Shown here: positions 1 through 64,000 of the stretch, one piece after another
Position numbering within the stretch: position 1 is the first letter of the stretch
Layout: each line of letters opens with the position of its first letter
From: Anaerolineae bacterium
GTDB taxonomy: Bacteria; Chloroflexota; Anaerolineae; Caldilineales; Caldilineaceae
DNA length: 64,000 nucleotides
Assembly: GCA_030432295.1 (NCBI GenBank)
Contig: JAUIHI010000021.1
Coordinates: 1 to 64,000, forward strand
Direction of reading: 5' to 3'
The notes under the pieces: generated by a model
What the model saw: the letters and a program-made list of their open reading frames with translations, nothing else
Told to the model about the DNA's origin: nothing
The model's database searches: none
Position numbers and translations under genes: made by a program

Positions 1-1
1 C

Positions 2-1225
2 AGCGGTCACGCAGGCAGTGTGTGGTCGGTGGCCTTCAGCCCGGATGGCACGCGTATCGTCTCCGGCTCTTCCGACAGCACTGTGCGGGTCTGGGATGCC
101 CAGAGCGGAGAGGAGTTGGCCCAACTCAGCGGTCATTCGGATTGGGTGAGGTCGGTGGCCTTCAGCCCGGATGGCACGCGTATCGTCTCCGGCTCTGACG
201 ACAGCACTGTGCGGGTCTGGGATAGCCCCCATCGTCTGCTTCTGGCGGCCATTGCCGCGATTGGCCGTCCCAGCCCCCTTTTGACAGACAACGAACGGCA
301 GAGTTTTGGTCTGGCCGGGGAAGATCGATTGCCTGGGCAGGCAGAACTATTGCCCCTGATGCATCCGGCTCAGGCCCAAAAGGCCGTGGATGCGGGTAGG
401 GCATTGGCCCGCTCCGGGCGTTTGTCCGACGCGATTACCCAATTGGAGTCCGCCCTGGCTTTGGACCCGACGCTACCCATCCAGCCCCAGACGCTGGCCC
501 AGAGTATCTTCGACAATGGGGTGCAGGCGCTGCTCTTTGCCGGGCGCGAGTTGGCGAAGGCCGACAAGCTGAACGAGGCACAGGCGAAATTGGAAGCCGC
601 CGCCGCATTGGATGCTTCGGTGGATATGGCGCAAGTCAGCGCCGAGTTCAAACAGCTTGCCTTGACAGCGCTCATTGAGGAGGGGCGCAAGCTGATATCG
701 ACAGGCCAGATCGATGACGGATTGCTGCGCTTACAGGGTGCTGCCGCGTTGGATAGCAGCATCGATCTCCGCCAACAGGTGAGCGAAGGGCTGGCCGCCG
801 CGCCAGGTCTTGTCATAAGTCATTGTGGCCTGCTGGCCACACCGGAATTTGCCGATCTGGTCACAGAATTCTGCGACCAGATACCGACAATTGTGCCAGG
901 TGAGGCGGTGACAGGTACAGTTGAAAACAGCGCAGGGGAGGTGTGGCGGCTGGAGATCGGGGCCAGCAGCCGGGTCACAATCACCCTCTCCGCCGAATCA
1001 GATGATTCCGATCCGTTGGATGCCTATCTGACCCTCTACGACGGGACGTTTGGCGTGATTGCTGAGAACGATGACAGTCAAGGAGGGCGGGATTCAGAGC
1101 TACTCAATCTGTTGATCGAGAAAGCAGGCACGTATTGGATCGAAGCGGGCGGTTGCTGTCCGGGCAGCGGTCAGCGCAGTGTGGGGGGCTATCGGCTGTG
1201 GGTGGTGGTGAAGGCGGAGGAATAA
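2..1225 (+). CDS. WD40-repeat protein, C-terminal part (5' truncated by window)
   Basis: The frame is open from base 2, and the first residues ([10 protein letters not shown]) already lie inside a WD40 blade, so the gene starts before the window. Two blades with the [26 protein letters not shown] pattern are visible in about the first 75 residues. Next come three similar helical segments of about 45 residues (A..L..GR.L...G....A...L..A.ALD) that look like degenerate TPR-type units. The last ~110 residues look like a pre-peptidase C-terminal (PPC)-like beta domain (LYDG...ENDD, then AGTYWIEAG). In this phylum such proteins often carry an N-terminal kinase, NACHT or peptidase domain, which cannot be seen here. 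A scaffold or sensor role is likely; the exact function is unknown. Confidence 0.85.
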
Positions 1226-1236
1226 CCCCCTCCCCG

Positions 1237-1289
1237 CCTCCCCCGTGCCGGGGGAGGGGCTGATTCGCTGTATCGCAAGCTGTTAGCTT
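1237..1289 (+). terminator. Two hairpins just after the WD40 gene
   Basis: A stem CCTCCCC/GGGGAGG spans 1237-1257, and a second perfect stem GCAAGCT/AGCTTGC with a 3-nt loop spans 1273-1289. They lie 12-64 nt after the stop codon and could end transcription. No T-run follows, so they may simply be palindromic repeats of the kind common in this window. Confidence 0.4.
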
Positions 1290-1297
1290 GCGCCGCA

Positions 1298-2426
1298 GCC
1301 CTCACCCCCAACGCCTTCGGCGTCCCCCTCTCCCTGCCAGGGCGTTGGCGGGTCGGGGTCTGTTGGTCGGGCCGGGAGAGGGGAGTTTGTTGATGGCGTT
1401 GGTTGGGGGTTTCGGTATGGCGGGGTTGATGGAAGAAGTCGTCTGCCGCAATTATCACTGACCCCCGCCTCTCCCAGTGCGACGGCCCTCACCCCCAACG
1501 CCTTCGGCGTCCCCCTCTCCCTGCCAGGGCGTTGGCGGGTCGGGGTCTGTTGGTCGGGCTGGGAGAGGGGAGTCTGTCGATGGCGATTGAGGCGTTTTTA
1601 CAGTGACGGGATCGATGAAGTCCCGAAAGCGAAGCGCACCAATTGTGGTCCTTCCCCCTCCTCTCCCAACGCCGACAACAGCACAAACGAACCTTCGCCA
1701 TCACTGGGAGAGGCGGGGGCGTCCCGTCAACATTTAGGGGGCGGTGAGGGTTTCAATGTAGCGGGGTTGATGGGAGATGTCGGCTGCCGCAATTATCACT
1801 GACCCCCGCCTCTCCCAGCGCGACGGCCCTCACCCCCACGCCTTCGGCGTCTCCCTCTCCATGCCAGGGCGTTGGCGGGTCGGGGTCTGTTGGTCGGGCT
1901 GGGAGAGGGGAGTCTGTCGATGGCGATTGAGGCGTTTTTACAGTGACGGGATCGATGAAGTCCCGAAAGCGAAGCGCACCAATTGTGGTCCTTCCCCCTC
2001 CTCTCCCAACGCCGACAACAGCACAAACGAACCTTCGCCATAACTGGGAGAGGCGGGGGCGTCCCGTCAAGAGCCAACCGTCCCGTCAACAGTTAGGGGG
2101 CGGTGAGGGTTTCAATGTAGCGGGGTTGATGGAAAAAGTCGGCTGCCGCAATTATCACTGACCCCCTCCTCTCCCAGTGCAGTGCCCTCACCCCCAACGC
2201 CTTCGGCGTCCCCCTCTCCCTGCCAGGGCGTTGGCGGGTCGGGGTCTGTTGGTCGGGCCGGGAGAGGGGAGTCTGTCGATAGCGTTGGCTGGGGGTTTCG
2301 GTATGGCTGGGTTGATGGAAGAAGTCGTCTGCCGCAATTATCACTGACCCCCGCCTCTCCCAGTGCGACGGCCCTCACCCCCACGCCTTCGGCGTCCCCC
2401 TCTCCCTGCCAGGGCGTTGGCGGGCC
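1298..2426. repeat. Array of GC-rich palindromic repeats, pattern A-B-B-A-truncated
   Basis: Five copies of a ~100-bp core beginning GCCCTCACCCCCAACGCC start at 1298, 1485, 1826, 2184 and 2371. Copies 1 and 4 carry a 187-bp unit (A) ending in GCAATTATCACTGACCCCC. Copies 2 and 3 carry 341- and 358-bp units (B) sharing a longer insert. Copy 5 is cut short at about 2426. The core folds on itself (CCCCTCTCCC pairs with GGGAGAGGGG about 45 nt later), and unit B also holds an inverted pair around CTGGGAGAGGCGGGGG. Several frames stay open across it, but the repeats recur in different frames and no protein family is recognisable, so it is treated as non-coding. Confidence 0.8.
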
Positions 2427-2663
2427 AAAACGGCCATCAATGCAGCCTTCAGCGCCAGGCAGCAGGCTTTTGTCGATTTTGTGCTGGGCCAATATGTGCA
2501 GGTGGGCGTGGAGGAGCTGGCGTCCGACAAACTCCCGCCACTGCTGCGTCTGCGCTACAGTGTCCTCACCGACGCCGTGGCCGATCTGGGCAAGCCCGAC
2601 GAGATCAACAAACTATTTGTCGGCTTTCAGCAGTTCCTCTATCAGCCGCGTGTGTCGATCTGA
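2427..2663 (+). pseudogene. HsdR-like type I restriction subunit, C-terminal remnant
   Basis: The frame encodes about 78 residues ending at 2663, with segments such as AFSARQQAFVDFVLGQYV, LPPLLRLRYSVLTDAV and FVGFQQFLYQ. This resembles the extreme C-terminus of HsdR / type I restriction DEAD-box subunits, where a D(K/E)L..LL.L.Y..I.DA....G and F.GFQ..LY pattern precedes the stop. Everything upstream (helicase and nuclease domains) is absent, and the frame runs straight out of the truncated fifth repeat copy. It is therefore most likely a leftover of a deleted restriction system. The assignment rests on recalled family patterns. Confidence 0.55.
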
Positions 2664-2667
2664 CGCC

Positions 2668-2991
2668 TCACACCCGCCGCACCGCCATCTCCACCACCGA
2701 CCATCCGCGCCCCTCCACATCTCGATTCTCCAAAGAAGGGATCACCACAATCTCCACCCCTTCCGCGGCCAGATAGCCGCGGGCCAGGGCCGTGGCCTTT
2801 ATCGCCTGGTTGACTGCGCCCGCGCCGATGGCCCGCAGCACAATCTGTTCGTGCTGGCGCAGGGCGTGGGCGATTGATCCCGCCAGTTTATGCACAGGGG
2901 ATGTGCCGCTAACCCGCAGAAGCGGCGTGCCATCTGTTAGGAAACGGGAAGCCGTTGTATTGGATGAGATTCGATGGTGGGCGTTCGGCAT
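2668..2991 (-). CDS. spoVS: Stage V sporulation protein S (SpoVS) family
   Basis: The 107-residue product matches SpoVS from about residue 25 to 107: LRVSGTSPVHKLAGSIAHAL, then AIGAGAVNQAIKATALARGY and a V.IPS...R....G motif. SpoVS is a small Alba-like nucleic-acid-binding protein. It acts in coat assembly in Bacillus, but it is also found in many non-sporulating bacteria including Chloroflexi and Deinococcus. The family is usually ~86 residues; here a ~24-residue polar extension precedes the fold. The ATG at 2991 has an AAGGAAG site 7 nt upstream, which supports this start. It converges with the HsdR remnant, the two stop codons being 4 nt apart. Confidence 0.85.
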   Translation of the reverse strand: MPNAHHRISSNTTASRFLTDGTPLLRVSGTSPVHKLAGSIAHALRQHEQIVLRAIGAGAVNQAIKATALARGYLAAEGVEIVVIPSLENRDVEGRGWSVVEMAVRRV

Positions 2992-3050
2992 TGGGGAACT
3001 TCCTTTTTGAATAGGGCCGGAAAAACCGGCGCGGCAGGGGCGGGCCAGAG

Positions 3051-3079
3051 TTGTCCAGAGGGCAAGGGCCTGTTATACT
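3051..3079 (+). promoter_or_regulatory. Sigma-70-type promoter for the HTH/NB-ARC gene
   Basis: A TTGTCC hexamer (3051-3056) and TATACT (3074-3079) are separated by exactly 17 bp. The predicted start of transcription is near 3086, which leaves a ~65-nt leader before the ATG at 3153. Confidence 0.55.
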
Positions 3080-3152
3080 CTAGCCCACAGACCCACAGTC
3101 GTCTATCCCAATTTCAACGAACCCACTCACCACTTTTGCAAAGACTGGCGAA

Positions 3153-4550
3153 ATGTCTCTCTTTGGCGACCAATTGAAAGCCTTCCGTCAGAAAAGTGCG
3201 GACCCGCAACGGGGCGGCGACCTGACCCAATCCCGCCTGGCCGAGTTGGTATCCGAACGCTTAGGCACGGAGGATGCCCCCCGATTCCAGACCATCAGCA
3301 ACTGGGAGCGGGGCGTCAGCCGTTTGGACGCTTACACAGATCGCAATGTACTAATTGCTATTCTTCAGGTACTCAGCGTATGTGGCGGTCTGCCCAATCG
3401 GGCAACTGCGGATGGCTGGCTGGAGAGCGGCGGCTATGCGCTCCTTTCTGCCCAGGAGTTTCAGCAGATATTTCCCCAGGGCGAGAGCGCACCGGCCCCG
3501 GCCAATGCCCGCTGGGCCGCCCGGCTGGAAGCGCCCACCTACACCCGGCTCTTTGGCGTAGAGGAGACAACCGCCCGCCTGACCGATCTGCTCATCACTC
3601 CCCAGGCTCCCTGGATTTTTGCCCTGGAAGGTTTGGGTGGGCTGGGCAAGACCGCGCTGACCGATCACCTGGCCCGCCAACTGATGCAGGCGGGCCACTT
3701 TGCCGATCTGGCCTGGGTGAGTGCCCGGCCTGTGGCCTTCTCGCTGGACGGCACTGTGCAGCCCGCGCCCCAGCCGGTGCTTTCGGTGGACGAGGCCGGG
3801 CGGGAGCTGGCCGCTCAATTGCTGGGCCGCGAGACAGCCAGTGAACTGGTCTCGCCCCAGGCCCGACAGCAGATGCTGCTGGAACGGCTGCGGGCTGCGC
3901 CCCATCTGCTCGTTATCGACAATCTGGAAAGCCTGACCGATCTGGAACAGTTGCTGCCCCTGTTGCAGCGCTTTGCCAACCCGGCCAAAATCCTGCTCAC
4001 TTCCCGCCAGCGGATGCCAGGGGGCAGCGCTGTCTATCACTGCCCTCTGCCTGGGCTGGAAGAAGCCGATGCCTTGGCGCTGATCCGCTACGAGGCCTCC
4101 ACCGGCAATCTGCCCCACGTATCCGGGGCCACGGATGCCCAACTGCGCCCCCTCTTTCAGGTCATCGGTGGCAATCCCCTGGCCCTGCGTCTGGCCGTGG
4201 GCCAGCTCCATCTGCGGGAACTCACGCGGCTCATCGATGAATGGCAGCAGGCCACGGCCAGCGAGATCGAAGCCTTCTACACATTTATCTACCGCAGTGC
4301 CTGGGATCGGCTGGATGAGACGTGCCGCTACGCCTTTTTGTCTATGCCCCTGGCCGGTGAGCAGGGCGGACGGCTGGCCCATTTGGTCGCCACCAGCGGC
4401 CTGGCAGAGCGGGAGATGCTCGCAGCGCTGGAGCAACTGACTACCCTCAATCTGGTCAACGCCCACGGCACACTGGACGACCGGCGCTTTTCCATCCATA
4501 GTCTGACCCGCTCCTTCTTGCACAGACAGGTGGCCCAGTGGTTGGGCTGA
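3153..4550 (+). CDS. HTH + NB-ARC (STAND) ATPase
   Basis: 465 residues. The first ~95 form an XRE-like helix-turn-helix (SLFGDQLKAFRQK, LTQSRLAELV, TISNWERG). An NB-ARC/AP-ATPase module follows. It has Walker A GLGGLGKTA near residue 160, Walker B HLLVIDNLE near 250, a sensor-like KILLTSRQ near 285, and GNPLALRLAV near 345 in the place of the plant GLPL motif. The stop overlaps by 13 nt the next gene, whose TPRs supply the ligand-sensing part normally fused to such ATPases. Together they look like a STAND signal-transduction regulator split over two frames. No strong ribosome binding site precedes the ATG. The ligand is unknown. Confidence 0.85.
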   Translation: MSLFGDQLKAFRQKSADPQRGGDLTQSRLAELVSERLGTEDAPRFQTISNWERGVSRLDAYTDRNVLIAILQVLSVCGGLPNRATADGWLESGGYALLSAQEFQQIFPQGESAPAPANARWAARLEAPTYTRLFGVEETTARLTDLLITPQAPWIFALEGLGGLGKTALTDHLARQLMQAGHFADLAWVSARPVAFSLDGTVQPAPQPVLSVDEAGRELAAQLLGRETASELVSPQARQQMLLERLRAAPHLLVIDNLESLTDLEQLLPLLQRFANPAKILLTSRQRMPGGSAVYHCPLPGLEEADALALIRYEASTGNLPHVSGATDAQLRPLFQVIGGNPLALRLAVGQLHLRELTRLIDEWQQATASEIEAFYTFIYRSAWDRLDETCRYAFLSMPLAGEQGGRLAHLVATSGLAEREMLAALEQLTTLNLVNAHGTLDDRRFSIHSLTRSFLHRQVAQWLG

Positions 4551-5722
4551 ACCGACAAGAGACGGCCCCAACGACGGGGTATCTGGCCCTCTTTCGCCGC
4601 TTTATCGCCAACAGTCTGGACTTTGCCCTGGCCGCAGTGCAGGGCAGCGCGCCTCTCTCGGAGGACGAACGCAGCGAAGCAATGCGCAGCCTGGCCTATG
4701 GCCTGGAAGAGAAGTCAACACAGCGACAAACGGTCACACTTCTGCTGGCGCTGGCCCCCCACCAACTGCGCGCCGGCGCGGGCGAAGAGTGGACCCACTT
4801 TCTGGAACGGGGGCTGTCGATTACCGCCAGCCCAGCCGACAGAGCCGAGATCGCCTATCAACTGGGCCAACTGGCCCACTATCGAGGCTGCGCGGAAGAG
4901 GCCGAAGCCTGCTTTGCCGACAGCATTGCCGGGTTTGCCCAGGCAGGCCGCATCCGCCAGCAGGCGCGATCGCTGAACCGGTTGGCCTATGCCCTGCGCT
5001 TGCAACAACGCCAGCCGGAAGCCCGTCGTCTGATCGCCGACGCCCTGGGCCTGCTGGACAAATCCGATCCCGAATGGGCCTACAGCCATTTTGTGCTGGG
5101 GGTCATCGCCTTTGACGGGGGCGACAGCCAAGCCGCGGCCGATTTTTTCACCACAGCCCTGGCTGGTTGGGAGTTGCACGGCAGCGACGAACACCGGGCC
5201 GACGGTCTGGTCAGTCTGGCCCCGGCCCTGCGCCGTCTGGGCCGCTACGACGAAGCCATCGCAGCGCTGAAGGAAGCTGGCCAGCACTTTGCCCGCGTCC
5301 GTAGCCCCCGCCGGGAAGGGCTGGTCCATCTGAATTTGGGCAACATCTATCTTTCCCAGGCGCGTTGGGAGGAAGCCCTGGCCCAGTGCCAGTGTGCCGA
5401 ACCACTCTTTCGGCAGGTGGGCGACGGCCTGCACACCGCTATCAACTTCAATAATATGGGCGTGGCCTGTCGCCGATTGGGGCGGCTGGAAGAGGCCGAA
5501 CGGCTCTTTCTTCTCGCCATCGCCGGTTTAGAGGCGGTGGATCAGCCGGTCCATCACATCAACGCGCTGGATGGGCTGGGCAACACCTACCGGGATCAGG
5601 GCCGCATTCCACTGGCCCGCCAGACCTATCAGCGGGCACTGGCGCGGGTGGACGAAGCCGCAGACCCCGCACCTCTACAGCATTTGGCAGATGAAGTGCG
5701 GGCACATTTGGCTGGGCTGTGA
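4538..5722 (+). CDS. TPR-repeat protein, partner of the NB-ARC gene
   Basis: 394 residues, almost entirely tetratricopeptide repeats. Repeated A...G..Y..A...L..A units include YDEAIAALKEAG, WEEALAQCQCAE, LEEAERLFLLAI and IPLARQTYQRAL. The GTG at 4538 lies inside the end of the NB-ARC gene in a different frame (overlap 13 nt). The two could be translationally coupled, joined by a frameshift, or an ancestral fusion split by an indel. The first ~50 residues (LALFRRFIANSLDFALAA) look like the linker normally found between NB-ARC and TPRs, which favours one functional unit. It probably acts in the cytoplasm as a sensor. Confidence 0.8.
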   Translation: MVGLNRQETAPTTGYLALFRRFIANSLDFALAAVQGSAPLSEDERSEAMRSLAYGLEEKSTQRQTVTLLLALAPHQLRAGAGEEWTHFLERGLSITASPADRAEIAYQLGQLAHYRGCAEEAEACFADSIAGFAQAGRIRQQARSLNRLAYALRLQQRQPEARRLIADALGLLDKSDPEWAYSHFVLGVIAFDGGDSQAAADFFTTALAGWELHGSDEHRADGLVSLAPALRRLGRYDEAIAALKEAGQHFARVRSPRREGLVHLNLGNIYLSQARWEEALAQCQCAEPLFRQVGDGLHTAINFNNMGVACRRLGRLEEAERLFLLAIAGLEAVDQPVHHINALDGLGNTYRDQGRIPLARQTYQRALARVDEAADPAPLQHLADEVRAHLAGL

Positions 5723-5736
5723 CCGCTGCCACACAT

Positions 5737-5913
5737 TCACCCAACAAAGCCGTCACCGCCGCCTTCCTGGGCCAGGGGCATTTGCCGGAATGTGCTTGCA
5801 CGGCTGCCGCTCTCGGCGCTGGATAGCAGGGGTGCGCCCACGCCTACAGCCATCAACAGAAAACAGGCAACGGCTGTCCACACTTTGAAGCGTCTGCTTT
5901 GATTGCCGAACAT
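5737..5913 (-). CDS. 58-residue secreted peptide precursor
   Basis: This small gene lies on the opposite strand, between two regulator genes. The product begins MFGNQSRRFKVWTA, continues with a hydrophobic core VACFLLMAVGVGAPLL, and has a plausible signal peptidase I site SSA|ES after residue 33. That leaves a ~25-residue polar tail ending GGGDGFVG. A perfect Shine-Dalgarno GGAGGT (5922-5927) sits 8 nt before the ATG, the best in the neighbourhood. The start, the signal-peptide architecture and the compact stop argue for a real gene. It could be an exported signalling peptide sensed by the adjacent TPR/NB-ARC or HTH proteins, but that is inference. Homologues are unknown to me. Confidence 0.6.
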   Translation of the reverse strand: MFGNQSRRFKVWTAVACFLLMAVGVGAPLLSSAESGSRASTFRQMPLAQEGGGDGFVG

Positions 5914-6108
5914 CTCAATGTACCTCCACTGGATGGAGATTCATCGAGAAAGGGATCCCGACCGCCGGTGTGGCGGCCCACGCGTGTCCCTCAATGAATC
6001 GGTTGGGTCCGATTCTGCGCCGGCTCGAATGGTTTTAGTTTTACACAGAGACGGCTGTCTGTCACCGACCAGAAGCGTCAAAGAAAGCCGTCAAACCCGA
6101 CATTTGCT
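5914..6108. other. Divergent intergenic region with dyad symmetry
   Basis: This stretch separates the 58-residue peptide gene (leftwards) from the membrane HTH gene (rightwards). It contains a small hairpin CCGCC/GGCGG around 5962-5976 and an imperfect dyad (GATTCATCGAG near 5939 against CTCAATGAATC near 5990). These could be operator or leader structures. No clear promoter hexamers were identified. Confidence 0.3.
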
Positions 6109-9100
6109 ATGCCAAACCCAATCCGACTGTCGATTCTCATCGAAATGCGCGAAGCCATCGGGCTGACCCAGGCCGACGCGGCTGAACTGTGCGGTCTGGC
6201 CGGCCGCCAGAGCCGCAAAACCCTGGCCGCCTGGGAATTGGGCCAGTCCACGCCTCGCCAGCGTTTTCGCCTGCCCTTTGCCGTCTATCTGCTGCGGGAT
6301 CTGAAGCTGAGCCAGGATTTGGCGCGCTTTGATACGATATTTGAGATGCTGACAGAAGAGTGGGGATGGCCGCCGCTGGAAGCAGACGAGCGGGCGGATT
6401 GTTTGCGGGCAGCCCAGGTGGCTTCCGGGCGGGTGGCACTTTCACCGGTCACAGACAGCCCAGACCCGGCTGCCAATGCGAAGAAAGTCGCGTCGGATAC
6501 AGACAGGGGAGCGAAGGACAGATCCTGGCGGACGCGGACAAAACTGCTCCCGGTGTTAGGTGGTCTGGTCGTGCTTGCCATCCTGGCGATCTTTGCCAGT
6601 CGCTTTTCGGATCGTTCTGCGCTCAACAAACTTCCGGTCCCGGCGAGTACCCCGCCAGCCGTTGTGCTTGCCCCTTCGTCTTCTCCCATCTCCCCGACAT
6701 CGACACCCCAGGCTTTTGCCAATGGCAGCTTCGAGGCGGGCCTTGCTCCCTGGTATCCGGTGGAGGATGGAGAGTGCCCGTTGGAACTCATCAACGATTC
6801 CACACAGGCCAGGGCAGGCGACACCTTTCTGCGTATCGTCGATCCGGGGGAGGGATGCATCTCCCTGCGTCAGGACTTCGGCCAATTGATGGGGGGCGTG
6901 GTCCACGTGGCGTTCTATGTGCGCAGCCTGCACACCCATCCCACCCGTGGGACGCTGAGCCTGTCGGCCATTCAGAACCGGACAGATGAAAGTGCACAGC
7001 AGCGAGCTATTGTTCACTTCAAGCTACAGGACAAAGAGTGGCACTGTGTGGAAACCGTGGGGACCCTGAACCAGTCAGGGGATAAGATGCTGCGGGCAGA
7101 ACTCTCGTTTGATCCGGCGCAAGGAGAGTTGGATGTAGACGATGTCAAGATTGGTTTTGGGGACGGCGTTCTTTGCCCGCCGCAGTCCCCCAAACTTCAG
7201 GGGGGAGACTTTGAGTATGACGGGACCGCCAGCGCCTGGCATTGGTTCGAGACCCCCTGTCATTTTGCTGTCATCCGCGGCAAGGAGTGGGCCTATTCGG
7301 GGGAAAACTATCTCTCTGTCCAGCGCACACCTGATTGCAATTCTTTCTATCAGGATGTTACAGTGCCCTCTTTTGGAAGAGACCAGGCATACACATTGAG
7401 TCTGTATGTGCGCGGCCCCCTGACCCAGACACTCCAGGGCCGTATTGCCCTACACGCGATGGGTACTGGTCTGTCAACAGAAACAGAGGGAACCCCTTTC
7501 ATCGCCGGGCCAGAGTGGCGCTGTATACAGGCGGTGCTTCCTGCCGTGGACCGGGGCTATAACAAACTTCGCGGCGAAATCTATTTGGACAGTTTATTCA
7601 ACGAGGGCGCTTATGCGTTTGATAGCATCCAATTGAGTGTGGGCGCTGATCCAGGCTGTTCCTCGCAGTCGATGGCCTTGATCAACCCCGGATTTGAACT
7701 CAACCCCAACTTTCCGATCGGGTGGAAAGGTGGCAATCTCCTGTGCGATTTGCAGGTGATTGCAGACAAGACCGCGGCTTTCGATGGCGCGGCTTTCCTG
7801 GAGGTCAGGCGCGGCAACGACGATTGCATTTCCGTTTTCCAGGACGTAGTGGCCCGGCCCTCTCCTGGCGAAACGGTTCGCGGCGGGGTCTGGCTGCGCG
7901 GGTCTGGGGTGGATGTCAATTTGGTGCTCAGAGCGATGGATGGACCCAATGGAGCCGAATGGACCGACAATCCGGTGACATTGTCCGGCAATGGTTGGCA
8001 GTGTGTGGAAGTCGCCCATCGGGTCGAGCGGGAGGGGCATCAGCTTTTGCGCCTGGAACTCTATCTGAACACACCGGGTGATCTACCCTATCAGATCGAC
8101 GGGGCACAGCTAAGGCGCAACGCAGAAACCCTCTGCCCTCAGACAGATTTGGCCCTGCGCAACGCGCTCTTTGAGCCGGACACCGACTTTTCCTATCCTG
8201 CGGGTTCCGTGGGCACAGCGACGATTGCACACAATTGGGGTGCAACGGAAGCACCTGCGGGCCTGCTGGCTTTTTGGCTCTCCGACGCGCCAAATGGGGC
8301 GCCATTGGACCCGGCTTTGGTCAAACAGAGCCACTTTCCCGCGCTGAAGCCGGGCACAAGTACGTCAACTCTCTTTGGCGAAGGCCGGGTTCCCGCTGAG
8401 CTTCCACCAGGCGACTATTTTGTCGTGTGGGATCTGCCGCCCATTGCCGGGGTGGTGGACACCCGACCGGACAACAATCGATTTTCCCTGCCCATCCGCA
8501 TTCGTCCCTGCGAGACGGGGACTGTCTACTGCGATGTACCGTCCACCTATTGGGCTTTCAACGAAATTGAACTGTGGCACAGGGCAGGCATCACCAACGG
8601 TTGCCGAAGTGGCACCACTCCGTATCAGGACCGGCCCTTCTGTCCCGATCTGATGACGAACCGTTCCGAATTGACTGTCTTTTTTCTGCGCTCCCTGAAC
8701 GGCGGAGACTTCACGCCTACGGGCAACTTCGAAGGTACTTTCGCCGATGTATTTATCGATATGGCCCACAACCGGGGCTATTGGATCGAAGCCTTCCACC
8801 AGTTGGGCGTAGACGTCTCCACCGAACGCTGCGCGCCAAGCGGCTCCGATGAAATCTACTTCTGCCCGGACCTTCTTTTGACCCGACGGGAACTGCTGCT
8901 CTATCTGGCCCAAGCCCAGGGCTGGGAACTCTCGCCAGTGCAGGGCGATCTCTTCTCGGACATCGGCGAGGAGATTCCCGCCAACCGGGCCATCGAATAC
9001 GCGGCCCGGCAGGCGATTCTTGCCCCCGGTGATCCCTTCTGCCCACCCCTGCCCACCGGTCCCCGCTTCTGCCCGGACGAGCCAGCCCGCCGCGCCTTTG

Positions 9101-9159
9101 TGGCCGCAGTGATGGTGCGGGCCTTTGCCTCTGAGTCTGAACAGTCTGTATCGGAATAG
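6109..9159 (+). CDS. Transmembrane HTH protein with outer carbohydrate-binding-like, CARDB-like and S-layer homology domains
   Basis: 1,016 residues. Residues ~8-60 form an XRE-type helix-turn-helix (IGLTQADAAELCGL, TLAAWELGQSTPRQ). One transmembrane helix lies at ~146-163 (LLPVLGGLVVLAILAIF), followed by a Pro/Ser/Thr linker. Three similar beta modules start near 202, 362 and 522, each opening with an (N/G)G.FE or NPGFE motif and resembling carbohydrate-binding CBM4/9-like folds. A CARDB-like domain starts near 678 (TDLALRN, ending DTRPDNNRF). Residues 809-1016 hold three SLH-like repeats (FPD/CPD, ..TRAEL-like) rich in cysteine. The N-terminus would be cytoplasmic and DNA-binding, with the rest outside in the cell wall layer. 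It could couple cell-surface state to transcription. No clear ribosome binding site precedes the ATG. Confidence 0.8.
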   Translation: MPNPIRLSILIEMREAIGLTQADAAELCGLAGRQSRKTLAAWELGQSTPRQRFRLPFAVYLLRDLKLSQDLARFDTIFEMLTEEWGWPPLEADERADCLRAAQVASGRVALSPVTDSPDPAANAKKVASDTDRGAKDRSWRTRTKLLPVLGGLVVLAILAIFASRFSDRSALNKLPVPASTPPAVVLAPSSSPISPTSTPQAFANGSFEAGLAPWYPVEDGECPLELINDSTQARAGDTFLRIVDPGEGCISLRQDFGQLMGGVVHVAFYVRSLHTHPTRGTLSLSAIQNRTDESAQQRAIVHFKLQDKEWHCVETVGTLNQSGDKMLRAELSFDPAQGELDVDDVKIGFGDGVLCPPQSPKLQGGDFEYDGTASAWHWFETPCHFAVIRGKEWAYSGENYLSVQRTPDCNSFYQDVTVPSFGRDQAYTLSLYVRGPLTQTLQGRIALHAMGTGLSTETEGTPFIAGPEWRCIQAVLPAVDRGYNKLRGEIYLDSLFNEGAYAFDSIQLSVGADPGCSSQSMALINPGFELNPNFPIGWKGGNLLCDLQVIADKTAAFDGAAFLEVRRGNDDCISVFQDVVARPSPGETVRGGVWLRGSGVDVNLVLRAMDGPNGAEWTDNPVTLSGNGWQCVEVAHRVEREGHQLLRLELYLNTPGDLPYQIDGAQLRRNAETLCPQTDLALRNALFEPDTDFSYPAGSVGTATIAHNWGATEAPAGLLAFWLSDAPNGAPLDPALVKQSHFPALKPGTSTSTLFGEGRVPAELPPGDYFVVWDLPPIAGVVDTRPDNNRFSLPIRIRPCETGTVYCDVPSTYWAFNEIELWHRAGITNGCRSGTTPYQDRPFCPDLMTNRSELTVFFLRSLNGGDFTPTGNFEGTFADVFIDMAHNRGYWIEAFHQLGVDVSTERCAPSGSDEIYFCPDLLLTRRELLLYLAQAQGWELSPVQGDLFSDIGEEIPANRAIEYAARQAILAPGDPFCPPLPTGPRFCPDEPARRAFVAAVMVRAFASESEQSVSE

Positions 9160-9160
9160 T

Positions 9161-9177
9161 GCAAGCCAACGGCTTGC
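9161..9177. terminator. Hairpin between convergent genes
   Basis: A perfect 7-bp stem GCAAGCC/GGCTTGC with a 3-nt loop lies in the 19-nt gap between the converging stop codons. It has no strong T-run on either side but is well placed as a bidirectional terminator. Confidence 0.5.
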
Positions 9178-9178
9178 C

Positions 9179-10552
9179 TTACTTGTGGACCTCCTGCATA
9201 AAAATCACACTGGCCTCGATGCCCCGGTAGAAGTTGGGCAAGTGAATCTTCTCGTTCGGCGCGTGGAGATTGTCGTCGGGCAGGCCAAAGCCCAGGAAGA
9301 TCAGCGGCGTGTGCAGATGGGTCTGGAAGCTGATGGCGACGCCGATAGAGCCGCCCTCCCGCGCAAAGACGGGCGTTGCGCCAAAGGCCCGCTCGTAGGC
9401 GGTGACGGCTGCGGCCAGTTGGGGCGTCTCCAACGGGACGAGGACAGCCGGCGCGTGCTGGCGGGTACGCACGCTGACCTGCACTGTCGGCGGCGCGATC
9501 TTCTTCAGATAGGCTTCGATCAGACCGCCGATTTCATCCGACTTTTGGTCCGGGACCAGACGGCAACTGATTTTGGCGTGGGCCTCGCTGGGGATGACGG
9601 TCTTGAAGCCGTCGTCGATAAAGCCACCCCACATCCCGTTGATTTCCAGTGTGGGCCGCGCGCCGATGCGCTCGGTGACGGTATACTCTGCCTCTCCCCA
9701 GGCCACAGGCACGCCGCTCTCGGCCAGCAACTCTGCCTCGCCGTAGGGAACTTTCGCCAACGCCTCCCGCTCCGCAGCATCCAGCGGGCGCACGTCGTCG
9801 TAGAAGCCGGGCACGGCGATACTGCCGTCCGGGTTGTGGAGCGCGGCCAGCAGCTCGGCCAAGGCCTGGTTGGGATTGTGGACTGCGCCGCCGTACATTC
9901 CGCTGTGCAGGTCCCGCCCCGGACCGGTCACCGTCACCTCCCCCGCCCATATCCCGCGCAGGCCATAGACGATCTTCGGCTTATCCGGGGCCAGAATCGG
10001 CCCGTCGGAGATCAGACAGAGATCCGCGGCCAGTTTGGCCGGGTTCTCGGCCACATAGCGCATCACCGCCTGGCTGCCGTCCTCCTCCTCCCCTTCCACC
10101 AGAAATTTCACATTCACCGGCAGCGTCCCCGTCGTCGCCAGCAGGGCTTCCACAGCGGCCACGTGGATGTAGGTCTGGCCTTTGTCGTCGGACGCGCCCC
10201 GGGCAAAAAGGCTCTCCCCCCTCACAGTCGGCTCAAAAGGGGGCGTCTCCCAAAGCGCCACCGGGTCCACCGGCTGCACGTCGTAATGGCCGTAAACCAG
10301 CACCGTCGCCGCGTCGCTGCCCGCGTGCAGCCAGTCGGCGTAGACCAGCGGGTGGCCGTCGGTGGGGACCACTTCTACATTTTCCAGACCGGCAGCAGAG
10401 AGCTTTTCGGCCAGCCAGTCCGCGGCCTTCTGTATGTCGCCGCTGTGCTGGGGTTGGGTGCTGACGCTGGGGATACGCAGCCAGTCGCACACTTCTTCCA
10501 GATGGCGCTGTCGATGGGTGGAGAGATAGGCGGCAATTGATTGATCAGTCAT
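9179..10552 (-). CDS. M20 family metallopeptidase (dipeptidase-like)
   Basis: 457 residues from the ATG at 10552 (MTDQSIAAYL), which has AAAGGAA 6-7 nt upstream. A longer open frame exists but extends into a palindromic repeat. The M20 zinc-site motifs are present: VLVYGHYDVQPVDP with the first His/Asp ligands, the EGEEEDGS general-base/metal glutamates, and a dimerisation-type central region (GPGRDLHSGMYGG). The family cleaves dipeptides and short peptides, or removes acyl groups, using two zinc ions in the cytoplasm. The closest group is the CNDP/PepV-like dipeptidases. It converges on the preceding gene; the substrate is not decided. Confidence 0.9.
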   Translation of the reverse strand: MTDQSIAAYLSTHRQRHLEEVCDWLRIPSVSTQPQHSGDIQKAADWLAEKLSAAGLENVEVVPTDGHPLVYADWLHAGSDAATVLVYGHYDVQPVDPVALWETPPFEPTVRGESLFARGASDDKGQTYIHVAAVEALLATTGTLPVNVKFLVEGEEEDGSQAVMRYVAENPAKLAADLCLISDGPILAPDKPKIVYGLRGIWAGEVTVTGPGRDLHSGMYGGAVHNPNQALAELLAALHNPDGSIAVPGFYDDVRPLDAAEREALAKVPYGEAELLAESGVPVAWGEAEYTVTERIGARPTLEINGMWGGFIDDGFKTVIPSEAHAKISCRLVPDQKSDEIGGLIEAYLKKIAPPTVQVSVRTRQHAPAVLVPLETPQLAAAVTAYERAFGATPVFAREGGSIGVAISFQTHLHTPLIFLGFGLPDDNLHAPNEKIHLPNFYRGIEASVIFMQEVHK

Positions 10553-10690
10553 CAAAGTTCCTTTTGGGGTATAATGGGAAGAAAGAGACGGCAGACGATT
10601 GACGAAAGACGAACCTATTGCCACTGGTGAGGCATCCGGTTGACTTGCGGTCTGGCAGAGACGGACAGCTTTCGACAGTCTACCAGGTAG

Positions 10691-10774
10691 CTGCTCAGGT
10701 GCGACGCACTCGCCAGGAGAATATTCCTGTACAAAAATTGTGTGGCGAGTGCGTTGCACCCAAAGCCTGAGCAG
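10691..10774. repeat. Imperfect inverted repeat in the 10553-10884 intergenic region
   Basis: Left arm CTGCTCAGG plus GGTGCGACGCACTCGCCA (to 10715) pairs with TGGCGAGTGCGTTGCACC plus CCTGAGCAG (10743-10774), with only one mismatch and a short offset. The ~27-nt loop includes GAATATTC. It resembles a small non-autonomous palindromic element. The rest of the 332-nt gap holds AGACGGCAGACG and GACGAAAGACGAAC motifs, which recur elsewhere in the window, and no gene. Confidence 0.65.
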
Positions 10775-10884
10775 TTACGTCTACCACTGGACAAACGCAT
10801 TGTACCTGACGCCTCTCTACGTTCGTCCGCTGTCCGCCGTCTGCCGACGTTTACCTCCCCAATCTTACCCTATAGGAGCCAATC

Positions 10885-12096
10885 GTGTCACAGCCAGCCA
10901 TCAGCAGCGCCGAACTCTACGAACGGGCCAAGGCCATCCAGCCCAAAATTCAGGCCTGGCGGCGGGAAATTCACCGCCACCCGGAGCTAAGTTTCACCGA
11001 ACATCGCACCTCCGGTCTGGTCAACGCTGAACTGATCAGCCTGGGCGTGCCGACCGAAACTGAAGTCGCCAAGACCGGTGTGGTCGGCCACATTCAGGGC
11101 GGGGAGGGGCCGACGGTTGGCCTGCGCGCGGATATGGACGCGCTGCCCATCACCGAAGAGAATGGCTCGGAATTCGACAGTAGCAATCCGGGCATTATGC
11201 ACGCCTGCGGCCACGACGCGCATACGGCGATGCTGCTGGGTGCGGCCACACTCCTGAAGGGGCTAGCCGACGAGGGACGGCTGCCGGGTCGGGTGCGTCT
11301 GCTCTTTCAGCCCAGCGAAGAGGCCTCCGATGAGGAGGGCAAGTCCGGCGGGATTCGGATGGTGGAGGAGGGCGCGCTGGAAGGGCTGGACGCGGTCTTC
11401 GGCATCCACGTGGACCCGACCAAAGATGTAGGCGTCGTCGCCACCCGGCCCGGTCCGCTGATGGCCGCGGCGGATGAGTTCGAGTTGACGATTCGGGGCT
11501 ATGGCGGCCACGCGGCCCGCCCCCAAGTAGCCAACGATCCGATTGTACTGGCGTCGAATGTGATTCAGGCCATCCACCAGATCGTCAGCCGCCGCATCGA
11601 CCCCATCGAATCGGGTGTGATTACCATCGGTCAGATTCACGGCGGGACGGTCAACAACGTCATCCCGGATACAGTCTATCTGAACGGGACGATCCGCTCC
11701 TTCACCCCGACTACCCGTCAACTGTTGCACGACGAACTGCGCCGGGCCTGTGGCGTGGCCGAAGCCCTGGGCGGCAGTTTTGAACTGAACATCAAATGGG
11801 GCTATCCACCGACTATTCTCGACCCGGAGGCGGTAGCAGTTTCCCTGGCCGCGGTGGGTGAATTCCTGGGCGAAGAGAACAGTCAGATCGCTACACCGGT
11901 GATGGGTGCAGAGGATTTCAGTTATATGGCCCAGGCCGCGCCGGGCAGTTTCCTGCGCTTGGGGACCCACAACCCAGCCTGGCCCAAACGCTATTTTGTA
12001 CATACCTCCACCTTCCGCATGGACGAGGACGCGCTGTCCATCGGCGCGGCGGCCCTGGCTGCCTCCGCGGTCAAGTGGATGCAGGAGAAACGCTAG
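10885..12096 (+). CDS. M20D amidohydrolase (N-acyl amino acid / hippurate hydrolase-like)
   Basis: 403 residues from a GTG start with TAGGAG 7-8 nt upstream. It contains the M20D signature: [13 protein letters not shown] near the N-terminus, [28 protein letters not shown] with Cys/His metal ligands, LLFQPSEEA, and [11 protein letters not shown] near the C-terminus. Such enzymes hydrolyse N-acyl-amino acids, hippurate or auxin conjugates in the cytoplasm. It is divergent from the preceding M20 peptidase, so two related hydrolases share one intergenic region. Confidence 0.92.
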
Positions 12097-12107
12097 GAAA
12101 TTGATAG

Positions 12108-12184
12108 ACCACAAAGACACAAAGGCGCGAAGAAAAGCAAAAGAAAGAGGCTGTTCTTTCTTTGTGTCTTCGTGTCTTTGTGGT
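12108..12184. terminator. Long inverted repeat after the M20D gene
   Basis: ACCACAAAGACACAAAG at 12108 pairs, with a few mismatches, with CTTTGTGTC..GTGTCTTTGTGGT ending at 12184. The structure is a ~77-nt hairpin. It can act as a terminator, and it belongs to a type of AAGACAC-rich palindrome seen repeatedly in this genome. Confidence 0.55.
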
Positions 12185-12205
12185 TATGACAAAGGCAGGT
12201 TTCCG

Positions 12206-12946
12206 GTGAGAAAGATTTGGAACAGTTGGACGGGTATATTCGTCTTATTATTTGGGCTGCTGTTGGCGGCCTGTGGCGGGGCCGAACCCCAGCCGCTGAT
12301 CTTCGGAGGGCCGGTCTGGCGCAGCGGGGAGATCAGCCACTATCAGGTCACAGACCGCACAGACAAGCTAGCGGGTACGGCGATGGTAATGGTCATCGCC
12401 GGCAACGAAGAAGACCCGGACGGCTGGACATTGCGCCGGGAGATCAGCGCCGGGCAGTTAGAGGTGGCGACGATTCTGATGGCGGCCAAAGGCTTTGGAC
12501 CGCTCAAGAGTTATCTGACCCGAGCCGACGACAGCGGAACCCAGCGGGTGGAGGCAGTGAAAGAGCGGGCACAGGTGGACATCGCCCTGACCGACCGGGC
12601 TGGAGCCACTACCTATCAGCGGGTGAGCGTGCCCAGCGACATCCGGGACGAACGCACACTGTTGACGATTGCCCGCTCCCTGCCCCTGGCCGAAGGCTAT
12701 GCCACCCGCATCAACAGCTTTTTGCCGATCGTGGGCATTGTAGAGACAGTGACGGTAACGGTGCGCAAGCAGGAGAAAGTCACAGTGCCCGCCGGAGAGT
12801 ACAACACCTGGCAGGTCGACTTTAGCACGCCGGACCGCACCACCCAGGCCTGGATCGGTGTGGACGCGCCCCATCCAGTTGTGAAGTTCATCGACGCCCG
12901 CTCGAAGGGGCTGTTTGAGTTGACGGAATTCGTGGCAGGGGAATGA
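12206..12946 (+). CDS. Lipoprotein, DUF3108-like
   Basis: 246 residues from the GTG at 12206. The start VRKIWNSWTGIFVLL is a signal peptide leading to the lipobox LLAAC, so the mature protein would be lipid-anchored outside the membrane. The C-terminal half (VPAGEYNTWQVDFSTPDRTTQAWIG) matches the pattern of DUF3108-type beta proteins, in which V.VPAG.F...V......... .W...... precedes the end. The function is unknown. The open frame extends further upstream but runs into the M20D gene and the hairpin. Confidence 0.75.
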   Translation: MRKIWNSWTGIFVLLFGLLLAACGGAEPQPLIFGGPVWRSGEISHYQVTDRTDKLAGTAMVMVIAGNEEDPDGWTLRREISAGQLEVATILMAAKGFGPLKSYLTRADDSGTQRVEAVKERAQVDIALTDRAGATTYQRVSVPSDIRDERTLLTIARSLPLAEGYATRINSFLPIVGIVETVTVTVRKQEKVTVPAGEYNTWQVDFSTPDRTTQAWIGVDAPHPVVKFIDARSKGLFELTEFVAGE

Positions 12947-13162
12947 GATTCAGTAGAGCGCAGTGCTCCGGGCATGGCCGCAACCCGCCCGCCGGTCACA
13001 GACCGGCCAAGAGCGTCGGTTGCGATCTGCTGAGTTCGACTGTTTGTGACTACCCTTTGCCCCTATAAAATGTGAAACGTAAGACGTAACAGAAACCGGC
13101 ACATTCACGTACTACGCTTCATTCCTCAAGCACAGACCACCTGGTTTCAAGGAGTTCTACCA

Positions 13163-13624
13163 ATGGATCGCTTTTCCTGGATTGTCATCGGAGTTGTCGG
13201 ATTTCTGTTGCTGGCCGCAGTGGGTGTGGCGACGTTGCGTCCTGGCACGGGCGCGGCCGCCCAAGAGGTCTATCTGGAGCAGGATACGCCGGATGGCGTG
13301 GTACACGACGCCTATGTGGCTTTTTTGCGCAAGGATGTCCAGCGCATGAAGGGCTATTTCTCCCAGCGGGTGCAGGAGACTTTTGACAAAGACCAGCGCT
13401 GGCCCAACATCGAATACTATCCGGACACGAGCAGCCGTCGGATGCGCATCGAAAGCGTCGAGATGCAGGACGACGACCGGGCAACTGTCACCATCGGGAT
13501 CGACAACTACAGCCCCGGCGGTCTCTTTTCTTCCAACAATGTCTGGACCAATCGTCAGACCCTTCTGCTGGTGAAGGAAGATACGGGCTGGAAGATCGAC
13601 TCGGAGAATTTCTACTTCTATTGA
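13163..13624 (+). CDS. Membrane-anchored NTF2-like hypothetical protein
   Basis: 153 residues. There is one N-terminal transmembrane helix (WIVIGVVGFLLLAAVGVA), then a domain with a helix-rich start (DGVVHDAYVAFLRKDVQRMKGYFS) and beta strands (RATVTIGIDNY, QTLLLVKEDTGWKIDS). This is the usual outline of NTF2-like or DUF4878-type extracytoplasmic domains. AGGAG lies 8 nt upstream of the ATG. The function is unknown. Confidence 0.75.
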   Translation: MDRFSWIVIGVVGFLLLAAVGVATLRPGTGAAAQEVYLEQDTPDGVVHDAYVAFLRKDVQRMKGYFSQRVQETFDKDQRWPNIEYYPDTSSRRMRIESVEMQDDDRATVTIGIDNYSPGGLFSSNNVWTNRQTLLLVKEDTGWKIDSENFYFY

Positions 13625-13770
13625 GAAAAAAAAGGACACGGATTGGCACGGATGGAGTGGATTTTCACGGATAGATTATCTGCATAAATCTCTTTTTCTG
13701 TGTCGCTCGCGTCCTCTGCGTTCTACTCTTCTTTCCGTCTTTGCGTTGAAACTTCCCGTTCAATGTTCAT

Positions 13771-13876
13771 GAGCCTACTGCAAAAACCGAGTTTTTTGTG
13801 CAGATTGCCCAGGTTTCCAGGAGTGATTCGGTCTCAAAAACTCGGTTTTTAGCCTTTTTGCAGTGGAGTCATGCTC
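13771..13876. repeat. CTGCAAAAA-type palindromic element in the 13625-13978 gap
   Basis: ACTGCAAAAACCGAGTTTTT (from 13777) pairs with AAAAACTCGGTTTTT and TTTTTGCAGT near 13836-13865, giving a hairpin of about 100 nt. Related ends (GACTCCATTGCAAAAAG against CTTTTTGCAGGAGAGTC) occur at 25573-25704 and 52536-52660. The rest of the 354-nt gap is AT-richer and holds no gene. Confidence 0.65.
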
Positions 13877-13978
13877 ATACCTTTCAATAAATAATCTTCC
13901 CTAAATAATGGGAATGCAGATTGCGCAGATTTTATCCGTGTCAATCCGTCTCCTTTATTTTAAGTCAGGAGTGGCTCT

Positions 13979-15622
13979 ATGAGCGCCAATCCCGCAGTTG
14001 ATACAAAGCAGGCCAATCGGTTGGCTGTCATCCGCCGATTCTATTTATATGCAGTTGTAGCTGTCAGTCTGGGGGTGATGCTGGCGTCGCTGAACGATCT
14101 GACCCGGACCCTGGCAGATTCACTCTTCCCCGGAACGGTCGGGCTGGGGGTGGGCAGCAACAGATTTCTGCGCGATGCCATCGCCCGCAACACCGGCGCG
14201 CTGCTGGTGGCAACGCCCATCTTCCTCGTCCATTGGCTCTTCGTCCGCCGCCTGCTCCCCCTGCCGCCGGAACGGCTCTCTGCCATCCGCAAGCTGGCCC
14301 TGTATGGGCTGATGGTCTTTGCCTTTGGGATGGCCGCCCAGCATCTCTACCAGTGGATATATCAGGGCACGGCCATACTGCTGGGCCAAAGCAGCCAGGC
14401 GTTGGGCATCACGTCTCTGGCAGGGCAATGGCTCTATCGGCTGGTAATGCTGACTGTCAGCGGCGGGCTGGGCTGGTTTCTAATCGGCCTGCTGCGGGAG
14501 GACCGGGACGCGGGCCAGGAATCCGGACGGGCGGGCACAATGCGCCGTCTCTTCCAAAACATCGCGGGACTGGGCGGTTTCAGCCTGGCCCTTTTTGGCG
14601 GAGCCTCCCTGCTGCAAGTGCCTCTGCGCTTGGCATTTGAACAGTTGTCACCCAGCAGATTGACCGTCGGCGACTTTGCCTGGGGGCAGATGGCTGCGGG
14701 CGGCATTGCGTCTCTGCTGGTGGGGCTGCTGATCTGGCGCATCAACTGGCGGGTGTGGGATGGTTTGATTGACCGCCAGCCGACGGAAGCGGCCACCGCC
14801 CTACGCCGCTTCTACCTCTACGCGGCCACACTCATCGCCGCGGCCACAGCAGTCACGCCCGCGGCGATGCTCCTCAACGATCTTCTGCGCCGGCTCTTCG
14901 GCTATCCTTCCGGCGCGCCCCTGGCCGATCTGTCCGCGCCCATTTCGCTGATTGTCCTGGGCGTCATCGCCTGGCGCTGGCATTGGGGACAGGTGCAGAC
15001 CGAGGCCGCCCGCTACGGCGACAGCCCGGAGAGCGCCAATGTGCGCCGTCTCTACTACTATCTGGTGGCAGCCATCGGGCTGGTGCTGCTCTGGATTGGC
15101 CTGGTCGACCTGCTACGCCTGCTGCTGGATTGGATTGTCGTAGGCGGGCCGCTGGACGAATACCGGGCCGGGCAGGCGGCCAGCGGATTGAGTCTGCTGG
15201 CTGTGGGCGCGCCGGTCTGGGTGATCCACTGGCGCACTGTGCAGCGGGCAGCGGAAGGCGAGGCTACCGCAGCCCAGGCCGAGCGGCGCTCCGGTCCCCG
15301 GCGGGCCTACCTCTACGGGGTGGCGCTGGTCGGCGCGCTGCTGATCCTCTTCGATCTGGGGTCGGTGCTCTATCGGCTGATTCTGGGCCTGTTGGGGGAC
15401 TGGGGGGGCGGCGCGCCTATCTTCGACGCCATCGCCCGCAGCGGCACAGCCGCGGTCTTCTGGGCGCTCCATCTCCTGGCCATCCGCACGGATAACCGGC
15501 TGATGGCTGATGAGCCAGAGTCAGAAATAGACGCAGCGGAGCACCGCGCCGCGCTGGAAAAACGAATTGCCCAGTTGGAAGACGCGCTTGCCGAAGCCCG
15601 CGCTGAATTGAAAAGCATCTGA
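13979..15622 (+). CDS. DUF5671 polytopic membrane protein
   Basis: 547 residues with about a dozen hydrophobic helices, arranged as repeated units that each begin ..RR.YLY.(V/A).. (RRFYLYAVVAVSLGV, RRFYLYAATLIAAAT, RRLYYYLVAAIGLVL, RRAYLYGVALVGALL). This matches DUF5671 as I know it. The last ~30 residues form a predicted coiled coil (HRAALEKRIAQLEDALAEA) facing the cytoplasm. AGGAG lies 7 nt before the ATG. The role is unknown; a transporter or membrane scaffold is possible. Confidence 0.8.
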   Translation: MSANPAVDTKQANRLAVIRRFYLYAVVAVSLGVMLASLNDLTRTLADSLFPGTVGLGVGSNRFLRDAIARNTGALLVATPIFLVHWLFVRRLLPLPPERLSAIRKLALYGLMVFAFGMAAQHLYQWIYQGTAILLGQSSQALGITSLAGQWLYRLVMLTVSGGLGWFLIGLLREDRDAGQESGRAGTMRRLFQNIAGLGGFSLALFGGASLLQVPLRLAFEQLSPSRLTVGDFAWGQMAAGGIASLLVGLLIWRINWRVWDGLIDRQPTEAATALRRFYLYAATLIAAATAVTPAAMLLNDLLRRLFGYPSGAPLADLSAPISLIVLGVIAWRWHWGQVQTEAARYGDSPESANVRRLYYYLVAAIGLVLLWIGLVDLLRLLLDWIVVGGPLDEYRAGQAASGLSLLAVGAPVWVIHWRTVQRAAEGEATAAQAERRSGPRRAYLYGVALVGALLILFDLGSVLYRLILGLLGDWGGGAPIFDAIARSGTAAVFWALHLLAIRTDNRLMADEPESEIDAAEHRAALEKRIAQLEDALAEARAELKSI

Positions 15623-15698
15623 TTTTGCACAGACGGCAGACGACGGACCGCCGACCGCGCTGTCTGTCGTCCGCCGTCCAATCAATAGGAGAATGCCA

Positions 15699-16343
15699 GT
15701 GACCAAACGTTTCGTGGATTTGACTCTGACCGTCCGCCACGGGATGCGGGGGGTCACCATTGAACCCCACACCCGTATCGACCCCGACGGCTTCAACACC
15801 ACCAATCTGCACCTCTACAGCCACTCGGGAACCCATATGGACGCGCCCCTGCACTTTTTGGAAGGAGGCGCGACTATCGACCGTTGGCCCCTGGCCCAAC
15901 TGGTCGGCCCGGCCCAGGTCATCGATCTGTCGTCGATTGAGCCGAACGGTCTGCACACAGTGGAGGACCTGCTGCCCCACGCGGACAGAGTCACGCCCGG
16001 CTGTCGGCTGCTCCTGCGCTCAGACTGGTCGCTCCACGCGGAGCTGCCCGACTACCGATCCGATATGCCCCGCATCTCCGCGGCGTTGGCCCGCTGGCTG
16101 GTGGAACGGCAGGTGGCGCTGGTGGGGGTAGAGGCACCGTCGGTGGCCTCCCTGCGCCCGGAGAACAGAGCGGAACTGACCGAAGTGCATCGGACAATGC
16201 TGGGCGGGAAGATTGTGATTGTGGAGTGTCTGACGAATCTGCGGGAGTTGCGCCAGGAGACTGTCGAGTTTATCGCGCTGCCGCTCAAAATTGACGGCGG
16301 AGACGGTTCGCCGGTGCGGGCGATTGCGATTGAGGAAGAGTAG
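15699..16343 (+). CDS. Cyclase-family metal-dependent hydrolase
   Basis: The start is placed at the GTG at 15699 because AGGAGA (15687-15692) is 6 nt before it, whereas the in-frame ATG at 15693 directly abuts that site. The product is 214 residues. The metal-binding motif of the cyclase/KynB/isatin hydrolase family, HSGTHMDAPLHF, is present near residue 43, followed by R.P...LVGPA.VIDLS and a VGVEAPS motif. Members hydrolyse amide or lactam bonds (for example N-formylkynurenine) with zinc or manganese. No tryptophan-degradation neighbours are present, so the substrate is open. Confidence 0.88.
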   Translation: MTKRFVDLTLTVRHGMRGVTIEPHTRIDPDGFNTTNLHLYSHSGTHMDAPLHFLEGGATIDRWPLAQLVGPAQVIDLSSIEPNGLHTVEDLLPHADRVTPGCRLLLRSDWSLHAELPDYRSDMPRISAALARWLVERQVALVGVEAPSVASLRPENRAELTEVHRTMLGGKIVIVECLTNLRELRQETVEFIALPLKIDGGDGSPVRAIAIEEE

Positions 16344-16367
16344 CAAAGGGTAGGACGAAAGACCAAC

Positions 16368-16419
16368 GACGAAAGACGAACGGGTAGCCCGATTTGGGGC
16401 TACCCGTTCGTCTTTCGTC
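16368..16419. terminator. Bidirectional hairpin terminator
   Basis: A perfect 23-bp stem (16368-16390 with 16397-16419) and a 6-nt loop lies between convergent genes. The arm starts GACGAAAGACGAACGGG. The GACGAAAGACGAAC core also occurs near 10600, so the arm is part of a dispersed repeat. Confidence 0.7.
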
Positions 16420-16438
16420 CACCGTCCGCAGTCGATTA

Positions 16439-17425
16439 TTACCCGTACACCTGCGGGTTGGCGCAGTTGGGCAGCGGTTTGCCCGTCAGCCCAGCGATGA
16501 GGTTATTGGCCGCGATCACCGCCATCTGATCCCGTGTCGTCACACTGCCGCTGGCGATGTGGGGGGCAATGATGATATTGTCCAGAGTGAGCAGCGGGCT
16601 GTCCATCGGGATTGGCTCCGGCTCGGTCACATCCAGACCCGCATAGGCGATGCCGCCATTCTTGAGCGCGTCGTAGAGAGCAACCGGATCGATCAGCGGG
16701 CCACGCGCGCTGTTGACGAGAATCGCCGTGGATTTCATTTTGGCCAGAGCCGTGGCGTCGATCAGATGGTGGGTGGAAGGCAGCAGGGGTGTATGCAGGG
16801 AGACAAAGTCTGATTCCCGCAGAAGCGTGTCCATATCCACCGACTGTGCGCCGACCTCCGCCGCAAAGGGATCGTCGTCGGGCACAAATTCGTCGTGGTA
16901 GAGAATCTTCATATCGAAGCCGGTAGCCCGCTTGGCCATACTCTTGCCGATGCGCCCAAAGCCCACCAGCCCCAGCGTCGCGCCGTAGACATCCTGTCCC
17001 AGGAGCAGGGATGGCCCCCAAGTTTTCCACTTGCCAGCGAGTGTGTAATTGTGACCCTCCACCACCCGCCGGGCCGCGGAGATGAGCAGCGCAAAGGCAA
17101 AGTCAGCCGTCGTTTCCGTCAGGACACCGGGGGTATGGCCCACGGGGATTCCCCGTTTGGTGGCTTCGGGGATGTCGATGTTGTCGAAGCCGACCGCATA
17201 GTTGCTGATCACTTTCAGGCTTGCGCCAGCCGCATCCATCACTGCCGGGTCCATCTTCGTTGTCAGCAGGGAGAGAATACCGTCCACCCCTTTGACGTGT
17301 TCCAGCACATACTCCCGCTCTGGGGGCAGGTCGCCGGGCCAGATGTCCGCATCGCAGAACTCCCGCACCATCGACAGCCCCGCTTCGGGGATCATTCGGG
17401 TTACAAATACCTTCGGCTTCGCCAT
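16439..17425 (-). CDS. D-isomer-specific 2-hydroxyacid dehydrogenase (glyoxylate reductase-like)
   Basis: 328 residues from the ATG at 17425 (MAKPKVFVTR), which has GGAG 9 nt upstream; an ATG 15 nt further up is less well placed. The NAD(P) motif GLVGFGRIG is near residue 147, with the catalytic region VNSARGPLIDP (Arg), a conserved Glu in VTEPEP, and the catalytic His in IAPHIASGS. The family reduces 2-oxoacids such as glyoxylate or hydroxypyruvate in the cytoplasm. It lies 49 nt downstream of citrate synthase on the same strand, so the two are likely cotranscribed. Confidence 0.9.
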   Translation of the reverse strand: MAKPKVFVTRMIPEAGLSMVREFCDADIWPGDLPPEREYVLEHVKGVDGILSLLTTKMDPAVMDAAGASLKVISNYAVGFDNIDIPEATKRGIPVGHTPGVLTETTADFAFALLISAARRVVEGHNYTLAGKWKTWGPSLLLGQDVYGATLGLVGFGRIGKSMAKRATGFDMKILYHDEFVPDDDPFAAEVGAQSVDMDTLLRESDFVSLHTPLLPSTHHLIDATALAKMKSTAILVNSARGPLIDPVALYDALKNGGIAYAGLDVTEPEPIPMDSPLLTLDNIIIAPHIASGSVTTRDQMAVIAANNLIAGLTGKPLPNCANPQVYG

Positions 17426-17474
17426 TGTCTTTATCTCCATCTACATTGGTGGAATGGGTAATGGTTAAGTCTGT

Positions 17475-18761
17475 CTAGCGTTTCGCTACAGGCACATAAT
17501 CCCGGCCCCGCTCGCCCAGGTAAATCTGCCGCGGACGGGAAATCCGCTGTTCCGGATCGTCTACCATCTCGGCCCACTGGGCCAGCCAGCCGGGCGCGCG
17601 TCCCAGAGCAAAGAGCACCGGGAACATATCCACCGGGAAGCCCATGGCCTGGTAGATGATGCCGCTGTAGAAGTCCACATTCGGGTAGAGTTTGCGGGAT
17701 ACGAAGAAGTCGTCTTCCAGCGCGATCCGTTCCAGTTCGATCGCAATATCCAGCAGGGGATTGCGTCCGGTCACCTCAAAGACTTCGTGGGCGATCTTTT
17801 TGATGATGCGGGCGCGGGGGTCGTAGTTCTTGTAGACCCGGTGGCCGAAGCCCATCAGACGGACCTCCCGGTTTTTCACCCGTTCGATAAAGCTGGGAAT
17901 GTTGTCAACCGAGCCGATCTCCCGCAGCATCCGCAGCACGGCTTCATTCGCCCCGCCGTGGAGCGGTCCGTAGAGCGCCGCGGCCGCGCCGGCCATCGAG
18001 CTGTAGGGGTCGGCTTCGCTGGAACCGATGCTGCGCATGGCGCTGGTGGAGCAGTTCTGCTCGTGATCCGCGTGGAGAATGAAGAGGACATCCAGGGCGT
18101 GGGCCAACACCGGGTTGACTTCGTAGTTGCTCTGGCCCATAAAGTCGAGCATATAGAGGAAATTGCCCGCATAGCCCAGGGTGCTGTCTGGATAGTTGTA
18201 GGGGCGGCCAATTCGGTGGCGATAGGCGAAGGCGGCCACTGTGGGGAGTTTACCCAGAATCCGGTAAATCTGCTTCGTCCGCACTTCCGGGTCGTGGACC
18301 TGCTTGGACTCCGGGTGCAGGGTGGACATAGACGCAATCGTGCTGACCAGAATGCCCATTGGGTGGGCATCGTAGCGGAAGGTCTTGAGCAGGTCTGTCA
18401 GATTTTCGTGGATATAGGTGTGGCGCATAATGCGCTGTTCCCAGAAGGCCAGTTGATCCGCGGTGGGTAGTTCGCCGTAAATGAGCAGATAGGCTACTTC
18501 CAAAAAGCTGCTCTTTTCGGCCAATTGCTCGATGGGATAGCCCCGATACTCCAGGATGCCTTTGTCACCGTCGATAAAAGTGATATTGCTCTTGCACGAA
18601 GCGGTGTTGGTGAAGCCCGGATCGTAGGTCATCATTCCAAATTCATCTGCCTGCACTTTGATCTTGCGCAGGTCGATGGCGTTGATGGTTTCGTCCTGAA
18701 TCGGGACTTCGTAGGTCTCGCCTGTACGGTTGTCTGTGATAGTGAGGGAATTGTTGCTCAT
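17475..18761 (-). CDS. gltA: Citrate synthase
   Basis: 428 residues from the ATG at 18761 (MSNNSLTI), with AAGGAG upstream; a TTG two codons earlier is not needed. It has the full type I/II bacterial form with N-terminal DNRTGETYEVPI and ITFIDGDKGILEYRGYPIEQLA. Catalytic segments include ILHADHEQNCSTSAMR, LYGPLHGGANEAVL and GFGHRVYKNYDPRA. It condenses oxaloacetate and acetyl-CoA in the TCA cycle. A second, shorter citrate synthase homologue starts at 63284. Confidence 0.95.
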   Translation of the reverse strand: MSNNSLTITDNRTGETYEVPIQDETINAIDLRKIKVQADEFGMMTYDPGFTNTASCKSNITFIDGDKGILEYRGYPIEQLAEKSSFLEVAYLLIYGELPTADQLAFWEQRIMRHTYIHENLTDLLKTFRYDAHPMGILVSTIASMSTLHPESKQVHDPEVRTKQIYRILGKLPTVAAFAYRHRIGRPYNYPDSTLGYAGNFLYMLDFMGQSNYEVNPVLAHALDVLFILHADHEQNCSTSAMRSIGSSEADPYSSMAGAAAALYGPLHGGANEAVLRMLREIGSVDNIPSFIERVKNREVRLMGFGHRVYKNYDPRARIIKKIAHEVFEVTGRNPLLDIAIELERIALEDDFFVSRKLYPNVDFYSGIIYQAMGFPVDMFPVLFALGRAPGWLAQWAEMVDDPEQRISRPRQIYLGERGRDYVPVAKR

Positions 18762-18894
18762 TTGCAAGCTCCTTCGCTTGGCGTGGGAAGGGGGAGGATG
18801 GGTGTTGAAAGATCGATTGTAGGTGGGCAGTACCAGTTACCAGTAAACAGTTGTCGGTCGGTGTGCATACGGCCACAGGCCTGAAAAAGAGCTT

Positions 18895-18960
18895 GTATAC
18901 ACGGATTGATAAGAACGCAGATCAGCCTAAAAATCTGTGTTCTTTTCAATCCGTGTATAC
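18895..18960. repeat. Inverted repeat between citrate synthase and hflX
   Basis: GTATACACGGATTG (18895-18908) and CAATCCGTGTATAC (18947-18960) are perfect complements. The intervening arms AAGAACGCAGAT and ATCTGTGTTCTT are also nearly complementary. It may end hflX transcription on the minus strand. Confidence 0.6.
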
Positions 18961-18988
18961 AGAGAGAACTGATTACTGCTCACTTCTT

Positions 18989-20404
18989 TTACTCAAAGTA
19001 ACGCCGGAAACGTCCGGCCATCTCCACCGGCAGACGGCCCAGCATACGGGTTCCATCTTCGGTGTATTCCTCTGAATCCACGTGGCCGTATTCGTGGAAG
19101 CGGGAGACCAGCTCGCCCTGGGCATAGGGAATCAGCAGGCGCACAGGAACCATCGCCTGGCGCAGACGGCTCGCCACTGTTTCCAGCAGATCGTCGACGC
19201 CCTCGCCCCGCAGCGCGCTCATCAGCACAGTGTTGGGATAGGACTCCAACGCCTGGGCCAGCCGTGCCTGCACTTCGGGATCGTCCCGGTCCAGCAGATC
19301 GGCTTTGTTCAGCGCGGTGACCACCGGCTTGTCGCCAGCGCCCAACTCCTCCAGCACCTCTTCCACCGCGGCCACCTGCTCGTCTGCATTGGGGTGAGAG
19401 ACATCCACCACATGCACCAGCAGGTCGGCCTCGTTGATCTCTTCCAGCGTGGCCCGGAACGAAGCGACCAGCGCGGTGGGCAGCTTTTGGATAAAGCCGA
19501 CCGTATCGGTGAAGAGGGCCACGTGGCCGTTGGGCAGTTCTACCCGCCGGGTGGTGGGGTCCAGGGTAGCGAACAACTGGTCCTGGGCGGTCACACCCGC
19601 ATCGCTGATGGCGTTGAGGAATGTGCTCTTGCCCGCATTGGTATAGCCCACCACAGCCACCACCGGCGCGGCCGACTGGCGGCGCTTTTCCCGGTAGCGT
19701 TCCCGGTGGTTGCGGATGTCCTCCAACTGGCGTTTGAGATGGGCAATCCTTCGCCCGATCTCCCGCCGGTCCACCTCCAACTGGGTTTCGCCGGGGCCAC
19801 GCACACCCACGCCACCGCTGGCTCCACCCGCCCGCCCACCGGACTGTCGGGCCAGATGGGTCCAGGCTCGCGTAAGCCGGGGCAGCCGGTATTCGTATTG
19901 GGCCAACTCCACCTGCACAGAACCTTCTCGGGTCTTGGCGTGGCGGGCAAAGATGTCTAGAATCAGCGCGGTGCGGTCCAGCACTTTGATCTGTTCGCCC
20001 AGTTCCCGCTCCAGTTGGCGCTGCTGCCGGGGCGAAAGTTCTTCATCGAAGAGCACCACATTCACGCCGGTCTCCGCCACCAGCAGCTTCAGCTCCTCCA
20101 CTTTGCCGGAACCGATGAATGTGGCCGGGTTGGGATGGGCCAGCCGTTGGGTCAACTGACCGCACACTTCCAGCCCCGCGGTGTCGGCCAGCAGCGCCAG
20201 TTCGGTCAGGGAGTCTTCGATACTGAGCAGTCCCGGCTCGCCGTCAAATTCGACGCCGACCAGCACTGCGCTTTCGCCGGGCCTGTCCGTCAGGATCAGC
20301 CCGGTGTCGTCCCGCACAGTCGAACCAACGGCGATCACCGCGCCGCCGTAACTGTCCACTTGGGTCATACCGCCTGCGCGGTTTTCGTGATTGGCATTTG
20401 CCAT
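18989..20404 (-). CDS. hflX: GTPase HflX
   Basis: 471 residues with standard HflX layout. The N-terminal subdomain has GSGKVEEL and VLFDEELSPRQQRQLE, followed by the glycine-rich linker GGVGVRGPGETQLE. The G domain has G1 GYTNAGKST, the G3 region FTDTVGFIQKLP, and G4 NKAD. HflX binds the large ribosomal subunit and splits stalled or heat-damaged ribosomes using GTP. It stands alone here. The ATG at 20404 has only a weak GAG site; the first 18 residues are poorly conserved in type. Confidence 0.95.
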   Translation of the reverse strand: MANANHENRAGGMTQVDSYGGAVIAVGSTVRDDTGLILTDRPGESAVLVGVEFDGEPGLLSIEDSLTELALLADTAGLEVCGQLTQRLAHPNPATFIGSGKVEELKLLVAETGVNVVLFDEELSPRQQRQLERELGEQIKVLDRTALILDIFARHAKTREGSVQVELAQYEYRLPRLTRAWTHLARQSGGRAGGASGGVGVRGPGETQLEVDRREIGRRIAHLKRQLEDIRNHRERYREKRRQSAAPVVAVVGYTNAGKSTFLNAISDAGVTAQDQLFATLDPTTRRVELPNGHVALFTDTVGFIQKLPTALVASFRATLEEINEADLLVHVVDVSHPNADEQVAAVEEVLEELGAGDKPVVTALNKADLLDRDDPEVQARLAQALESYPNTVLMSALRGEGVDDLLETVASRLRQAMVPVRLLIPYAQGELVSRFHEYGHVDSEEYTEDGTRMLGRLPVEMAGRFRRYFE

Positions 20405-20549
20405 AGATATGTCTCAATTCTTTGCAGCATCGCCCGCATTGGCGAGTGGGGTACGATGACGTTTCATGCGGATTGACAGGGATTGGGAATTCAATCCCAA
20501 CCCATTGACTTGCGACTCAATTTCTCTCGCTTATTCTATCCACATTTCA

Positions 20550-21617
20550 TCACCGTTCCATTACTGCAATATAGCGGCTCTCCACCCAGCCGGGCGACGG
20601 CTCGACTACCTGTCGCCACTGCCCATCTGCGCTGAGAGCTACCAAAACGAGGGTTTGCCCGGCCACCAGTGTTTCGACGGCGGACGCATCGCTGCGGGGT
20701 TCGTCACGAATGACAGAGCCAGCCTGAATGACCTTGCCCAGGCCGGGCTGCAGATAGCGACCGGCAAAGGTCACAAATTCGTTGCTGACCCACCCGTCCA
20801 CAGGCGCTGCAATGTGGGACCAGCCGCCGTCTTCGCTGAAGCCATCCACAGTCACTGCTGCGCCCAAGGGGCCGACTTTGCCCACCACATCCGACGTCAA
20901 GTCCGGGGCAGCCCGCACATTGAGCAGGTCGGCCTCGATGCGTGCTTCCTGGGGTGGCGGGTAGCGTTGGGCCAGGGCTGTGGCTGCGCTGGCTGGGGAA
21001 GGGGGCTGCCAGCTTTCGGCAACCGTTTCAGATTCCCCCATCCAGGCCAAAACGTCCAGCTTTGCCAGCCAGCCACTTTGCCAGGCAAACCCCGCACCGG
21101 CCAGAAGAATGGCTACCAGCATAAATCCTATCGATAGCTGCCTCCATTGTACACCATTTCGGCCAAAAAAGGATCGTCTGTTATCGCCGCGATAGGTATC
21201 GGCTCGATAGGCGGGTGCACGGCTATCCGCCTGGGGATGCAGCCGTTGCCCCACAGCTTTCCACAGAGAATGCCAGAGGCCGAGCAGCCAACTCTGATAG
21301 ACAGGCACGGCCCGCACATTCAGGGCGTCGGCCCAGGCATCCACAGCCCAGGCCGCGGCTTCGGCAGAAAAGGCGTAGCGATTCTGCAACTGGCGAGCCA
21401 AGCGCTGACGCAGTGCGCCAGCGGCCTGTTGCCCGGTCAGTCGGGTCAGTTCGGCCAGAATCCCGGAGCGCTGGGCGTGGATAAGAACGAAAATCTCCGT
21501 CTCGTGTTGGCCGCACAGATCGGAGAGAAGGGCTTCTGTGCGCTGGGGATCACCGATCAGCCCTGGCCCGTATTGGCGCAGCAGGCTTTGAAGTTGGCGG
21601 CGGGGCTGGGGGTGCAT
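20550..21617 (-). CDS. SH3-domain membrane protein at the end of the TerY-P-like operon
   Basis: 355 residues. The first ~125 are helical (LLRQYGPGLIGDPQRTEALLSDL, AAGALRQRLARQLQNRY) and resemble the N-terminal helical module seen in several Chloroflexi signalling proteins. One transmembrane helix lies near 158-178 (LSIGFMLVAILLAGAGFAW). The outer part has two bacterial SH3 (SH3b) repeats: LLNVRAAPDLTSDVVGKV...GGWSHIAAPVDGWV and GSVIRDEPRSDASAVETL...GQWRQVVEPSPGWV. Its start lies 3 nt after the kinase stop, so the two are coupled. It could be a phosphorylation target of the operon's kinase. Confidence 0.75.
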   Translation of the reverse strand: MHPQPRRQLQSLLRQYGPGLIGDPQRTEALLSDLCGQHETEIFVLIHAQRSGILAELTRLTGQQAAGALRQRLARQLQNRYAFSAEAAAWAVDAWADALNVRAVPVYQSWLLGLWHSLWKAVGQRLHPQADSRAPAYRADTYRGDNRRSFFGRNGVQWRQLSIGFMLVAILLAGAGFAWQSGWLAKLDVLAWMGESETVAESWQPPSPASAATALAQRYPPPQEARIEADLLNVRAAPDLTSDVVGKVGPLGAAVTVDGFSEDGGWSHIAAPVDGWVSNEFVTFAGRYLQPGLGKVIQAGSVIRDEPRSDASAVETLVAGQTLVLVALSADGQWRQVVEPSPGWVESRYIAVMER

Positions 21618-21620
21618 AGG

Positions 21621-22970
21621 CTAAAAGCGGATTTCGCCTTCCCGGTGGCCAAAGTGGATTCGGGTCCCAGAGGCGAGGGTGACAGTCTGTCCGGCCAGCA
21701 CATCGAAAGTCGTGCCGTCCTGTTCCCGGCTCACCCACTTTTCGCCGGTCAAATTTTGCAGCCCCCAAATCTGGGGATTGCGGGGATGTTGGACGACCTT
21801 CGCCACCGGCGAGCGGAAGTTGTACTGTTCCCGCTCGTCCAGGTGGTGGGGAAAGAGCCGGGTGTCGTGGTTGAGCAGAACAATCTCCCGATTCAGCCGC
21901 ATTCGGGGCGGCAGTTGGGGGATGCGGTTGCACGACCAGCAGGGGTTGGGCGATCCGCCGTTGGCGCGCACGGCCTCGCTGTCATAGAAATTCTCCGCGC
22001 CGCAGTGGGTGCAATAGTAGATCGAATCCCGCAGGCGCACCAGACCGGCCCGCCACTCGCTCTCCCGCACCCGTCCGTGGCTGGCGTCACGAATTCCGGC
22101 AGTAAAGGAGCGGGTGAAAAACTCGCGCAGAAAGGCCGGATAGAGAGGCCAGAGGGCCAGCGCGTTGTCGTGATAGCCGGGCAGAGGACGGTTGCGGTCG
22201 TCGGTCGGGTCGAAGATGAAAATCGGTTCGTCCCCGTAAAGCCGGGTCATGGCGGGCAGATCGAAGCAGCGGATGTCGGCCTCTCGCGCCCCTTCCAACG
22301 GGTGGTGGTTCATCAGCATATAAAATAGCAGCACGGCCAACGAAAACAGATCGGTCTGGCTGCTGGGCAGCGCATCCCCTCGCACTATCTCCGGGGCCAT
22401 AAAACGGGCCGTGCCGCCGATACCGCCGCCTGCCTTGCGGTCGATCCCCACATTGTCGTTGTCGCAGATGCGCACTTCACCGGTTTTGGGGTCGAAGAAG
22501 ACATTGCCAAAAGAGATGTCCCGGTAGCAGAGTCCTTTGGCGTGGAGCAGAAAATAGCTCTGGGCCAGCTCAAAGCCAGCCGTGACCAGTGAACGGAAGC
22601 TGGGGTTGACCCGGCGCATGACCAGATCGACGATACCGGAAAAGCGTTTCTCGCGCAGGGGCATTAGATAGCCGAAGCCCGCCACCTCTCCGCTGCGCAC
22701 CAACTCCTGGGGCCAGAGAAAACGGTCGCTGGGCGGCCCGGCTGCGATGGCGTCGCTCAGCCGCTGCTCCAATTGCCGATCTTGGCCCAGATAGTGGGGA
22801 TAGAACCATTTGAGAGCGACCGGTGTCTGGGAGTGGCCTTTGGCCGGGTCGCCCAGATGGGCCGCGTAGACCTCGCCCTGTCCCCCGCCGCCGATCAGGT
22901 GATCAACGGTGCAAAGGGTCTGGGAGGTCTGGGTGCGTACGGTTTGGTTGGGTTTGAGGAGTTGGTTCAT
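21621..22970 (-). CDS. Ser/Thr protein kinase with zinc ribbon and FHA-like tail (TerY-P kinase)
   Basis: 449 residues. The kinase fold has a glycine loop GGGGQGEVY, the lysine in ALKWFYP, a catalytic loop CYRDISFGNVFF (Asp, with Asn three positions on), CDNDNVG in the DFG position, and an FMAPE activation end. From about residue 320 a zinc ribbon follows (YYCTHCGAENF, PCWSCNRIP). The tail (WGLQNLTGEKWVS, LASGTRIHFG) resembles an FHA-like beta domain. This layout fits the kinases of TerY-P triads (vWA, PP2C, kinase), a phosphorylation circuit found near tellurite/stress systems. The HNH gene ends 7 nt upstream. Confidence 0.85.
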   Translation of the reverse strand: MNQLLKPNQTVRTQTSQTLCTVDHLIGGGGQGEVYAAHLGDPAKGHSQTPVALKWFYPHYLGQDRQLEQRLSDAIAAGPPSDRFLWPQELVRSGEVAGFGYLMPLREKRFSGIVDLVMRRVNPSFRSLVTAGFELAQSYFLLHAKGLCYRDISFGNVFFDPKTGEVRICDNDNVGIDRKAGGGIGGTARFMAPEIVRGDALPSSQTDLFSLAVLLFYMLMNHHPLEGAREADIRCFDLPAMTRLYGDEPIFIFDPTDDRNRPLPGYHDNALALWPLYPAFLREFFTRSFTAGIRDASHGRVRESEWRAGLVRLRDSIYYCTHCGAENFYDSEAVRANGGSPNPCWSCNRIPQLPPRMRLNREIVLLNHDTRLFPHHLDEREQYNFRSPVAKVVQHPRNPQIWGLQNLTGEKWVSREQDGTTFDVLAGQTVTLASGTRIHFGHREGEIRF

Positions 22971-22977
22971 ACAAACT

Positions 22978-23397
22978 TCAATCTGTGGGAGGATGCCATC
23001 CGCCGATTACCCACCGGCGACGCGCTTTGACGACGGTTTCGTTGTTCATTTGCAGCTCTTCGACCGTTGCACGACCACACGCCGTTTTGCCAAGTATGAG
23101 GGTGCCACTTGCATCCCAAGAAAAATGTTCGCTCCAGCGTTGGCGCAGTGGGTGAAATATAGCGACTTCGGTCAAAGTCTGCGGATCAAAACTGTACTGC
23201 TTGGCTGCTTTGTGGCTGTTACAAGAAAAACAGACCTGACAAAGATTTTCGGCTACACTCAATCCACCTGCGCTTTCAGGTACGATATGATCCATGTGCA
23301 TTGCCTGACCAGAATTATTTTCGGTGGAGTGGCAATACGCACATCTTCCCCTATCTCTGGCGCGTACCCACAAACGCAGGGCAGGAGGGACGGACAT
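22978..23397 (-). CDS. HNH endonuclease
   Basis: 139 residues with a clear HNH motif: RDRGRCAYCHS, then MHMDHIVPESAGG, NLCQVCFSCNSHKA (two CxxC zinc pairs, the catalytic DH and a downstream Asn/His). The C-terminal part (FDPQTLTEVAIFHPLRQRW, NNETVVKARRRW) is typical of stand-alone prokaryotic HNH proteins that pair with a small upstream partner. Its ATG overlaps the stop of that partner (TGATG), so translation is coupled. It likely cleaves DNA. A toxin-antitoxin-like or defence role is inferred from the pairing. Confidence 0.88.
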   Translation of the reverse strand: MSVPPALRLWVRARDRGRCAYCHSTENNSGQAMHMDHIVPESAGGLSVAENLCQVCFSCNSHKAAKQYSFDPQTLTEVAIFHPLRQRWSEHFSWDASGTLILGKTACGRATVEELQMNNETVVKARRRWVIGGWHPPTD

Positions 23398-23819
23398 CAG
23401 ATGATTTCCGGGGCGGACTCGGGGAAGACTTTGTATCCACGCAAGGCAAGCAGCCGCATAGCTTCAGCTTTGCGCAGCATAAACTGATAAGAAAAGTCCA
23501 GCAGCCGATCCAATTCGATCTGTTCATCCGGCGTCAGCGGACGCGTCTTCTGAAGCATAGCCAATTCTTCGAGTTTGGTCTGTCTCTCTATATCGACAAA
23601 AGCGAATGCAATGGAGCGCAACTCCTCATCCGATTTCAGGGCGAAAACTGTCAGCTCAGCCCGTTGACTGGGCGATAAATCGTCTTCCAGCGGAGGCAAC
23701 AGACGGCCAATGGATTGGGTGAAAACAGCTTCGATCGACAGGGAAGATGCGTCTGCGGTTTCTTGTGCCCGTTGAAAAACAGCTTCTGGCAGGGTAAGTG
23801 TAATTGTTCGATCTGTCAT
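23397..23819 (-). CDS. RHH-like small protein paired with the HNH nuclease
   Basis: 140 residues from the ATG at 23819 (MTDRTITLTL), preceded by AAAGGAAAAG. The first ~50 residues follow a ribbon-helix-helix pattern (beta strand TITLTLPE, then VFQRAQETADASSLSIEAVFTQSI). The C-terminal part is helical (SEELRS-like, LTPDEQIELDRLL, FMLRKAEAMRLLALRGYKV). Proteins of this type commonly precede HNH genes in cyanobacteria and Chloroflexi. An antitoxin or repressor role is a reasonable inference but is not shown. Confidence 0.7.
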   Translation of the reverse strand: MTDRTITLTLPEAVFQRAQETADASSLSIEAVFTQSIGRLLPPLEDDLSPSQRAELTVFALKSDEELRSIAFAFVDIERQTKLEELAMLQKTRPLTPDEQIELDRLLDFSYQFMLRKAEAMRLLALRGYKVFPESAPEII

Positions 23820-23888
23820 CAGTCTTTTCCTTTCCCCTATTCCAACAGATAATACCCGCAGTGTAGCATATCCGTTCTGCCATCGCAA

Positions 23889-24770
23889 TCACTCGGACAA
23901 ATGCAGCGCCAGCGCCACCGAAATATCATCCCCGCTGCCAGCGGCGGAGGTCTGGGCCAGCCAGTCGGGGAGCGCTTCGCCCACCGCGGCCAGCCCATCA
24001 GCGCGGATCGCCGCCAGCAGATCGGCCCCCACCTGCTCAAAGGATGCGCCATCCACAAAAGAGTTGGCGTAGCCGTCGGTGGAGAGGAGTACCAATGCAG
24101 GTGGCTCGCCCAGCACCGGCTGAAAAGCCAACCGCACACTCTCTGCGGTGTTTGCCATACACAGGGAAGTCGTCTCGTTGCCCAGCAGACGGGCATCGGC
24201 AGGCAGGGCTGGGCGACTGATTGTTCCATCCCCGGCGACGGTCAAAATATCGCCGTCGCCCAGTTGCAGGTAAAGGTGAAACTGTTCGGTAAGCAGGCAG
24301 GCAATGAGCGTCGCGCCGTAGGGGGTGAGGGAGTCGGCAGGTTCTTCCGTCCCCTTTGCGGAAAGCAGGCTGAGTTCGGCTGGGGCGAAGGGGTAGCGGC
24401 GGGTGAAATGCTGCACCCGCTCCTGCCAGGAACGCACCAGCACTTTGGGCAGCCACTCGTCGCAGATGCGCTTGAGTTGTGTCAGGTCTGGTGGAACACC
24501 CGGTTGAATCAGCCGAGACAGCAGGTCCCGGGCCAGGACGCGCAGGGCGATCTTCACCGCATAGGCAGCGCCGATGTGGCTGCGAGTATAGGCCGCGCTC
24601 CCGTGCCCGTCGGCCACAGCCAACACCAGGGGCAGGCGGCCCGGCTGCGCTTGCCAGATGGCTGTCGCGTCCTGGTTGGCCGCGCCGCTGCGGATGTGGG
24701 CCGCGCCGCGCACGCTGGCACGGAGCGCTTGCCAGCCTTCGACAGGCGCAACACCTTCCCTACCAGACAT
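23889..24770 (-). CDS. PP2C-family protein phosphatase (TerY-P phosphatase)
   Basis: 293 residues from the ATG at 24770 (MSGREGVAP), overlapping the vWA gene by 11 nt; a longer frame starts at 24815. PP2C motifs are visible: AANQDA near the N-terminus, AVADGHGSAAYTRSHIGA (metal-binding Asp/Gly), GATLIACLL, LQLGDGDIL, LLSTDGYANSF and GDDISVALAL (metal-binding Asp). It removes phosphate from Ser/Thr using Mg/Mn, and presumably reverses the operon kinase. The next gene starts 69 nt downstream. Confidence 0.9.
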   Translation of the reverse strand: MSGREGVAPVEGWQALRASVRGAAHIRSGAANQDATAIWQAQPGRLPLVLAVADGHGSAAYTRSHIGAAYAVKIALRVLARDLLSRLIQPGVPPDLTQLKRICDEWLPKVLVRSWQERVQHFTRRYPFAPAELSLLSAKGTEEPADSLTPYGATLIACLLTEQFHLYLQLGDGDILTVAGDGTISRPALPADARLLGNETTSLCMANTAESVRLAFQPVLGEPPALVLLSTDGYANSFVDGASFEQVGADLLAAIRADGLAAVGEALPDWLAQTSAAGSGDDISVALALHLSE

Positions 24771-25467
24771 CGGTAGCGTCCGGCGCTGCCTCCGGCACGG
24801 GGGGCAGAGGGACATTTGTGGTGGGCGACGCGTCCAGCGTCTGGCTGGCCGGGGACGAGGCTGATTGGAGGACAGCCGTGGAGACCCATTTGATGTAGCG
24901 TACCAGACTCTCCGCGTTGTTGGCTTGCAGGGGTTCCAGTTCCGGGTGGCCGATGAAACGCTGGAGGGTGGCTTTGTCCGCGTCGTCGCCGATGGCGATG
25001 GCGATGCGCACGGCCTTTGTGCCCCAGGGCTTCTCCATCAGCGCGCGCAGCCCCCCGCTGAAATCGTCGGTGGGCTTGCCGTCGGAGACCAGCACCAGCA
25101 CCGGCGGCAGGGCACGGGCGGGCATCGCCGTCACGTCCAACTGCTCGGCCACCAGTTGCAGGGCCTTGCCCATATCGGTCACGCCGTCGGCCTCCAAATC
25201 CTCCCAGCGGAACTGTTCCATCGGTGTGGCTTTCGCCACATGCCACTGGCTACCGTTGGAAAACTTGACCGCCCGCACCAGCACCTGTGCGTTGGGGTTC
25301 TCATTCGCCACCGCCACCATATGGGGAATGGCCTCGCGGATGGCGTTGTTGAGGGCCTGGATTTTACCCCGCTGCCCCATTGAACCGGAGCAGTCGGCGA
25401 TCCAGATAAAGTGTAGCGGGCGGCTGGAGAGCGCGCCGCCTGGGAGTTTTCGTTCCATCTCTTCCAT
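24760..25467 (-). CDS. von Willebrand factor A protein, TerY-like
   Basis: 235 residues from the ATG at 25467, with AAGGCGG 6 nt upstream. The MIDAS metal site is complete: IADCSGSMGQRGKI (DxSxS), the T in GVTDMGKAL, and VSDGKPTDDF (Asp). The segment LNNAIREAIPHMVAVANENPNAQV is typical of TerY. The last ~35 residues are a disordered Ser/Pro/Ala tail. TerY-type vWA proteins act with a PP2C and a kinase in the TerY-P triad. This is the first gene of the operon. Confidence 0.88.
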   Translation of the reverse strand: MEEMERKLPGGALSSRPLHFIWIADCSGSMGQRGKIQALNNAIREAIPHMVAVANENPNAQVLVRAVKFSNGSQWHVAKATPMEQFRWEDLEADGVTDMGKALQLVAEQLDVTAMPARALPPVLVLVSDGKPTDDFSGGLRALMEKPWGTKAVRIAIAIGDDADKATLQRFIGHPELEPLQANNAESLVRYIKWVSTAVLQSASSPASQTLDASPTTNVPLPPVPEAAPDATDVW

Positions 25468-25499
25468 TCGATACCGCCTTTTCTATTCTCAAAATGGTC

Positions 25500-25704
25500 A
25501 CTGATGAACACTGATAAACACGGATAGGCACTGACAAAACCCGCCCGATCTGCGTCATCAGCGTTCTAGTCCTGACTCCATTGCAAAAAGGTCAAATTCT
25601 CCCGCAGAGTCGCAGAGGCGCAGAGAACTTCAGGTCAGAACCCTGCTTTTATCAGAGTTCATCAGTGTTTATCAGTGGCGCAAATGGCTTTTTGCAGGAG
25701 AGTC
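25500..25704. repeat. Nested inverted repeat, CTGCAAAAA family
   Basis: The outer arms are TGATGAACACTGATAAACAC (from 25502) and the complementary TTCATCAGTGTTTATCAG near 25656-25676. The inner/overlapping arms are GACTCCATTGCAAAAAG (25573) and CTTTTTGCAGGAGAGTC (ending ~25704). It fills the 241-nt gap between the vWA and mevalonate decarboxylase genes, where no coding signal was seen. Confidence 0.6.
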
Positions 25705-25708
25705 ATTC

Positions 25709-26701
25709 CTAAATCAGATGTTCATCCAGCAGTTGGGGGCCGGGGCCGGGACGGCTGGTGATAATCCGCTCCACACTACGCAGCGAACCCAGCCGGGTTT
25801 CCACTTCCAGCGCGGTCTCAGCCTCGCAGATCAGATGGACATTCGGCCCAGCGTCAATCGTAAAGTAGACGGCCAGCCCGTCCTCCTCCCGCCAGCGGCG
25901 CACAGCCTGGAGAATTTCCAATGTCCCTGGCTGCCAGTAGAGCAGACTGGGCGTGCTGGTCATCATCACACTGTGCATAGCCAGCGCATCCAGTTCGATG
26001 ACCGGGCCGAGGCGGTGGAGGTCCCGTTCGGCGATGGCCGCCCGCACTTCCGCCAGCCAGCCGTCCACCTGGGCGATGCGCCCATCCAGCAGCGGGCTGG
26101 TCTTGGCCAGCAGATGGCCCCCCGCGCTGCTCAGTTTCTTCTCTTCGCCGCTGACCACCGCCACCACATCCCACAGGTCCCAGTGTTCCGGGCCGTGGAG
26201 AGGGAAGGCGACGCTCGTTTCGTCGCTGTCGCCCTGCGCCCATTCCACAAAGCCGCCGAAGAGGCTGCGGCTGGCGGATCCGCTGGAACGGCGGGCGATG
26301 GCCGAGAGCCGGGTGGCGTCCAGTTCCAGCCCCAGGGCCGCGCAACCGGCCACTGTCAGCGCGGCGAAACCGCTGGCCGAGCTGGCGATGCCCGACGCGG
26401 TGGGGAAGTTGTTTTCGCTCGTCACCCAGGCCCGCCACTCTACCCCGGCCAGATCGCGCAGAATGTCCAGATGGCGGGTCAGCCGCTGGCTACGCGCAGT
26501 TGATTGGGTTGCACCGTCCAGCACAAAGACATCCCGTTCCAGCACCCCCGTATCGTCCCAGGCCACCGTTGTCGTCGTGTGGGCGTCGGCCAGGGTCATA
26601 CTGATGGAATTGCTGAGGGGGATATTGAGTGTCTCGTCGGCCACGCCCCAATATTTGATAAAAGCGATGTTGCTGCCGACCCGGGCAGTGGCGATGCTCA
26701 T
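25709..26701 (-). CDS. mvaD: Diphosphomevalonate decarboxylase family (GHMP kinase fold)
   Basis: 330 residues. Family motifs: NIAFIKYWG near the N-terminus, [30 protein letters not shown] (phosphate-binding loop), [18 protein letters not shown], and [12 protein letters not shown] near the C-terminus. It decarboxylates a mevalonate phosphate to give an isoprenoid precursor. In Roseiflexus (also Chloroflexi) a close relative acts on phosphomevalonate rather than the diphosphate, so the exact substrate is uncertain. It overlaps by 4 nt the small gene before it. Confidence 0.9.
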
Positions 26702-27003
26702 TGCAATTCCCGCTCCGCCTGCTGTTCGAAGCGCCGCAACAGATCGTCGAGCAGTTCGTCGTGGGCGTGGAAGTGGATGACTACCCCGTCGTCGGTGGCT
26801 TCGATCCCGGCTTTCCAGCCGATCCCTTCCACCAGTTCCAGCTTATCCACTACGCCCGCGCCCAGCCGTTTGAGGACGGTCTCGGCCTGTTCCGGCGTAA
26901 GACCGGGGAAGTCCAGGGTCTCGGTGTCGTATAGTTCGTCGCTCTGAAAGCGGGGGTCGTGGCGGTCTTCTGCGTCGCCCAGAGAGGGTGCGCTGATAGG
27001 CAT
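26698..27003 (-). CDS. Small conserved hypothetical protein
   Basis: 101 residues from the ATG at 27003, with AAGGAGA 5-6 nt upstream; a longer frame overlaps the DHH gene and is rejected. The product is acidic ([31 protein letters not shown]) with a C-terminal helix ([20 protein letters not shown]). No known family is recognised. The ATGA overlap with mvaD and the 19-nt gap to the DHH gene suggest one transcript. Confidence 0.7.
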
Positions 27004-27022
27004 GTGGTTCTCCTTATGTGAA

Positions 27023-28213
27023 TTATGGTCCGCTCTTGTCCAACAGCGGGAAACCGGCGACTTCGCCCGCACCCAGAGACTGTAGGAAACGAGGGACAAG
27101 CGTGTGCAGCTCAGCGATGCGCTGGGCCGGGCTGGCATTGGGCACGTGAATCCGGCCCCCGGCCATTGTGTCGTGGCCGCCGGCTGTGCCTGTCTTGCCG
27201 ACGATAGAACGCACCAATCGGCCCGCCTGGGCATTGGGTTTGTCGGCCCGCACAGAGATGACCAGACGATCATCGAAGATGCCCAGACAGATGGCCCAGG
27301 AGACATCCTCCATGCGCAGCATCAGGTCCGCCACCTCGGACGCCATATCCGGGCGCTTCATCTGAAAGAGCAGGCTGACTGTGATGTAGCCGGAACAGGG
27401 CTGATCTTCCGGTTCTTCTTCGTCCTCTTCGCCCTGCTTGTCCTGGCTGGCCTTACCCGGCTCCGGCTCCGGGCAGCGATAGAGCATCGTATTCATCAAT
27501 GCGTCGCTGATGCCGCGGAAGTAGGAGCGGGGCAGTTGGACGTGCTCGATCTGGTTGAGCAGTTCGGTGTTGACAAAGTTGCGTAGGGCCGTGTACGCCC
27601 AAATGTCCAGATCGGTCGTGTGGCGACTCAGGCCCCGGGTGTCGGATTTGATGCCGTAGAAGAGCGCGGTGGCCAGGGTTTCGTCGATCTCCATCTCGGC
27701 GGTCGCCACATACTCAGCCATCAGCGTAGCCGCCGCGCCCACCTCTGGCCGCACGTCGTGGATGACCGCACGGGTCTGGCTGCGCTTGGGCGGGTGGTGA
27801 TCGACGGCAAGAATCACCTGTTCGGGCGGATAGTCGATCTCGTAGAGCAGGTGATTGCCCGCGCTGGGCTGGGTGTCCACCAACAGAATCGCTTCGTAGG
27901 CAGGCAGCACAGCCCCAGCCTCGAAGGTGGGGATGCGTATCGCGTGGGGAGCGATCAACTGGGCCATTGTGCGGTTCTCGGCCCGGCCAATCATTCCGCC
28001 GTGGCCCAGAGTGACAGGTGCGTCGGGCAGCAGATGGCGAATCAGCCGTTCCAGGGCATAGCCGGCGGCGATAGCGTCCGGGTCCGGGTCGTTGTGCATC
28101 AGCACCAGAATATTGCGGCGGTCGGTCAGCAGACTACGCAACTGTTGGATGCGTCGTTCGCCAGCGCTTATGCGCTGGGTGCTAAAATCCACGGGAAGAG
28201 ACAGGTGGGGCAA
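27023..28213 (-). CDS. DHH-family phosphoesterase (NrnA/RecJ-like)
   Basis: 396 residues. The DHH domain has VLMHNDPDPDAIAAGYAL, LLVDTQPSAGN and VDHHPPKRSQ (the DHH motif). The DHHA1-type C-terminal domain ends with GKTGTAGGHDTMAGGRI. An acidic insert near residue 250 (GEEDEEEPED) is unusual. Family members cleave short oligonucleotides, cyclic dinucleotide products or phosphoadenosine phosphate using Mn. The start used is TTG at 28213 without a clear ribosome site; a GTG at 28192 is an alternative. Confidence 0.85.
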   Translation of the reverse strand: MPHLSLPVDFSTQRISAGERRIQQLRSLLTDRRNILVLMHNDPDPDAIAAGYALERLIRHLLPDAPVTLGHGGMIGRAENRTMAQLIAPHAIRIPTFEAGAVLPAYEAILLVDTQPSAGNHLLYEIDYPPEQVILAVDHHPPKRSQTRAVIHDVRPEVGAAATLMAEYVATAEMEIDETLATALFYGIKSDTRGLSRHTTDLDIWAYTALRNFVNTELLNQIEHVQLPRSYFRGISDALMNTMLYRCPEPEPGKASQDKQGEEDEEEPEDQPCSGYITVSLLFQMKRPDMASEVADLMLRMEDVSWAICLGIFDDRLVISVRADKPNAQAGRLVRSIVGKTGTAGGHDTMAGGRIHVPNASPAQRIAELHTLVPRFLQSLGAGEVAGFPLLDKSGP

Positions 28214-28383
28214 GGGAGCATCCGTTCTGCTGGGACGAAAACCGCCGGGTGCGCCTATTATACCCGCATCCTGTCTACAAAAAAAGAACCGGCACGCGGG
28301 TTGGCGTCTCCGGTCAAATTTACGTCATTTTGGGCTGTGGGATGCTGGCTGGGGGTCGGTCAGAAATAACCGAATCAGTCGTA

Positions 28384-28746
28384 TCAGTCGTAGCGGGGGG
28401 TGGAATGACGATAGAGGCGGCCCAGAAGTTGCTGACGGGCGACCGGATCCTCATAGGTCGAGAGCATTGCGTGCAATCCCACTTCGATTTCTGTTTCCCG
28501 GCGCAGAGCACAGGTCCCATCGCCAACGGTGATCAGCCCGACATCTGCCAGCTCTTCGATAATCTCGTCCAGAGTTCGCTCGTCAGAGAAGGTGGCGATT
28601 CGGGCAAAATCCCGGTTGATAGCCTCTTCGCTGCGCTGCCAGAGAAAGAGCAGAAACCAGACTTTGCTGAATGAGTCGATCTGGCGCTGTGCCAGAAAAC
28701 GGCTCAGGTTTTCATCGAGGGCACGTGTTCGATTGCTATTTTGCAT
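28384..28746 (-). CDS. Hypothetical protein, possible winged-helix
   Basis: 120 residues, mostly helical: SFSKVWFLLFLWQRSEEAIN and ERTLDEIIEELADVGLIT resemble a winged-helix recognition region followed by a beta turn (VGDGTCALR). A strong GGAGG lies 6-8 nt before the ATG. It stands alone between the DHH and CPBP genes. The family is not recognised. DNA binding is a guess from the helix pattern. Confidence 0.6.
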   Translation of the reverse strand: MQNSNRTRALDENLSRFLAQRQIDSFSKVWFLLFLWQRSEEAINRDFARIATFSDERTLDEIIEELADVGLITVGDGTCALRRETEIEVGLHAMLSTYEDPVARQQLLGRLYRHSTPRYD

Positions 28747-28874
28747 AGAGTTCCTCCATAGGGTTCGTTTGGTTTTGATTGTTCAAAGGTATCGAAACAA
28801 TCTAACGAACAGTATAAAGGTACTCTATTAACGAATGGTGAAGCGTTGGGAAACAGTCAATTAACGATTTCAGA

Positions 28875-30047
28875 TCAAATCGAAATTCCGTAGATCGCCA
28901 TCATCACCAGCAGAAAATCGTACAGCCCGTGGGCGATGGCGCTGGTGGTGGTATTGGTGCGGTTGCGCAGAAGGCCAAAGACAACGCCGAGCAGAAAGAC
29001 GACCAGCACGCCATCCCAGCCGTATTGGAGCGCGTGGAGGCTGGCAAAGAGCAGATTGGAAAGGACAATCCCCAGCCGGGGTTGCAGAACCCCCCGAACG
29101 CCCAGCTCCTCGCCCAGCCCCGCGCTGATGCCCAGGACAATCGCCCCCACCGGCGTAAAGGCAAAAGCGATCAGTTTGCTGAACGCTTCGCCATCGGTCT
29201 GGGGCCAGCCCATTGCCTCCCACAGCAGTGTCAGCCCCTTGTCCAGATAGGACGCAGCAAAGACCAGCACAACGGCCACCCCAATCCCGACGGCCACCTG
29301 TTGCAGGGTGGGCCGCACAAATCCCAACCGGCGCAGACTGGCCCCAAAATCCCGGCGCACGCCGTAGCCCACCGCAAAGATCGCCAGGGGGACCGTCCAC
29401 ACCAGCACATAGACCGTAGAAAGCAGATTGCTCTGTTCATCCAGCGCGCCGGAGCTTTCGGCCATCTGCATAAAGGCATCGGAGAGCAGCGGCGGCAGCC
29501 CGGTGACGATCAGCGGGGCCAGCAGGACCAACGACAGGCTAACCACCAGCGCCAGGGCGATGGCGTGGACAAACGAGTCCGGGTCCAACGGCAGCACCCG
29601 GCTGGCCGTCCGGCGCACAGGCGGCAGCAGTGCGCCGATTCCCAGCAGCAGGCCAAGCGCAGAAATGCCGGAGACACCGCCGATGATTCCCCAATTCACG
29701 CCATCCAGCCCGCCGCCGGTGCTCAGCCCGTTCGGGTCGATAGCCCCGGACGCCAGCAGCGTAAAGCTGATAATCCCCAGGCTGGCAAGCCCCAGCAGGC
29801 CTAGCCACCAGAGCACAGCCAGGATTTTGGCCGCGTCGTTGCTCAGCCCCCAATAGGCCAGCAGCGCCAGCAACACAAAGGGAAGATACATTGCGCCGGT
29901 AGAAGCGAAGGAATTTGCCTCGCCGCCCAGGGCAAAACCGATGGGCAGGGCCAGCAGCATCAGCACATAGCCCAGCACAGCAGGCCAGCGCCGGGCCGGG
30001 GGTCCTTCGATCAGAGGGGCAGCAGTTTCGGGCGGATGGAAGGTCAT
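28875..30047 (-). CDS. CPBP-family intramembrane metalloprotease
   Basis: 390 residues from the ATG at 30047, with GGAGAG 4 nt upstream; a GTG 12 nt earlier is less likely. There are about ten transmembrane segments. The CPBP/Abi motifs are at the C-terminal end: GEELGVRGVL (EExxxR), FASLHALQYG (first His) and TTSAIAHGLYDF (second His). Such proteins act as membrane proteases, for example in prenyl-protein processing, bacteriocin immunity or stress signalling. The target is unknown. Confidence 0.88.
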   Translation of the reverse strand: MTFHPPETAAPLIEGPPARRWPAVLGYVLMLLALPIGFALGGEANSFASTGAMYLPFVLLALLAYWGLSNDAAKILAVLWWLGLLGLASLGIISFTLLASGAIDPNGLSTGGGLDGVNWGIIGGVSGISALGLLLGIGALLPPVRRTASRVLPLDPDSFVHAIALALVVSLSLVLLAPLIVTGLPPLLSDAFMQMAESSGALDEQSNLLSTVYVLVWTVPLAIFAVGYGVRRDFGASLRRLGFVRPTLQQVAVGIGVAVVLVFAASYLDKGLTLLWEAMGWPQTDGEAFSKLIAFAFTPVGAIVLGISAGLGEELGVRGVLQPRLGIVLSNLLFASLHALQYGWDGVLVVFLLGVVFGLLRNRTNTTTSAIAHGLYDFLLVMMAIYGISI

Positions 30048-30401
30048 AGCTCTCTCCACAAAGCGCTGGTTTAATACGAATGCAAAAAGTATATCACACC
30101 AGCATCCAGAGATTGATTTGCTCGCTTCTTTGGGGGTGCAATTCAGATTTGAGGCGAAGTAGAATCGTTTGTGCCGCCCGGTGCTAAAGACACCGGGCTA
30201 CCGGGCCACGCCGGATAAATCCGGCTTATCTATCCTTAGCCCGGCGCGGCCGTCGCAAGCCACCCTGCCCCCAACTTGAATTCCATCCCTTCTTTGGGGC
30301 ATATCCGGCCGCGATGGCTACTTGCCCTATTGGGTGATTGTGGGGTACTATCGGCTTTACCGTTTTAGTATATCCCCATCCAACCCTCACAGGAGTTTTC
30401 A
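30048..30401. other. Intergenic region with short palindromes, no gene seen
   Basis: Between divergent genes. It contains CCCGGTG/CACCGGG (30178-30198) and GCCGGAT/ATCCGGC (around 30210-30226), both short hairpins of the dispersed type. An open minus frame at 30226-30441 has no recognisable protein features and runs into the DinB-like gene, so it was not called. Confidence 0.5.
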
Positions 30402-30974
30402 ATGCTTGACTTTGCCGCTGTACGCCGGGGCGAAAAGACAATGGCCGACCTGGCCGCTGGGCTGACTATCGCTGATCTGCGGGACCTGACCAACGAAATG
30501 GTAGACCACCAGTTGGCCCAGATTGCCGACTGCACCGACGCCGATGTGGTCTTCACCCCCGTCGATCCGGACGCGAACGACCCCTACGCCGCGGACGAGG
30601 CCGACCGCAATATCTCCTGGACCCTGGGTCATCTGATTGTCCACGTGACGGCTTCTTCCGAGGAGGGCGCATTTATCGCCGCGGAGATGGCCCGGGGCAT
30701 CGTGCGCGAAGGGCGCAGCCGCAGCGAGATTCCCTGGGAGAGTGTGACGACGATTGCCCAGTGTCGCCACCGGCTGGAAGAGAGCCGCCGGATGCGTCTG
30801 GCGATGCTGGATGTCTGGCCCGACGCGGCGTATCTGGACGTGACTGTGCCCGCCCGTGGAACCACCCCGCCCCTCAACGCCGTGGGCCGCTTCCTGCGCG
30901 GTCTCTCCCACGACGCCAGCCACCTGGACCAGATCGATGAAGTGGTACGCCAGGCCGTGGCAGCCCGAGCCTGA
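30402..30974 (+). CDS. DinB-like protein
   Basis: 190 residues with a four-helix outline and the DinB-type metal-ligand histidines in [10 protein letters not shown] and [14 protein letters not shown]. The family includes thiol-dependent metalloenzymes and DNA-damage-inducible proteins, mostly of unknown reaction. Upstream lies CAGGAG close to the ATG. A strong hairpin terminator follows at 30987. Confidence 0.82.
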
Positions 30975-30986
30975 ACAGAAGAATAG

Positions 30987-31050
30987 CCAAAAAGAGGCGA
31001 AGGCACGGAGGAGATTTTGGTTTCTTCTTCGTGCCTCCGCCTCTTTTTGG
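30987..31050 (+). terminator. Hairpin terminator after the DinB-like gene
   Basis: CCAAAAAGAGGCGAAGGCACG (30987-31007) pairs with CGTGCCTCCGCCTCTTTTTGG (31030-31050) with one mismatch, around a 22-nt loop. The right arm itself supplies a T-run. Confidence 0.7.
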
Positions 31051-31090
31051 TTTCAGTTCCGCATCGGAACGGAACTGCTCGATGGATATT

Positions 31091-31141
31091 CTGACCAGCC
31101 CCACAACCGGGGAGAAGACCTTCGCTGTGCTGGCGGGGGAC
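31091..31141. repeat. 187-bp repeat family, partial copy 1
   Basis: CTGACCAGCCCCACAACCGG followed by GGAGAAGACCTTCGCTGTGC matches copies at 32192-32420 and 33129-33412. It ends at the same GCTGTGCTGGCGGGG position as the last copy. Confidence 0.75.
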
Positions 31142-31168
31142 GGGGGTGCTGCAGGGAGTATTGACGGA

Positions 31169-31186
31169 GAGAAATCGCTGGCGGAA
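31169..31186. repeat. 18-bp direct repeat, left copy
   Basis: GAGAAATCGCTGGCGGAA occurs here and again at 35739-35756 on the same strand. The two copies bracket the BrnT, HigBA and BNR genes. It may be a target-site or recombination-site duplication. Confidence 0.55.
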
Positions 31187-31196
31187 TACCAGAGGT

Positions 31197-31478
31197 TTAT
31201 TCGCCAGGGACAGCGGCTGGTTTACGCTGTTTGCGCGGTCGTTTTGGACTGGTGCTTGGCAAATTCTGGGCATCGGTTGCCAATACCCGCAACGCTTCAT
31301 TCACGGCTTCGGAAGTCGGGAAAATGGCGGCCACATCTGCATCGAGTACAACCATCAACTGTTCCTGGGCAAGGCGTGCGGCAAAACGATTTGGTTTTGC
31401 CTGGCTGTAGTCGAAGTCGTAGTGTGGCTTCAGCTCATCCGCATTTGTATCCTCTGGTTTATCTTTTTGCATTTTCAT
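31197..31478 (-). CDS. Second BrnT-partner-like antitoxin
   Basis: 93 residues. The central part (LKPHYDFDYSQAKPNRFAAR, VVLDADVAAIFPTSEAVNEAL) is a shorter version of the neighbour at 31514 (MLPEYDFSGKEGVRGKYYQA, VLLAPDVREYFPDSDSVNQAL). Both match a family of small cyanobacterial and Chloroflexi proteins that usually accompany BrnT or RelE-type toxins. No second toxin is present, so this is either an orphan or a spare antitoxin. The C-terminus is basic and unstructured (KRPRKQRKP). It lies 35 nt after the neighbour, on the same strand. Confidence 0.65.
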   Translation of the reverse strand: MKMQKDKPEDTNADELKPHYDFDYSQAKPNRFAARLAQEQLMVVLDADVAAIFPTSEAVNEALRVLATDAQNLPSTSPKRPRKQRKPAAVPGE

Positions 31479-31513
31479 CTGAAGTTGCGGATATCTCTAT
31501 TTCTGTTGGCAGG

Positions 31514-31801
31514 TCAGGCGGCCTTTTGCGGTTCTTGTGGGATAAGTTGAATCAGGCCACGCAACGCCTGATTCACACTATCGGAATCAGGAAAATACTC
31601 GCGCACGTCTGGGGCGAGCAATACAACACCCTCGTCTAGCGTGAAATATTGAGTGGTTGCACTGCCATCCTCCTGAATCACTCGGACTGTATGACCCTGG
31701 CGATAGGCCTGGTAATACTTACCGCGCACACCCTCTTTACCGCTGAAATCATATTCAGGCAGCATATCCGGTTCTATATTAGGGTTAGGCTGATTCTTCA
31801 T
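31514..31801 (-). CDS. Putative antitoxin of BrnT
   Basis: 95 residues, starting within the last 17 nt of brnT. The motif MLPEYDFSGKEGVRGKYYQ is followed by a short beta region and APDVREYFPDSDSVNQALRGL. This is the PEYDF-type small protein found next to small toxins, not the classical BrnA. The overlap strongly suggests it is translated with brnT and neutralises it. Confidence 0.7.
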   Translation of the reverse strand: MKNQPNPNIEPDMLPEYDFSGKEGVRGKYYQAYRQGHTVRVIQEDGSATTQYFTLDEGVVLLAPDVREYFPDSDSVNQALRGLIQLIPQEPQKAA

Positions 31802-32078
31802 AGGTTTTTCGTTCCGACGGTGTGGCTTTGCGGCTGCTTATGATTCGAATCAAAAGCTCGTTGTCTTGATCTCGCTCGGTATGGATGACCAACAATAATC
31901 GCACGCTACCAGAATACCCAATGCTGATGAGGCGGTCTTCTGTCTCTGAATGGAAATCATCGGGAAAGGTAAGCAGCAAAGGGTCATTGAATACCGTCTT
32001 TGCCTCTTCAAAGCTGATTCCGTGCCGTCTCAAATTGGACTGGGCCTTGCCAACATCCCATTCAAAGATGAACTCCAT
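31785..32078 (-). CDS. brnT: BrnT family toxin
   Basis: 97 residues with the BrnT pattern: FEWDVGKAQSNLRRHGISFEEA, FNDPL, SETEDRLISIGYS, RLLLVIHTERD and IISSRKATPSERKTYE. BrnT is a RelE-fold ribonuclease of type II toxin-antitoxin modules that blocks translation by cutting RNA. It is the first gene of a three-gene minus-strand operon with two antitoxin-like proteins. The ribosome site is weak (GAAGGAAG, 12 nt). Confidence 0.85.
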   Translation of the reverse strand: MEFIFEWDVGKAQSNLRRHGISFEEAKTVFNDPLLLTFPDDFHSETEDRLISIGYSGSVRLLLVIHTERDQDNELLIRIISSRKATPSERKTYEESA

Positions 32079-32191
32079 AGCAAAAAGAATCTTCCTTCAG
32101 AATGTGTATTCAGTCATCGAAGGCGTGCTTTCCTAAACCCATTATAACAAAAAAACTGGGTAACATCCACCCAGTTTCTCATATGTTCCGT

Positions 32192-32420
32192 TGTGCTGGC
32201 GGGGATAGCGGCGCGGTTGGAAACGCTGGCGGGACGACCCACGAGTAGCGCCGAATGCCCAACCCATTTCAACGGATTTCCCGTCCCAGTCGCAGACACC
32301 GAATTGATTTTCGGCGGACGCCCTGGCCGGTGTGGGACTTGGGGCCTGACCATCCCCGCAACCGGGGAGGAGACCTTCACTGTGCTGGTGGGGATACCGG
32401 CACGGTTGGAAGCGTTGGCG
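32192..32420. repeat. 187-bp repeat family, copy 2 (about 1.2 units)
   Basis: Starts at TGTGCTGGCGGGGATAGCGG and passes through CGACCCACGAG, TTTCAACGGATTTC and GTCGCAGACACCGAATTGA. It re-enters the start motif 189 nt later (TGTGCTGGTGGGG at 32381). It fills most of the 32079-32459 gap between the BrnT and HigBA modules. The remainder of that gap shows no gene. Confidence 0.75.
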
Positions 32421-32459
32421 TGGTACAAAGGGGAAAATGCAATAACGATAATCTCGCTG

Positions 32460-32828
32460 TTACGCAACGAGTCTTTCATTTGTGGTTATTGGCGTCAGTT
32501 GAGAAATCTCTTCGGCTTCCGGGCTGTGCATAGCATGCCACAAATCCCAATCCTGCTGCAAACCCAACCAGAAATCTGCGGACATACCCAACACCTGAGA
32601 AAGCCGCAATGCTGTATCAGGTGTGACAGATCGACGCCCCTTCACGATTTCATTCAATCGCGGATAGGACACCCCAAGACGGCGCGCAAACTCGGCCTGC
32701 GTTAATTCCAGAGGCACCAAAAATTCCTCCAAGAGCATTTCGCCCGGATGCGTCGGCGGTCGATGGCTCGGAAGTCGCCTGCCCGAATCTCTTCTAGTGG
32801 TAGTCTGTGATTTCAACGTCGTAGGCAT
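32460..32828 (-). CDS. higA: HigA-family antitoxin
   Basis: 122 residues from the ATG at 32828, which has a perfect AGGAGG 6-7 nt upstream. The HigA signature PPTHPGEMLLEEFL, the XRE helix-turn-helix (LTQAEFARRLGVSYPRLNEIVKGRRSVT) and LRLSQVLGMSADFWLGLQQDWDLW are all present. It would bind HigB and repress the operon. The N-terminal 24 residues before HRPPTHPGE are unusual and overlap the former 3' end of higB. Confidence 0.85.
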   Translation of the reverse strand: MPTTLKSQTTTRRDSGRRLPSHRPPTHPGEMLLEEFLVPLELTQAEFARRLGVSYPRLNEIVKGRRSVTPDTALRLSQVLGMSADFWLGLQQDWDLWHAMHSPEAEEISQLTPITTNERLVA

Positions 32829-33087
32829 GGCCTTCCTCCTAAACAAAACAAATCCGGTATTGCTGGTTGATCCGGATGCTGTACTGATTCTCTCTGTCAC
32901 CCTTCAGTCGTTCCAGACGATTCCCTGGTGGCACGGTAAGTTCCAAAACTTCACCCACACGGTTGATTTGGTCCAACTTCCTGCGGGCAACCGGCCAAAT
33001 GGATTGCGGACAACATTTCCGGGCTATTCGCGACGCCAAACCGTCGAAAATATCTTCAGTGCCGCGGTCTCGAAACGACTGTATCAT
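32794..33087 (-). pseudogene. higB: HigB toxin with internal TAG stop at codon 83
   Basis: From the ATG at 33087 the product reads MIQSFRDRGTEDIFDGL... with LDQINRVGEVLELTVPPGN and LKGDRENQYSIRINQQYRICFV, typical HigB/RelE, then TAG (32839-32841). Reading on in the same frame gives EEGHAYDVEITDYH and a second TAG at 32794-32796. That is exactly the HigB C-terminus, and the first TAG stands where the family has Trp (TGG). The 82-residue product would lack the conserved C-terminal strand, so the toxin is probably inactive unless the codon is read through. The TAG overlaps the AGGAGG of higA. Confidence 0.8.
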
Positions 33088-33128
33088 GGGTAGTATTATA
33101 ATGACCCCCGTGATAACTACCAAACACC

Positions 33129-33412
33129 CGAATTGATGCGGCGGACGCCCTGACCAGTGTGAGACTTGCGGCCAGACCAGCCCCGCACCCGGGGAGAAGA
33201 CCTTCGCTGGGCTGGCGGGGATGGCGGCGCGGTGGGAGGCGTTGACGGGACGACCCACGAGCAGCGCCGAATGCCCGACCCATTTCAGCGGATTTCTCGT
33301 CCCAGTCGCAGACACCGAATTGACGCGGCGGACACCCTGGCCGGTGTGGGACTTGCGGCCTGACCAGCCCCGCAACCGGGGAGAAGACCTTCGCTGTGCT
33401 GGCGGGGATGGC
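33129..33412. repeat. 187-bp repeat family, copy 3 (about 1.5 units)
   Basis: The unit starts at CGAATTGATGCGGCGGAC and restarts 187 bp later at CGAATTGACGCGGCGGAC (33316). It shares all internal blocks with copies 1 and 2 and fills the gap between higB and the BNR gene. No gene is seen there. Confidence 0.75.
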
Positions 33413-33466
33413 ACAGTATGACGGGAGAAAACCGACAGGTTACGTAAAGGAATCTTCGGATGCTGC

Positions 33467-35149
33467 CTATGGAGCAGTTGTATCAGCCGAGTAGACTTGA
33501 GATTGATTTCCGGCTCTGTCTCGGTATTTAACGTATACCGTTGAAATCCCAGTGTCTTTCACATACCAATTCAGTTTTGTGGTATACACCTGCCATTGAG
33601 CATTGGCAAAGGTAGCATCGTTACTTATAAGCATTCTGTCTATTCCACTTACGTCATCTATAGCCGATAGCGACAAGCCTATTAATCGCAAGCCAGGAAA
33701 ATAGTTTTTGCCTACAAGCGGCAAACTCACTGTATATGTCGCTGTTGAAAGCCAAGCGGGAGAATATGCAGCAGTAGTTAAACTTGCTACCGTGCTCGTA
33801 ACTGTATCAGTTATTTGTATCATGCCAGTTGGCGGCATCTGATCTAGGATGATGTCATCCTGATATAGTCCAGAAACTTGCCCACTAGTCTTAAACTTGG
33901 TATAGACAGTTCGCGGAATGACATAACCTCCATATGCTGTTACTGTCCACAATTTAGTGTTTGTATATGGCTCCCAGGTAGTCCCCCCAAAACCTCCATC
34001 ATTACTCACTTGCATTTCGGTCGTGCCAGGGGCGGCAATCATAGTCAGAGTTACAGTAATTTGATTTGTGAACAATGCACCATCGTTGATCGAAATACTA
34101 TAGTCGAGTGGGTCGGAAGAAATAGGTGTGTATTTCCATACTCCAGTGCCTGTGCTTCCTGCATACAGGCTAAGAGGGTGAGCCTTGTCAGTGACCAAAC
34201 TTAGAATAGGTACGCTGCCCATACCTGCATTCATTGACGTCCAGCTAGTACCGGAACTATCAGTGCTTCTATAAACTCCTGGCGTTCCACCACCAGGACC
34301 AGTCCCAACATAAATGATCTCTTGATTACCAACATCGATTGCCAATGCCCGAATGTCTGTGCTGCCTAAACCAGCCGAAACAGGTGTCCAAGAATCGCCA
34401 CTGTTCAATGTTCTGTACAGTCCATTGTTCGTTCCCAAATAGACAATGCTACTACTAAATGAATCAACAACCAGAGCCGATACACCCGGCGGTGAAACGA
34501 ACCCACCATTAACTTCTTGCCAGGTTTGACCACTATCATCACTTCTGAATAATCCTCCCTCTCTGGAACCCGCATATAGGATATGTGGGGCACTTGGAGA
34601 AACGACGACAAGAATTCTGCCTGCATGATTTAGGATATTTGTCCAAGACTCACCTCCATCAGTGCTCTTCCAAACCCCATTGCCATAATCACCAGCACCA
34701 GCATAAAGTGTGCGACCATCTGCTGGATTCACAGCTAAAGAAAAAGCCCCGATAGTTAACGTTGTTGATTGCCACATTTCTCCGCCATCAAGACTTTTGA
34801 AAACACCTGCCGGAGTAGCAATATAAACATTGTTACTATTTATGGGATCATAAGCGATCCCATAGACCGCATACGGGATAGATGGTAACCCATTACTGCT
34901 GGAAAACCATGAGTTTCCACCATTCAGGCTACGGTAGACTTGTGCCCCCAACCCTCCCGAAATACCTGCTAATATATCCTGGCTATTACTAGGATTGACA
35001 GCAATGGACCATATCTCCGCCCCATAGGGGCCTTGGGTTGTCCAAGTATCATCGCCAGCATAACTATCAATACTATCGGTCACTAATAAAAACATTATAA
35101 AAAACAAAATAAATATCTTCCGATGATGGTTTAGTTTACAGATATTCAT
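33467..35149 (-). CDS. Secreted BNR/sortilin-type beta-propeller protein
   Basis: 560 residues from the ATG at 35149, with AAGGAG 10 nt upstream; a TTG 21 nt earlier is less likely. Signal peptide KIFILFFIMFLLVTDSIDSYA. It has at least six BNR/VPS10-like units (VYRSLNGGNSWFS, VFKSLDGGEMWQS, VWKSTDGGESWTN, LFRSDDSGQTWQE, LYRTLNSGDSWTP, YRSTDSSGTSWTS), then Ig-like segments after ~350. It is probably an extracellular adhesion or glycan-binding protein. It is clearly AT-richer than its neighbours, suggesting recent acquisition. Confidence 0.82.
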   Translation of the reverse strand: MNICKLNHHRKIFILFFIMFLLVTDSIDSYAGDDTWTTQGPYGAEIWSIAVNPSNSQDILAGISGGLGAQVYRSLNGGNSWFSSSNGLPSIPYAVYGIAYDPINSNNVYIATPAGVFKSLDGGEMWQSTTLTIGAFSLAVNPADGRTLYAGAGDYGNGVWKSTDGGESWTNILNHAGRILVVVSPSAPHILYAGSREGGLFRSDDSGQTWQEVNGGFVSPPGVSALVVDSFSSSIVYLGTNNGLYRTLNSGDSWTPVSAGLGSTDIRALAIDVGNQEIIYVGTGPGGGTPGVYRSTDSSGTSWTSMNAGMGSVPILSLVTDKAHPLSLYAGSTGTGVWKYTPISSDPLDYSISINDGALFTNQITVTLTMIAAPGTTEMQVSNDGGFGGTTWEPYTNTKLWTVTAYGGYVIPRTVYTKFKTSGQVSGLYQDDIILDQMPPTGMIQITDTVTSTVASLTTAAYSPAWLSTATYTVSLPLVGKNYFPGLRLIGLSLSAIDDVSGIDRMLISNDATFANAQWQVYTTKLNWYVKDTGISTVYVKYRDRAGNQSQVYSADTTAP

Positions 35150-35282
35150 TGGTCTGGTTTCTCCTTGCAAGAAATTCAGTTAATTTTTTGGAAATAGACT
35201 TGCATATTCTTCGGGAAAAATGGACACAAACTGTACAGATTGAAGTCTAAAAACTTTCCTATTTCGCCTAAGTGAAACCGAA

Positions 35283-35357
35283 AAAGTTTTTGGAAATAGA
35301 TTTCGGGTGACCCAGGTAAAAATCGACAAAAACCGGGCATATTTATTTCTAAAAACA
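35283..35357. repeat. AT-rich hairpin in the 35150-35854 gap
   Basis: GTTTTTGGAAATAGATTTC (from 35287) pairs with GAAATA-like TTTATTTCTAAAAAC ending near 35357. A direct copy of TTTTTGGAAATAGA also occurs near 35185. The 705-nt gap is AT-rich up to about 35400 and then returns to genome-like composition. A 64-residue open frame over the hairpin is not convincing. No gene was called. Confidence 0.5.
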
Positions 35358-35738
35358 TTCTTGAATTCACTTACGAATATCCAGGGGTTTCTTGCTCTTT
35401 CGCAAGCAAGCCAACTCCCAAATCAGCTTGCCTTGCCGGTGGTTAGGAGGTGAGGACAGGTACATCGGTTGTTTGGCGGTATAACCGCCTCTGATGGGAC
35501 TCCCCTGCCGCACTGCCACCCTAATGTTACGGAAAACCCCAAAAACCGTTGTCGATTGACTGAATCTCTGCGCTTACTATACAGTCCCATTTTTCCTGCG
35601 TCAAGGAGAAGACGTTCCTCAATATTCTCAAAACCTTCCTCGCGGTTTCTTTGGGTAATTCACGGCAACTTTCCCTCACACGCCTCACCATCCCACCCCC
35701 AAAATTGTACATTCCCCCTTCACCGCTGGTATAGTGGG

Positions 35739-35756
35739 GAGAAATCGCTGGCGGAA
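35739..35756. repeat. 18-bp direct repeat, right copy
   Basis: GAGAAATCGCTGGCGGAA, identical to 31169-31186. With one mismatch the match extends 3 nt further left. It sits ~100 nt before the aconitase start. Confidence 0.55.
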
Positions 35757-35854
35757 CAAAAGAGAGCCATCGACGCCATCTGCAAATCCGCGTCCATCCG
35801 CTCCCGCCGCTCCATCTGCGTCCTATAACTTCACGACGGAAAGGCAACCTCCAA

Positions 35855-38566
<2,712 letters not shown>

Positions 38567-38633
38567 CACACTGTTCTATTGGGCGTGGCACTGTTGCGAT
38601 CGTGTCACGCCACAAGAACGAATAAAGACCAGC

Positions 38634-38790
38634 GCCGGTTGAGTGCCGAGTCTTCGAGGCGTATCGAAACCAAGCGGTTAACGCCGAGAGAAGCAACTTA
38701 AGCCGTTGAACCGCCGTCTTAGTTTCGATACGCCGCTTCCAACTGAACGCAAGGGATGGAAATTGTCGGCGGCGGCTACTCAACCGGCGA
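38634..38790. repeat. Nested inverted repeat (MITE-like) after aconitase
   Basis: Outer arms CGCCGGTTGAGT (38634) and ACTCAACCGGCG (ending 38790) are perfect complements. Inner arms GGCGTATCGAAAC and GTTTCGATACGCC are also perfect, with GGTTAACG/CCGTTGAACC-type pairing inside. It covers ~157 bp of the 284-nt gap before the toxin-antitoxin operon, and no gene is seen. Confidence 0.7.
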
Positions 38791-38850
38791 CGGCTAACCC
38801 GATTCGCTTACCGTACCATTTGCGAAATAGGGTGAGGGGAAAGTGTTCTT

Positions 38851-39111
38851 ATGAACAACACTGCCGTAAAGATTTCCGAACTTTCACACGCACTGACCCG
38901 AATTCCAGAGGCAGAACTCGACTCTGTGATGGCGTATGTTTCGTCGATTCTGGCTGATGCCCAAGTGTCGAAACCGGAAAACCGCAGTCTAAAGGGTATT
39001 TGGGCTGGGCTGGGCTTCGAGTCGATTATCGATCTCGAAGCAGAAATTCATTCGGTACGTCGCGAGTTGCAGGACTCGATTCTGAAGCGAGCATTGAGGA
39101 ACGCACAATGA
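38851..39111 (+). CDS. Small protein heading the PIN toxin-antitoxin operon
   Basis: 86 residues: helical N-terminus (ISELSHALTRIPEAELDSVMAYVSSIL) followed by a linker and a C-terminal acidic helix (IDLEAEIHSVRRELQ). The profile is like DUF2281-type or other small antitoxin-like proteins, but I cannot name the family firmly. Its stop overlaps the next ATG (ATGA), so it is coupled to the antitoxin. Confidence 0.65.
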   Translation: MNNTAVKISELSHALTRIPEAELDSVMAYVSSILADAQVSKPENRSLKGIWAGLGFESIIDLEAEIHSVRRELQDSILKRALRNAQ

Positions 39112-39344
39112 CACAAGTAGCACTTGTTGACGCACAGAAAAACCTGGCACATCTGATTGCTTTGGTGCAAAAGGGTGAAGAAGTGGTGATTGTCGAGGAG
39201 GGAATGGCAGTGGCCTGTCTTACGCTCCCGGTCCAGCCGCCACTCCGACGTCGTATCCCTGGCATAGACATAGGCGTATTCACTGTGCCTGATGATTTTG
39301 ACGATCCCCTCCCCGAAGATATTTTGGAGAGCTTTGGGCTATGA
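39108..39344 (+). CDS. Phd/YefM-type antitoxin
   Basis: 78 residues from the ATG at 39108; a longer frame is an artefact of overlap. VALVDAQKNLAHLIALVQKGEEVVIVEEGMAVACL matches the Phd fold (beta strand, V..A...L..L...V..GE.V.I...G..VA.L), followed by a flexible toxin-binding tail (DDFDDPLPEDILESF). It overlaps both neighbours by 4 nt. It should bind and neutralise the PIN toxin and repress the operon. Confidence 0.85.
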   Translation: MTQVALVDAQKNLAHLIALVQKGEEVVIVEEGMAVACLTLPVQPPLRRRIPGIDIGVFTVPDDFDDPLPEDILESFGL

Positions 39345-39742
39345 GGATATTGCTCGATACCCACGTTTGGTTGTGGTGGAATAGCGAACCAAATCGTCTT
39401 TCTCCAACGACATTGGAGATGATCGGCGATGTTGAGAACGAAGTCTACTTATCTGCCGCCAGTGTTCTAGAACTTGCGATCAAAGCCAGAATCGGCAAAT
39501 TGCCGCTTCCTGAACCCGTCAATGAATACGTCGCCAAGCGTATTATCAAAGATGAGATTCGAGAACTGCCGATTCGTTACACCCATGCCGCAGTAGTTCA
39601 AGGATTGCCATTGACGCATCGGGACCCTTTCGATCTGCTATTGATTGCGCAGAGTCAGCATGAGAATTTGACTCTTCTGACGGCAGATACGAAAATTCTT
39701 GCTTACGCTGGCAACATGATCGACGCACGCCACTCTATTTGA
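39341..39742 (+). CDS. vapC: PIN-domain toxin (VapC-like)
   Basis: 133 residues with the PIN acidic residues: ILLDTHVWLWW (Asp5), LSAASVLELAIKARIG (Glu), HRDPFDLLLIAQS (Asp) and LLTADTKIL (Asp). This COG3744-type VapC normally pairs with a Phd-like antitoxin, as here. It would cut tRNA or rRNA. It starts 4 nt inside the antitoxin gene. Confidence 0.92.
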   Translation: MRILLDTHVWLWWNSEPNRLSPTTLEMIGDVENEVYLSAASVLELAIKARIGKLPLPEPVNEYVAKRIIKDEIRELPIRYTHAAVVQGLPLTHRDPFDLLLIAQSQHENLTLLTADTKILAYAGNMIDARHSI

Positions 39743-39755
39743 AGGAACTCTCTAA

Positions 39756-41561
39756 ATGACCGTAACTACACTCGAAAAACCCCGCGAATACACCCTCTCC
39801 GGCTGGGACCTCTCCGAGCTGCTGCCGGAACCCAGCGAAGCGCTGATCGAAGAGCGGCTGGGCCAGATCGAAGAGACTGTCCAGACATTTGTCGGGCTGC
39901 GTGACAAACTCTCGCCGGAGATGGACCCGGAAATTCTGCTGGCCGCGGTGCGCCAGTACGAGGCGCTGATCGAGCAGGCCCAGATGCTGGGCGGCTACGG
40001 CAGCCTCTGGTTCTCCTCGGATACCCAATCGCCCGACGCGCTCAACTTCCGCAATCAAATGCAGCAGGTCTTTACGGATGTGCAAAACCGCACCCTCTTC
40101 TTCAGCCTTTGGTGGAAGAGTCTGGAAGACGAGCAGGCCGAGCGGCTCCTGCCCAGCGCGGCAGAGCAACCCGACTACCGCCACTATCTGGAAGAGATGC
40201 GGCTCTTTAAGCCCTACACCCTGGACGAGAAGTCCGAGCAGTTGATCAACATCAAAGATGCCAACGGGGTGAGCGCGCTCCTGACGGTCTATTCGATGTT
40301 GACCAACCGGCTGGAGTTCGACGTGACTGTAGACGGCGAGACGAAGAAAGTGACCCGGGGCGAACTGATGGCCCAGGTTTACTCGCCCAACCCGGATGAC
40401 CGGGCCGCGGCCTATCAGGAACTCTACCGGGTCTACGGCGACGAGGCCAACATTCTGGCCCAAATTTACATCAACCGGGTGCGGGACTGGCACAGCGAAA
40501 ATGTGGAGCTACGCAAATTCGACTCACCCATTGCCGTGCGCAATCTGGACAACGACATCCCCGCGGCCGCAGTGGATGCGCTGCTGGACACGGCCCGTAA
40601 GAATGCGCCCCTCTTCCAGCGCTACTTCCGCATGAAGGCGGGCTGGCTGGGCATGGAGAAACTGCGCCGCTACGATATCTACGCGCCCCTGGCCCAATCG
40701 GACAAGACAGTGGACTTTCCCACCGCGGCCCGTTCTGTGCTGGACACCTTCGCCAGCTTCGATGAGGGCATCGCGGCCCAGGCCCAGCGGGTCTTCGATG
40801 ACAACCACATCGACAGCGAAGTGCGCAAGGGCAAACGGGGCGGGGCCTTCTGCGCCACCCTCACGCCCAAAATCACGCCCTATGTGCTGATGAACTGGAC
40901 GGGCAAAGTGCGGGATGTGGCGACTCTGGCCCACGAATTGGGCCACGCCATCCACAGTATGATGGCCGAAGACCACTCGATGCTGACCCAGCATTCCTCC
41001 CTGCCTCTGGCCGAGACCGCTTCGGTCTTTGCCGAAATGATAATGACCGACAAACTGCTGGCCCAGGAGAAAGACCCGGCTGTGCGGCGGGACCTTCTGG
41101 CCGGCGCTGTGGACGACATCTACGCCACTGTCATGCGCCAGGCCTATTTCGTTCTCTTTGAAAAAGCAGCCCACGCCGCCATTCTGAAGAACAAATCGGC
41201 CAAAGAACTCAATGCTCTCTATATGGCGAATCTGGCCGAGCAATTTGGTGACAGCCTGGAGATCGGCGAGGAGTTCCAGCACGAGTGGGTGAGCATCCCC
41301 CACATCTACAGCACCCCCTTCTACTGCTACGCCTACAGCTTCGGCCAACTGCTCGTCCTGGCCCTCTACCGCCGCTACCAGCAGGAGGGCGACGCCTTCA
41401 AGCCCGGCTATCTGAAGATTCTGGCCTACGGCGGCTCGGCCCGGCCCGAAGCGATTTTGCAGGAAGCGGGCATCGACATCACCGACCCGGCCTTCTGGCA
41501 GGGCGGCTTCGATGTGATCCGCGAGATGATCGACGAGTTGGAGAACATCCCTCTGGACTGA
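39756..41561 (+). CDS. pepF: Oligoendopeptidase F (M3 family)
   Basis: 601 residues, the normal length. The zinc motif LAHELGHAIHSMM (HExGH) is near residue 390, with the downstream Glu region SLPLAETASVFAEM. The N-terminus WDLSELLPEPSEALIEERLGQIE is typical. It cleaves oligopeptides of about 7-17 residues in the cytoplasm. It starts 13 nt after the vapC stop, with AAGGA upstream, so it could share its transcript. A strong terminator follows. Confidence 0.95.
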   Translation: MTVTTLEKPREYTLSGWDLSELLPEPSEALIEERLGQIEETVQTFVGLRDKLSPEMDPEILLAAVRQYEALIEQAQMLGGYGSLWFSSDTQSPDALNFRNQMQQVFTDVQNRTLFFSLWWKSLEDEQAERLLPSAAEQPDYRHYLEEMRLFKPYTLDEKSEQLINIKDANGVSALLTVYSMLTNRLEFDVTVDGETKKVTRGELMAQVYSPNPDDRAAAYQELYRVYGDEANILAQIYINRVRDWHSENVELRKFDSPIAVRNLDNDIPAAAVDALLDTARKNAPLFQRYFRMKAGWLGMEKLRRYDIYAPLAQSDKTVDFPTAARSVLDTFASFDEGIAAQAQRVFDDNHIDSEVRKGKRGGAFCATLTPKITPYVLMNWTGKVRDVATLAHELGHAIHSMMAEDHSMLTQHSSLPLAETASVFAEMIMTDKLLAQEKDPAVRRDLLAGAVDDIYATVMRQAYFVLFEKAAHAAILKNKSAKELNALYMANLAEQFGDSLEIGEEFQHEWVSIPHIYSTPFYCYAYSFGQLLVLALYRRYQQEGDAFKPGYLKILAYGGSARPEAILQEAGIDITDPAFWQGGFDVIREMIDELENIPLD

Positions 41562-41622
41562 TGCTCGGCGGCCTATTTGTTCTCGCCAAAGTCCCTTTGC
41601 GGGGGCATAGCTCGGTTAACTG

Positions 41623-41663
41623 AAAAGGTGGGTCAGGCGGAATGGATGCCTGACCCACCTTTT
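41623..41663. terminator. Rho-independent terminator after pepF
   Basis: A perfect 16-bp stem, AAAAGGTGGGTCAGGC (41623-41638) and GCCTGACCCACCTTTT (41648-41663), has a 9-nt loop and a T-run on the plus strand and an A/T-run on the minus. It is likely bidirectional; the next gene converges. Confidence 0.85.
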
Positions 41664-41814
41664 TGTTTGCCCAGAATGTGCATTCAAACGGATCAAAAAC
41701 CGGCCAGAAAGCGGGTTGCGTTCTGCATCCAATGGAAAGCCACCGCCGGTCAGCGGGTGAGCCATTGGAAGTTCGACAGAACAGCGGTCATTCAAACTCC
41801 TTTGGTCTGTCTGT

Positions 41815-43011
41815 CTACTTCCAGACCAGTTGCAGCCGACTGCGTCTTTCCCCATCCAAAGATGTGTACAGAAATGTTTGCCCGTTTACGACCAGCAAAT
41901 CCGCGTGGCCCAGACCGATGTTGCCGGACATATCCACCAGAATTGGGTTGCCGTCAAACAATTCCCACGGGCCATCGATCTGATCGGTCTGGGAGCGGGC
42001 CAGCCCCAGACCGAACTGGGTATCACCCGGATCGCCTGAGCCTGGCCCCCGCACCCCTTCGTAGAGCAGATAGAAGTGGTCGCCCACCTGCTGAACTTCC
42101 GCGGAACTGACGGTGCGGAAGTCGAACCAGGGGTTGGTCGAGGGTCCCTTTTCGTCCAGTGGGCCATAGCTCTCCGCCCCCTTGACAAGCGGATTATAGG
42201 CGCAGGGGGCAAACTGGACGGGATCGCTCCCCACCGGGGCCACCAGACAGCCCAGGTTGCCAGGGCTGCGCCCCAGGCCCACAAGGACGTAGAGGTTCTG
42301 TCCTTGCACATAGACACCGGGCGGCCCACCGACAAGACACTGATGCTCATCGGCTGAATAGGGATGCTGACCGATGCTGGCATCATCCGGGCAATTCTGA
42401 AACCAGTAGTGCCAAATGCCCGTGCCCGCCACCTGCCCCACAGGCGTCCACGCATAGCCGTCAGCCGACTCCGCCATCATCACCATTCCCCGGTGTTCGT
42501 AGACCATCTGCACCTGACTGCCATCCCAGGCCACCTGAGGGTACTGCTGCTGGTCGATATTGTCCTCTTCGATGGTACAGGGGCAACTGTTGCAGCCAAA
42601 GCGACAGGTCGGATCTGTCAGGCGGAAGCTGCGCCCCCCGTCGTCTGATTGGTAGATGACCACACAGCCAGGAAAGTCCACCGGCGCGCCGCACTGGTCC
42701 ACCACACCAGCCGAACGGTCGCTGGCGTGGACGTAGCTCCACAGGCGGCCATCGGCCAGGGCAACCGTCTCCGATTCGCCCATAGGCAGACCCGTTTCCG
42801 TCACATCCACCACAAAGTGGGCGCGGCCATCCCAGAAGTCGGCAAGGGTAGGATGGCCGTTGTCGCCCGGTGTTCCGGCCAGGAAGGGGGAAGATACTGG
42901 CTGCCCTTCATCCGTGCGCGCCGGGCCAGCACAGGCAGCCAGGAAAAGCAGGGCGAGCAAAGAAAGTCGGATGGACAGCTGGCTCTCTTTGCGGGGATAC
43001 GGTAGCGCCAT
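41815..43011 (-). CDS. Secreted lipoprotein, possible beta-propeller
   Basis: 398 residues from the ATG at 43011. The signal peptide SLLALLFLAAC is a lipobox, so the product is lipid-anchored. The mature part has VVIYQSDDGGRSF (a BNR-like sialidase turn), a cysteine-rich segment (RFGCNSCPCTIEED), and several YxxxG/GxW strands. It resembles glycoside-hydrolase-type five-bladed propellers, but no catalytic residues can be assigned. The longest frame begins at a TTG 18 nt earlier. No clear ribosome site. Confidence 0.72.
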   Translation of the reverse strand: MALPYPRKESQLSIRLSLLALLFLAACAGPARTDEGQPVSSPFLAGTPGDNGHPTLADFWDGRAHFVVDVTETGLPMGESETVALADGRLWSYVHASDRSAGVVDQCGAPVDFPGCVVIYQSDDGGRSFRLTDPTCRFGCNSCPCTIEEDNIDQQQYPQVAWDGSQVQMVYEHRGMVMMAESADGYAWTPVGQVAGTGIWHYWFQNCPDDASIGQHPYSADEHQCLVGGPPGVYVQGQNLYVLVGLGRSPGNLGCLVAPVGSDPVQFAPCAYNPLVKGAESYGPLDEKGPSTNPWFDFRTVSSAEVQQVGDHFYLLYEGVRGPGSGDPGDTQFGLGLARSQTDQIDGPWELFDGNPILVDMSGNIGLGHADLLVVNGQTFLYTSLDGERRSRLQLVWK

Positions 43012-43214
43012 TGACGGTTTAGTGCGCAAAAAGAATCACCGAGCGCAAAGAGTCGCCAGCTTTTCTTGGGTGAGGAGGGTAGGGGTTGACACGGTTGCTC
43101 GCATATCCCTTCGGTGGATGGCAGAGAAGCGGTGCTACAGAGCAAATATCGATTCGTCAGCAGAGGATAAGCACCGTCAGGAATTATACCAATCTTGCGG
43201 GGATGGGGCAAAGA

Positions 43215-43262
43215 AAAACGGTGGGGGAATGAGTACGATTTCTCACTGCCCCCACCCACCGA
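43215..43262 (-). terminator. Terminator of the FAD oxidoreductase gene
   Basis: On the minus strand a GGTGGGTGGGGGCAGTGAG arm pairs with CTCATTCCCCCACC and is followed by TTTTTC. It lies 29-76 nt after the stop at 43291. Confidence 0.7.
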
Positions 43263-43290
43263 TTGTGCTGACAAGGGGATGCGGACTGGC

Positions 43291-44664
43291 TCACGTCACC
43301 CGCGGCTTCGGCCCCCACGCATGACGAAAGACCCGCAGCATCAGCCCCGGCGCAAAAAGGCTGGTGGCGGGTTTGACCAGTTGGGTGACATCCACAAAGG
43401 CCAGGCGCAGGGTACGGTCGTAGAAAGTGGCCCCCACCAGTTGGCTCACATACCAACTGGCGAAGCGGTCGGCCAGCCCATCGCCCTTGCGTTCGCCTTC
43501 GGTCCCCGGCCATTCCAGGTCCGAACTGGTCGCCAGCAGCCAGGCCCCGTCGGTGATGGCGCTGAACTTCGCCAGACAGCGCTGGCCCACTCCGTCCAGG
43601 TTGCCGCCTGCTTTCTGGATTTCCTCGCCCAGGGCCAGCGCGGAGAGAGCAGATACAGTCATCCCCTGGCCGTAGATGGGGTTGAAGCCACAGAAGGCAT
43701 CGCCCAGCACCACCAAGCGGTCGGGCCAGCGGGTCAACTTTTCGTAGTGATGGCGACGGCTGTCTGTGCCCCGGTAGCCGTAGGCTTTGCTGATGGGTTC
43801 GGTGGCCTGGACAGCAGCGTAGAATTCTGGCCCCAGAGAGCGGGCAAATTCGTCGAAACCCGCCTCGTCCGTGGGTGGATAGTCTTTGTTGACCCCGGCC
43901 AGCATCACTGTCCACACCCCGTTCTCTTCGGGGAAGATCAGCCCGCCCCGGGGATCGTCCGGCGGGGTCGCGCCGATGAGCATCATCCGCCAACTGGCCT
44001 GGAAGTTTTCCGGGCGGCGATAGCGGCGAGTGACATAGCCCAGAAAGGAATCGACGACACTCACTTCCGGTGCGTCGTAGCCCAGCCCAGTCAGCCACTC
44101 CGGTGTGGGTGAGCGGCGGCCCAGGGCATCGACCACAAAGTCGGCGGACAGAGTTTCTGTGCTACCCGCGGGTTGTGCGCCATCCCGCAGGTGCTTGACG
44201 TGGACGCCAGCAATACGGGTGATCTGGGCCTCAGTTTCCAGACCGACTACCTCCACATTCTCCACAAAACGCACGTTATCGAATGTGCGCAAGCGGCGGC
44301 GCAGACCGGCCTCCAGCAACAATCGACTGCAACTGAGCAGGACTTTCCCCGAAGGAAACTGGGGCAGCCATCTATTCCGGGAGCGCACGGCTGTGTCCTG
44401 GATGATGTCGAAGGGAATGGCCCCTTCTGCAATCAACTCATCCCGCAGACCGGGGAAGAGATCGTCCAGTATCTGCAACCCGCGCAGAAGCATTATGTGA
44501 TATTGCCGGGCCTGAGGCACGCCGGAACGGGTTTCCGGTCCATCGGGCAGGCTGTCCCGTTCCAGCAGCAGCACTTCGTCAAAGTGGTCGGCCAGGACAC
44601 GTGCGGTCCACAGCCCGGCCACGCTGCCCCCCATCACAATAGCCCGATTCGTTTGGCCGTTCAT
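43291..44664 (-). CDS. FAD-dependent oxidoreductase (monooxygenase/halogenase-like)
   Basis: 457 residues from the ATG at 44664, with GAGGAG 6 nt upstream. The Rossmann dinucleotide motif is AIVMGGSVAGLWTARVL, then an ERD segment (LLLERDSLP), ADFVVDALGRRS in the middle and VLGDAFCGFNPIYGQGM (the GD motif contacting FAD ribityl). This matches the class A flavoprotein monooxygenase fold, close to epoxidase/halogenase or geranylgeranyl-reductase-like proteins. The tryptophan-halogenase WxWxIP motif was not seen. The substrate is unknown. Confidence 0.85.
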   Translation of the reverse strand: MNGQTNRAIVMGGSVAGLWTARVLADHFDEVLLLERDSLPDGPETRSGVPQARQYHIMLLRGLQILDDLFPGLRDELIAEGAIPFDIIQDTAVRSRNRWLPQFPSGKVLLSCSRLLLEAGLRRRLRTFDNVRFVENVEVVGLETEAQITRIAGVHVKHLRDGAQPAGSTETLSADFVVDALGRRSPTPEWLTGLGYDAPEVSVVDSFLGYVTRRYRRPENFQASWRMMLIGATPPDDPRGGLIFPEENGVWTVMLAGVNKDYPPTDEAGFDEFARSLGPEFYAAVQATEPISKAYGYRGTDSRRHHYEKLTRWPDRLVVLGDAFCGFNPIYGQGMTVSALSALALGEEIQKAGGNLDGVGQRCLAKFSAITDGAWLLATSSDLEWPGTEGERKGDGLADRFASWYVSQLVGATFYDRTLRLAFVDVTQLVKPATSLFAPGLMLRVFRHAWGPKPRVT

Positions 44665-44836
44665 ACTTTCTCCTCTTTGTGGAATCAAAGCAAATGGATG
44701 GGAAGATTGTACCGCCAATCCCCCTCATCTCTCAATCTCACGCTCCTCGCAGACCATCAAATAGTAACTTGCACTCTTGCCCCGCTTGCGCTACGCTACC
44801 CCCATCGACATCCTCTCCCCCACCTCAGGAGGACCC

Positions 44837-45979
44837 ATGAAAATCGTTCGCATCGACCAATTCTTCCCCCGCCCCCGCACCCGTCTGGTCAAGATCACCA
44901 CCGACAACGGGCTGGTGGGCTGGGGCGAGACGACACTGGAAGGCAAGCCCCGCAGCGTCCACGCCGCGGTGGAGGAACTGGCCGATTATCTGGTCGGCAA
45001 AGACCCCCTGCGCATCGAACACCACTGGCAACACATCTACCGCTCGGCCTTCTTCCGGGGCGGCAATGTGCTGATGACAGCGCTCTCCGGCATCGACCAG
45101 GCCCTGTGGGACATTGCGGGCAAATTCTACAACGCACCGGCCTATGCGCTGATGGGCGGTCCCGTGCGGGATCGCATCCGGGTCTACGCCCACTGGGGCA
45201 TCCGGGATATGAGCGACGAGGGGCTGCGGGCCTCCCGCGAGCGGCTGGAAAAACTGCAAAAAAGCGGTTATACCGCCTACAAATCCGGGCCGGGAGGCAA
45301 ATGGCGCGCCCACGAGCCGCCCGCGGTCATCGACGACTTTGTAAAGAAAGCCTACCTCATGCGGGAGTGGGTGGGGCCAGAGGTGGAACTCTGCTTCGAC
45401 TTCCACGGCAAGATGACGCCGGGATTGGCGATTGAAATCTGCCACGAACTGAAGGGGATGCGCCCGATGTTTGTGGAAGAACCCGTGCCCCAGGAGAATG
45501 TGGACGCACTCAAGCAGGTCTCGGATCACGTGCCGTTCCCCATCGCCACCGGCGAGCGGCTGCTCACCCGCTGGGCCTTCCGGGAGGTCTTCGAGAAGCA
45601 GGCGGTCAGCTACATCCAGCCCGATGGCTCCCACGTGGGCGGCATCAGTGAACTGAAGCGGGTGGCCAATATGGCAGAGGTCTACTACATGCACATTATG
45701 CCCCACTGCGCCATCGGCCCGGTGGCCCTGGCCGGGTGTATGCAGGTGGATGCGGTGGTTCCCAACTTTCTGGTCCAGGAGCAGGTGGATTTCAGCCTGG
45801 GTGCAGGCCTGCTGGTGGAGGATTGGCAGGTCGTCGACGGGCACATCGAACTGCCCACCAAACCAGGGCTGGGCTTTGAGATCAACGCCAGCGAGGCCGA
45901 GACCAATCGGGACGAGTACACCGAAGAGTTGGGCGGCGAATTCTTCTACGAACAGGACGGCAGCGTAGCCGACTGGTGA
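44837..45979 (+). CDS. dgoD: Mandelate racemase/enolase-family dehydratase, galactonate dehydratase-like
   Basis: 380 residues from the ATG at 44837, with AGGAGG 4 nt upstream. The start MKIVRIDQFFPRPR and GLVGWGETTLEGKP match DgoD. Metal ligands are in ELCFDFHGKM (Asp), MFVEEPVPQEN (Glu) and IATGERLL (Glu). The acid/base His is in MHIMPHCAIGPV. Enzymes of this type dehydrate D-galactonate or related sugar acids. No other DeLey-Doudoroff genes are next to it, so a different aldonate is possible. Confidence 0.88.
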   Translation: MKIVRIDQFFPRPRTRLVKITTDNGLVGWGETTLEGKPRSVHAAVEELADYLVGKDPLRIEHHWQHIYRSAFFRGGNVLMTALSGIDQALWDIAGKFYNAPAYALMGGPVRDRIRVYAHWGIRDMSDEGLRASRERLEKLQKSGYTAYKSGPGGKWRAHEPPAVIDDFVKKAYLMREWVGPEVELCFDFHGKMTPGLAIEICHELKGMRPMFVEEPVPQENVDALKQVSDHVPFPIATGERLLTRWAFREVFEKQAVSYIQPDGSHVGGISELKRVANMAEVYYMHIMPHCAIGPVALAGCMQVDAVVPNFLVQEQVDFSLGAGLLVEDWQVVDGHIELPTKPGLGFEINASEAETNRDEYTEELGGEFFYEQDGSVADW

Positions 45980-45981
45980 GT

Positions 45982-46029
45982 ACGAGAAGTCGTAGGGGCA
46001 CGATATATCGTGCCCCTACGACTTCTCGT
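45982..46029. terminator. 24-bp perfect palindrome between convergent genes
   Basis: ACGAGAAGTCGTAGGGGCAC pairs with its complement through to 46029, centred on GATATATC with no unpaired loop required. It begins 3 nt after the dgoD stop and ends at the RHS gene's stop, so it probably terminates both. The GTAGGGGCACGATA core is a common mobile palindrome in environmental bacteria. Confidence 0.75.
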
Positions 46030-49000
46030 TTAGAAGGGCAACCCGAAGGCCCAGCACTTCTTAATTGCCACCTTCCCCTCCATCTTCCCGCCGGACATCT
46101 TCTCGATGCTGGCCGGGGTGAAGCCGCCGACTTTGCCTGTCCAACTCCCGTCGGTGTCGGTCTCCACTTTGAAGGCCCCCGCGCCCACATTCGCTTTCAG
46201 CTTGCCGTTGAAACAGTCCAGGTCCATCTCCCCGGCCAGCCCCAGTTTGATGGGGCCGACGCTCGCGCCCACCTCAGCGATGACCCGGGTATTGCCCGCA
46301 GGCTTGCCATCCCGATCCCGGGGCACGCCCTCCATCAGGTCGAACTCAGCGCCACCGCCCACACCCACGCCCCCTTCGGCGCAGATAGCCATCGTCTTGG
46401 GATCGCTGGGTTCCCAGATGATCGACGCACCGCCGCCCACACCCGCATAGGCAGAGAAGCCCAGCTCGGCCAGTCCCAGCGGGTCCCGGCGACCCACCGG
46501 ATCGTTGCCCGCATAGGCGTAGAGATTGCGGCTGCTCCCCTCAAAGGCCAGGGGGTCACGGGCTGTCCAGCGCCCCGCGGCCGGGTCGTAGTCCCGCCAG
46601 TTGAAGTAGAGCAGCCCGGTGTCGCCGTCGGCCAGACCGCCGCCGAAGCCGATGGGCAGATCGAAGCCCGGCGCGCTGTCGCTGATGGGCAGGCCAAAGC
46701 TGTCGTAGACCATTTGTTTGACCGTCGCGCCCGCGGCGTCCGTCACCAGCCGGGGTGTGCCCACCTGATCCGTCAACACATAGAAACGGCTGCCCTGGCG
46801 TTCCAAAGCGACGAGCAGACCGCCCTCGTCGTAGAAGAGCCAGGTGACCACCCCGGCCTCGTCCTGCACGGCTGTCACCCGGTAGGGGTTGGACAGATCG
46901 CTGTAGAAGAAGTGACGGCTTCCGCCCGGCGATGTGCGCGCCACCCGCCGGTTGAGCGCGTCGTAGCGATACCCAATCGTCTTGCCGTTCACCACTGCCT
47001 GGAGCAGCTCGCCCCGCACGCCGTAGGTGAAGGTGTCGTTGCCCCGCTGGGCCAGGAAGCCGTCGGCGTTGAAACTGTAGGCCACCCCGCCCAGTTGGGT
47101 TAGTCGGTCTTGCCCGTCGTAGATGGCGTTGACCGTCGGCTGACCGGCCAGGCTGCGGCTTAGCCGGTTGCCGTTGGCGTCGTAGGTGTACTGCTCGGTC
47201 ACGGCCCCGTTGCGGCTGACCTGCACCAGTTGGCCGTTGGCGTCGTAGGTGTAGGCGACGGTCGTAAAGTCATTGCCTGCAATTTCAGTCACACTGGCCA
47301 GCCGTCCGCCGCTGTCATAGGCGTAGGTGAAGTTGCCCAGAGAGACATTCGCCACCGTTCCGTTACGGTTGGAAAGGCGTCGCAGGTTGTCGTACTGGTA
47401 GTCCAGGCGCAGGGCGTCATCCCGGATGGCGCTGACCGCGCCCTGTGCTGCGTAGCGTTCCCAGCGGAAGGGGCCGACCTGCACGGGCAGGTTGTCCCGG
47501 TTCCACGCCATCGGCAATTCCAGGCTGCTGTTGCCGACGGTCCAGCGCTGGCTTTGCAGCCGGAAGCCAGTGGTGTAGGAGTAGACGAAGCTGGCCGGGG
47601 CCAGACCGCCCACGTCCACCCGCAGGGGCAGGCTGCCGTCGTAGACCGTTTGCAGGCTATGGGTGGGGCCACCCGCGGGGGTACGGCTCATCCCGACAGT
47701 CTGGCCGGTCTGGGCGTCGTAGCTCATCTGGCCGCTGTCGTAGCCGGTGGTGCTGGTCGCCAGCCGTCCAAAGGGGTCGAAGCCAAAGGTGCGCTGACCG
47801 CCCCCCGCCAGTGTCTCCCCGCTCAGACTGCCCTCGCTGTTGAAGCTGCGGGTCAGGCTGCCCGACTGGCCGCTGATAGAACGGCTCGCTTCGTCGCCCA
47901 CCGGATTGTAGCCAAAGCTGTGCACAGTGCCATTGGGCAGTGTCACGCTGACCAGCCGCCCGTTGGCGTCGTAGGCGTAGCGGTAGGACTGGCCGCCGGG
48001 CAGTTGTGATCGGGTCACCCGGCCCGCGGTGTCGTTCTCGTAGAGAATGGCGCGCCCGGCCCCATCCGTCTGGCTGACCAGCCAATTTTGCTCGTTGTAG
48101 CTGTTGGTCAGGGAAAGTTCGCCCTGGGCCACTTTTGCCAGCCGTCCCCGCCCGTCATAGCTGTAGAGGATCGGCTCGACGCTACTCTCATCGCCCATCT
48201 GCCAGCGCACAATCTGCCCTTTGTCGTCAACCGTCACGACCGACTCTTGGCCCTCTGCGCTGACATTTGTATAGGTGCGGGTGGCACTCTCGTAGGTCAC
48301 CGACGAGCGGGAACTCGACCAGCCGCCCTCCTGCTCGCTGGTCTCTGTGCTCAGGAGCGCAAAGCTCATCGGGTTGATGCGGCTCAGGTCAGTGGCACTC
48401 TTTGTGGTTGTTGTCTCCCGCACCAGCCCGCCCGGTGTGGTGACAATCTCCTGCGCGATGTAGGGCGCTGTCATCCCCCAGCGGGGGTCCGCAGCCACCG
48501 TCGATGTGATACGGGTTCCGTCGGCCAGCAGTTGGACGCGGGTGCGGTCCGGCTGCACCAGCAGCGTAAAGGCTGTGCCGTCGGGCTGGACCACCTGTCG
48601 CCGGTTTTCGCCGCTGGGCAGACCGTCCATCAGATAGGTGGTGACCAGTCCGCCTTTGCTGGTGACGGTGACGGTCAGCGCGCCCGCACTTTCCACACGG
48701 GCCAGGGTCTTCTCTTCGCCGTTGGGCCGCTGCACCTTCACCAGCCGTCCGTCCGCGGCGTAGCTGTAGCGGGAAGTTTGGCCGCCGGGTTGGATGAATT
48801 CTGCGATCAGCCCGCCTGTGGCGTAGTTCATCGCGTAGCGCAAGCTGAGAGCTTGCGCTACACTGCTCAGAAAGCCTTCGCCGTTGAGCGCCAGTGTCGT
48901 GCGCTGGCCGCCTGGCGCCACAATCCCTGTGGGCAGGCCGTTGCTATCCCGCTCGATTGTCGTCGTATTGCCATAGGCATCTACCGCAGCGGAGAGACGG

Positions 49001-52000
49001 CCAGCGGCGTCGTAGACAAAGCGCACCCGCAGGCTACCGGTCACCCCGTCCCGCGTGGCCAGGTGGCGGCCAAAGCGGTCGAATTCGTAAAGCTCGCCCC
49101 CGTCCGCCGAGGGCAGGACAAACTCGCCCACGCCGAAGCCGGGCAGGGGAGAGACCAGCTTGCGAATCTGATAGCGGCCATCGCCGAAGTAGAGAACGCC
49201 GTCCGGGCCGATCTCCATCCCCCGACTGTGGCCGCCGATGCAGGCTGACAGGGCCGCCTCGCCGCTCTTGCCCAGAGAGAAGCCGCAGCCAGTTGTCCGG
49301 CCTGCGATCACTTCCATATCGCCGTTGCCGTCCACCCGCCAGATGCGCAGGGTGTTGCTCAGGCTGCTGTCGCTGAAGACGTAGACAGTGCCCGCCCGAT
49401 CGGTCGCCACCTTCACCGGCTGGCCGATCCCCATCTGGCTGGCCGGGCCGTTGGGCACGCCGTTGTCGTCCTGGCCGTTGCCAGCGAAGCGGGTGAGCCG
49501 ACCGTCGATGCCCAGGCGCAGCACCACTTTTTCCACGGGGAAGGCCAGATACATCGCACCGTCCGGGCCAAAAGCCAGGCCGTAGACCCGGCCAATATTG
49601 ACATCTGTGGCGGGCAATCCCTCCCCAGCCAGGGCTGGATCGGTCATCAGTTTGTCGCCGCCGCCCACGACAGTCGTCACAATGCCGCTGGGATCGATCT
49701 TGCGCACGCGGGCCTTCCAACCGTTGACGCCGCCCGCCCGCTCGGAGAAATAGATGCTGCCGTCCGGCCCCAGCACCAGTTCGATCAGTGCGGTCAGCCG
49801 AGCCTGGCTGGCCGGGCCACCGTCGCCGCTCTCCGTGGCTTTGTAGTCGTAGTTGATCCCAGCAATCGTACTGATGATGCCGTTGGGATCGATCTTGCGG
49901 ATGTAGCCCGCAGGATAGTTGTTGCCTGTGGTCAGGAAGTAGAGTGAGCCGTCCGGGCCGGTCGCCAGCCCGTTGATTTCGCTGCCCAGGGTCGCCTCCA
50001 GGGCTGGGCCGCCGTCACCGCTGGGGTCGCCCCGGTTGCGGTCTTTGCCCGCGTAGGTGTGGATGATTCCCTCCGGATCGATTTTGACGATGTGGTTGCG
50101 GTTCAGCCCGGTGTAGGCGAAGATCGAGCCGTCCGGGGCCAGGGCGATGTCGCCCAAATAGTCCACATCCGCTTCCACCGCTGGTTTGCCCTCGGCCTCC
50201 GGGAAGCCGACAGTACCCGGCCCGCCTGCCAGCGTCACCGCCATCAGCCCCAGCGCGTCTGCGCTCTGGCGTGTGCCGTCGCCCCGGTAGAGCACCCGCT
50301 CCTGGGGGTCGTAGGCGTGATGGACATTCAGTGTCCAGCCGCCCAGCCCGGCACTGGCACGAGCATCCCAGGAGCCGATGGCCCGGTAGACGGTCTGGCT
50401 CACGCCGATGCCACAGAAGAAGTGGGCTTTGTAAATCCACTCGAAGTCGGTGTACTGATTCCACGCGCCCACCAGTTGATTGCCACAGGAGGCACGGCCA
50501 TTCCAGTAATTGGTATCGCTGGGCAACTGGCCGAAGCTGGACTCGAACTCCGCCGCGGCCGGGTAGTATTTGAGGGTATAGATGTATGTGACGGTAATTC
50601 GGGCCACTGGCCGCCCGGCCATCCCCCGCCCGAAGGCATCCAGCCCGTCCCACAGGAAGGTGTAGTTGATGTTGGGCGTCACCGGAGGCAGGTCTTTGCA
50701 GGTGCGCTCGCCGGCCAGGGCCTTGTCACACCACTTCTCCTCGAAACGCCGCCCGCCGATGTCGATGGTCAGATGCACGCCCCGGATATCGGGAGGCAGC
50801 AGGGGGCCGGTGATGGGAATCTCCAGGGACTCGGCCACCTTCCAGCCGGGGACCCCGTCGCTCTGGTAGACGAGACTGTAGGGCGAACCGATCAGCGGCA
50901 CGACTTCGCCGACGGTCTGGGTTTCGCAGCCGATGATCGAACCCGCCGTGCGGCAGGGGTCGTTGGGGTCTTTCCAGACGAACTCTTTGAGTTTGGGGGC
51001 CTGGGCGTCAGGCGGCGGGCCAAAGGGCCAGTTGTGGTCCCAGGGCGTGAAGTGGGGAATCTCCACCCGCCACAGTTCCTGACCTGCTGTGTAGAGGGCG
51101 GCCAGGCTGGTCCGCTCATCGTCGCTGATGCCCAGCGCGGTCAGCGGCTCGCCCGTATCCGCCGCGCCATCGCCGGTCACGTCCACATCGGCCACACCGC
51201 CGGTGATGCCGACAATTTTGATGACCCGCCCGTTTTTGGAGGGAACCCAGCGTCCGGCTTCCCGGTCGTAGTAGCCGGTGGGAACGCCGCTGCCTACGGG
51301 CGCGCCGATAAAGTTTTCTGTGTAGTTGATCAGCGGTTGGGAGAAACGTACCTCCGCGGCGTTGGCCTGCAACGCCTCGTCCACGGAAAACTCGACCGCG
51401 TAGGTGTAGCCGGAGTTGGCGGGCAGGTCGCCGGGCATAGACATCGCGCCCAGATCGCCGACGGTATATTCGGTGGCCCGCACGTTCAGGCTTGTCAGGG
51501 ATTGCACGCTGCCGTCGGCCAGCACCATCGCCGCGGTGATGCCCTGCGTCACCAGCAGAGTGGCCTGGCGTGTGCCGTCCGCGTCGTTTTGGGGTGTGCC
51601 CCTGGCAATTTGGATCGGTGCGGTCGATTTCAGGTCGATGGTCGTGACCTGCTCGTCCAGTTGGGTCATCACAACCCCGTCGAGCAGAATGTACTCCTGC
51701 CAGGGCGGGTCCACGACCGTGCGCTGGACGGGCAGATAGCCACTCTTTTCCAGGTTGACGGTGAATGTGCCGCCGCCGTTGAGGGCCAGATTGAAGGTTC
51801 CATCCGCGGCGGAGAAGGTGTGGCCGAAGTCGGGCGCGCTGAGAATCGTCGCCCGCACGCCGGGGATGGGATGGCCGGCCCGGTCAAAGACCAGCCCGCG
51901 CAGAACCATCACCCGCCGAGGGTCGATGGCATTTTCGGCCACATTTTTCTGGGGTGCGTCCTCGCCGGTGTAGAGAAATTCCGCAGCATCCGCCATCGGT

Positions 52001-52503
52001 AGCGGTGCGCTGGATTCGTCCGCAGGGGGCGGAGGGGTGTTGCTCTGCTCCACCAGAATGCGCCCCGTGTGGAGGCTGCCCGCCAGGTGATAGGCGAACT
52101 CCCCGGCTGTGTTGTAGCTGCGGCTGTAGTTCTGCCCCGGCTGGATGTGGCCCTCGAACTGATCGGTGGGCACAAAAGCCGAGCGGCGCACGGCCACACC
52201 GGGCAGGTCCTCGTCCGCGCCAGCTACGACCAGAGGCAAAAGCAACCGGGGCGGCGGTCCGCTGCGCACGGTCTGGGGCTGGCCGGTGGCGTTCTGCCAC
52301 TGGACATTCTCACCGGTTTTGATGGTCAGCGTGGCCGGGTTGAAGCCAGCGTCGGTGATGTTAATTGTGTGGACGGCAGCCAAGACCTGCCGGGTTTCAG
52401 AAAACCCGACAGGTCGCAATGGGGCCGCGGCCAGGGGTGTGATAAAGCTCTGCATCAGCCAGAGCAGCAGCAGGAGAATTGTGGCAAAGGGTCGCTGTTT
52501 CAT
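46030..52503 (-). CDS. Giant secreted RHS/YD-repeat protein with cupredoxin-like, regulatory and NHL domains
   Basis: 2,157 residues. Signal peptide (FATILLLLLWLMQSFITPLAA). Residues ~45-155 are a cupredoxin-like domain (HTINITDAGFNPATLTIKTG, then YHLAGSLHTGRILV), followed near 205 by a carboxypeptidase-regulatory-like domain (VFDRAGHPIPGVRATI). NHL-type propeller repeats run from ~770 to 1140 (LAPDGSIFAYTG, IRKIDPNGIISTIAG). YD repeats and the RHS core follow, ending with DYDPAAGRWTARDPLAFEG and DPVGRRDPLGL. The final ~150 residues are Gly-rich and unrecognised. No immunity-type gene follows, because the neighbour is convergent. Two palindromes are translated in frame. It is probably a cell-surface or secreted shell protein. 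Confidence 0.9.
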   Translation of the reverse strand: MKQRPFATILLLLLWLMQSFITPLAAAPLRPVGFSETRQVLAAVHTINITDAGFNPATLTIKTGENVQWQNATGQPQTVRSGPPPRLLLPLVVAGADEDLPGVAVRRSAFVPTDQFEGHIQPGQNYSRSYNTAGEFAYHLAGSLHTGRILVEQSNTPPPPADESSAPLPMADAAEFLYTGEDAPQKNVAENAIDPRRVMVLRGLVFDRAGHPIPGVRATILSAPDFGHTFSAADGTFNLALNGGGTFTVNLEKSGYLPVQRTVVDPPWQEYILLDGVVMTQLDEQVTTIDLKSTAPIQIARGTPQNDADGTRQATLLVTQGITAAMVLADGSVQSLTSLNVRATEYTVGDLGAMSMPGDLPANSGYTYAVEFSVDEALQANAAEVRFSQPLINYTENFIGAPVGSGVPTGYYDREAGRWVPSKNGRVIKIVGITGGVADVDVTGDGAADTGEPLTALGISDDERTSLAALYTAGQELWRVEIPHFTPWDHNWPFGPPPDAQAPKLKEFVWKDPNDPCRTAGSIIGCETQTVGEVVPLIGSPYSLVYQSDGVPGWKVAESLEIPITGPLLPPDIRGVHLTIDIGGRRFEEKWCDKALAGERTCKDLPPVTPNINYTFLWDGLDAFGRGMAGRPVARITVTYIYTLKYYPAAAEFESSFGQLPSDTNYWNGRASCGNQLVGAWNQYTDFEWIYKAHFFCGIGVSQTVYRAIGSWDARASAGLGGWTLNVHHAYDPQERVLYRGDGTRQSADALGLMAVTLAGGPGTVGFPEAEGKPAVEADVDYLGDIALAPDGSIFAYTGLNRNHIVKIDPEGIIHTYAGKDRNRGDPSGDGGPALEATLGSEINGLATGPDGSLYFLTTGNNYPAGYIRKIDPNGIISTIAGINYDYKATESGDGGPASQARLTALIELVLGPDGSIYFSERAGGVNGWKARVRKIDPSGIVTTVVGGGDKLMTDPALAGEGLPATDVNIGRVYGLAFGPDGAMYLAFPVEKVVLRLGIDGRLTRFAGNGQDDNGVPNGPASQMGIGQPVKVATDRAGTVYVFSDSSLSNTLRIWRVDGNGDMEVIAGRTTGCGFSLGKSGEAALSACIGGHSRGMEIGPDGVLYFGDGRYQIRKLVSPLPGFGVGEFVLPSADGGELYEFDRFGRHLATRDGVTGSLRVRFVYDAAGRLSAAVDAYGNTTTIERDSNGLPTGIVAPGGQRTTLALNGEGFLSSVAQALSLRYAMNYATGGLIAEFIQPGGQTSRYSYAADGRLVKVQRPNGEEKTLARVESAGALTVTVTSKGGLVTTYLMDGLPSGENRRQVVQPDGTAFTLLVQPDRTRVQLLADGTRITSTVAADPRWGMTAPYIAQEIVTTPGGLVRETTTTKSATDLSRINPMSFALLSTETSEQEGGWSSSRSSVTYESATRTYTNVSAEGQESVVTVDDKGQIVRWQMGDESSVEPILYSYDGRGRLAKVAQGELSLTNSYNEQNWLVSQTDGAGRAILYENDTAGRVTRSQLPGGQSYRYAYDANGRLVSVTLPNGTVHSFGYNPVGDEASRSISGQSGSLTRSFNSEGSLSGETLAGGGQRTFGFDPFGRLATSTTGYDSGQMSYDAQTGQTVGMSRTPAGGPTHSLQTVYDGSLPLRVDVGGLAPASFVYSYTTGFRLQSQRWTVGNSSLELPMAWNRDNLPVQVGPFRWERYAAQGAVSAIRDDALRLDYQYDNLRRLSNRNGTVANVSLGNFTYAYDSGGRLASVTEIAGNDFTTVAYTYDANGQLVQVSRNGAVTEQYTYDANGNRLSRSLAGQPTVNAIYDGQDRLTQLGGVAYSFNADGFLAQRGNDTFTYGVRGELLQAVVNGKTIGYRYDALNRRVARTSPGGSRHFFYSDLSNPYRVTAVQDEAGVVTWLFYDEGGLLVALERQGSRFYVLTDQVGTPRLVTDAAGATVKQMVYDSFGLPISDSAPGFDLPIGFGGGLADGDTGLLYFNWRDYDPAAGRWTARDPLAFEGSSRNLYAYAGNDPVGRRDPLGLAELGFSAYAGVGGGASIIWEPSDPKTMAICAEGGVGVGGGAEFDLMEGVPRDRDGKPAGNTRVIAEVGASVGPIKLGLAGEMDLDCFNGKLKANVGAGAFKVETDTDGSWTGKVGGFTPASIEKMSGGKMEGKVAIKKCWAFGLPF
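48835..48861. repeat. Palindrome inserted in frame inside the RHS gene
   Basis: GTAGCGCAAGCT and AGCTTGCGCTAC flank GAG. The 27 bp equal nine codons, translated as part of SSVAQALSLRYAMN. The GCAAGCT/AGCTTGC core equals the intergenic hairpin at 1273-1289. Confidence 0.7.
52384..52415. repeat. Palindrome translated near the N-terminus of the RHS protein
   Basis: GACCTGCCGGGTTT and AACCCGACAGGTC are near-perfect inverted arms. Read on the minus strand they encode RPVGFSETRQV just after the signal peptide. Confidence 0.65.
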
Positions 52504-52535
52504 TTCGTTCTCCTTGGAGGAAGATAAAAAATGAC

Positions 52536-52660
52536 TTCACTGCAAAACGAGAAAATGTCCCGCGGAGGGGCAATGGCGCAGAGAAATTCAGGAGAGTAAT
52601 CCGCTGCTACTCAGCGTCTATCAGTGGCTCAAATGGCTTTTTGCAGGCGAGCCATTCTTG
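52536..52660. repeat. CTGCAAAA-type palindromic element
   Basis: ACTTCACTGCAAAACGAG near 52533 and CTTTTTGCAGGCGAGCCAT near 52640 are degenerate copies of the ends of the elements at 13771 and 25573. The CTATCAGTGGCTCAAATGGC segment is shared with 25672-25690. It fills the gap upstream of the RHS gene. Confidence 0.55.
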
Positions 52661-52664
52661 CGTT

Positions 52665-52880
52665 CTATTCCTCGTCCGCATTTTTGAGCATAGAAAGCAA
52701 CACAGGAATCAGCGAAGCCCAGTCCCGGAAGTGGCGCACTTCGTTGGTGGAGGCCAGGTAGATGCGGCCCCGCCATTCGCCCTTTGGATTCTCACCCTCC
52801 TCGTTCTCATCTGCGTTTTCCTCTCGCCAGATGCGCATTGTGAAGAGGTGGCTGTTTTTTTGTGACAGATCGCTTTCCAT
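52665..52880 (-). CDS. Small hypothetical protein
   Basis: 71 residues from the ATG at 52880, with GGAG 7 nt upstream. The longest open frame starts further up in a dispersed palindrome and is rejected. The sequence has FTMRIWREEN, an acidic stretch (ADENEEGENP), then EWRGRIYLASTNEVRHFRDW and a helix. The W.G.(I/V)....... .F.....L layout recalls small Chloroflexi proteins adjacent to secreted gene clusters. The function is unknown. It is upstream of the RHS gene on the same strand. Confidence 0.6.
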   Translation of the reverse strand: MESDLSQKNSHLFTMRIWREENADENEEGENPKGEWRGRIYLASTNEVRHFRDWASLIPVLLSMLKNADEE

Positions 52881-52917
52881 CGGCTGACTCCAGTAAGAAA
52901 AGGGACGGGAAGGGATA

Positions 52918-52992
52918 GACGGCGGACGGCAGACGGTGGACCACATCGCATCGCTGACGGTTGCTCCGCCGTCTGCCGTCTGCCGTCTGTGG
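52918..52992. repeat. GACGGCAGACGG-type hairpin
   Basis: GACGGCGGACGGCAGACGG (52919) faces CCGCCGTCTGCCGTCTGCC (52967 on). The same words occur near 10590, 10830 and 15630-15680, marking a dispersed palindromic family. Confidence 0.55.
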
Positions 52993-53658
52993 TCAATCAT
53001 TCAAAAAGACAAATGTGTCCAGGACGTAGGCGTAGAGCGCATCCATCTCCACCCAGGGCAGACCGGCCTCCGGGTCTGCGGGCAGGAATGTCAGGTCATA
53101 GAGCCGCCCGTTGTGGATGATCAGCAGGCGCTGGTTGATCTCCTGGCCCGGCAGTTTACCCACCAGCAGCGCGGGCTGGCTGTTGACTTCCACTTCTGTC
53201 TGTTCGATTTCCCCTGCGGGCAGGCTGTAGTTCATCAGAATCTGGCCCGCCGCGTCCTCCAGGCTGAGACCAGCTGCGTCCCGCACATCCACAAAGAGCC
53301 GTTCCCGTTGACCGGGGGTCGATTCCGGGCCGAGAACTGCCCAATTCCCATTTTCGCTCTCTTTGGCCTCGAAGCCGGGAGGCAGGAGCAGACAATAGCC
53401 CTGGGCCGGATTCGAGAAGAGAGTCAGGTCGCCGTAGACGGGCGGACAGCCGTTGCCCTTATCTGTCAACGGCGGGGGCGTGACGCCCGGTGTCACGCTC
53501 GGTGTCGCGCTCGGAATCGGCGTCGGATTGCTTGTCGGGTCTGGCTGGGCCAGGGCAGATTGGCAGCCGCCCAGCAGCGCCAGCAGAATCAGAAAGAAAG
53601 CCAGCAATTGCACCCTTCGGCCAATCTGATAATTGAATGGTGGGTTTGTGTTGTACAC
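52993..53658 (-). CDS. Lipoprotein
   Basis: 221 residues from the GTG at 53658, with AAGGAT upstream. The signal peptide ends in the lipobox LLALLGGC. A Thr/Pro/Ser-rich linker (TSNPTPIPSATPSVTP) follows, then a globular domain with LFSNPAQGYCLLLPPGFEA and a C-terminal helix pair. The C-terminal part looks like PsbP/LpqN-type lipoprotein domains (FSNP..GYC..LP..F), though this is tentative. The function is unknown. Confidence 0.75.
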   Translation of the reverse strand: MYNTNPPFNYQIGRRVQLLAFFLILLALLGGCQSALAQPDPTSNPTPIPSATPSVTPGVTPPPLTDKGNGCPPVYGDLTLFSNPAQGYCLLLPPGFEAKESENGNWAVLGPESTPGQRERLFVDVRDAAGLSLEDAAGQILMNYSLPAGEIEQTEVEVNSQPALLVGKLPGQEINQRLLIIHNGRLYDLTFLPADPEAGLPWVEMDALYAYVLDTFVFLND

Positions 53659-53754
53659 GTTCGGTATCCTTATCCTTTGAGCAGGTGATTCAGAGTATTT
53701 GGCTATCCACAGATGACACAGATGGACACAGATTTTTTCCTGCCACCTGTACCG

Positions 53755-53833
53755 AAAGTCCCCGGCACTTCCCCCACAACAGCGGAGTGATTGCGTCTAT
53801 CGACTCGCCTGGACCGAAAGTGCCGGGGACTTT
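53755..53833 (-). terminator. Inverted repeat after the LysM gene
   Basis: AAAGTCCCCGGCACTT (53755-53770) and AAGTGCCGGGGACTTT (53818-53833) are perfect 16-nt complements around a 47-nt loop. It lies downstream of the LysM stop on the minus strand. Confidence 0.55.
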
Positions 53834-53861
53834 TCCTGAGTAATTGATTCTTCGAAATGCT

Positions 53862-54683
53862 TTAGCGAATCGTCACTGTCAGCGTGTAGTGCTGTGCGTA
53901 GTCCGACGGCGTGCCGACCCGGATGCGGTAGTCCTGGCCCAGAGGCAGGACACCTTTCCAGTAGGGATCGCCCACTTCGATGCGCTTGAAAAGCTGGCCG
54001 TCGCTCACTCCCTCCAGGGCAAAGTTGACTTCGCCCGCGGAGGTGAGTTGGATTTCCATCGTCTGTCCGGCCCGGGCCCGCAGCAGATACTCCTTGCGGG
54101 TGACGCCCTGGACAGAGCCAGCTACGGTCTTGGCAAAGGCCCCCGGCGCAAATTGGATGCGCTCAACCCCGCTACCCACTGCGCTGGCCGGTTGGGTCAG
54201 GCTGGGCAGAGCAGAGACGAAGCAGTTGCCCACTGTGTTGTCCGGGCAGACCACCCGCCACCAGGCGTCGTCTTTGGTGATGCCAGTGACGGCTCCCATC
54301 TGTCCCGCGTAAATCCGCTCGATAATCGGGTAGTTCGTGCCCGGCCCTTTGCGGATGCGCACATCGGTCAGGGCCAGAATGAACTGCACCGGCGTCTGGT
54401 CCACCAGAATCTCGTCGCTGGGGCTACCAGAGGCGACACATAGCCGCTGGCCCGCGTAGATGCGGTTGGGATTGGCAAGACCGTTCAGGTTTTGCAGCAC
54501 AGTGGCCGAGACGCCGTAGCGCCGACCGATAGAATAGAGGGTATCACCCCGCTGCACTGTGTAATGCTGGCTACACGCAATTGCTGACTGGGCCTGAACT
54601 CTTCCCGGCAGAAGCAGCGCCAGGGCAAAGAGCAGCAGCAGAGCCGCTGTGGCAGGTACGGTTTTGAAAGGCTTTGTATACAT
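53862..54683 (-). CDS. Secreted LysM plus SH3-like protein
   Basis: 273 residues. The signal peptide (TAALLLLFALALLLPGRVQA) is followed by a LysM domain at ~38-83 (YTVQRGDTLYSIGRRYGVSA, LNGLANPNRIYAGQRL). A bacterial SH3-like domain covers ~100-155 (LTDVRIRKGPGTNYPIIERIYAGQ, DAWWRVVC). A PPC-like beta domain forms the end (YLLRARAGQTMEIQLTS, YTLTVTIR). LysM and SH3 modules bind peptidoglycan, so the protein likely sits at the cell wall. Confidence 0.88.
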   Translation of the reverse strand: MYTKPFKTVPATAALLLLFALALLLPGRVQAQSAIACSQHYTVQRGDTLYSIGRRYGVSATVLQNLNGLANPNRIYAGQRLCVASGSPSDEILVDQTPVQFILALTDVRIRKGPGTNYPIIERIYAGQMGAVTGITKDDAWWRVVCPDNTVGNCFVSALPSLTQPASAVGSGVERIQFAPGAFAKTVAGSVQGVTRKEYLLRARAGQTMEIQLTSAGEVNFALEGVSDGQLFKRIEVGDPYWKGVLPLGQDYRIRVGTPSDYAQHYTLTVTIR

Positions 54684-54809
54684 TCTCTTCTCTCCTCGTA
54701 AAGGGCGAGCTTTTCAGAAAAGCTCAACTTCTATTCACTGGTTTGGTAGGTGGTCCGCTGGTTGGGACTGCGGGGGAGCAGTCTCAACCAGCGGAAAAAT
54801 ATCGATTTT

Positions 54810-54981
54810 GGGCGTGGTTCATTGGAAGGGTTCGGCATCTTACCAATTCGAGACGAGGAGTAGGCACGCCCACGTGCCGGTCGTGGTAGAATCATCGCCG
54901 CACGTGGGCGTGCTCACTCCTCTCGGTGGCTCACTCCTCACTATTTGTAAAGATCGTTTGACGGCAAAATGAACCACGCCC
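54810..54981. repeat. Nested inverted repeat (MITE-like)
   Basis: Outer arms GGGCGTGGTTCATT (54810-54823) and AATGAACCACGCCC (54968-54981) are perfect. Inner arms of 23 nt (54855-54877 and 54900-54922, core GCACGCCCACGTGC) differ at two positions. It fills most of the 54684-54989 gap, which holds no gene. Confidence 0.7.
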
Positions 54982-54989
54982 GATTTTGG

Positions 54990-55154
54990 CTAAAGAAAGA
55001 GCGAAAGCAAGCGCAGGATTCGTGCCCGCTGTTTGCGCCAGGGCGATTCGTGAATGAAGCCCACTCGGCGGAGTTTGTGCTCTTTTTCGCCCTCCCGCAG
55101 CAAGTCGCTGTAGCGGCTGTTGGCAATCTCAAAGGCAACGATTGGGTGAAGCAT
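54990..55154 (-). CDS. 54-residue conserved small protein
   Basis: The start at the ATG 55154 is supported by GAGG 8 nt upstream. The product MLHPIVAFEIANSRYSDLLREGEKE... is helical and basic at the end (WRKQRARILRLLSLFL). Small proteins beginning with P.(I/V/L)A.E.A..R..DL.REAE are common in Chloroflexi and Actinobacteria, usually uncharacterised. It lies downstream of the SRPBCC gene on the same strand. Confidence 0.55.
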   Translation of the reverse strand: MLHPIVAFEIANSRYSDLLREGEKEHKLRRVGFIHESPWRKQRARILRLLSLFL

Positions 55155-55218
55155 ATCTGTATCCTCGTCTGTTTCTGGGTTGCGAAGCGAGGAAGTGGGA
55201 ACAGTGCGTTCCAAATTC

Positions 55219-55716
55219 CTAGCCCACAACCAGCTGTCTATTGTCTGTTTGTGTGGGTGCAACTGGCCGTAGCCCGGTTGCGTACTCTTCCAGTTGGCGC
55301 AGTTCCTGTCGGTAGATGCGCCGCAGCAGGGAAGGAACGAAGAGCCGTTCCATCAAGCCCGCCAATCCCTGTTTGCGTGTCCAGCGGGTGGCAATCTCCA
55401 CCTCCGTCCGGTTCTCTCCTTTGGGTCGGACCGTAAAGGTGGTAATCAGATCGTTGTCCATATCCGTCTCGGCCAGCATTCGTCCTGGCTGGGGTTCCGT
55501 AACCAGCATCCGAAAATCGGTTTCCTTGCCCAGAACACGCATCGTAGCCTGGAAGCGAGTCCCTGCGCCCCTGCCCCCTTCCAGCACCGTCAGCCCAGTA
55601 AAATAGTTGCGAGGCAGAATGTGCGGGTGCTGGTTGCGGTAGTCGGCGAGGATAGAATAGACCTTCGCCGCCGCTGCGTTGAACCTGTAGGTTTCGCTAG
55701 CAAATAATTGAGCCAT
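55219..55716 (-). CDS. SRPBCC-family (polyketide cyclase/START-like) protein
   Basis: 165 residues from the ATG at 55716, with CAGGAGA 8 nt upstream; an earlier in-frame start is not supported. The Bet v 1-type fold is indicated by FNAAAAKVYSILADYRNQH, GRGAGTRFQATMRVLG, MLAETDMDNDLITTFTV and the long C-terminal helix LLRRIYRQELRQLEEYA. These proteins bind hydrophobic small molecules or act as cyclases. The ligand is unknown. The next small gene starts 65 nt downstream. Confidence 0.82.
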   Translation of the reverse strand: MAQLFASETYRFNAAAAKVYSILADYRNQHPHILPRNYFTGLTVLEGGRGAGTRFQATMRVLGKETDFRMLVTEPQPGRMLAETDMDNDLITTFTVRPKGENRTEVEIATRWTRKQGLAGLMERLFVPSLLRRIYRQELRQLEEYATGLRPVAPTQTDNRQLVVG

Positions 55717-55851
55717 TGTCAGTTTCTCCTGTGAAAAGTCGTCTGTCAGAAAATCGGCGGCGGGTTCTCTCTCGGCCCGCATCTCTATTGTGCGCCTATC
55801 CCCGTTTGTCATCCGTTCGAGCAGCCGTTTGGACCGGCGTTTATTTCAGGA

Positions 55852-57423
55852 CTATTCCGGAAAGTTGACCCGCACCGTGCGCATCACCAGCATATAGCGC
55901 CAGTAGGGCGGTTGGTTGTCGTCGGGATCGTCCCACCAGCAGCGGGCGTGATAGGTAGCGTCGTAGGCGAAGACCGGATTGCCCGCCGGGTCCAGGGCCA
56001 GGGCCGGGGTCAGCCCATTCCACAACCCAGCGTCACAGGTGATGCCAAAGGGCACATCCCAGGCCGTCTGCAACTGGGCCGCCGTCTCCACATCCTTCTT
56101 CTGCCAGGCCGCCACGCCGGATTCGCAGTTGGCGTCGCAAGTCAGCAGCCCGACGCCGCCGGTCGATTCGTCCGCATAGGCGATGCGGGGACGGCCCTGG
56201 CTGTCGAAGCGCAGGTCCGGCTCCTGGCAGTTGTTCTTGCCCGTCTCCAGGCTGAAACGTTGCCATTGGCCCGCCTGGGCGCAGTCATCGTTGCACCAGA
56301 CGTAATAGAGCCGCTCGCCGCTGCCGTCCTCCAGCGCTTTGGGATAGAAGGCGATGCGGGGCCGGTCCTGGCTGTCCAGGGCAATGTCCACACTCGGCTC
56401 CATCCCCTGGCCGCGGGGAAAGAGCAGCGCATTGCGCCAGTTGTCCCGGTTGTCACAGCCGCTGTCACACTCGAAATAGCCCAGGGCCGGTTCCTCCTGG
56501 TCAAAGGAATAGAACTCCGCCGTGGCCATGCGCGGCCGCCCATCGCTGGTGAAGGCCAGGGCCGGGTACTTCACAATTTCGTAGTCGTACTGGTAGGGCG
56601 GCTCTAACGCTTTTGTGATGAGCGTCTCCTGCCAGTTGGCTGCGTCCGTGCAGTCCGCGTCGCACTGGACATAGAATGTGCCGTAGTGATCCGGCTCCAC
56701 TGTGTAGTCCGCGTCAAAGTAGACGAAGCGGGGGCGTCCCAGGTGGTCCAGGGCAAAGGAGCGCTGGGGCATATCGTCGTCGTAGACATCCAGCCCGCCC
56801 GCGGGTTTGTCCTTCGCCACCAGCGTGCCGCTCCACTGGGCTGGGTCTGTGCAATTGGCATCGCATTCGTAGTAGTGATATTCGCCGCCGCCCTGGCTGC
56901 CACCGGCCCAGGCGTGGACCAGCAGCCGGGGCTGGCCCGCGGGCGTCAGGGCCAACTGCACATCCTTCACCGCCTGGTCGGTGTTGATACCGCCCCAGCC
57001 CTTCCCGGCCAGACAATCGCTCTGGGGTGGCGGGCAGGCCAGATAGACCGCGCCCACCGGTTTGCTGCCGTCCGCGGCTTCATAGAAGCCATAGGCAATG
57101 TGAATCCCGCCAGCCGCGTCGATCTCTACATCGCTGCTGGTGGTCTTCCAGTCGGTGTTGACAAAGAATGCGCCGTGGGCGCGTACCACCGGCGCAGTTG
57201 GCGTCGGCGTTACGGTCGGCGTGGGTGTAGCGGTGGGGGTTGAAGTCGCCGTGGCCGTAGCCCCACTGCTCCCTTCCACCACAGGCAGAAAGAGCGCAAC
57301 CGGCGTTGTCCCCGCATCTGCCGCGTGGACAACAGGCAGGGCAAGCCGCCCGCTCTGCAGCCCGGCCCACAGGGCACAAAATGCAAAAACGAATGCAAAA
57401 TAGGGCGAAGGATGGCGTGACAT
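55852..57423 (-). CDS. Secreted beta-rich protein, probable propeller
   Basis: 523 residues from the ATG at 57423, with AGGAGA 7 nt upstream. A far longer open frame continues antisense through the SARP gene and is rejected. Signal peptide (YFAFVFAFCALWAGLQSG), then a Thr/Pro linker (TATSTPTATPTPTVTPTPT). The rest has repeated units of the form R.RF.YFD.D and C...CD...W......F (YYECDANCTDPAQWSG, YVQCDADCTDAANWQE, YFECDSGCDNRDNWRN, YVWCNDDCAQAGQW), each with a paired CDxxC, and interleaved A.D..GRPR.AY strands. It is probably an extracellular propeller. The function is unknown. Confidence 0.8.
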   Translation of the reverse strand: MSRHPSPYFAFVFAFCALWAGLQSGRLALPVVHAADAGTTPVALFLPVVEGSSGATATATSTPTATPTPTVTPTPTAPVVRAHGAFFVNTDWKTTSSDVEIDAAGGIHIAYGFYEAADGSKPVGAVYLACPPPQSDCLAGKGWGGINTDQAVKDVQLALTPAGQPRLLVHAWAGGSQGGGEYHYYECDANCTDPAQWSGTLVAKDKPAGGLDVYDDDMPQRSFALDHLGRPRFVYFDADYTVEPDHYGTFYVQCDADCTDAANWQETLITKALEPPYQYDYEIVKYPALAFTSDGRPRMATAEFYSFDQEEPALGYFECDSGCDNRDNWRNALLFPRGQGMEPSVDIALDSQDRPRIAFYPKALEDGSGERLYYVWCNDDCAQAGQWQRFSLETGKNNCQEPDLRFDSQGRPRIAYADESTGGVGLLTCDANCESGVAAWQKKDVETAAQLQTAWDVPFGITCDAGLWNGLTPALALDPAGNPVFAYDATYHARCWWDDPDDNQPPYWRYMLVMRTVRVNFPE

Positions 57424-57608
57424 TGGGCATCTCCTGATGAAACAATTTGAGGCTTTCGTCGTTCTATTCTTTGCGCTCTGGCGTCTCTGTGGCAGAGATT
57501 GGCCGACGCTGCCCAACTCTACGCCTTTGGACGTTTGGCGCTCGTTTGACCAGCCGTTTCTTTGCGCGTTTTGCCCAGCACCAACAAGCTTTTTGCCCTG
57601 GATTCCTG

Positions 57609-57614
57609 TATAAT
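57609..57614 (+). promoter_or_regulatory. -10 box upstream of the SARP gene
   Basis: Perfect TATAAT, 40 nt before the ATG at 57655. No good -35 hexamer lies 17 bp upstream, so activator help is possible. Confidence 0.35.
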
Positions 57615-57654
57615 GGCTACTATCAATCCTGCTTCTTTTTGCAAAGAGAAACCT

Positions 57655-60600
57655 ATGGAAACTCTTTCCATCCGCTTGCTCGGCGAATTCTCTTTTGTCT
57701 ACGACGGCGCAGAAGTGCCGGGGATGCACGGAGACCGGGTGCAATCCCTGCTGGCCTGGCTGCTCCTGCATGCAGACGCGCCCCAATCCCGCCAGCATCT
57801 GTCCTTCCTCTTCTGGCCCGATTCGCCCGAATCCCAGGCCCGCACAAACCTGCGCAATCTGCTCCACACCCTGCGCCAGAGTCTGCCCGAAGCGGCGCGT
57901 TTTCTGGCTGCATCCAATCTGACCCTTCAGTGGCAGGGCGACGGTGTCTGTTTGGATGTGGACGAATTCCGCCGCCACTGCGCGGCGGCGGAAGATGCAC
58001 AGAAAGCCGGTGATCTCCCGGCAGCCCGCTCGGCTTGGGAGCAGGCCGTTGCCACCTATCGGGGCGAACTCCTGCCCGGCAACTACGACGACTGGATTAT
58101 TCCCGTGCGCGAGGGGCTGCGGGACGAGTACGACCGGGCGCTGGAACGGCTGATTCTGCTCCTGGAGCAGGTGGGTGAAGTGCGCGAGGCCCTGCGCTAT
58201 AGCCAGCAGCGACTGCTGCAAGACCCCCTGAACGAGGCGGCTTACGTGGCCCAGATGCGTCTCTATGCCGCGCTGGGCGACCGGGCCGGGATTCGTCGGG
58301 TCTATGAACAGTGCGCCGCGCTCCTGCACCGGGAACTGGACGTGGAACCCGCCCCCAGCACCCAGAGCGCCTACGCCGACTTTCTGCGCGCCGCGCCCGA
58401 ATCCGTCCCTCCCCAGCCCCGGCCCATCACACCTTCCCCCGGCGAAGCGGAGCCGCCCCCACCCTCGCGCCGGGCCGCGGGTCTGCCCGTCTATCCTATG
58501 GCGTTTGTGGGCCGGGAGAAGGAGCAGGCCGAACTGGCCCAACTGTTGGCCGATCCCAACTGTCGGCTGGCGACGATTGTGGGGCCGGGGGGTATGGGCA
58601 AGACCCGTCTGGCCACCCAGACGGCCCGGGGGCACGCTTCTGTTTTCCAGGACGGGGTCGTCTTTGTGGGGCTGTCCGGTGTGACCGACCCGACTCTGCT
58701 GGGCACGGCCATCGCCGAAAATCTGGCCGACTTTCGACCCGGCGCGGGCAGACGGGAGGAGCAACTTCTCGATTTTCTGGCCCAGCGGGAGTTGCTGCTG
58801 GTGCTGGACAATTTCGAGCAGTTGGTGGAGGGAGCCGACTTTCTCAGTCGGATTCTGCAAGCCGCCCCCCAGGTCAAACTGCTGGTGACCAGCCGGGTGC
58901 GTCTGCAACTGGCCGAAGAGTGGGTCTACGATCTGAACCGGCTGCCCCTGCCCCCGAACGACGACGCGGGCTGGGCGGATAACAGCGCGACCCAACTCTT
59001 TGTGCAGAGCGCGCGGCGGGTGCGGGCCGGTTTTGCGCCGAACAGTGCCGAACGGCAGGCCATCAGCCACATCTGCGCGCTGGTCGAGGGGCTGCCCCTG
59101 GCCCTCGTCCTGGCTGGCGCGTGGGTGCGGATGCTCTCGCCCACAGAAATCGCCCAGGAGATCGAGCGCAACCTGGCCTTTTTGGAGAGCGATCAGCGCA
59201 ATGCACCGGAACGTCACCGCAGCTTGACGACTGTCTTTGAACACTCCTGGCAACTGCTGGCCGAGGAGGAGCGGGCTGTTCTGCGCCGGTTGGCCGTCTT
59301 TCGCCGGGGAGCGGATCGCCGGGCCGCGGAGTCTGTGGCCGGGGCCACCCTGACAACGCTCGCCACACTGGTGGACAATTCTCTCCTGCGCCGGGACGAG
59401 AACGGGCGCTACAGCCTGCACGAGGTGATCCGCCAGTTTTCCCTGCAAAAGTTGGAAGCCGCCGGGGAAGCGGCCCTCGTGCGGGATCGCCATCTGGCCT
59501 GGTTTGCGGATCGGGCCGAGGCGTTGGATGCTGAGCTTTTTCGGCAGCCCGAGGGCGAAAATGTGGTGCATTTTGCTGCGGATCTGCACAATCTGCGCGC
59601 GGCCCTGAGTTGGGCCTACTTCCGGGCGGACCAGCCACCGCTTGTGGAAAGTCTGCAATCGCCAACTCTGGACGAGAGCCTGCATTTGGGGGTCGTCCTG
59701 ACCGCCGCGCTTGGCCGCTTCTGGTATATGCGCTCAAACTTTCAGGAAGGCTATAGTTGGCTGCGTCGGGCCTTGCGGCTGCTGGATACCAACCCAACCC
59801 GCCCGGTGGCTCCCCACCTGCGGGCGCGGGTACTCTTTGGGGTCGGCGATCTGTTGGGTGCGATTGGCGATCTGAAGCACAGCCTGCCCCTCCTCCTGCA
59901 AAGCGTGGATATGCTGCGCCAGAGCGGGGATCAGTTGCGGTTGATCCACGCCCTGCATCGCACAACAGAGGTTGGCTCCAGCCGCCCCCGGGCTGAAGTG
60001 GAAGGCTGGCTGGCCGAGAGCCTGGCTCTTACCCGCGGCCTGGACAACACCTGGCTGCTGGGGCGCACGCTATTTCAGCTTTCTATGGCCGCCCAAACCT
60101 GGGGAGAGATTGAACGGGCGGTGGCTTTTGGTCAGGAAGCGTTGCCCATTCTGCGCAGTCAGAAAGCCATCGGTTCAGTGATTGCCCAACTGAACATTCT
60201 GGCCCAGCTTGCCATCGCCCAGGGCGACGCGCCCCAGGCCATCGATCTGCTGGAAGAGGCTCTGGGACTCAGCCGGACGAGGGTGGCCAGTCTGGGCAGC
60301 CAGGCGTGGACTGTGCGCAACCTGGGCTTTGCCTACCAGTCGGCAGGGGATTTTGAGAAAGCGATGGCCTGTTATGGGGAGAGTCTGGAGATGCGCCAGC
60401 GGCTGGGTCAACTGCCCGGTGTGGCCTGGTCGCTTGAAGGGTTGGGAGAGATCGCGCTCTTGCAGGGCGAGGCCGGACGGGCTGTGCGCCTGTGGGCAGC
60501 CGCGTCCCGTCTGCGCCGGGAGAGCCACGACCAGTTGACCGATTTGGAAGAGGCACGCTTTCGCAAATGGAATGAGAAGGCACTGGTCGAGTTGGGTGAA

Positions 60601-60705
60601 GAAGAGCACAAACAGGCGTGGGCCGCAGGGGATTCTCTGACATTGGAGCAGGCTGTGGCCGATGCCCAAGGGCAGCGAAGTGGGCGGAAGCTCTCGGTTT
60701 TGTGA
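57655..60705 (+). CDS. SARP-type regulator with BTAD, NB-ARC and TPR domains
   Basis: 1,016 residues. The start is METLSIRLLGEFSF at 57655. The longest frame begins 93 nt earlier without family similarity. Residues 1-95 are an OmpR-like winged helix (SLLAWLLLHADAPQSRQHL, ARTNLRNLLHTLRQSL). Residues ~100-245 are a bacterial transcriptional activation (BTAD) domain ending ELDVEPAPSTQSAYADF. The NB-ARC module has GPGGMGKTRLATQ near 310, LLLVLDNFEQL near 380, LLVTSRVRL near 410 and EGLPLALVLAGAW near 480. The C-terminal ~350 residues are TPR-like. AfsR-type proteins of this design activate target operons after binding a signal. Confidence 0.92.
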   Translation: METLSIRLLGEFSFVYDGAEVPGMHGDRVQSLLAWLLLHADAPQSRQHLSFLFWPDSPESQARTNLRNLLHTLRQSLPEAARFLAASNLTLQWQGDGVCLDVDEFRRHCAAAEDAQKAGDLPAARSAWEQAVATYRGELLPGNYDDWIIPVREGLRDEYDRALERLILLLEQVGEVREALRYSQQRLLQDPLNEAAYVAQMRLYAALGDRAGIRRVYEQCAALLHRELDVEPAPSTQSAYADFLRAAPESVPPQPRPITPSPGEAEPPPPSRRAAGLPVYPMAFVGREKEQAELAQLLADPNCRLATIVGPGGMGKTRLATQTARGHASVFQDGVVFVGLSGVTDPTLLGTAIAENLADFRPGAGRREEQLLDFLAQRELLLVLDNFEQLVEGADFLSRILQAAPQVKLLVTSRVRLQLAEEWVYDLNRLPLPPNDDAGWADNSATQLFVQSARRVRAGFAPNSAERQAISHICALVEGLPLALVLAGAWVRMLSPTEIAQEIERNLAFLESDQRNAPERHRSLTTVFEHSWQLLAEEERAVLRRLAVFRRGADRRAAESVAGATLTTLATLVDNSLLRRDENGRYSLHEVIRQFSLQKLEAAGEAALVRDRHLAWFADRAEALDAELFRQPEGENVVHFAADLHNLRAALSWAYFRADQPPLVESLQSPTLDESLHLGVVLTAALGRFWYMRSNFQEGYSWLRRALRLLDTNPTRPVAPHLRARVLFGVGDLLGAIGDLKHSLPLLLQSVDMLRQSGDQLRLIHALHRTTEVGSSRPRAEVEGWLAESLALTRGLDNTWLLGRTLFQLSMAAQTWGEIERAVAFGQEALPILRSQKAIGSVIAQLNILAQLAIAQGDAPQAIDLLEEALGLSRTRVASLGSQAWTVRNLGFAYQSAGDFEKAMACYGESLEMRQRLGQLPGVAWSLEGLGEIALLQGEAGRAVRLWAAASRLRRESHDQLTDLEEARFRKWNEKALVELGEEEHKQAWAAGDSLTLEQAVADAQGQRSGRKLSVL

Positions 60706-60747
60706 TAGAATGAATGGACTGTCGGGGCAGATGAAAGGAGCATCCCA

Positions 60748-61863
60748 ATGAGTGAATTCCAATACTACGAATGGCAGACTATCGACCGTCGCCTGACGCC
60801 CCAAGAGCAGCGGGAAGTAGACAAACTTTCCAGCCACATCGACGTAACCGCCACCTACGCCCAGGTGGACTACAGTTGGGGCGACTTCAAGCACGACCCA
60901 AAGAAAGTGCTGGCCGACTATTTCGACGCCTTTTTCTACCAAGCCAATTGGGGCAGCAAACAGTTGGTGTTTCGCTTCCCCGCCCGTCTGCTGGACGCCA
61001 GCGCGGTTGAGGCTTACTGTCTGGACGACTATATTTCGCTGGAACGAATGGGCGAATACTACATTCTGGACATCGAATTCAATGACGAAGATGGCCTGGA
61101 TTGGATCGAACCTGGCGGTGGATTGAGCGGGCTGTTGCCCCTGCGCAACGCCATTTTGCAGGGCGATTACCGGGCACTCTATCTGGCCTGGCTGCACGGG
61201 ACCAGCCTGCAATTCGAATGGGAGCCGGATGAGGAGTTGATGGAGCCACCCTTGCCGCCGGGTCTGGACAAGCTGGATGCAGCGCTGAGCAACTTCGTCA
61301 ATTTCTTTGAGATCGACGAACATCTGATCCAGGCCGCAGCCAAAGGTGGGCCATCGATGCCCGCAATACCCACCCCGCAACAATTGGGCAAAGCCATCGG
61401 TCAATTGCCCCGGGCCGAATGCGACGACTTTCTCCTGCGTCTGCTGCAAGGCGAAGCGCTGGTGCAGATGGATTTGCAGCGGCGGCTGGAAGCATTGCTC
61501 GGTGGTGCGCGTTCTGGTGACTCTCCAACCCGTCGGAGATTCAGTGAACTGTTGGAGGCCCGAGACGCGGCAGAAAAAGCTGAGAAGCAGCGCCGCGCCG
61601 CGCTTGCCGCCGAGCGGAAGCGGCAACGGTTGGAGGCATTGGACGGTCAGCAGGACGCCAAATGGACAGAAGCGCTCCAGTTGATCGAAGCAGGCAAAGC
61701 CAAAGCCTACGACGAAGCTGTGGCGATTTTGCGCGATCTGGGCGATCTGGCCGAATACCAGAACCGGACCGCCAGCTTCCAGTCGCAGATACAAAAAGTA
61801 CAGGAACAGTACAGCCGTCGCTCTGCTCTGCTCGATCGTCTGCGTCGGGCCGGGCTGGGATAA
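60748..61863 (+). CDS. Conserved hypothetical protein
   Basis: 371 residues with GGAG 6 nt before the ATG. The N-terminal ~180 residues are well folded and distinctive (EFQYYEWQTIDRRLTPQEQ, VDYSWGDFKHDPKKVLADYFDAFFYQANWG). A C-terminal coiled coil (AAEKAEKQRRAALAAERKRQ) is followed by an ARM-like helical end. I have seen this family as a conserved hypothetical in Chloroflexi, Acidobacteria and Myxococcota, often near SWIM zinc-finger genes. The function is unknown. It starts 42 nt after the SARP gene, so it could be a target of that regulator. Confidence 0.75.
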   Translation: MSEFQYYEWQTIDRRLTPQEQREVDKLSSHIDVTATYAQVDYSWGDFKHDPKKVLADYFDAFFYQANWGSKQLVFRFPARLLDASAVEAYCLDDYISLERMGEYYILDIEFNDEDGLDWIEPGGGLSGLLPLRNAILQGDYRALYLAWLHGTSLQFEWEPDEELMEPPLPPGLDKLDAALSNFVNFFEIDEHLIQAAAKGGPSMPAIPTPQQLGKAIGQLPRAECDDFLLRLLQGEALVQMDLQRRLEALLGGARSGDSPTRRRFSELLEARDAAEKAEKQRRAALAAERKRQRLEALDGQQDAKWTEALQLIEAGKAKAYDEAVAILRDLGDLAEYQNRTASFQSQIQKVQEQYSRRSALLDRLRRAGLG

Positions 61864-61876
61864 AAGGAGTGAACCA

Positions 61877-62194
61877 ATGCAAGCTTTTCCTCTGAACGAT
61901 CTGCTGACTGCCCGATCCACATCGGGCAAACTTTACCACGAATTTCTGCGTGTCCCCGCTATGAGTGCGGGCATCTACGAACTGGCCGCGGGCGCGACGG
62001 ACCCGCAAAATCCCCACGCCCAGGACGAAGTTTATTACGTCATTGCTGGGCGCGCTCACATCCGCGTGGGCGACGAGGAGCGCCCGGTCCAGCCCGGCGA
62101 CACGATTTACGTGGCCGCACAGGTCCCCCACAAATTTCACACCATCACCGAAGACCTGACCCTTCTCGTCTTCTTCGCGCCGGCAGAAGGATGA
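61877..62194 (+). CDS. Cupin-domain protein
   Basis: 105 residues with AAAAGGAG 6-7 nt upstream. The cupin motifs PHAQDEVYYVIAGRAHIRVG and PGDTIYVAAQVPHKFHTI provide the metal-binding His/Glu set (PHxQDExYxVxxG, then H-F-H). A single-domain cupin like this can be a small dioxygenase, isomerase or metal-binding sensor. It starts 13 nt after the preceding gene, so the two are likely cotranscribed. Confidence 0.9.
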   Translation: MQAFPLNDLLTARSTSGKLYHEFLRVPAMSAGIYELAAGATDPQNPHAQDEVYYVIAGRAHIRVGDEERPVQPGDTIYVAAQVPHKFHTITEDLTLLVFFAPAEG

Positions 62195-62272
62195 CAAAAT
62201 GACAGGATAAATGTCGTTGACACCGGACACTCGACACCTGTAACTTTCCACCTACCACTTTGGAGTCCCCTC

Positions 62273-63187
62273 TTGACCAAATACGCCTATTTCCACAACG
62301 CAATTGTCCCCATCGAACAGGCCAAAATCTCGGTGATGACCCAGACCTTCAACTACGGCACGGGCTGCTTTGGCGGCATCCGGGGCTATTGGAATGAGGA
62401 ACGGGAGACCCTCTACGTCTTTCGCATCCGGGAACACTTCATCCGCTTTCTCAACAGCGCCAAGATGTTGCTGATGAAGTTGGACTACACGCCGGACGAT
62501 CTGGCCACGATTACCGTCGATCTGCTCAAGGCCGAGGGCTGGCGACAGAACTGCTACGTCCGCCCCGTGGCCTACAATGGGGACGAGACAATCGCCGTGC
62601 GTCTCCACGACCTCCACGCCGCGGTGACGATTTTCACCATTCCCCTGGAAAACTTCCTACCCACCGAAGGGCTGCGGGTGGCGACCAGCAGTTGGCGACG
62701 CGTGGACGACACAGCCATTCCCGCCCGGGGCAAAATCATCGGCAGCTATGCCAACAGCGCACTGATTAAAAGCGAGGCCCAACTCAACGGCTTCAACGAT
62801 GCGATTGTGCTGAACCAGGACGGCCACGTGGCCGAAGGCAGCGCGGCCAACTTCGCCATCATTCGGGACGGCGTGCTGATCACTTCGCCCATCGAAAGCA
62901 ACATTTTGGAAGGCATCACCCGCCGCTCAATCCTGCATCTGGTTGAGGCTGAGATGGGCCTGCGGGTGATCGAACGGCCCATCGACCGCAGCGAAGTCTA
63001 TCTGGCCGACGAAGCCTTCTTCTGCGGCACTGGCGCACAGGTAGCCCCGATTGTCTCTGTCGATCACCGGGCGATTGGCAACGGCGCGGTCGGGCCACTG
63101 GTCAAGGAATTGCAGTCGCTCTTTTTTGGCATTGTGCGCGGGCAAAACGAGAAATATATGGACTGGCTGACGCCGGTGAAGAATTGA
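62273..63187 (+). CDS. ilvE: Branched-chain amino acid aminotransferase
   Basis: 304 residues from a TTG start with GGAG 7 nt upstream. Class IV PLP motifs are present: GTGCFGGIRGYW, YVRPVAYNGDE, the lysine region GSYANSALIKSEAQLNG, DAIVLNQDGHVAEGSAANFAIIRDG (signature), SNILEGITRRSILHL, and FFCGTGAQVAPI at the end. It transfers amino groups between glutamate and leucine, isoleucine or valine. It is followed by a strong hairpin and then a citrate synthase homologue. Confidence 0.93.
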   Translation: MTKYAYFHNAIVPIEQAKISVMTQTFNYGTGCFGGIRGYWNEERETLYVFRIREHFIRFLNSAKMLLMKLDYTPDDLATITVDLLKAEGWRQNCYVRPVAYNGDETIAVRLHDLHAAVTIFTIPLENFLPTEGLRVATSSWRRVDDTAIPARGKIIGSYANSALIKSEAQLNGFNDAIVLNQDGHVAEGSAANFAIIRDGVLITSPIESNILEGITRRSILHLVEAEMGLRVIERPIDRSEVYLADEAFFCGTGAQVAPIVSVDHRAIGNGAVGPLVKELQSLFFGIVRGQNEKYMDWLTPVKN

Positions 63188-63243
63188 TGATGGGATGCTG
63201 AGGTGATGGGGAACGCACGCCATCACCTCAGCATCCCATCATC
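63186..63243 (+). terminator. Hairpin after ilvE
   Basis: GATGATGGGATGCTGAGGTG begins a 24-bp arm (63186-63209) that pairs perfectly with 63220-63243 around a 10-nt loop. The arm begins within the ilvE stop codon. Confidence 0.75.
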
Positions 63244-63283
63244 CCACTTCGTTAATTGCTTCCCTAGAAAGGAAAATCACCCT

Positions 63284-64000
63284 ATGGCATCCCCTATTGT
63301 CGCCCACGGACTCGAAGGCGTCATCGCAGGCAGCACACGCTTGAGCCGGGTCAACGGGCAAGCCGGCGAATTGATTATTGCCGGTTATCCGTTGGAAGAG
63401 ATCGCGGCCAACGCATCCTTCGAGGAGACGACCTTCCTGCTTTGGAATGATCGGCTACCCAACGCCGCGGAATTGGCTGACTTTCAAAAGCTACTGGTCT
63501 CTCTGCGCGCTCTGCCCGACGCAACCCTCGATCTGTTGGCTGCCGTGGCCGCGGAGAAGACGCCCCCAATGGACGCCCTGCGCATGGCCGCGGGCACACT
63601 CTCGTTGGGCAGCGTGGAAGGTGACACAAACGAAGCGGCCGCGCTGGTGGCCCGCTTCCCGACGGTTGTGGCGGCCTATTGGCGGCTACTCCACGGTGCG
63701 CAACCCGTAGCCCCGGACCCGGCCCTGGGCCACGCGGCCAACTATCTCTATATGCTCAACGGTGAACGCCCGACCGCGGCCCAGGCCAGGGGTGTGGAAA
63801 CCTATCTGAACACAGTCATCGATCACAGCTTCAACGCATCCACTTTCACGGCCCGAGTGATCACCTCCACCGCTTCCGATCTGGTCTCGGCCATCACCGG
63901 CGCAGTGGGCGCGCTGAAGGGTCCCCTGCACGGGGGCGCGCCCGGACCCGCACTGGATATGGTTTTTGAGATCGGTCAGGCGGATCAGGCCGAGAGCTAT
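63284..64000 (+). CDS. Citrate synthase / 2-methylcitrate synthase (3' truncated by window)
   Basis: The frame is open to the window end: 239 codons without a stop from the ATG at 63284, with AAAGGA upstream. The start MASPIVAHGLEGVIAGSTRL and AGELIIAGYPLEEIAANASF match the short citrate synthase/methylcitrate synthase form, which lacks the N-terminal beta domain of the gltA copy at 17475. VITSTASDLVSAITGAVGAL and LKGPLHGGAPGPAL carry the catalytic-loop region. It may act on propionyl-CoA or as a citrate synthase isozyme; this is undecided. Confidence 0.92.
   Translation, partial: MASPIVAHGLEGVIAGSTRLSRVNGQAGELIIAGYPLEEIAANASFEETTFLLWNDRLPNAAELADFQKLLVSLRALPDATLDLLAAVAAEKTPPMDALRMAAGTLSLGSVEGDTNEAAALVARFPTVVAAYWRLLHGAQPVAPDPALGHAANYLYMLNGERPTAAQARGVETYLNTVIDHSFNASTFTARVITSTASDLVSAITGAVGALKGPLHGGAPGPALDMVFEIGQADQAESY

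Follow-up and report, generated by a model that had tools for sequence, protein, structure and literature searches.

The window, by which we mean the whole 64,000-nucleotide stretch of DNA analysed here, carries a gene for the 58-aa precursor of a predicted secreted peptide at 5737..5913 on the minus strand (coordinates of the CDS including its stop codon), flanked on both sides by regulatory genes on the plus strand. On one side, a gene for an NB-ARC (STAND) protein of 465 aa (3153..4550, plus strand; NB-ARC, 1.4e-11) starts an operon with a gene for a 394-aa TPR protein (4538..5722, plus strand; Pfam TPR_12, 1.6e-30), which is convergent with the peptide gene and is the proposed peptide-sensing module. 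What had been described as one STAND/TPR regulator is a pair of overlapping genes, NB-ARC at 3153-4550 and TPR at 4538-5722. On the other side, a divergent gene at 6109..9159 (plus strand) encodes an HTH protein (HTH_3, 1.7e-4) with a TM segment and a large extracellular part, and is the variable partner discussed below. The placement of the peptide gene on the strand opposite both regulators agrees with the original prediction. Further upstream, between an ORF with a WD40 tail and the NB-ARC gene, positions 1298-2470 of the window hold direct repeats of ~200 nt in three families of 2-4 copies that are 61-98% identical.

The peptide frame has 58 codons, begins with ATG and translates as MFGNQSRRFKVWTAVACFLLMAVGVGAPLLSSAESGSRASTFRQMPLAQEGGGDGFVG. 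A GGAGGT lies exactly 8 nt before the ATG, as predicted. Residues 1-33 (5815..5913, minus strand) form a predicted signal sequence with a basic n-region and a hydrophobic stretch of ~19 residues followed by the anticipated SSA|ES site, an assignment that rests on sequence and on purifying selection. The C-terminal tail QEGGGDGFVG (5740..5769, minus strand) is the presumed core of the mature peptide. When the 58-aa sequence alone was used as a query, only two full-length orthologs were recovered, at G005:C3:57299-57478 (76%, E=2.5e-23) and G001:C19:590-763 (71%, E=2.3e-22), both from congeneric Caldilineaceae MAGs (ACE_CHL8, JAHBVF010000011.1, and CHL15, JAHDWH010000299.1, respectively). Both orthologs are placed equivalently, with a TPR gene on one side and an HTH gene on the other, and their cleavage-type sites read SSA|ES (G005a) and ASA|ES (G001a). 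Comparison of the window peptide with these orthologs gave dN/dS of 0.36-0.48, rather than the random pattern of synonymous and non-synonymous change named beforehand as evidence against the gene. Substitutions cluster in the linker, while the signal (alignment residues 1-34) and the tail, QEGGGDGF[V/T]G, are retained. Given the orthologs at the same place, the dN/dS values, and a family of peptides at the same position under a common RNA leader, the comparative evidence indicates that the ORF at 5737-5913 is a genuine conserved coding gene.

The original prediction looked to other Chloroflexota for the peptide and its genomic position, and a family was found there, opposite NB-ARC/TPR genes. 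This family comprises about 38 loci in 22 genomes from five Anaerolineae families, all of the genomes compared being MAGs, and its members share one plan: a length of 48-65 aa, a hydrophobic signal at the N-terminus, and a diversified C-terminus that is short, rich in Gly and often flanked by Cys. The family was revealed by scanning the flanks of TPR homologs for small ORFs on the opposite strand in a tail-to-tail arrangement, which yielded peptides with Cys-flanked Gly-rich tails such as ..THACGQQGSGC, ..AHACGGQSGGC and ..AACANGNTGGDC. A peptide HMM built from seven of these flank-found peptides, without neighbour information, recovered 13 further loci, including a second copy in the window's own genome (G000:C16, tail CGSQGGGC), one in G015, and others in family f45, where up to four peptide copies occur per genome.

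Tails are kept among orthologs and differ among paralogs of the same genome, as with QEGGGDGFVG and CGSQGGGC in the window's own genome. Within the f45 peptides, mean entropy is 1.85 bits in the variable inter-Cys loop, 0.88 in the well-conserved signal and 0.10-0.26 in the nearly invariant residues flanking the loop. A Cys-x5-11-Cys arrangement is present in the tails of most relatives. In these Cys-type peptides an AxA-like site lies ~15 residues beyond the hydrophobic core, a distance that would allow for cleavage by a second protease or for anchoring in the membrane. The "..AC" of these tails was also considered as a lipoprotein signal and rejected, there being no [LVI] at lipobox position -3 and the site being too distant from the hydrophobic core. 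Two peptide genes have no leader RNA (the second copy in G246:C32, and G236:C363). Among individual loci, L096 shows a tandem duplication of the peptide gene (1153-1308 and 1498-1653) in which the second copy is without leader RNA, and a leaderless peptide gene at L086:1513-1668 adjoins a truncated TPR gene.

Throughout the family, conservation of an RNA-like pattern extends over the 80-90 nt that precede the start codon, a feature absent from the earlier description of this locus. In the window, this structured 5' leader RNA spans 5911..6000 on the minus strand (model match 5911-5992, with the 5' strand of an alternative helix extending to 6000) and scores 101.5 and 86.5 bits with covariance models R1 and R2, respectively. 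R1, built from six leaders and searched against 61 relatives, gave 15 matches, each directly upstream of a peptide gene and seven of them at loci not recovered with the peptide profile. When 396 genomes of the class were searched with the refined model R2, there were 24 matches in 17 genomes, which added families f31, f41 and f21. Each R2 match precedes a peptide gene, visible by its first codons only in one case at a contig end, and the start codon lies at the end of the model or within about 12 nt of it. The RNA model holds no peptide information, and at all 13 of the new loci with complete flanks that it found, the leader is followed by a secreted-type peptide of 48-65 aa; by comparison, 6% of SD-preceded ATGs start such an ORF in the background.

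Most of the RNA-found peptides have no detectable sequence profile in common with the window peptide, yet follow the same plan. Their tails include ..ITPQNEPDPGFIG (G020), ..QPNDDPEPGFGG (G014), ..ADGGGGQHGG (G019), ..SANEPHGGGG and ..ADEPPGGH (both G306), and ..PNDPCHDTTCG (G075). The G020 and G014 tails resemble that of the window peptide, with QNEPDPGFIG and NDDPEPGFGG, respectively, standing beneath the same leader RNA in the place of QEGGGDGFVG. In a phylum-wide sample of 400 genomes, the leader model matched only the window's own genome, indicating that the RNA is confined to part of the class. Among the 4227 models of Rfam 15, none matched the window leader at E<=10 and none gave a credible match to homologous leaders. 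Matches to microRNA-type models were rejected as the product of a long hairpin in L036 that mimics them; this 85-nt near-perfect hairpin (L036:269-353) may represent a small element of the mobile or repeat kind. A second, related leader type with a low score against the main model lies upstream of the peptide gene at six f45 loci (L088, L089, L090, L093, L094 and L095) and has the palindrome YTCGCGAR, a GGYTGA-type hairpin and a short hairpin of the GAGGGATCCCTC type.

In 5' to 3' order, the leader consists of P1, which closes an internal loop containing a palindrome, the P2 hairpin, and a stem that reaches the start codon and has the Shine-Dalgarno (SD) sequence within it. Across 21 leaders, 14 of 22 pairs changed on both sides, and 41 compensated cells were counted against 14.3 in shuffles (0/500) and at most 8 in slid versions; these pair counts are inflated by an alignment (A14) fitted to the model structure, and the slid and shuffled controls lie far lower. 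MAFFT alone misaligned the leaders, and a second alignment with hand-trimmed loops (A8) supports no claim made here. The P2 hairpin, GGCCGCC..GGCGGTC in the window (5960..5978, minus strand), is covered by the same 21 sequences, in which six of its seven pairs changed on both sides; an arm-swap test of P2, whose arms had been chosen visually for being complementary, carries no weight here. The internal loop holds the palindrome CACGCGTG in the window (5979..5986, minus strand), and a palindrome of at least 6 nt is found there in 36/36 leaders, compared with 22% in shuffles, although its sequence varies from leader to leader. Folding of the palindrome as a hairpin was rejected for most leaders, the loop being too short; it may be a DNA operator, an RNA dimer element, or part of the RNA.

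The stem at the start codon pairs CTCGATG (5942-5948) with CATTGAG (5914-5920) and places an inner stem over GGAGGT (5922-5927), the whole stem-loop occupying 5914..5948 on the minus strand. CTCGATG is also complementary to sequence upstream of P1, where, in the window, its downstream partner CATTGAG recurs letter for letter. The resulting alternative helix, predicted by forced folding and partner swaps, joins GATTCATTGAGGGA (5987-6000) to TTTCTCGATGAATC (5938-5951) and spans 5938..6000 on the minus strand. When each fold was forced on the window leader, the sequestering fold reached -42.3 kcal/mol with the SD fully buried and the alternative fold -41.8 kcal/mol with the SD unpaired at 5/6 nt, a difference of 0.5 kcal/mol. 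Among 25 leaders the contrast was weaker than in the window (mean SD-free 0.35 vs 0.10), with a median advantage of 2.5 kcal/mol for the sequestered fold. In 20 of these 25 leaders, the two helices share nucleotides for which they compete. In a partner-swap test, the alternative helix scored 15.2 with its own partner and 12.5+-0.5 with swapped partners, and the sequestering helix 13.7 and 12.1+-0.4. When the sequestering stem was tested simply, in single sequences, most leaders gave no significant result, and support for this stem comes from covariation and partner swaps rather than from single folds. The leader has the layout of a translational switch, with predicted mutually exclusive helices of which one would bury the SD. 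In this it shows two hallmarks of riboswitches, a structure backed by covariation and mutually exclusive helices in the expression platform; its differences from known translational riboswitches and bistable leaders are that it has no family in Rfam 15, is always found upstream of a secreted peptide gene, and carries a palindromic internal loop.

A gene of the TPR family, called with a profile of TPR proteins, is convergent with the peptide gene at 25 of the 26 independently found loci (13/13 profile-found and 12/13 RNA-found), the match at L086 and L144 being a truncated or broken frame. The exception, L138, has no TPR-family gene within 1.5 kb; there, a leader RNA and a small peptide ending ..GGPSDGHCG (G017:C137:83154-83233) stand without a nearby TPR gene and could represent an orphan signal gene. 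Just two full-length TPR-family proteins are encoded in the window's own genome, one in the window (1.7e-139) and one beside the second peptide (2.4e-133), and each is accompanied by a leader and a peptide; the next match in this genome (2.9e-35) is partial and generic. Searched against the PDB, the TPR profile matched peptide-binding TPR proteins and, among regulators, AfsR (2e-20, the best bacterial regulator), RapI (2.5e-11) and NprR (about 1e-10), placing the protein nearer to LGN, KLC and AfsR than to RapI or NprR. A structure model (mean pLDDT 78.7) was closest to LGN-peptide complexes and also resembled Rap bound to the pheromone CSF (4gyo), the model being derived from a single sequence and the TPR similarity being generic. 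The TPR gene belongs to a dedicated family with a predicted peptide-binding type of TPR fold.

The NB-ARC gene lies upstream of the TPR gene and usually overlaps it, and in G015 HTH, NB-ARC and TPR are fused in a single 844-aa protein. No HTH was detected above threshold in the NB-ARC protein of the window (3153-4550), whose N-terminus is XRE-like by eye only; NB-ARC homologs at many other loci carry an N-terminal HTH of the XRE type (HTH_31) or the Sigma70_r4 type. The divergent neighbour is usually a DNA-binding regulator of a type that varies by locus: an HTH protein with TM segment and extracellular part (the window), an HTH-NB-ARC protein (G005:C3), an NB-ARC and TPR pair, an ATPase-like protein with Trans_reg_C, or an FHA protein with Trans_reg_C. 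The window protein (6109-9159) and its counterpart in G005 (L027:9675-11162) have orthologous HTH N-termini (69%) and swapped C-terminal parts, so that the conserved HTH head leads into a TM segment and extracellular part in the window and into an NB-ARC domain in G005. In f45 and G015 the divergent partner is ATPase-like (SGxVVGLxGxGKSNLL) with a C-terminal Trans_reg_C winged helix, an assignment tested in L111:4190-5650 and made by sequence resemblance in L112, L114, L118, L121 and L110. No transporter or protease was found to be conserved in the cassette.

The gene, its family, the pairing of peptide with regulator and the covariation of the leader are established by sequence comparison. 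The reading that we favour, with somewhat better than even confidence, is that the neighbouring NB-ARC/TPR transcription factor reads the exported peptide as a signal and that translation of the peptide is gated by the bistable, riboswitch-like leader. We infer export, processing, re-import, binding and transcriptional output, which would proceed as follows. The precursor would be exported by Sec and processed down to the final ~8-13 residues, QEGGGDGFVG in the window, with the Cys-x5-11-Cys tails of most relatives perhaps forming a disulfide ring. The mature peptide would re-enter the cytoplasm and bind the superhelical TPR protein, which would in turn switch its NB-ARC partner from one nucleotide state to another. 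Transcription, probably including that of the shared intergenic region, would then be altered by the DNA-binding NB-ARC protein, the divergent HTH regulator, or both. In the off state of the leader, CTCGATG would pair with the downstream CATTGAG and bury the SD; in the on state it would pair with the upstream copy of CATTGAG. A ligand, protein or RNA acting at the internal loop could set the balance between the two helices, in which case the output of signal would be gated at translation as well.

Several other explanations of the cassette can be weighed against this signalling circuit. Type I toxins such as Hok and TisB are of similar size and have an N-terminal hydrophobic helix, and the structured, SD-sequestering mRNA would also suit a membrane-damaging peptide from an immunity module, or from one akin to type I toxin-antitoxin systems, that is silenced by its leader (possibly with an antisense RNA) and triggered by NB-ARC/TPR. 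NB-ARC-like STAND proteins are common in conflict systems (PMC7159879), and their presence here fits such a module as well. However, the conserved parts of the peptide are the signal and a polar Gly/Cys tail, a pore would have no need of tails that diversify between paralogs, the partners are DNA-binding regulators, and PADLOC returned no specific match, only a generic TPR model; we consider a toxin unlikely. The nearest NCBIfam models of the TPR protein, FxSxx_TPR (3.7e-12) and HaaT (1e-10), raise a secreted antimicrobial or RiPP-like precursor, with NB-ARC/TPR as pathway regulator or maturation partner as in the actinobacterial FxSxx-COOH/HaaT systems (NF040586, NF041717), which likewise encode a peptide together with an NB-ARC/TPR protein. 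Yet the scores fall far under the cut-offs (45.6 vs 300 bits and 40.4 vs 1125), no radical SAM or other modifying enzyme was seen among those neighbours that were scanned, and the cassette differs in having a Sec-type signal in place of a RiPP leader, no FxSxx end, and a bistable RNA leader; we consider this origin rather improbable.

The original prediction also named the membrane HTH protein as a possible reader of the peptide, and a related possibility is that the peptide acts in cis, as an arrest peptide of the membrane- or secretion-sensing type, or remains membrane-bound and serves that protein as a ligand. The domain make-up of the window's divergent partner, with HTH, TM segment and extracellular part, and the conservation of its HTH N-terminus in congeners would be in keeping with such a role. 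This partner is not constant, however; other regulators hold its place at other loci while the TPR gene remains, and an arrest peptide would have no downstream gene in its operon to control. We regard action in cis or as a membrane ligand as distinctly improbable. The proposal that the peptide is a signal for the adjacent NB-ARC/TPR pair fared better, being strongly supported on comparative grounds by one-to-one pairing across five families, diversification of tails and a dedicated TPR family; its placement within RRNPP quorum sensing did not hold.

The cassette does resemble the RRNPP systems of Bacillota (Rap-Phr, NprR, PlcR-PapR, Rgg and AimR) in pairing a small secreted-type propeptide with an adjoining TPR protein, and in combining a conserved, predicted export signal with a diversified C-terminal tail. 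RRNPP_detector uses five signature criteria, most of which formally describe the cassette (PMC10075063): the propeptide, at 58 aa in the window and 48-65 aa in the family, falls within 10-100 aa; the TPR protein, at 394 aa, falls within the 250-500 aa expected of a receptor with TPRs, though it makes up the latter half of a pair with NB-ARC; and the two genes are adjacent at 25/26 loci. Homology to the RRNPP family without NB-ARC was not found, the TPR protein having an NB-ARC partner or fusion and being closer to LGN, KLC and AfsR. Since the receptor candidate is a STAND protein, nearer to AfsR and the FxSxx-TPR proteins, we do not file the cassette as RRNPP, from which it also differs by the location of the TPRs in a second gene (fused in G015), the structured leader RNA and the many Cys-flanked tails. 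With the STAND transcription factors AfsR and MalT it shares the architecture of HTH, NB-ARC(-like) domain and TPRs, although we know of no peptide partner gene for either. MalT is activated when an inducer occupies its sensor domain (PMC4381067); in the cassette, the ligand is proposed to be a peptide.

The cassette is apparently common to filamentous-type Chloroflexota and undescribed, and it has the look of a novel type of circuit for signalling between cells. As the original prediction had supposed, a literature search, with limited coverage of subscription journals, found no published description of such a system in Chloroflexota, and to our knowledge this would be the first peptide communication system described in the phylum. 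Peptide signalling through intracellular TPR receptors is, so far as we are aware, known essentially from Bacillota, and we know of little work on signalling in filamentous Chloroflexota. These organisms are abundant in wastewater sludge (PMC10746286). The cassette offers a large set of matched candidate peptide-receptor pairs in Caldilineaceae and related Chloroflexota families, a new switch-like RNA that can serve as a search handle, and peptides that are directly testable with their receptors, such as QEGGGDGFVG and CGSQGGGC. In its broadest form, to which we give even odds, the proposal is that Chloroflexota communicate by peptides through STAND (NB-ARC/TPR) factors, with several channels per genome and an output gated by an undescribed class of riboswitch-like RNA. 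NB-ARC proteins are kin of plant and animal immune receptors, and the circuit, if true, would link NB-ARC proteins to the recognition of self-made peptides.
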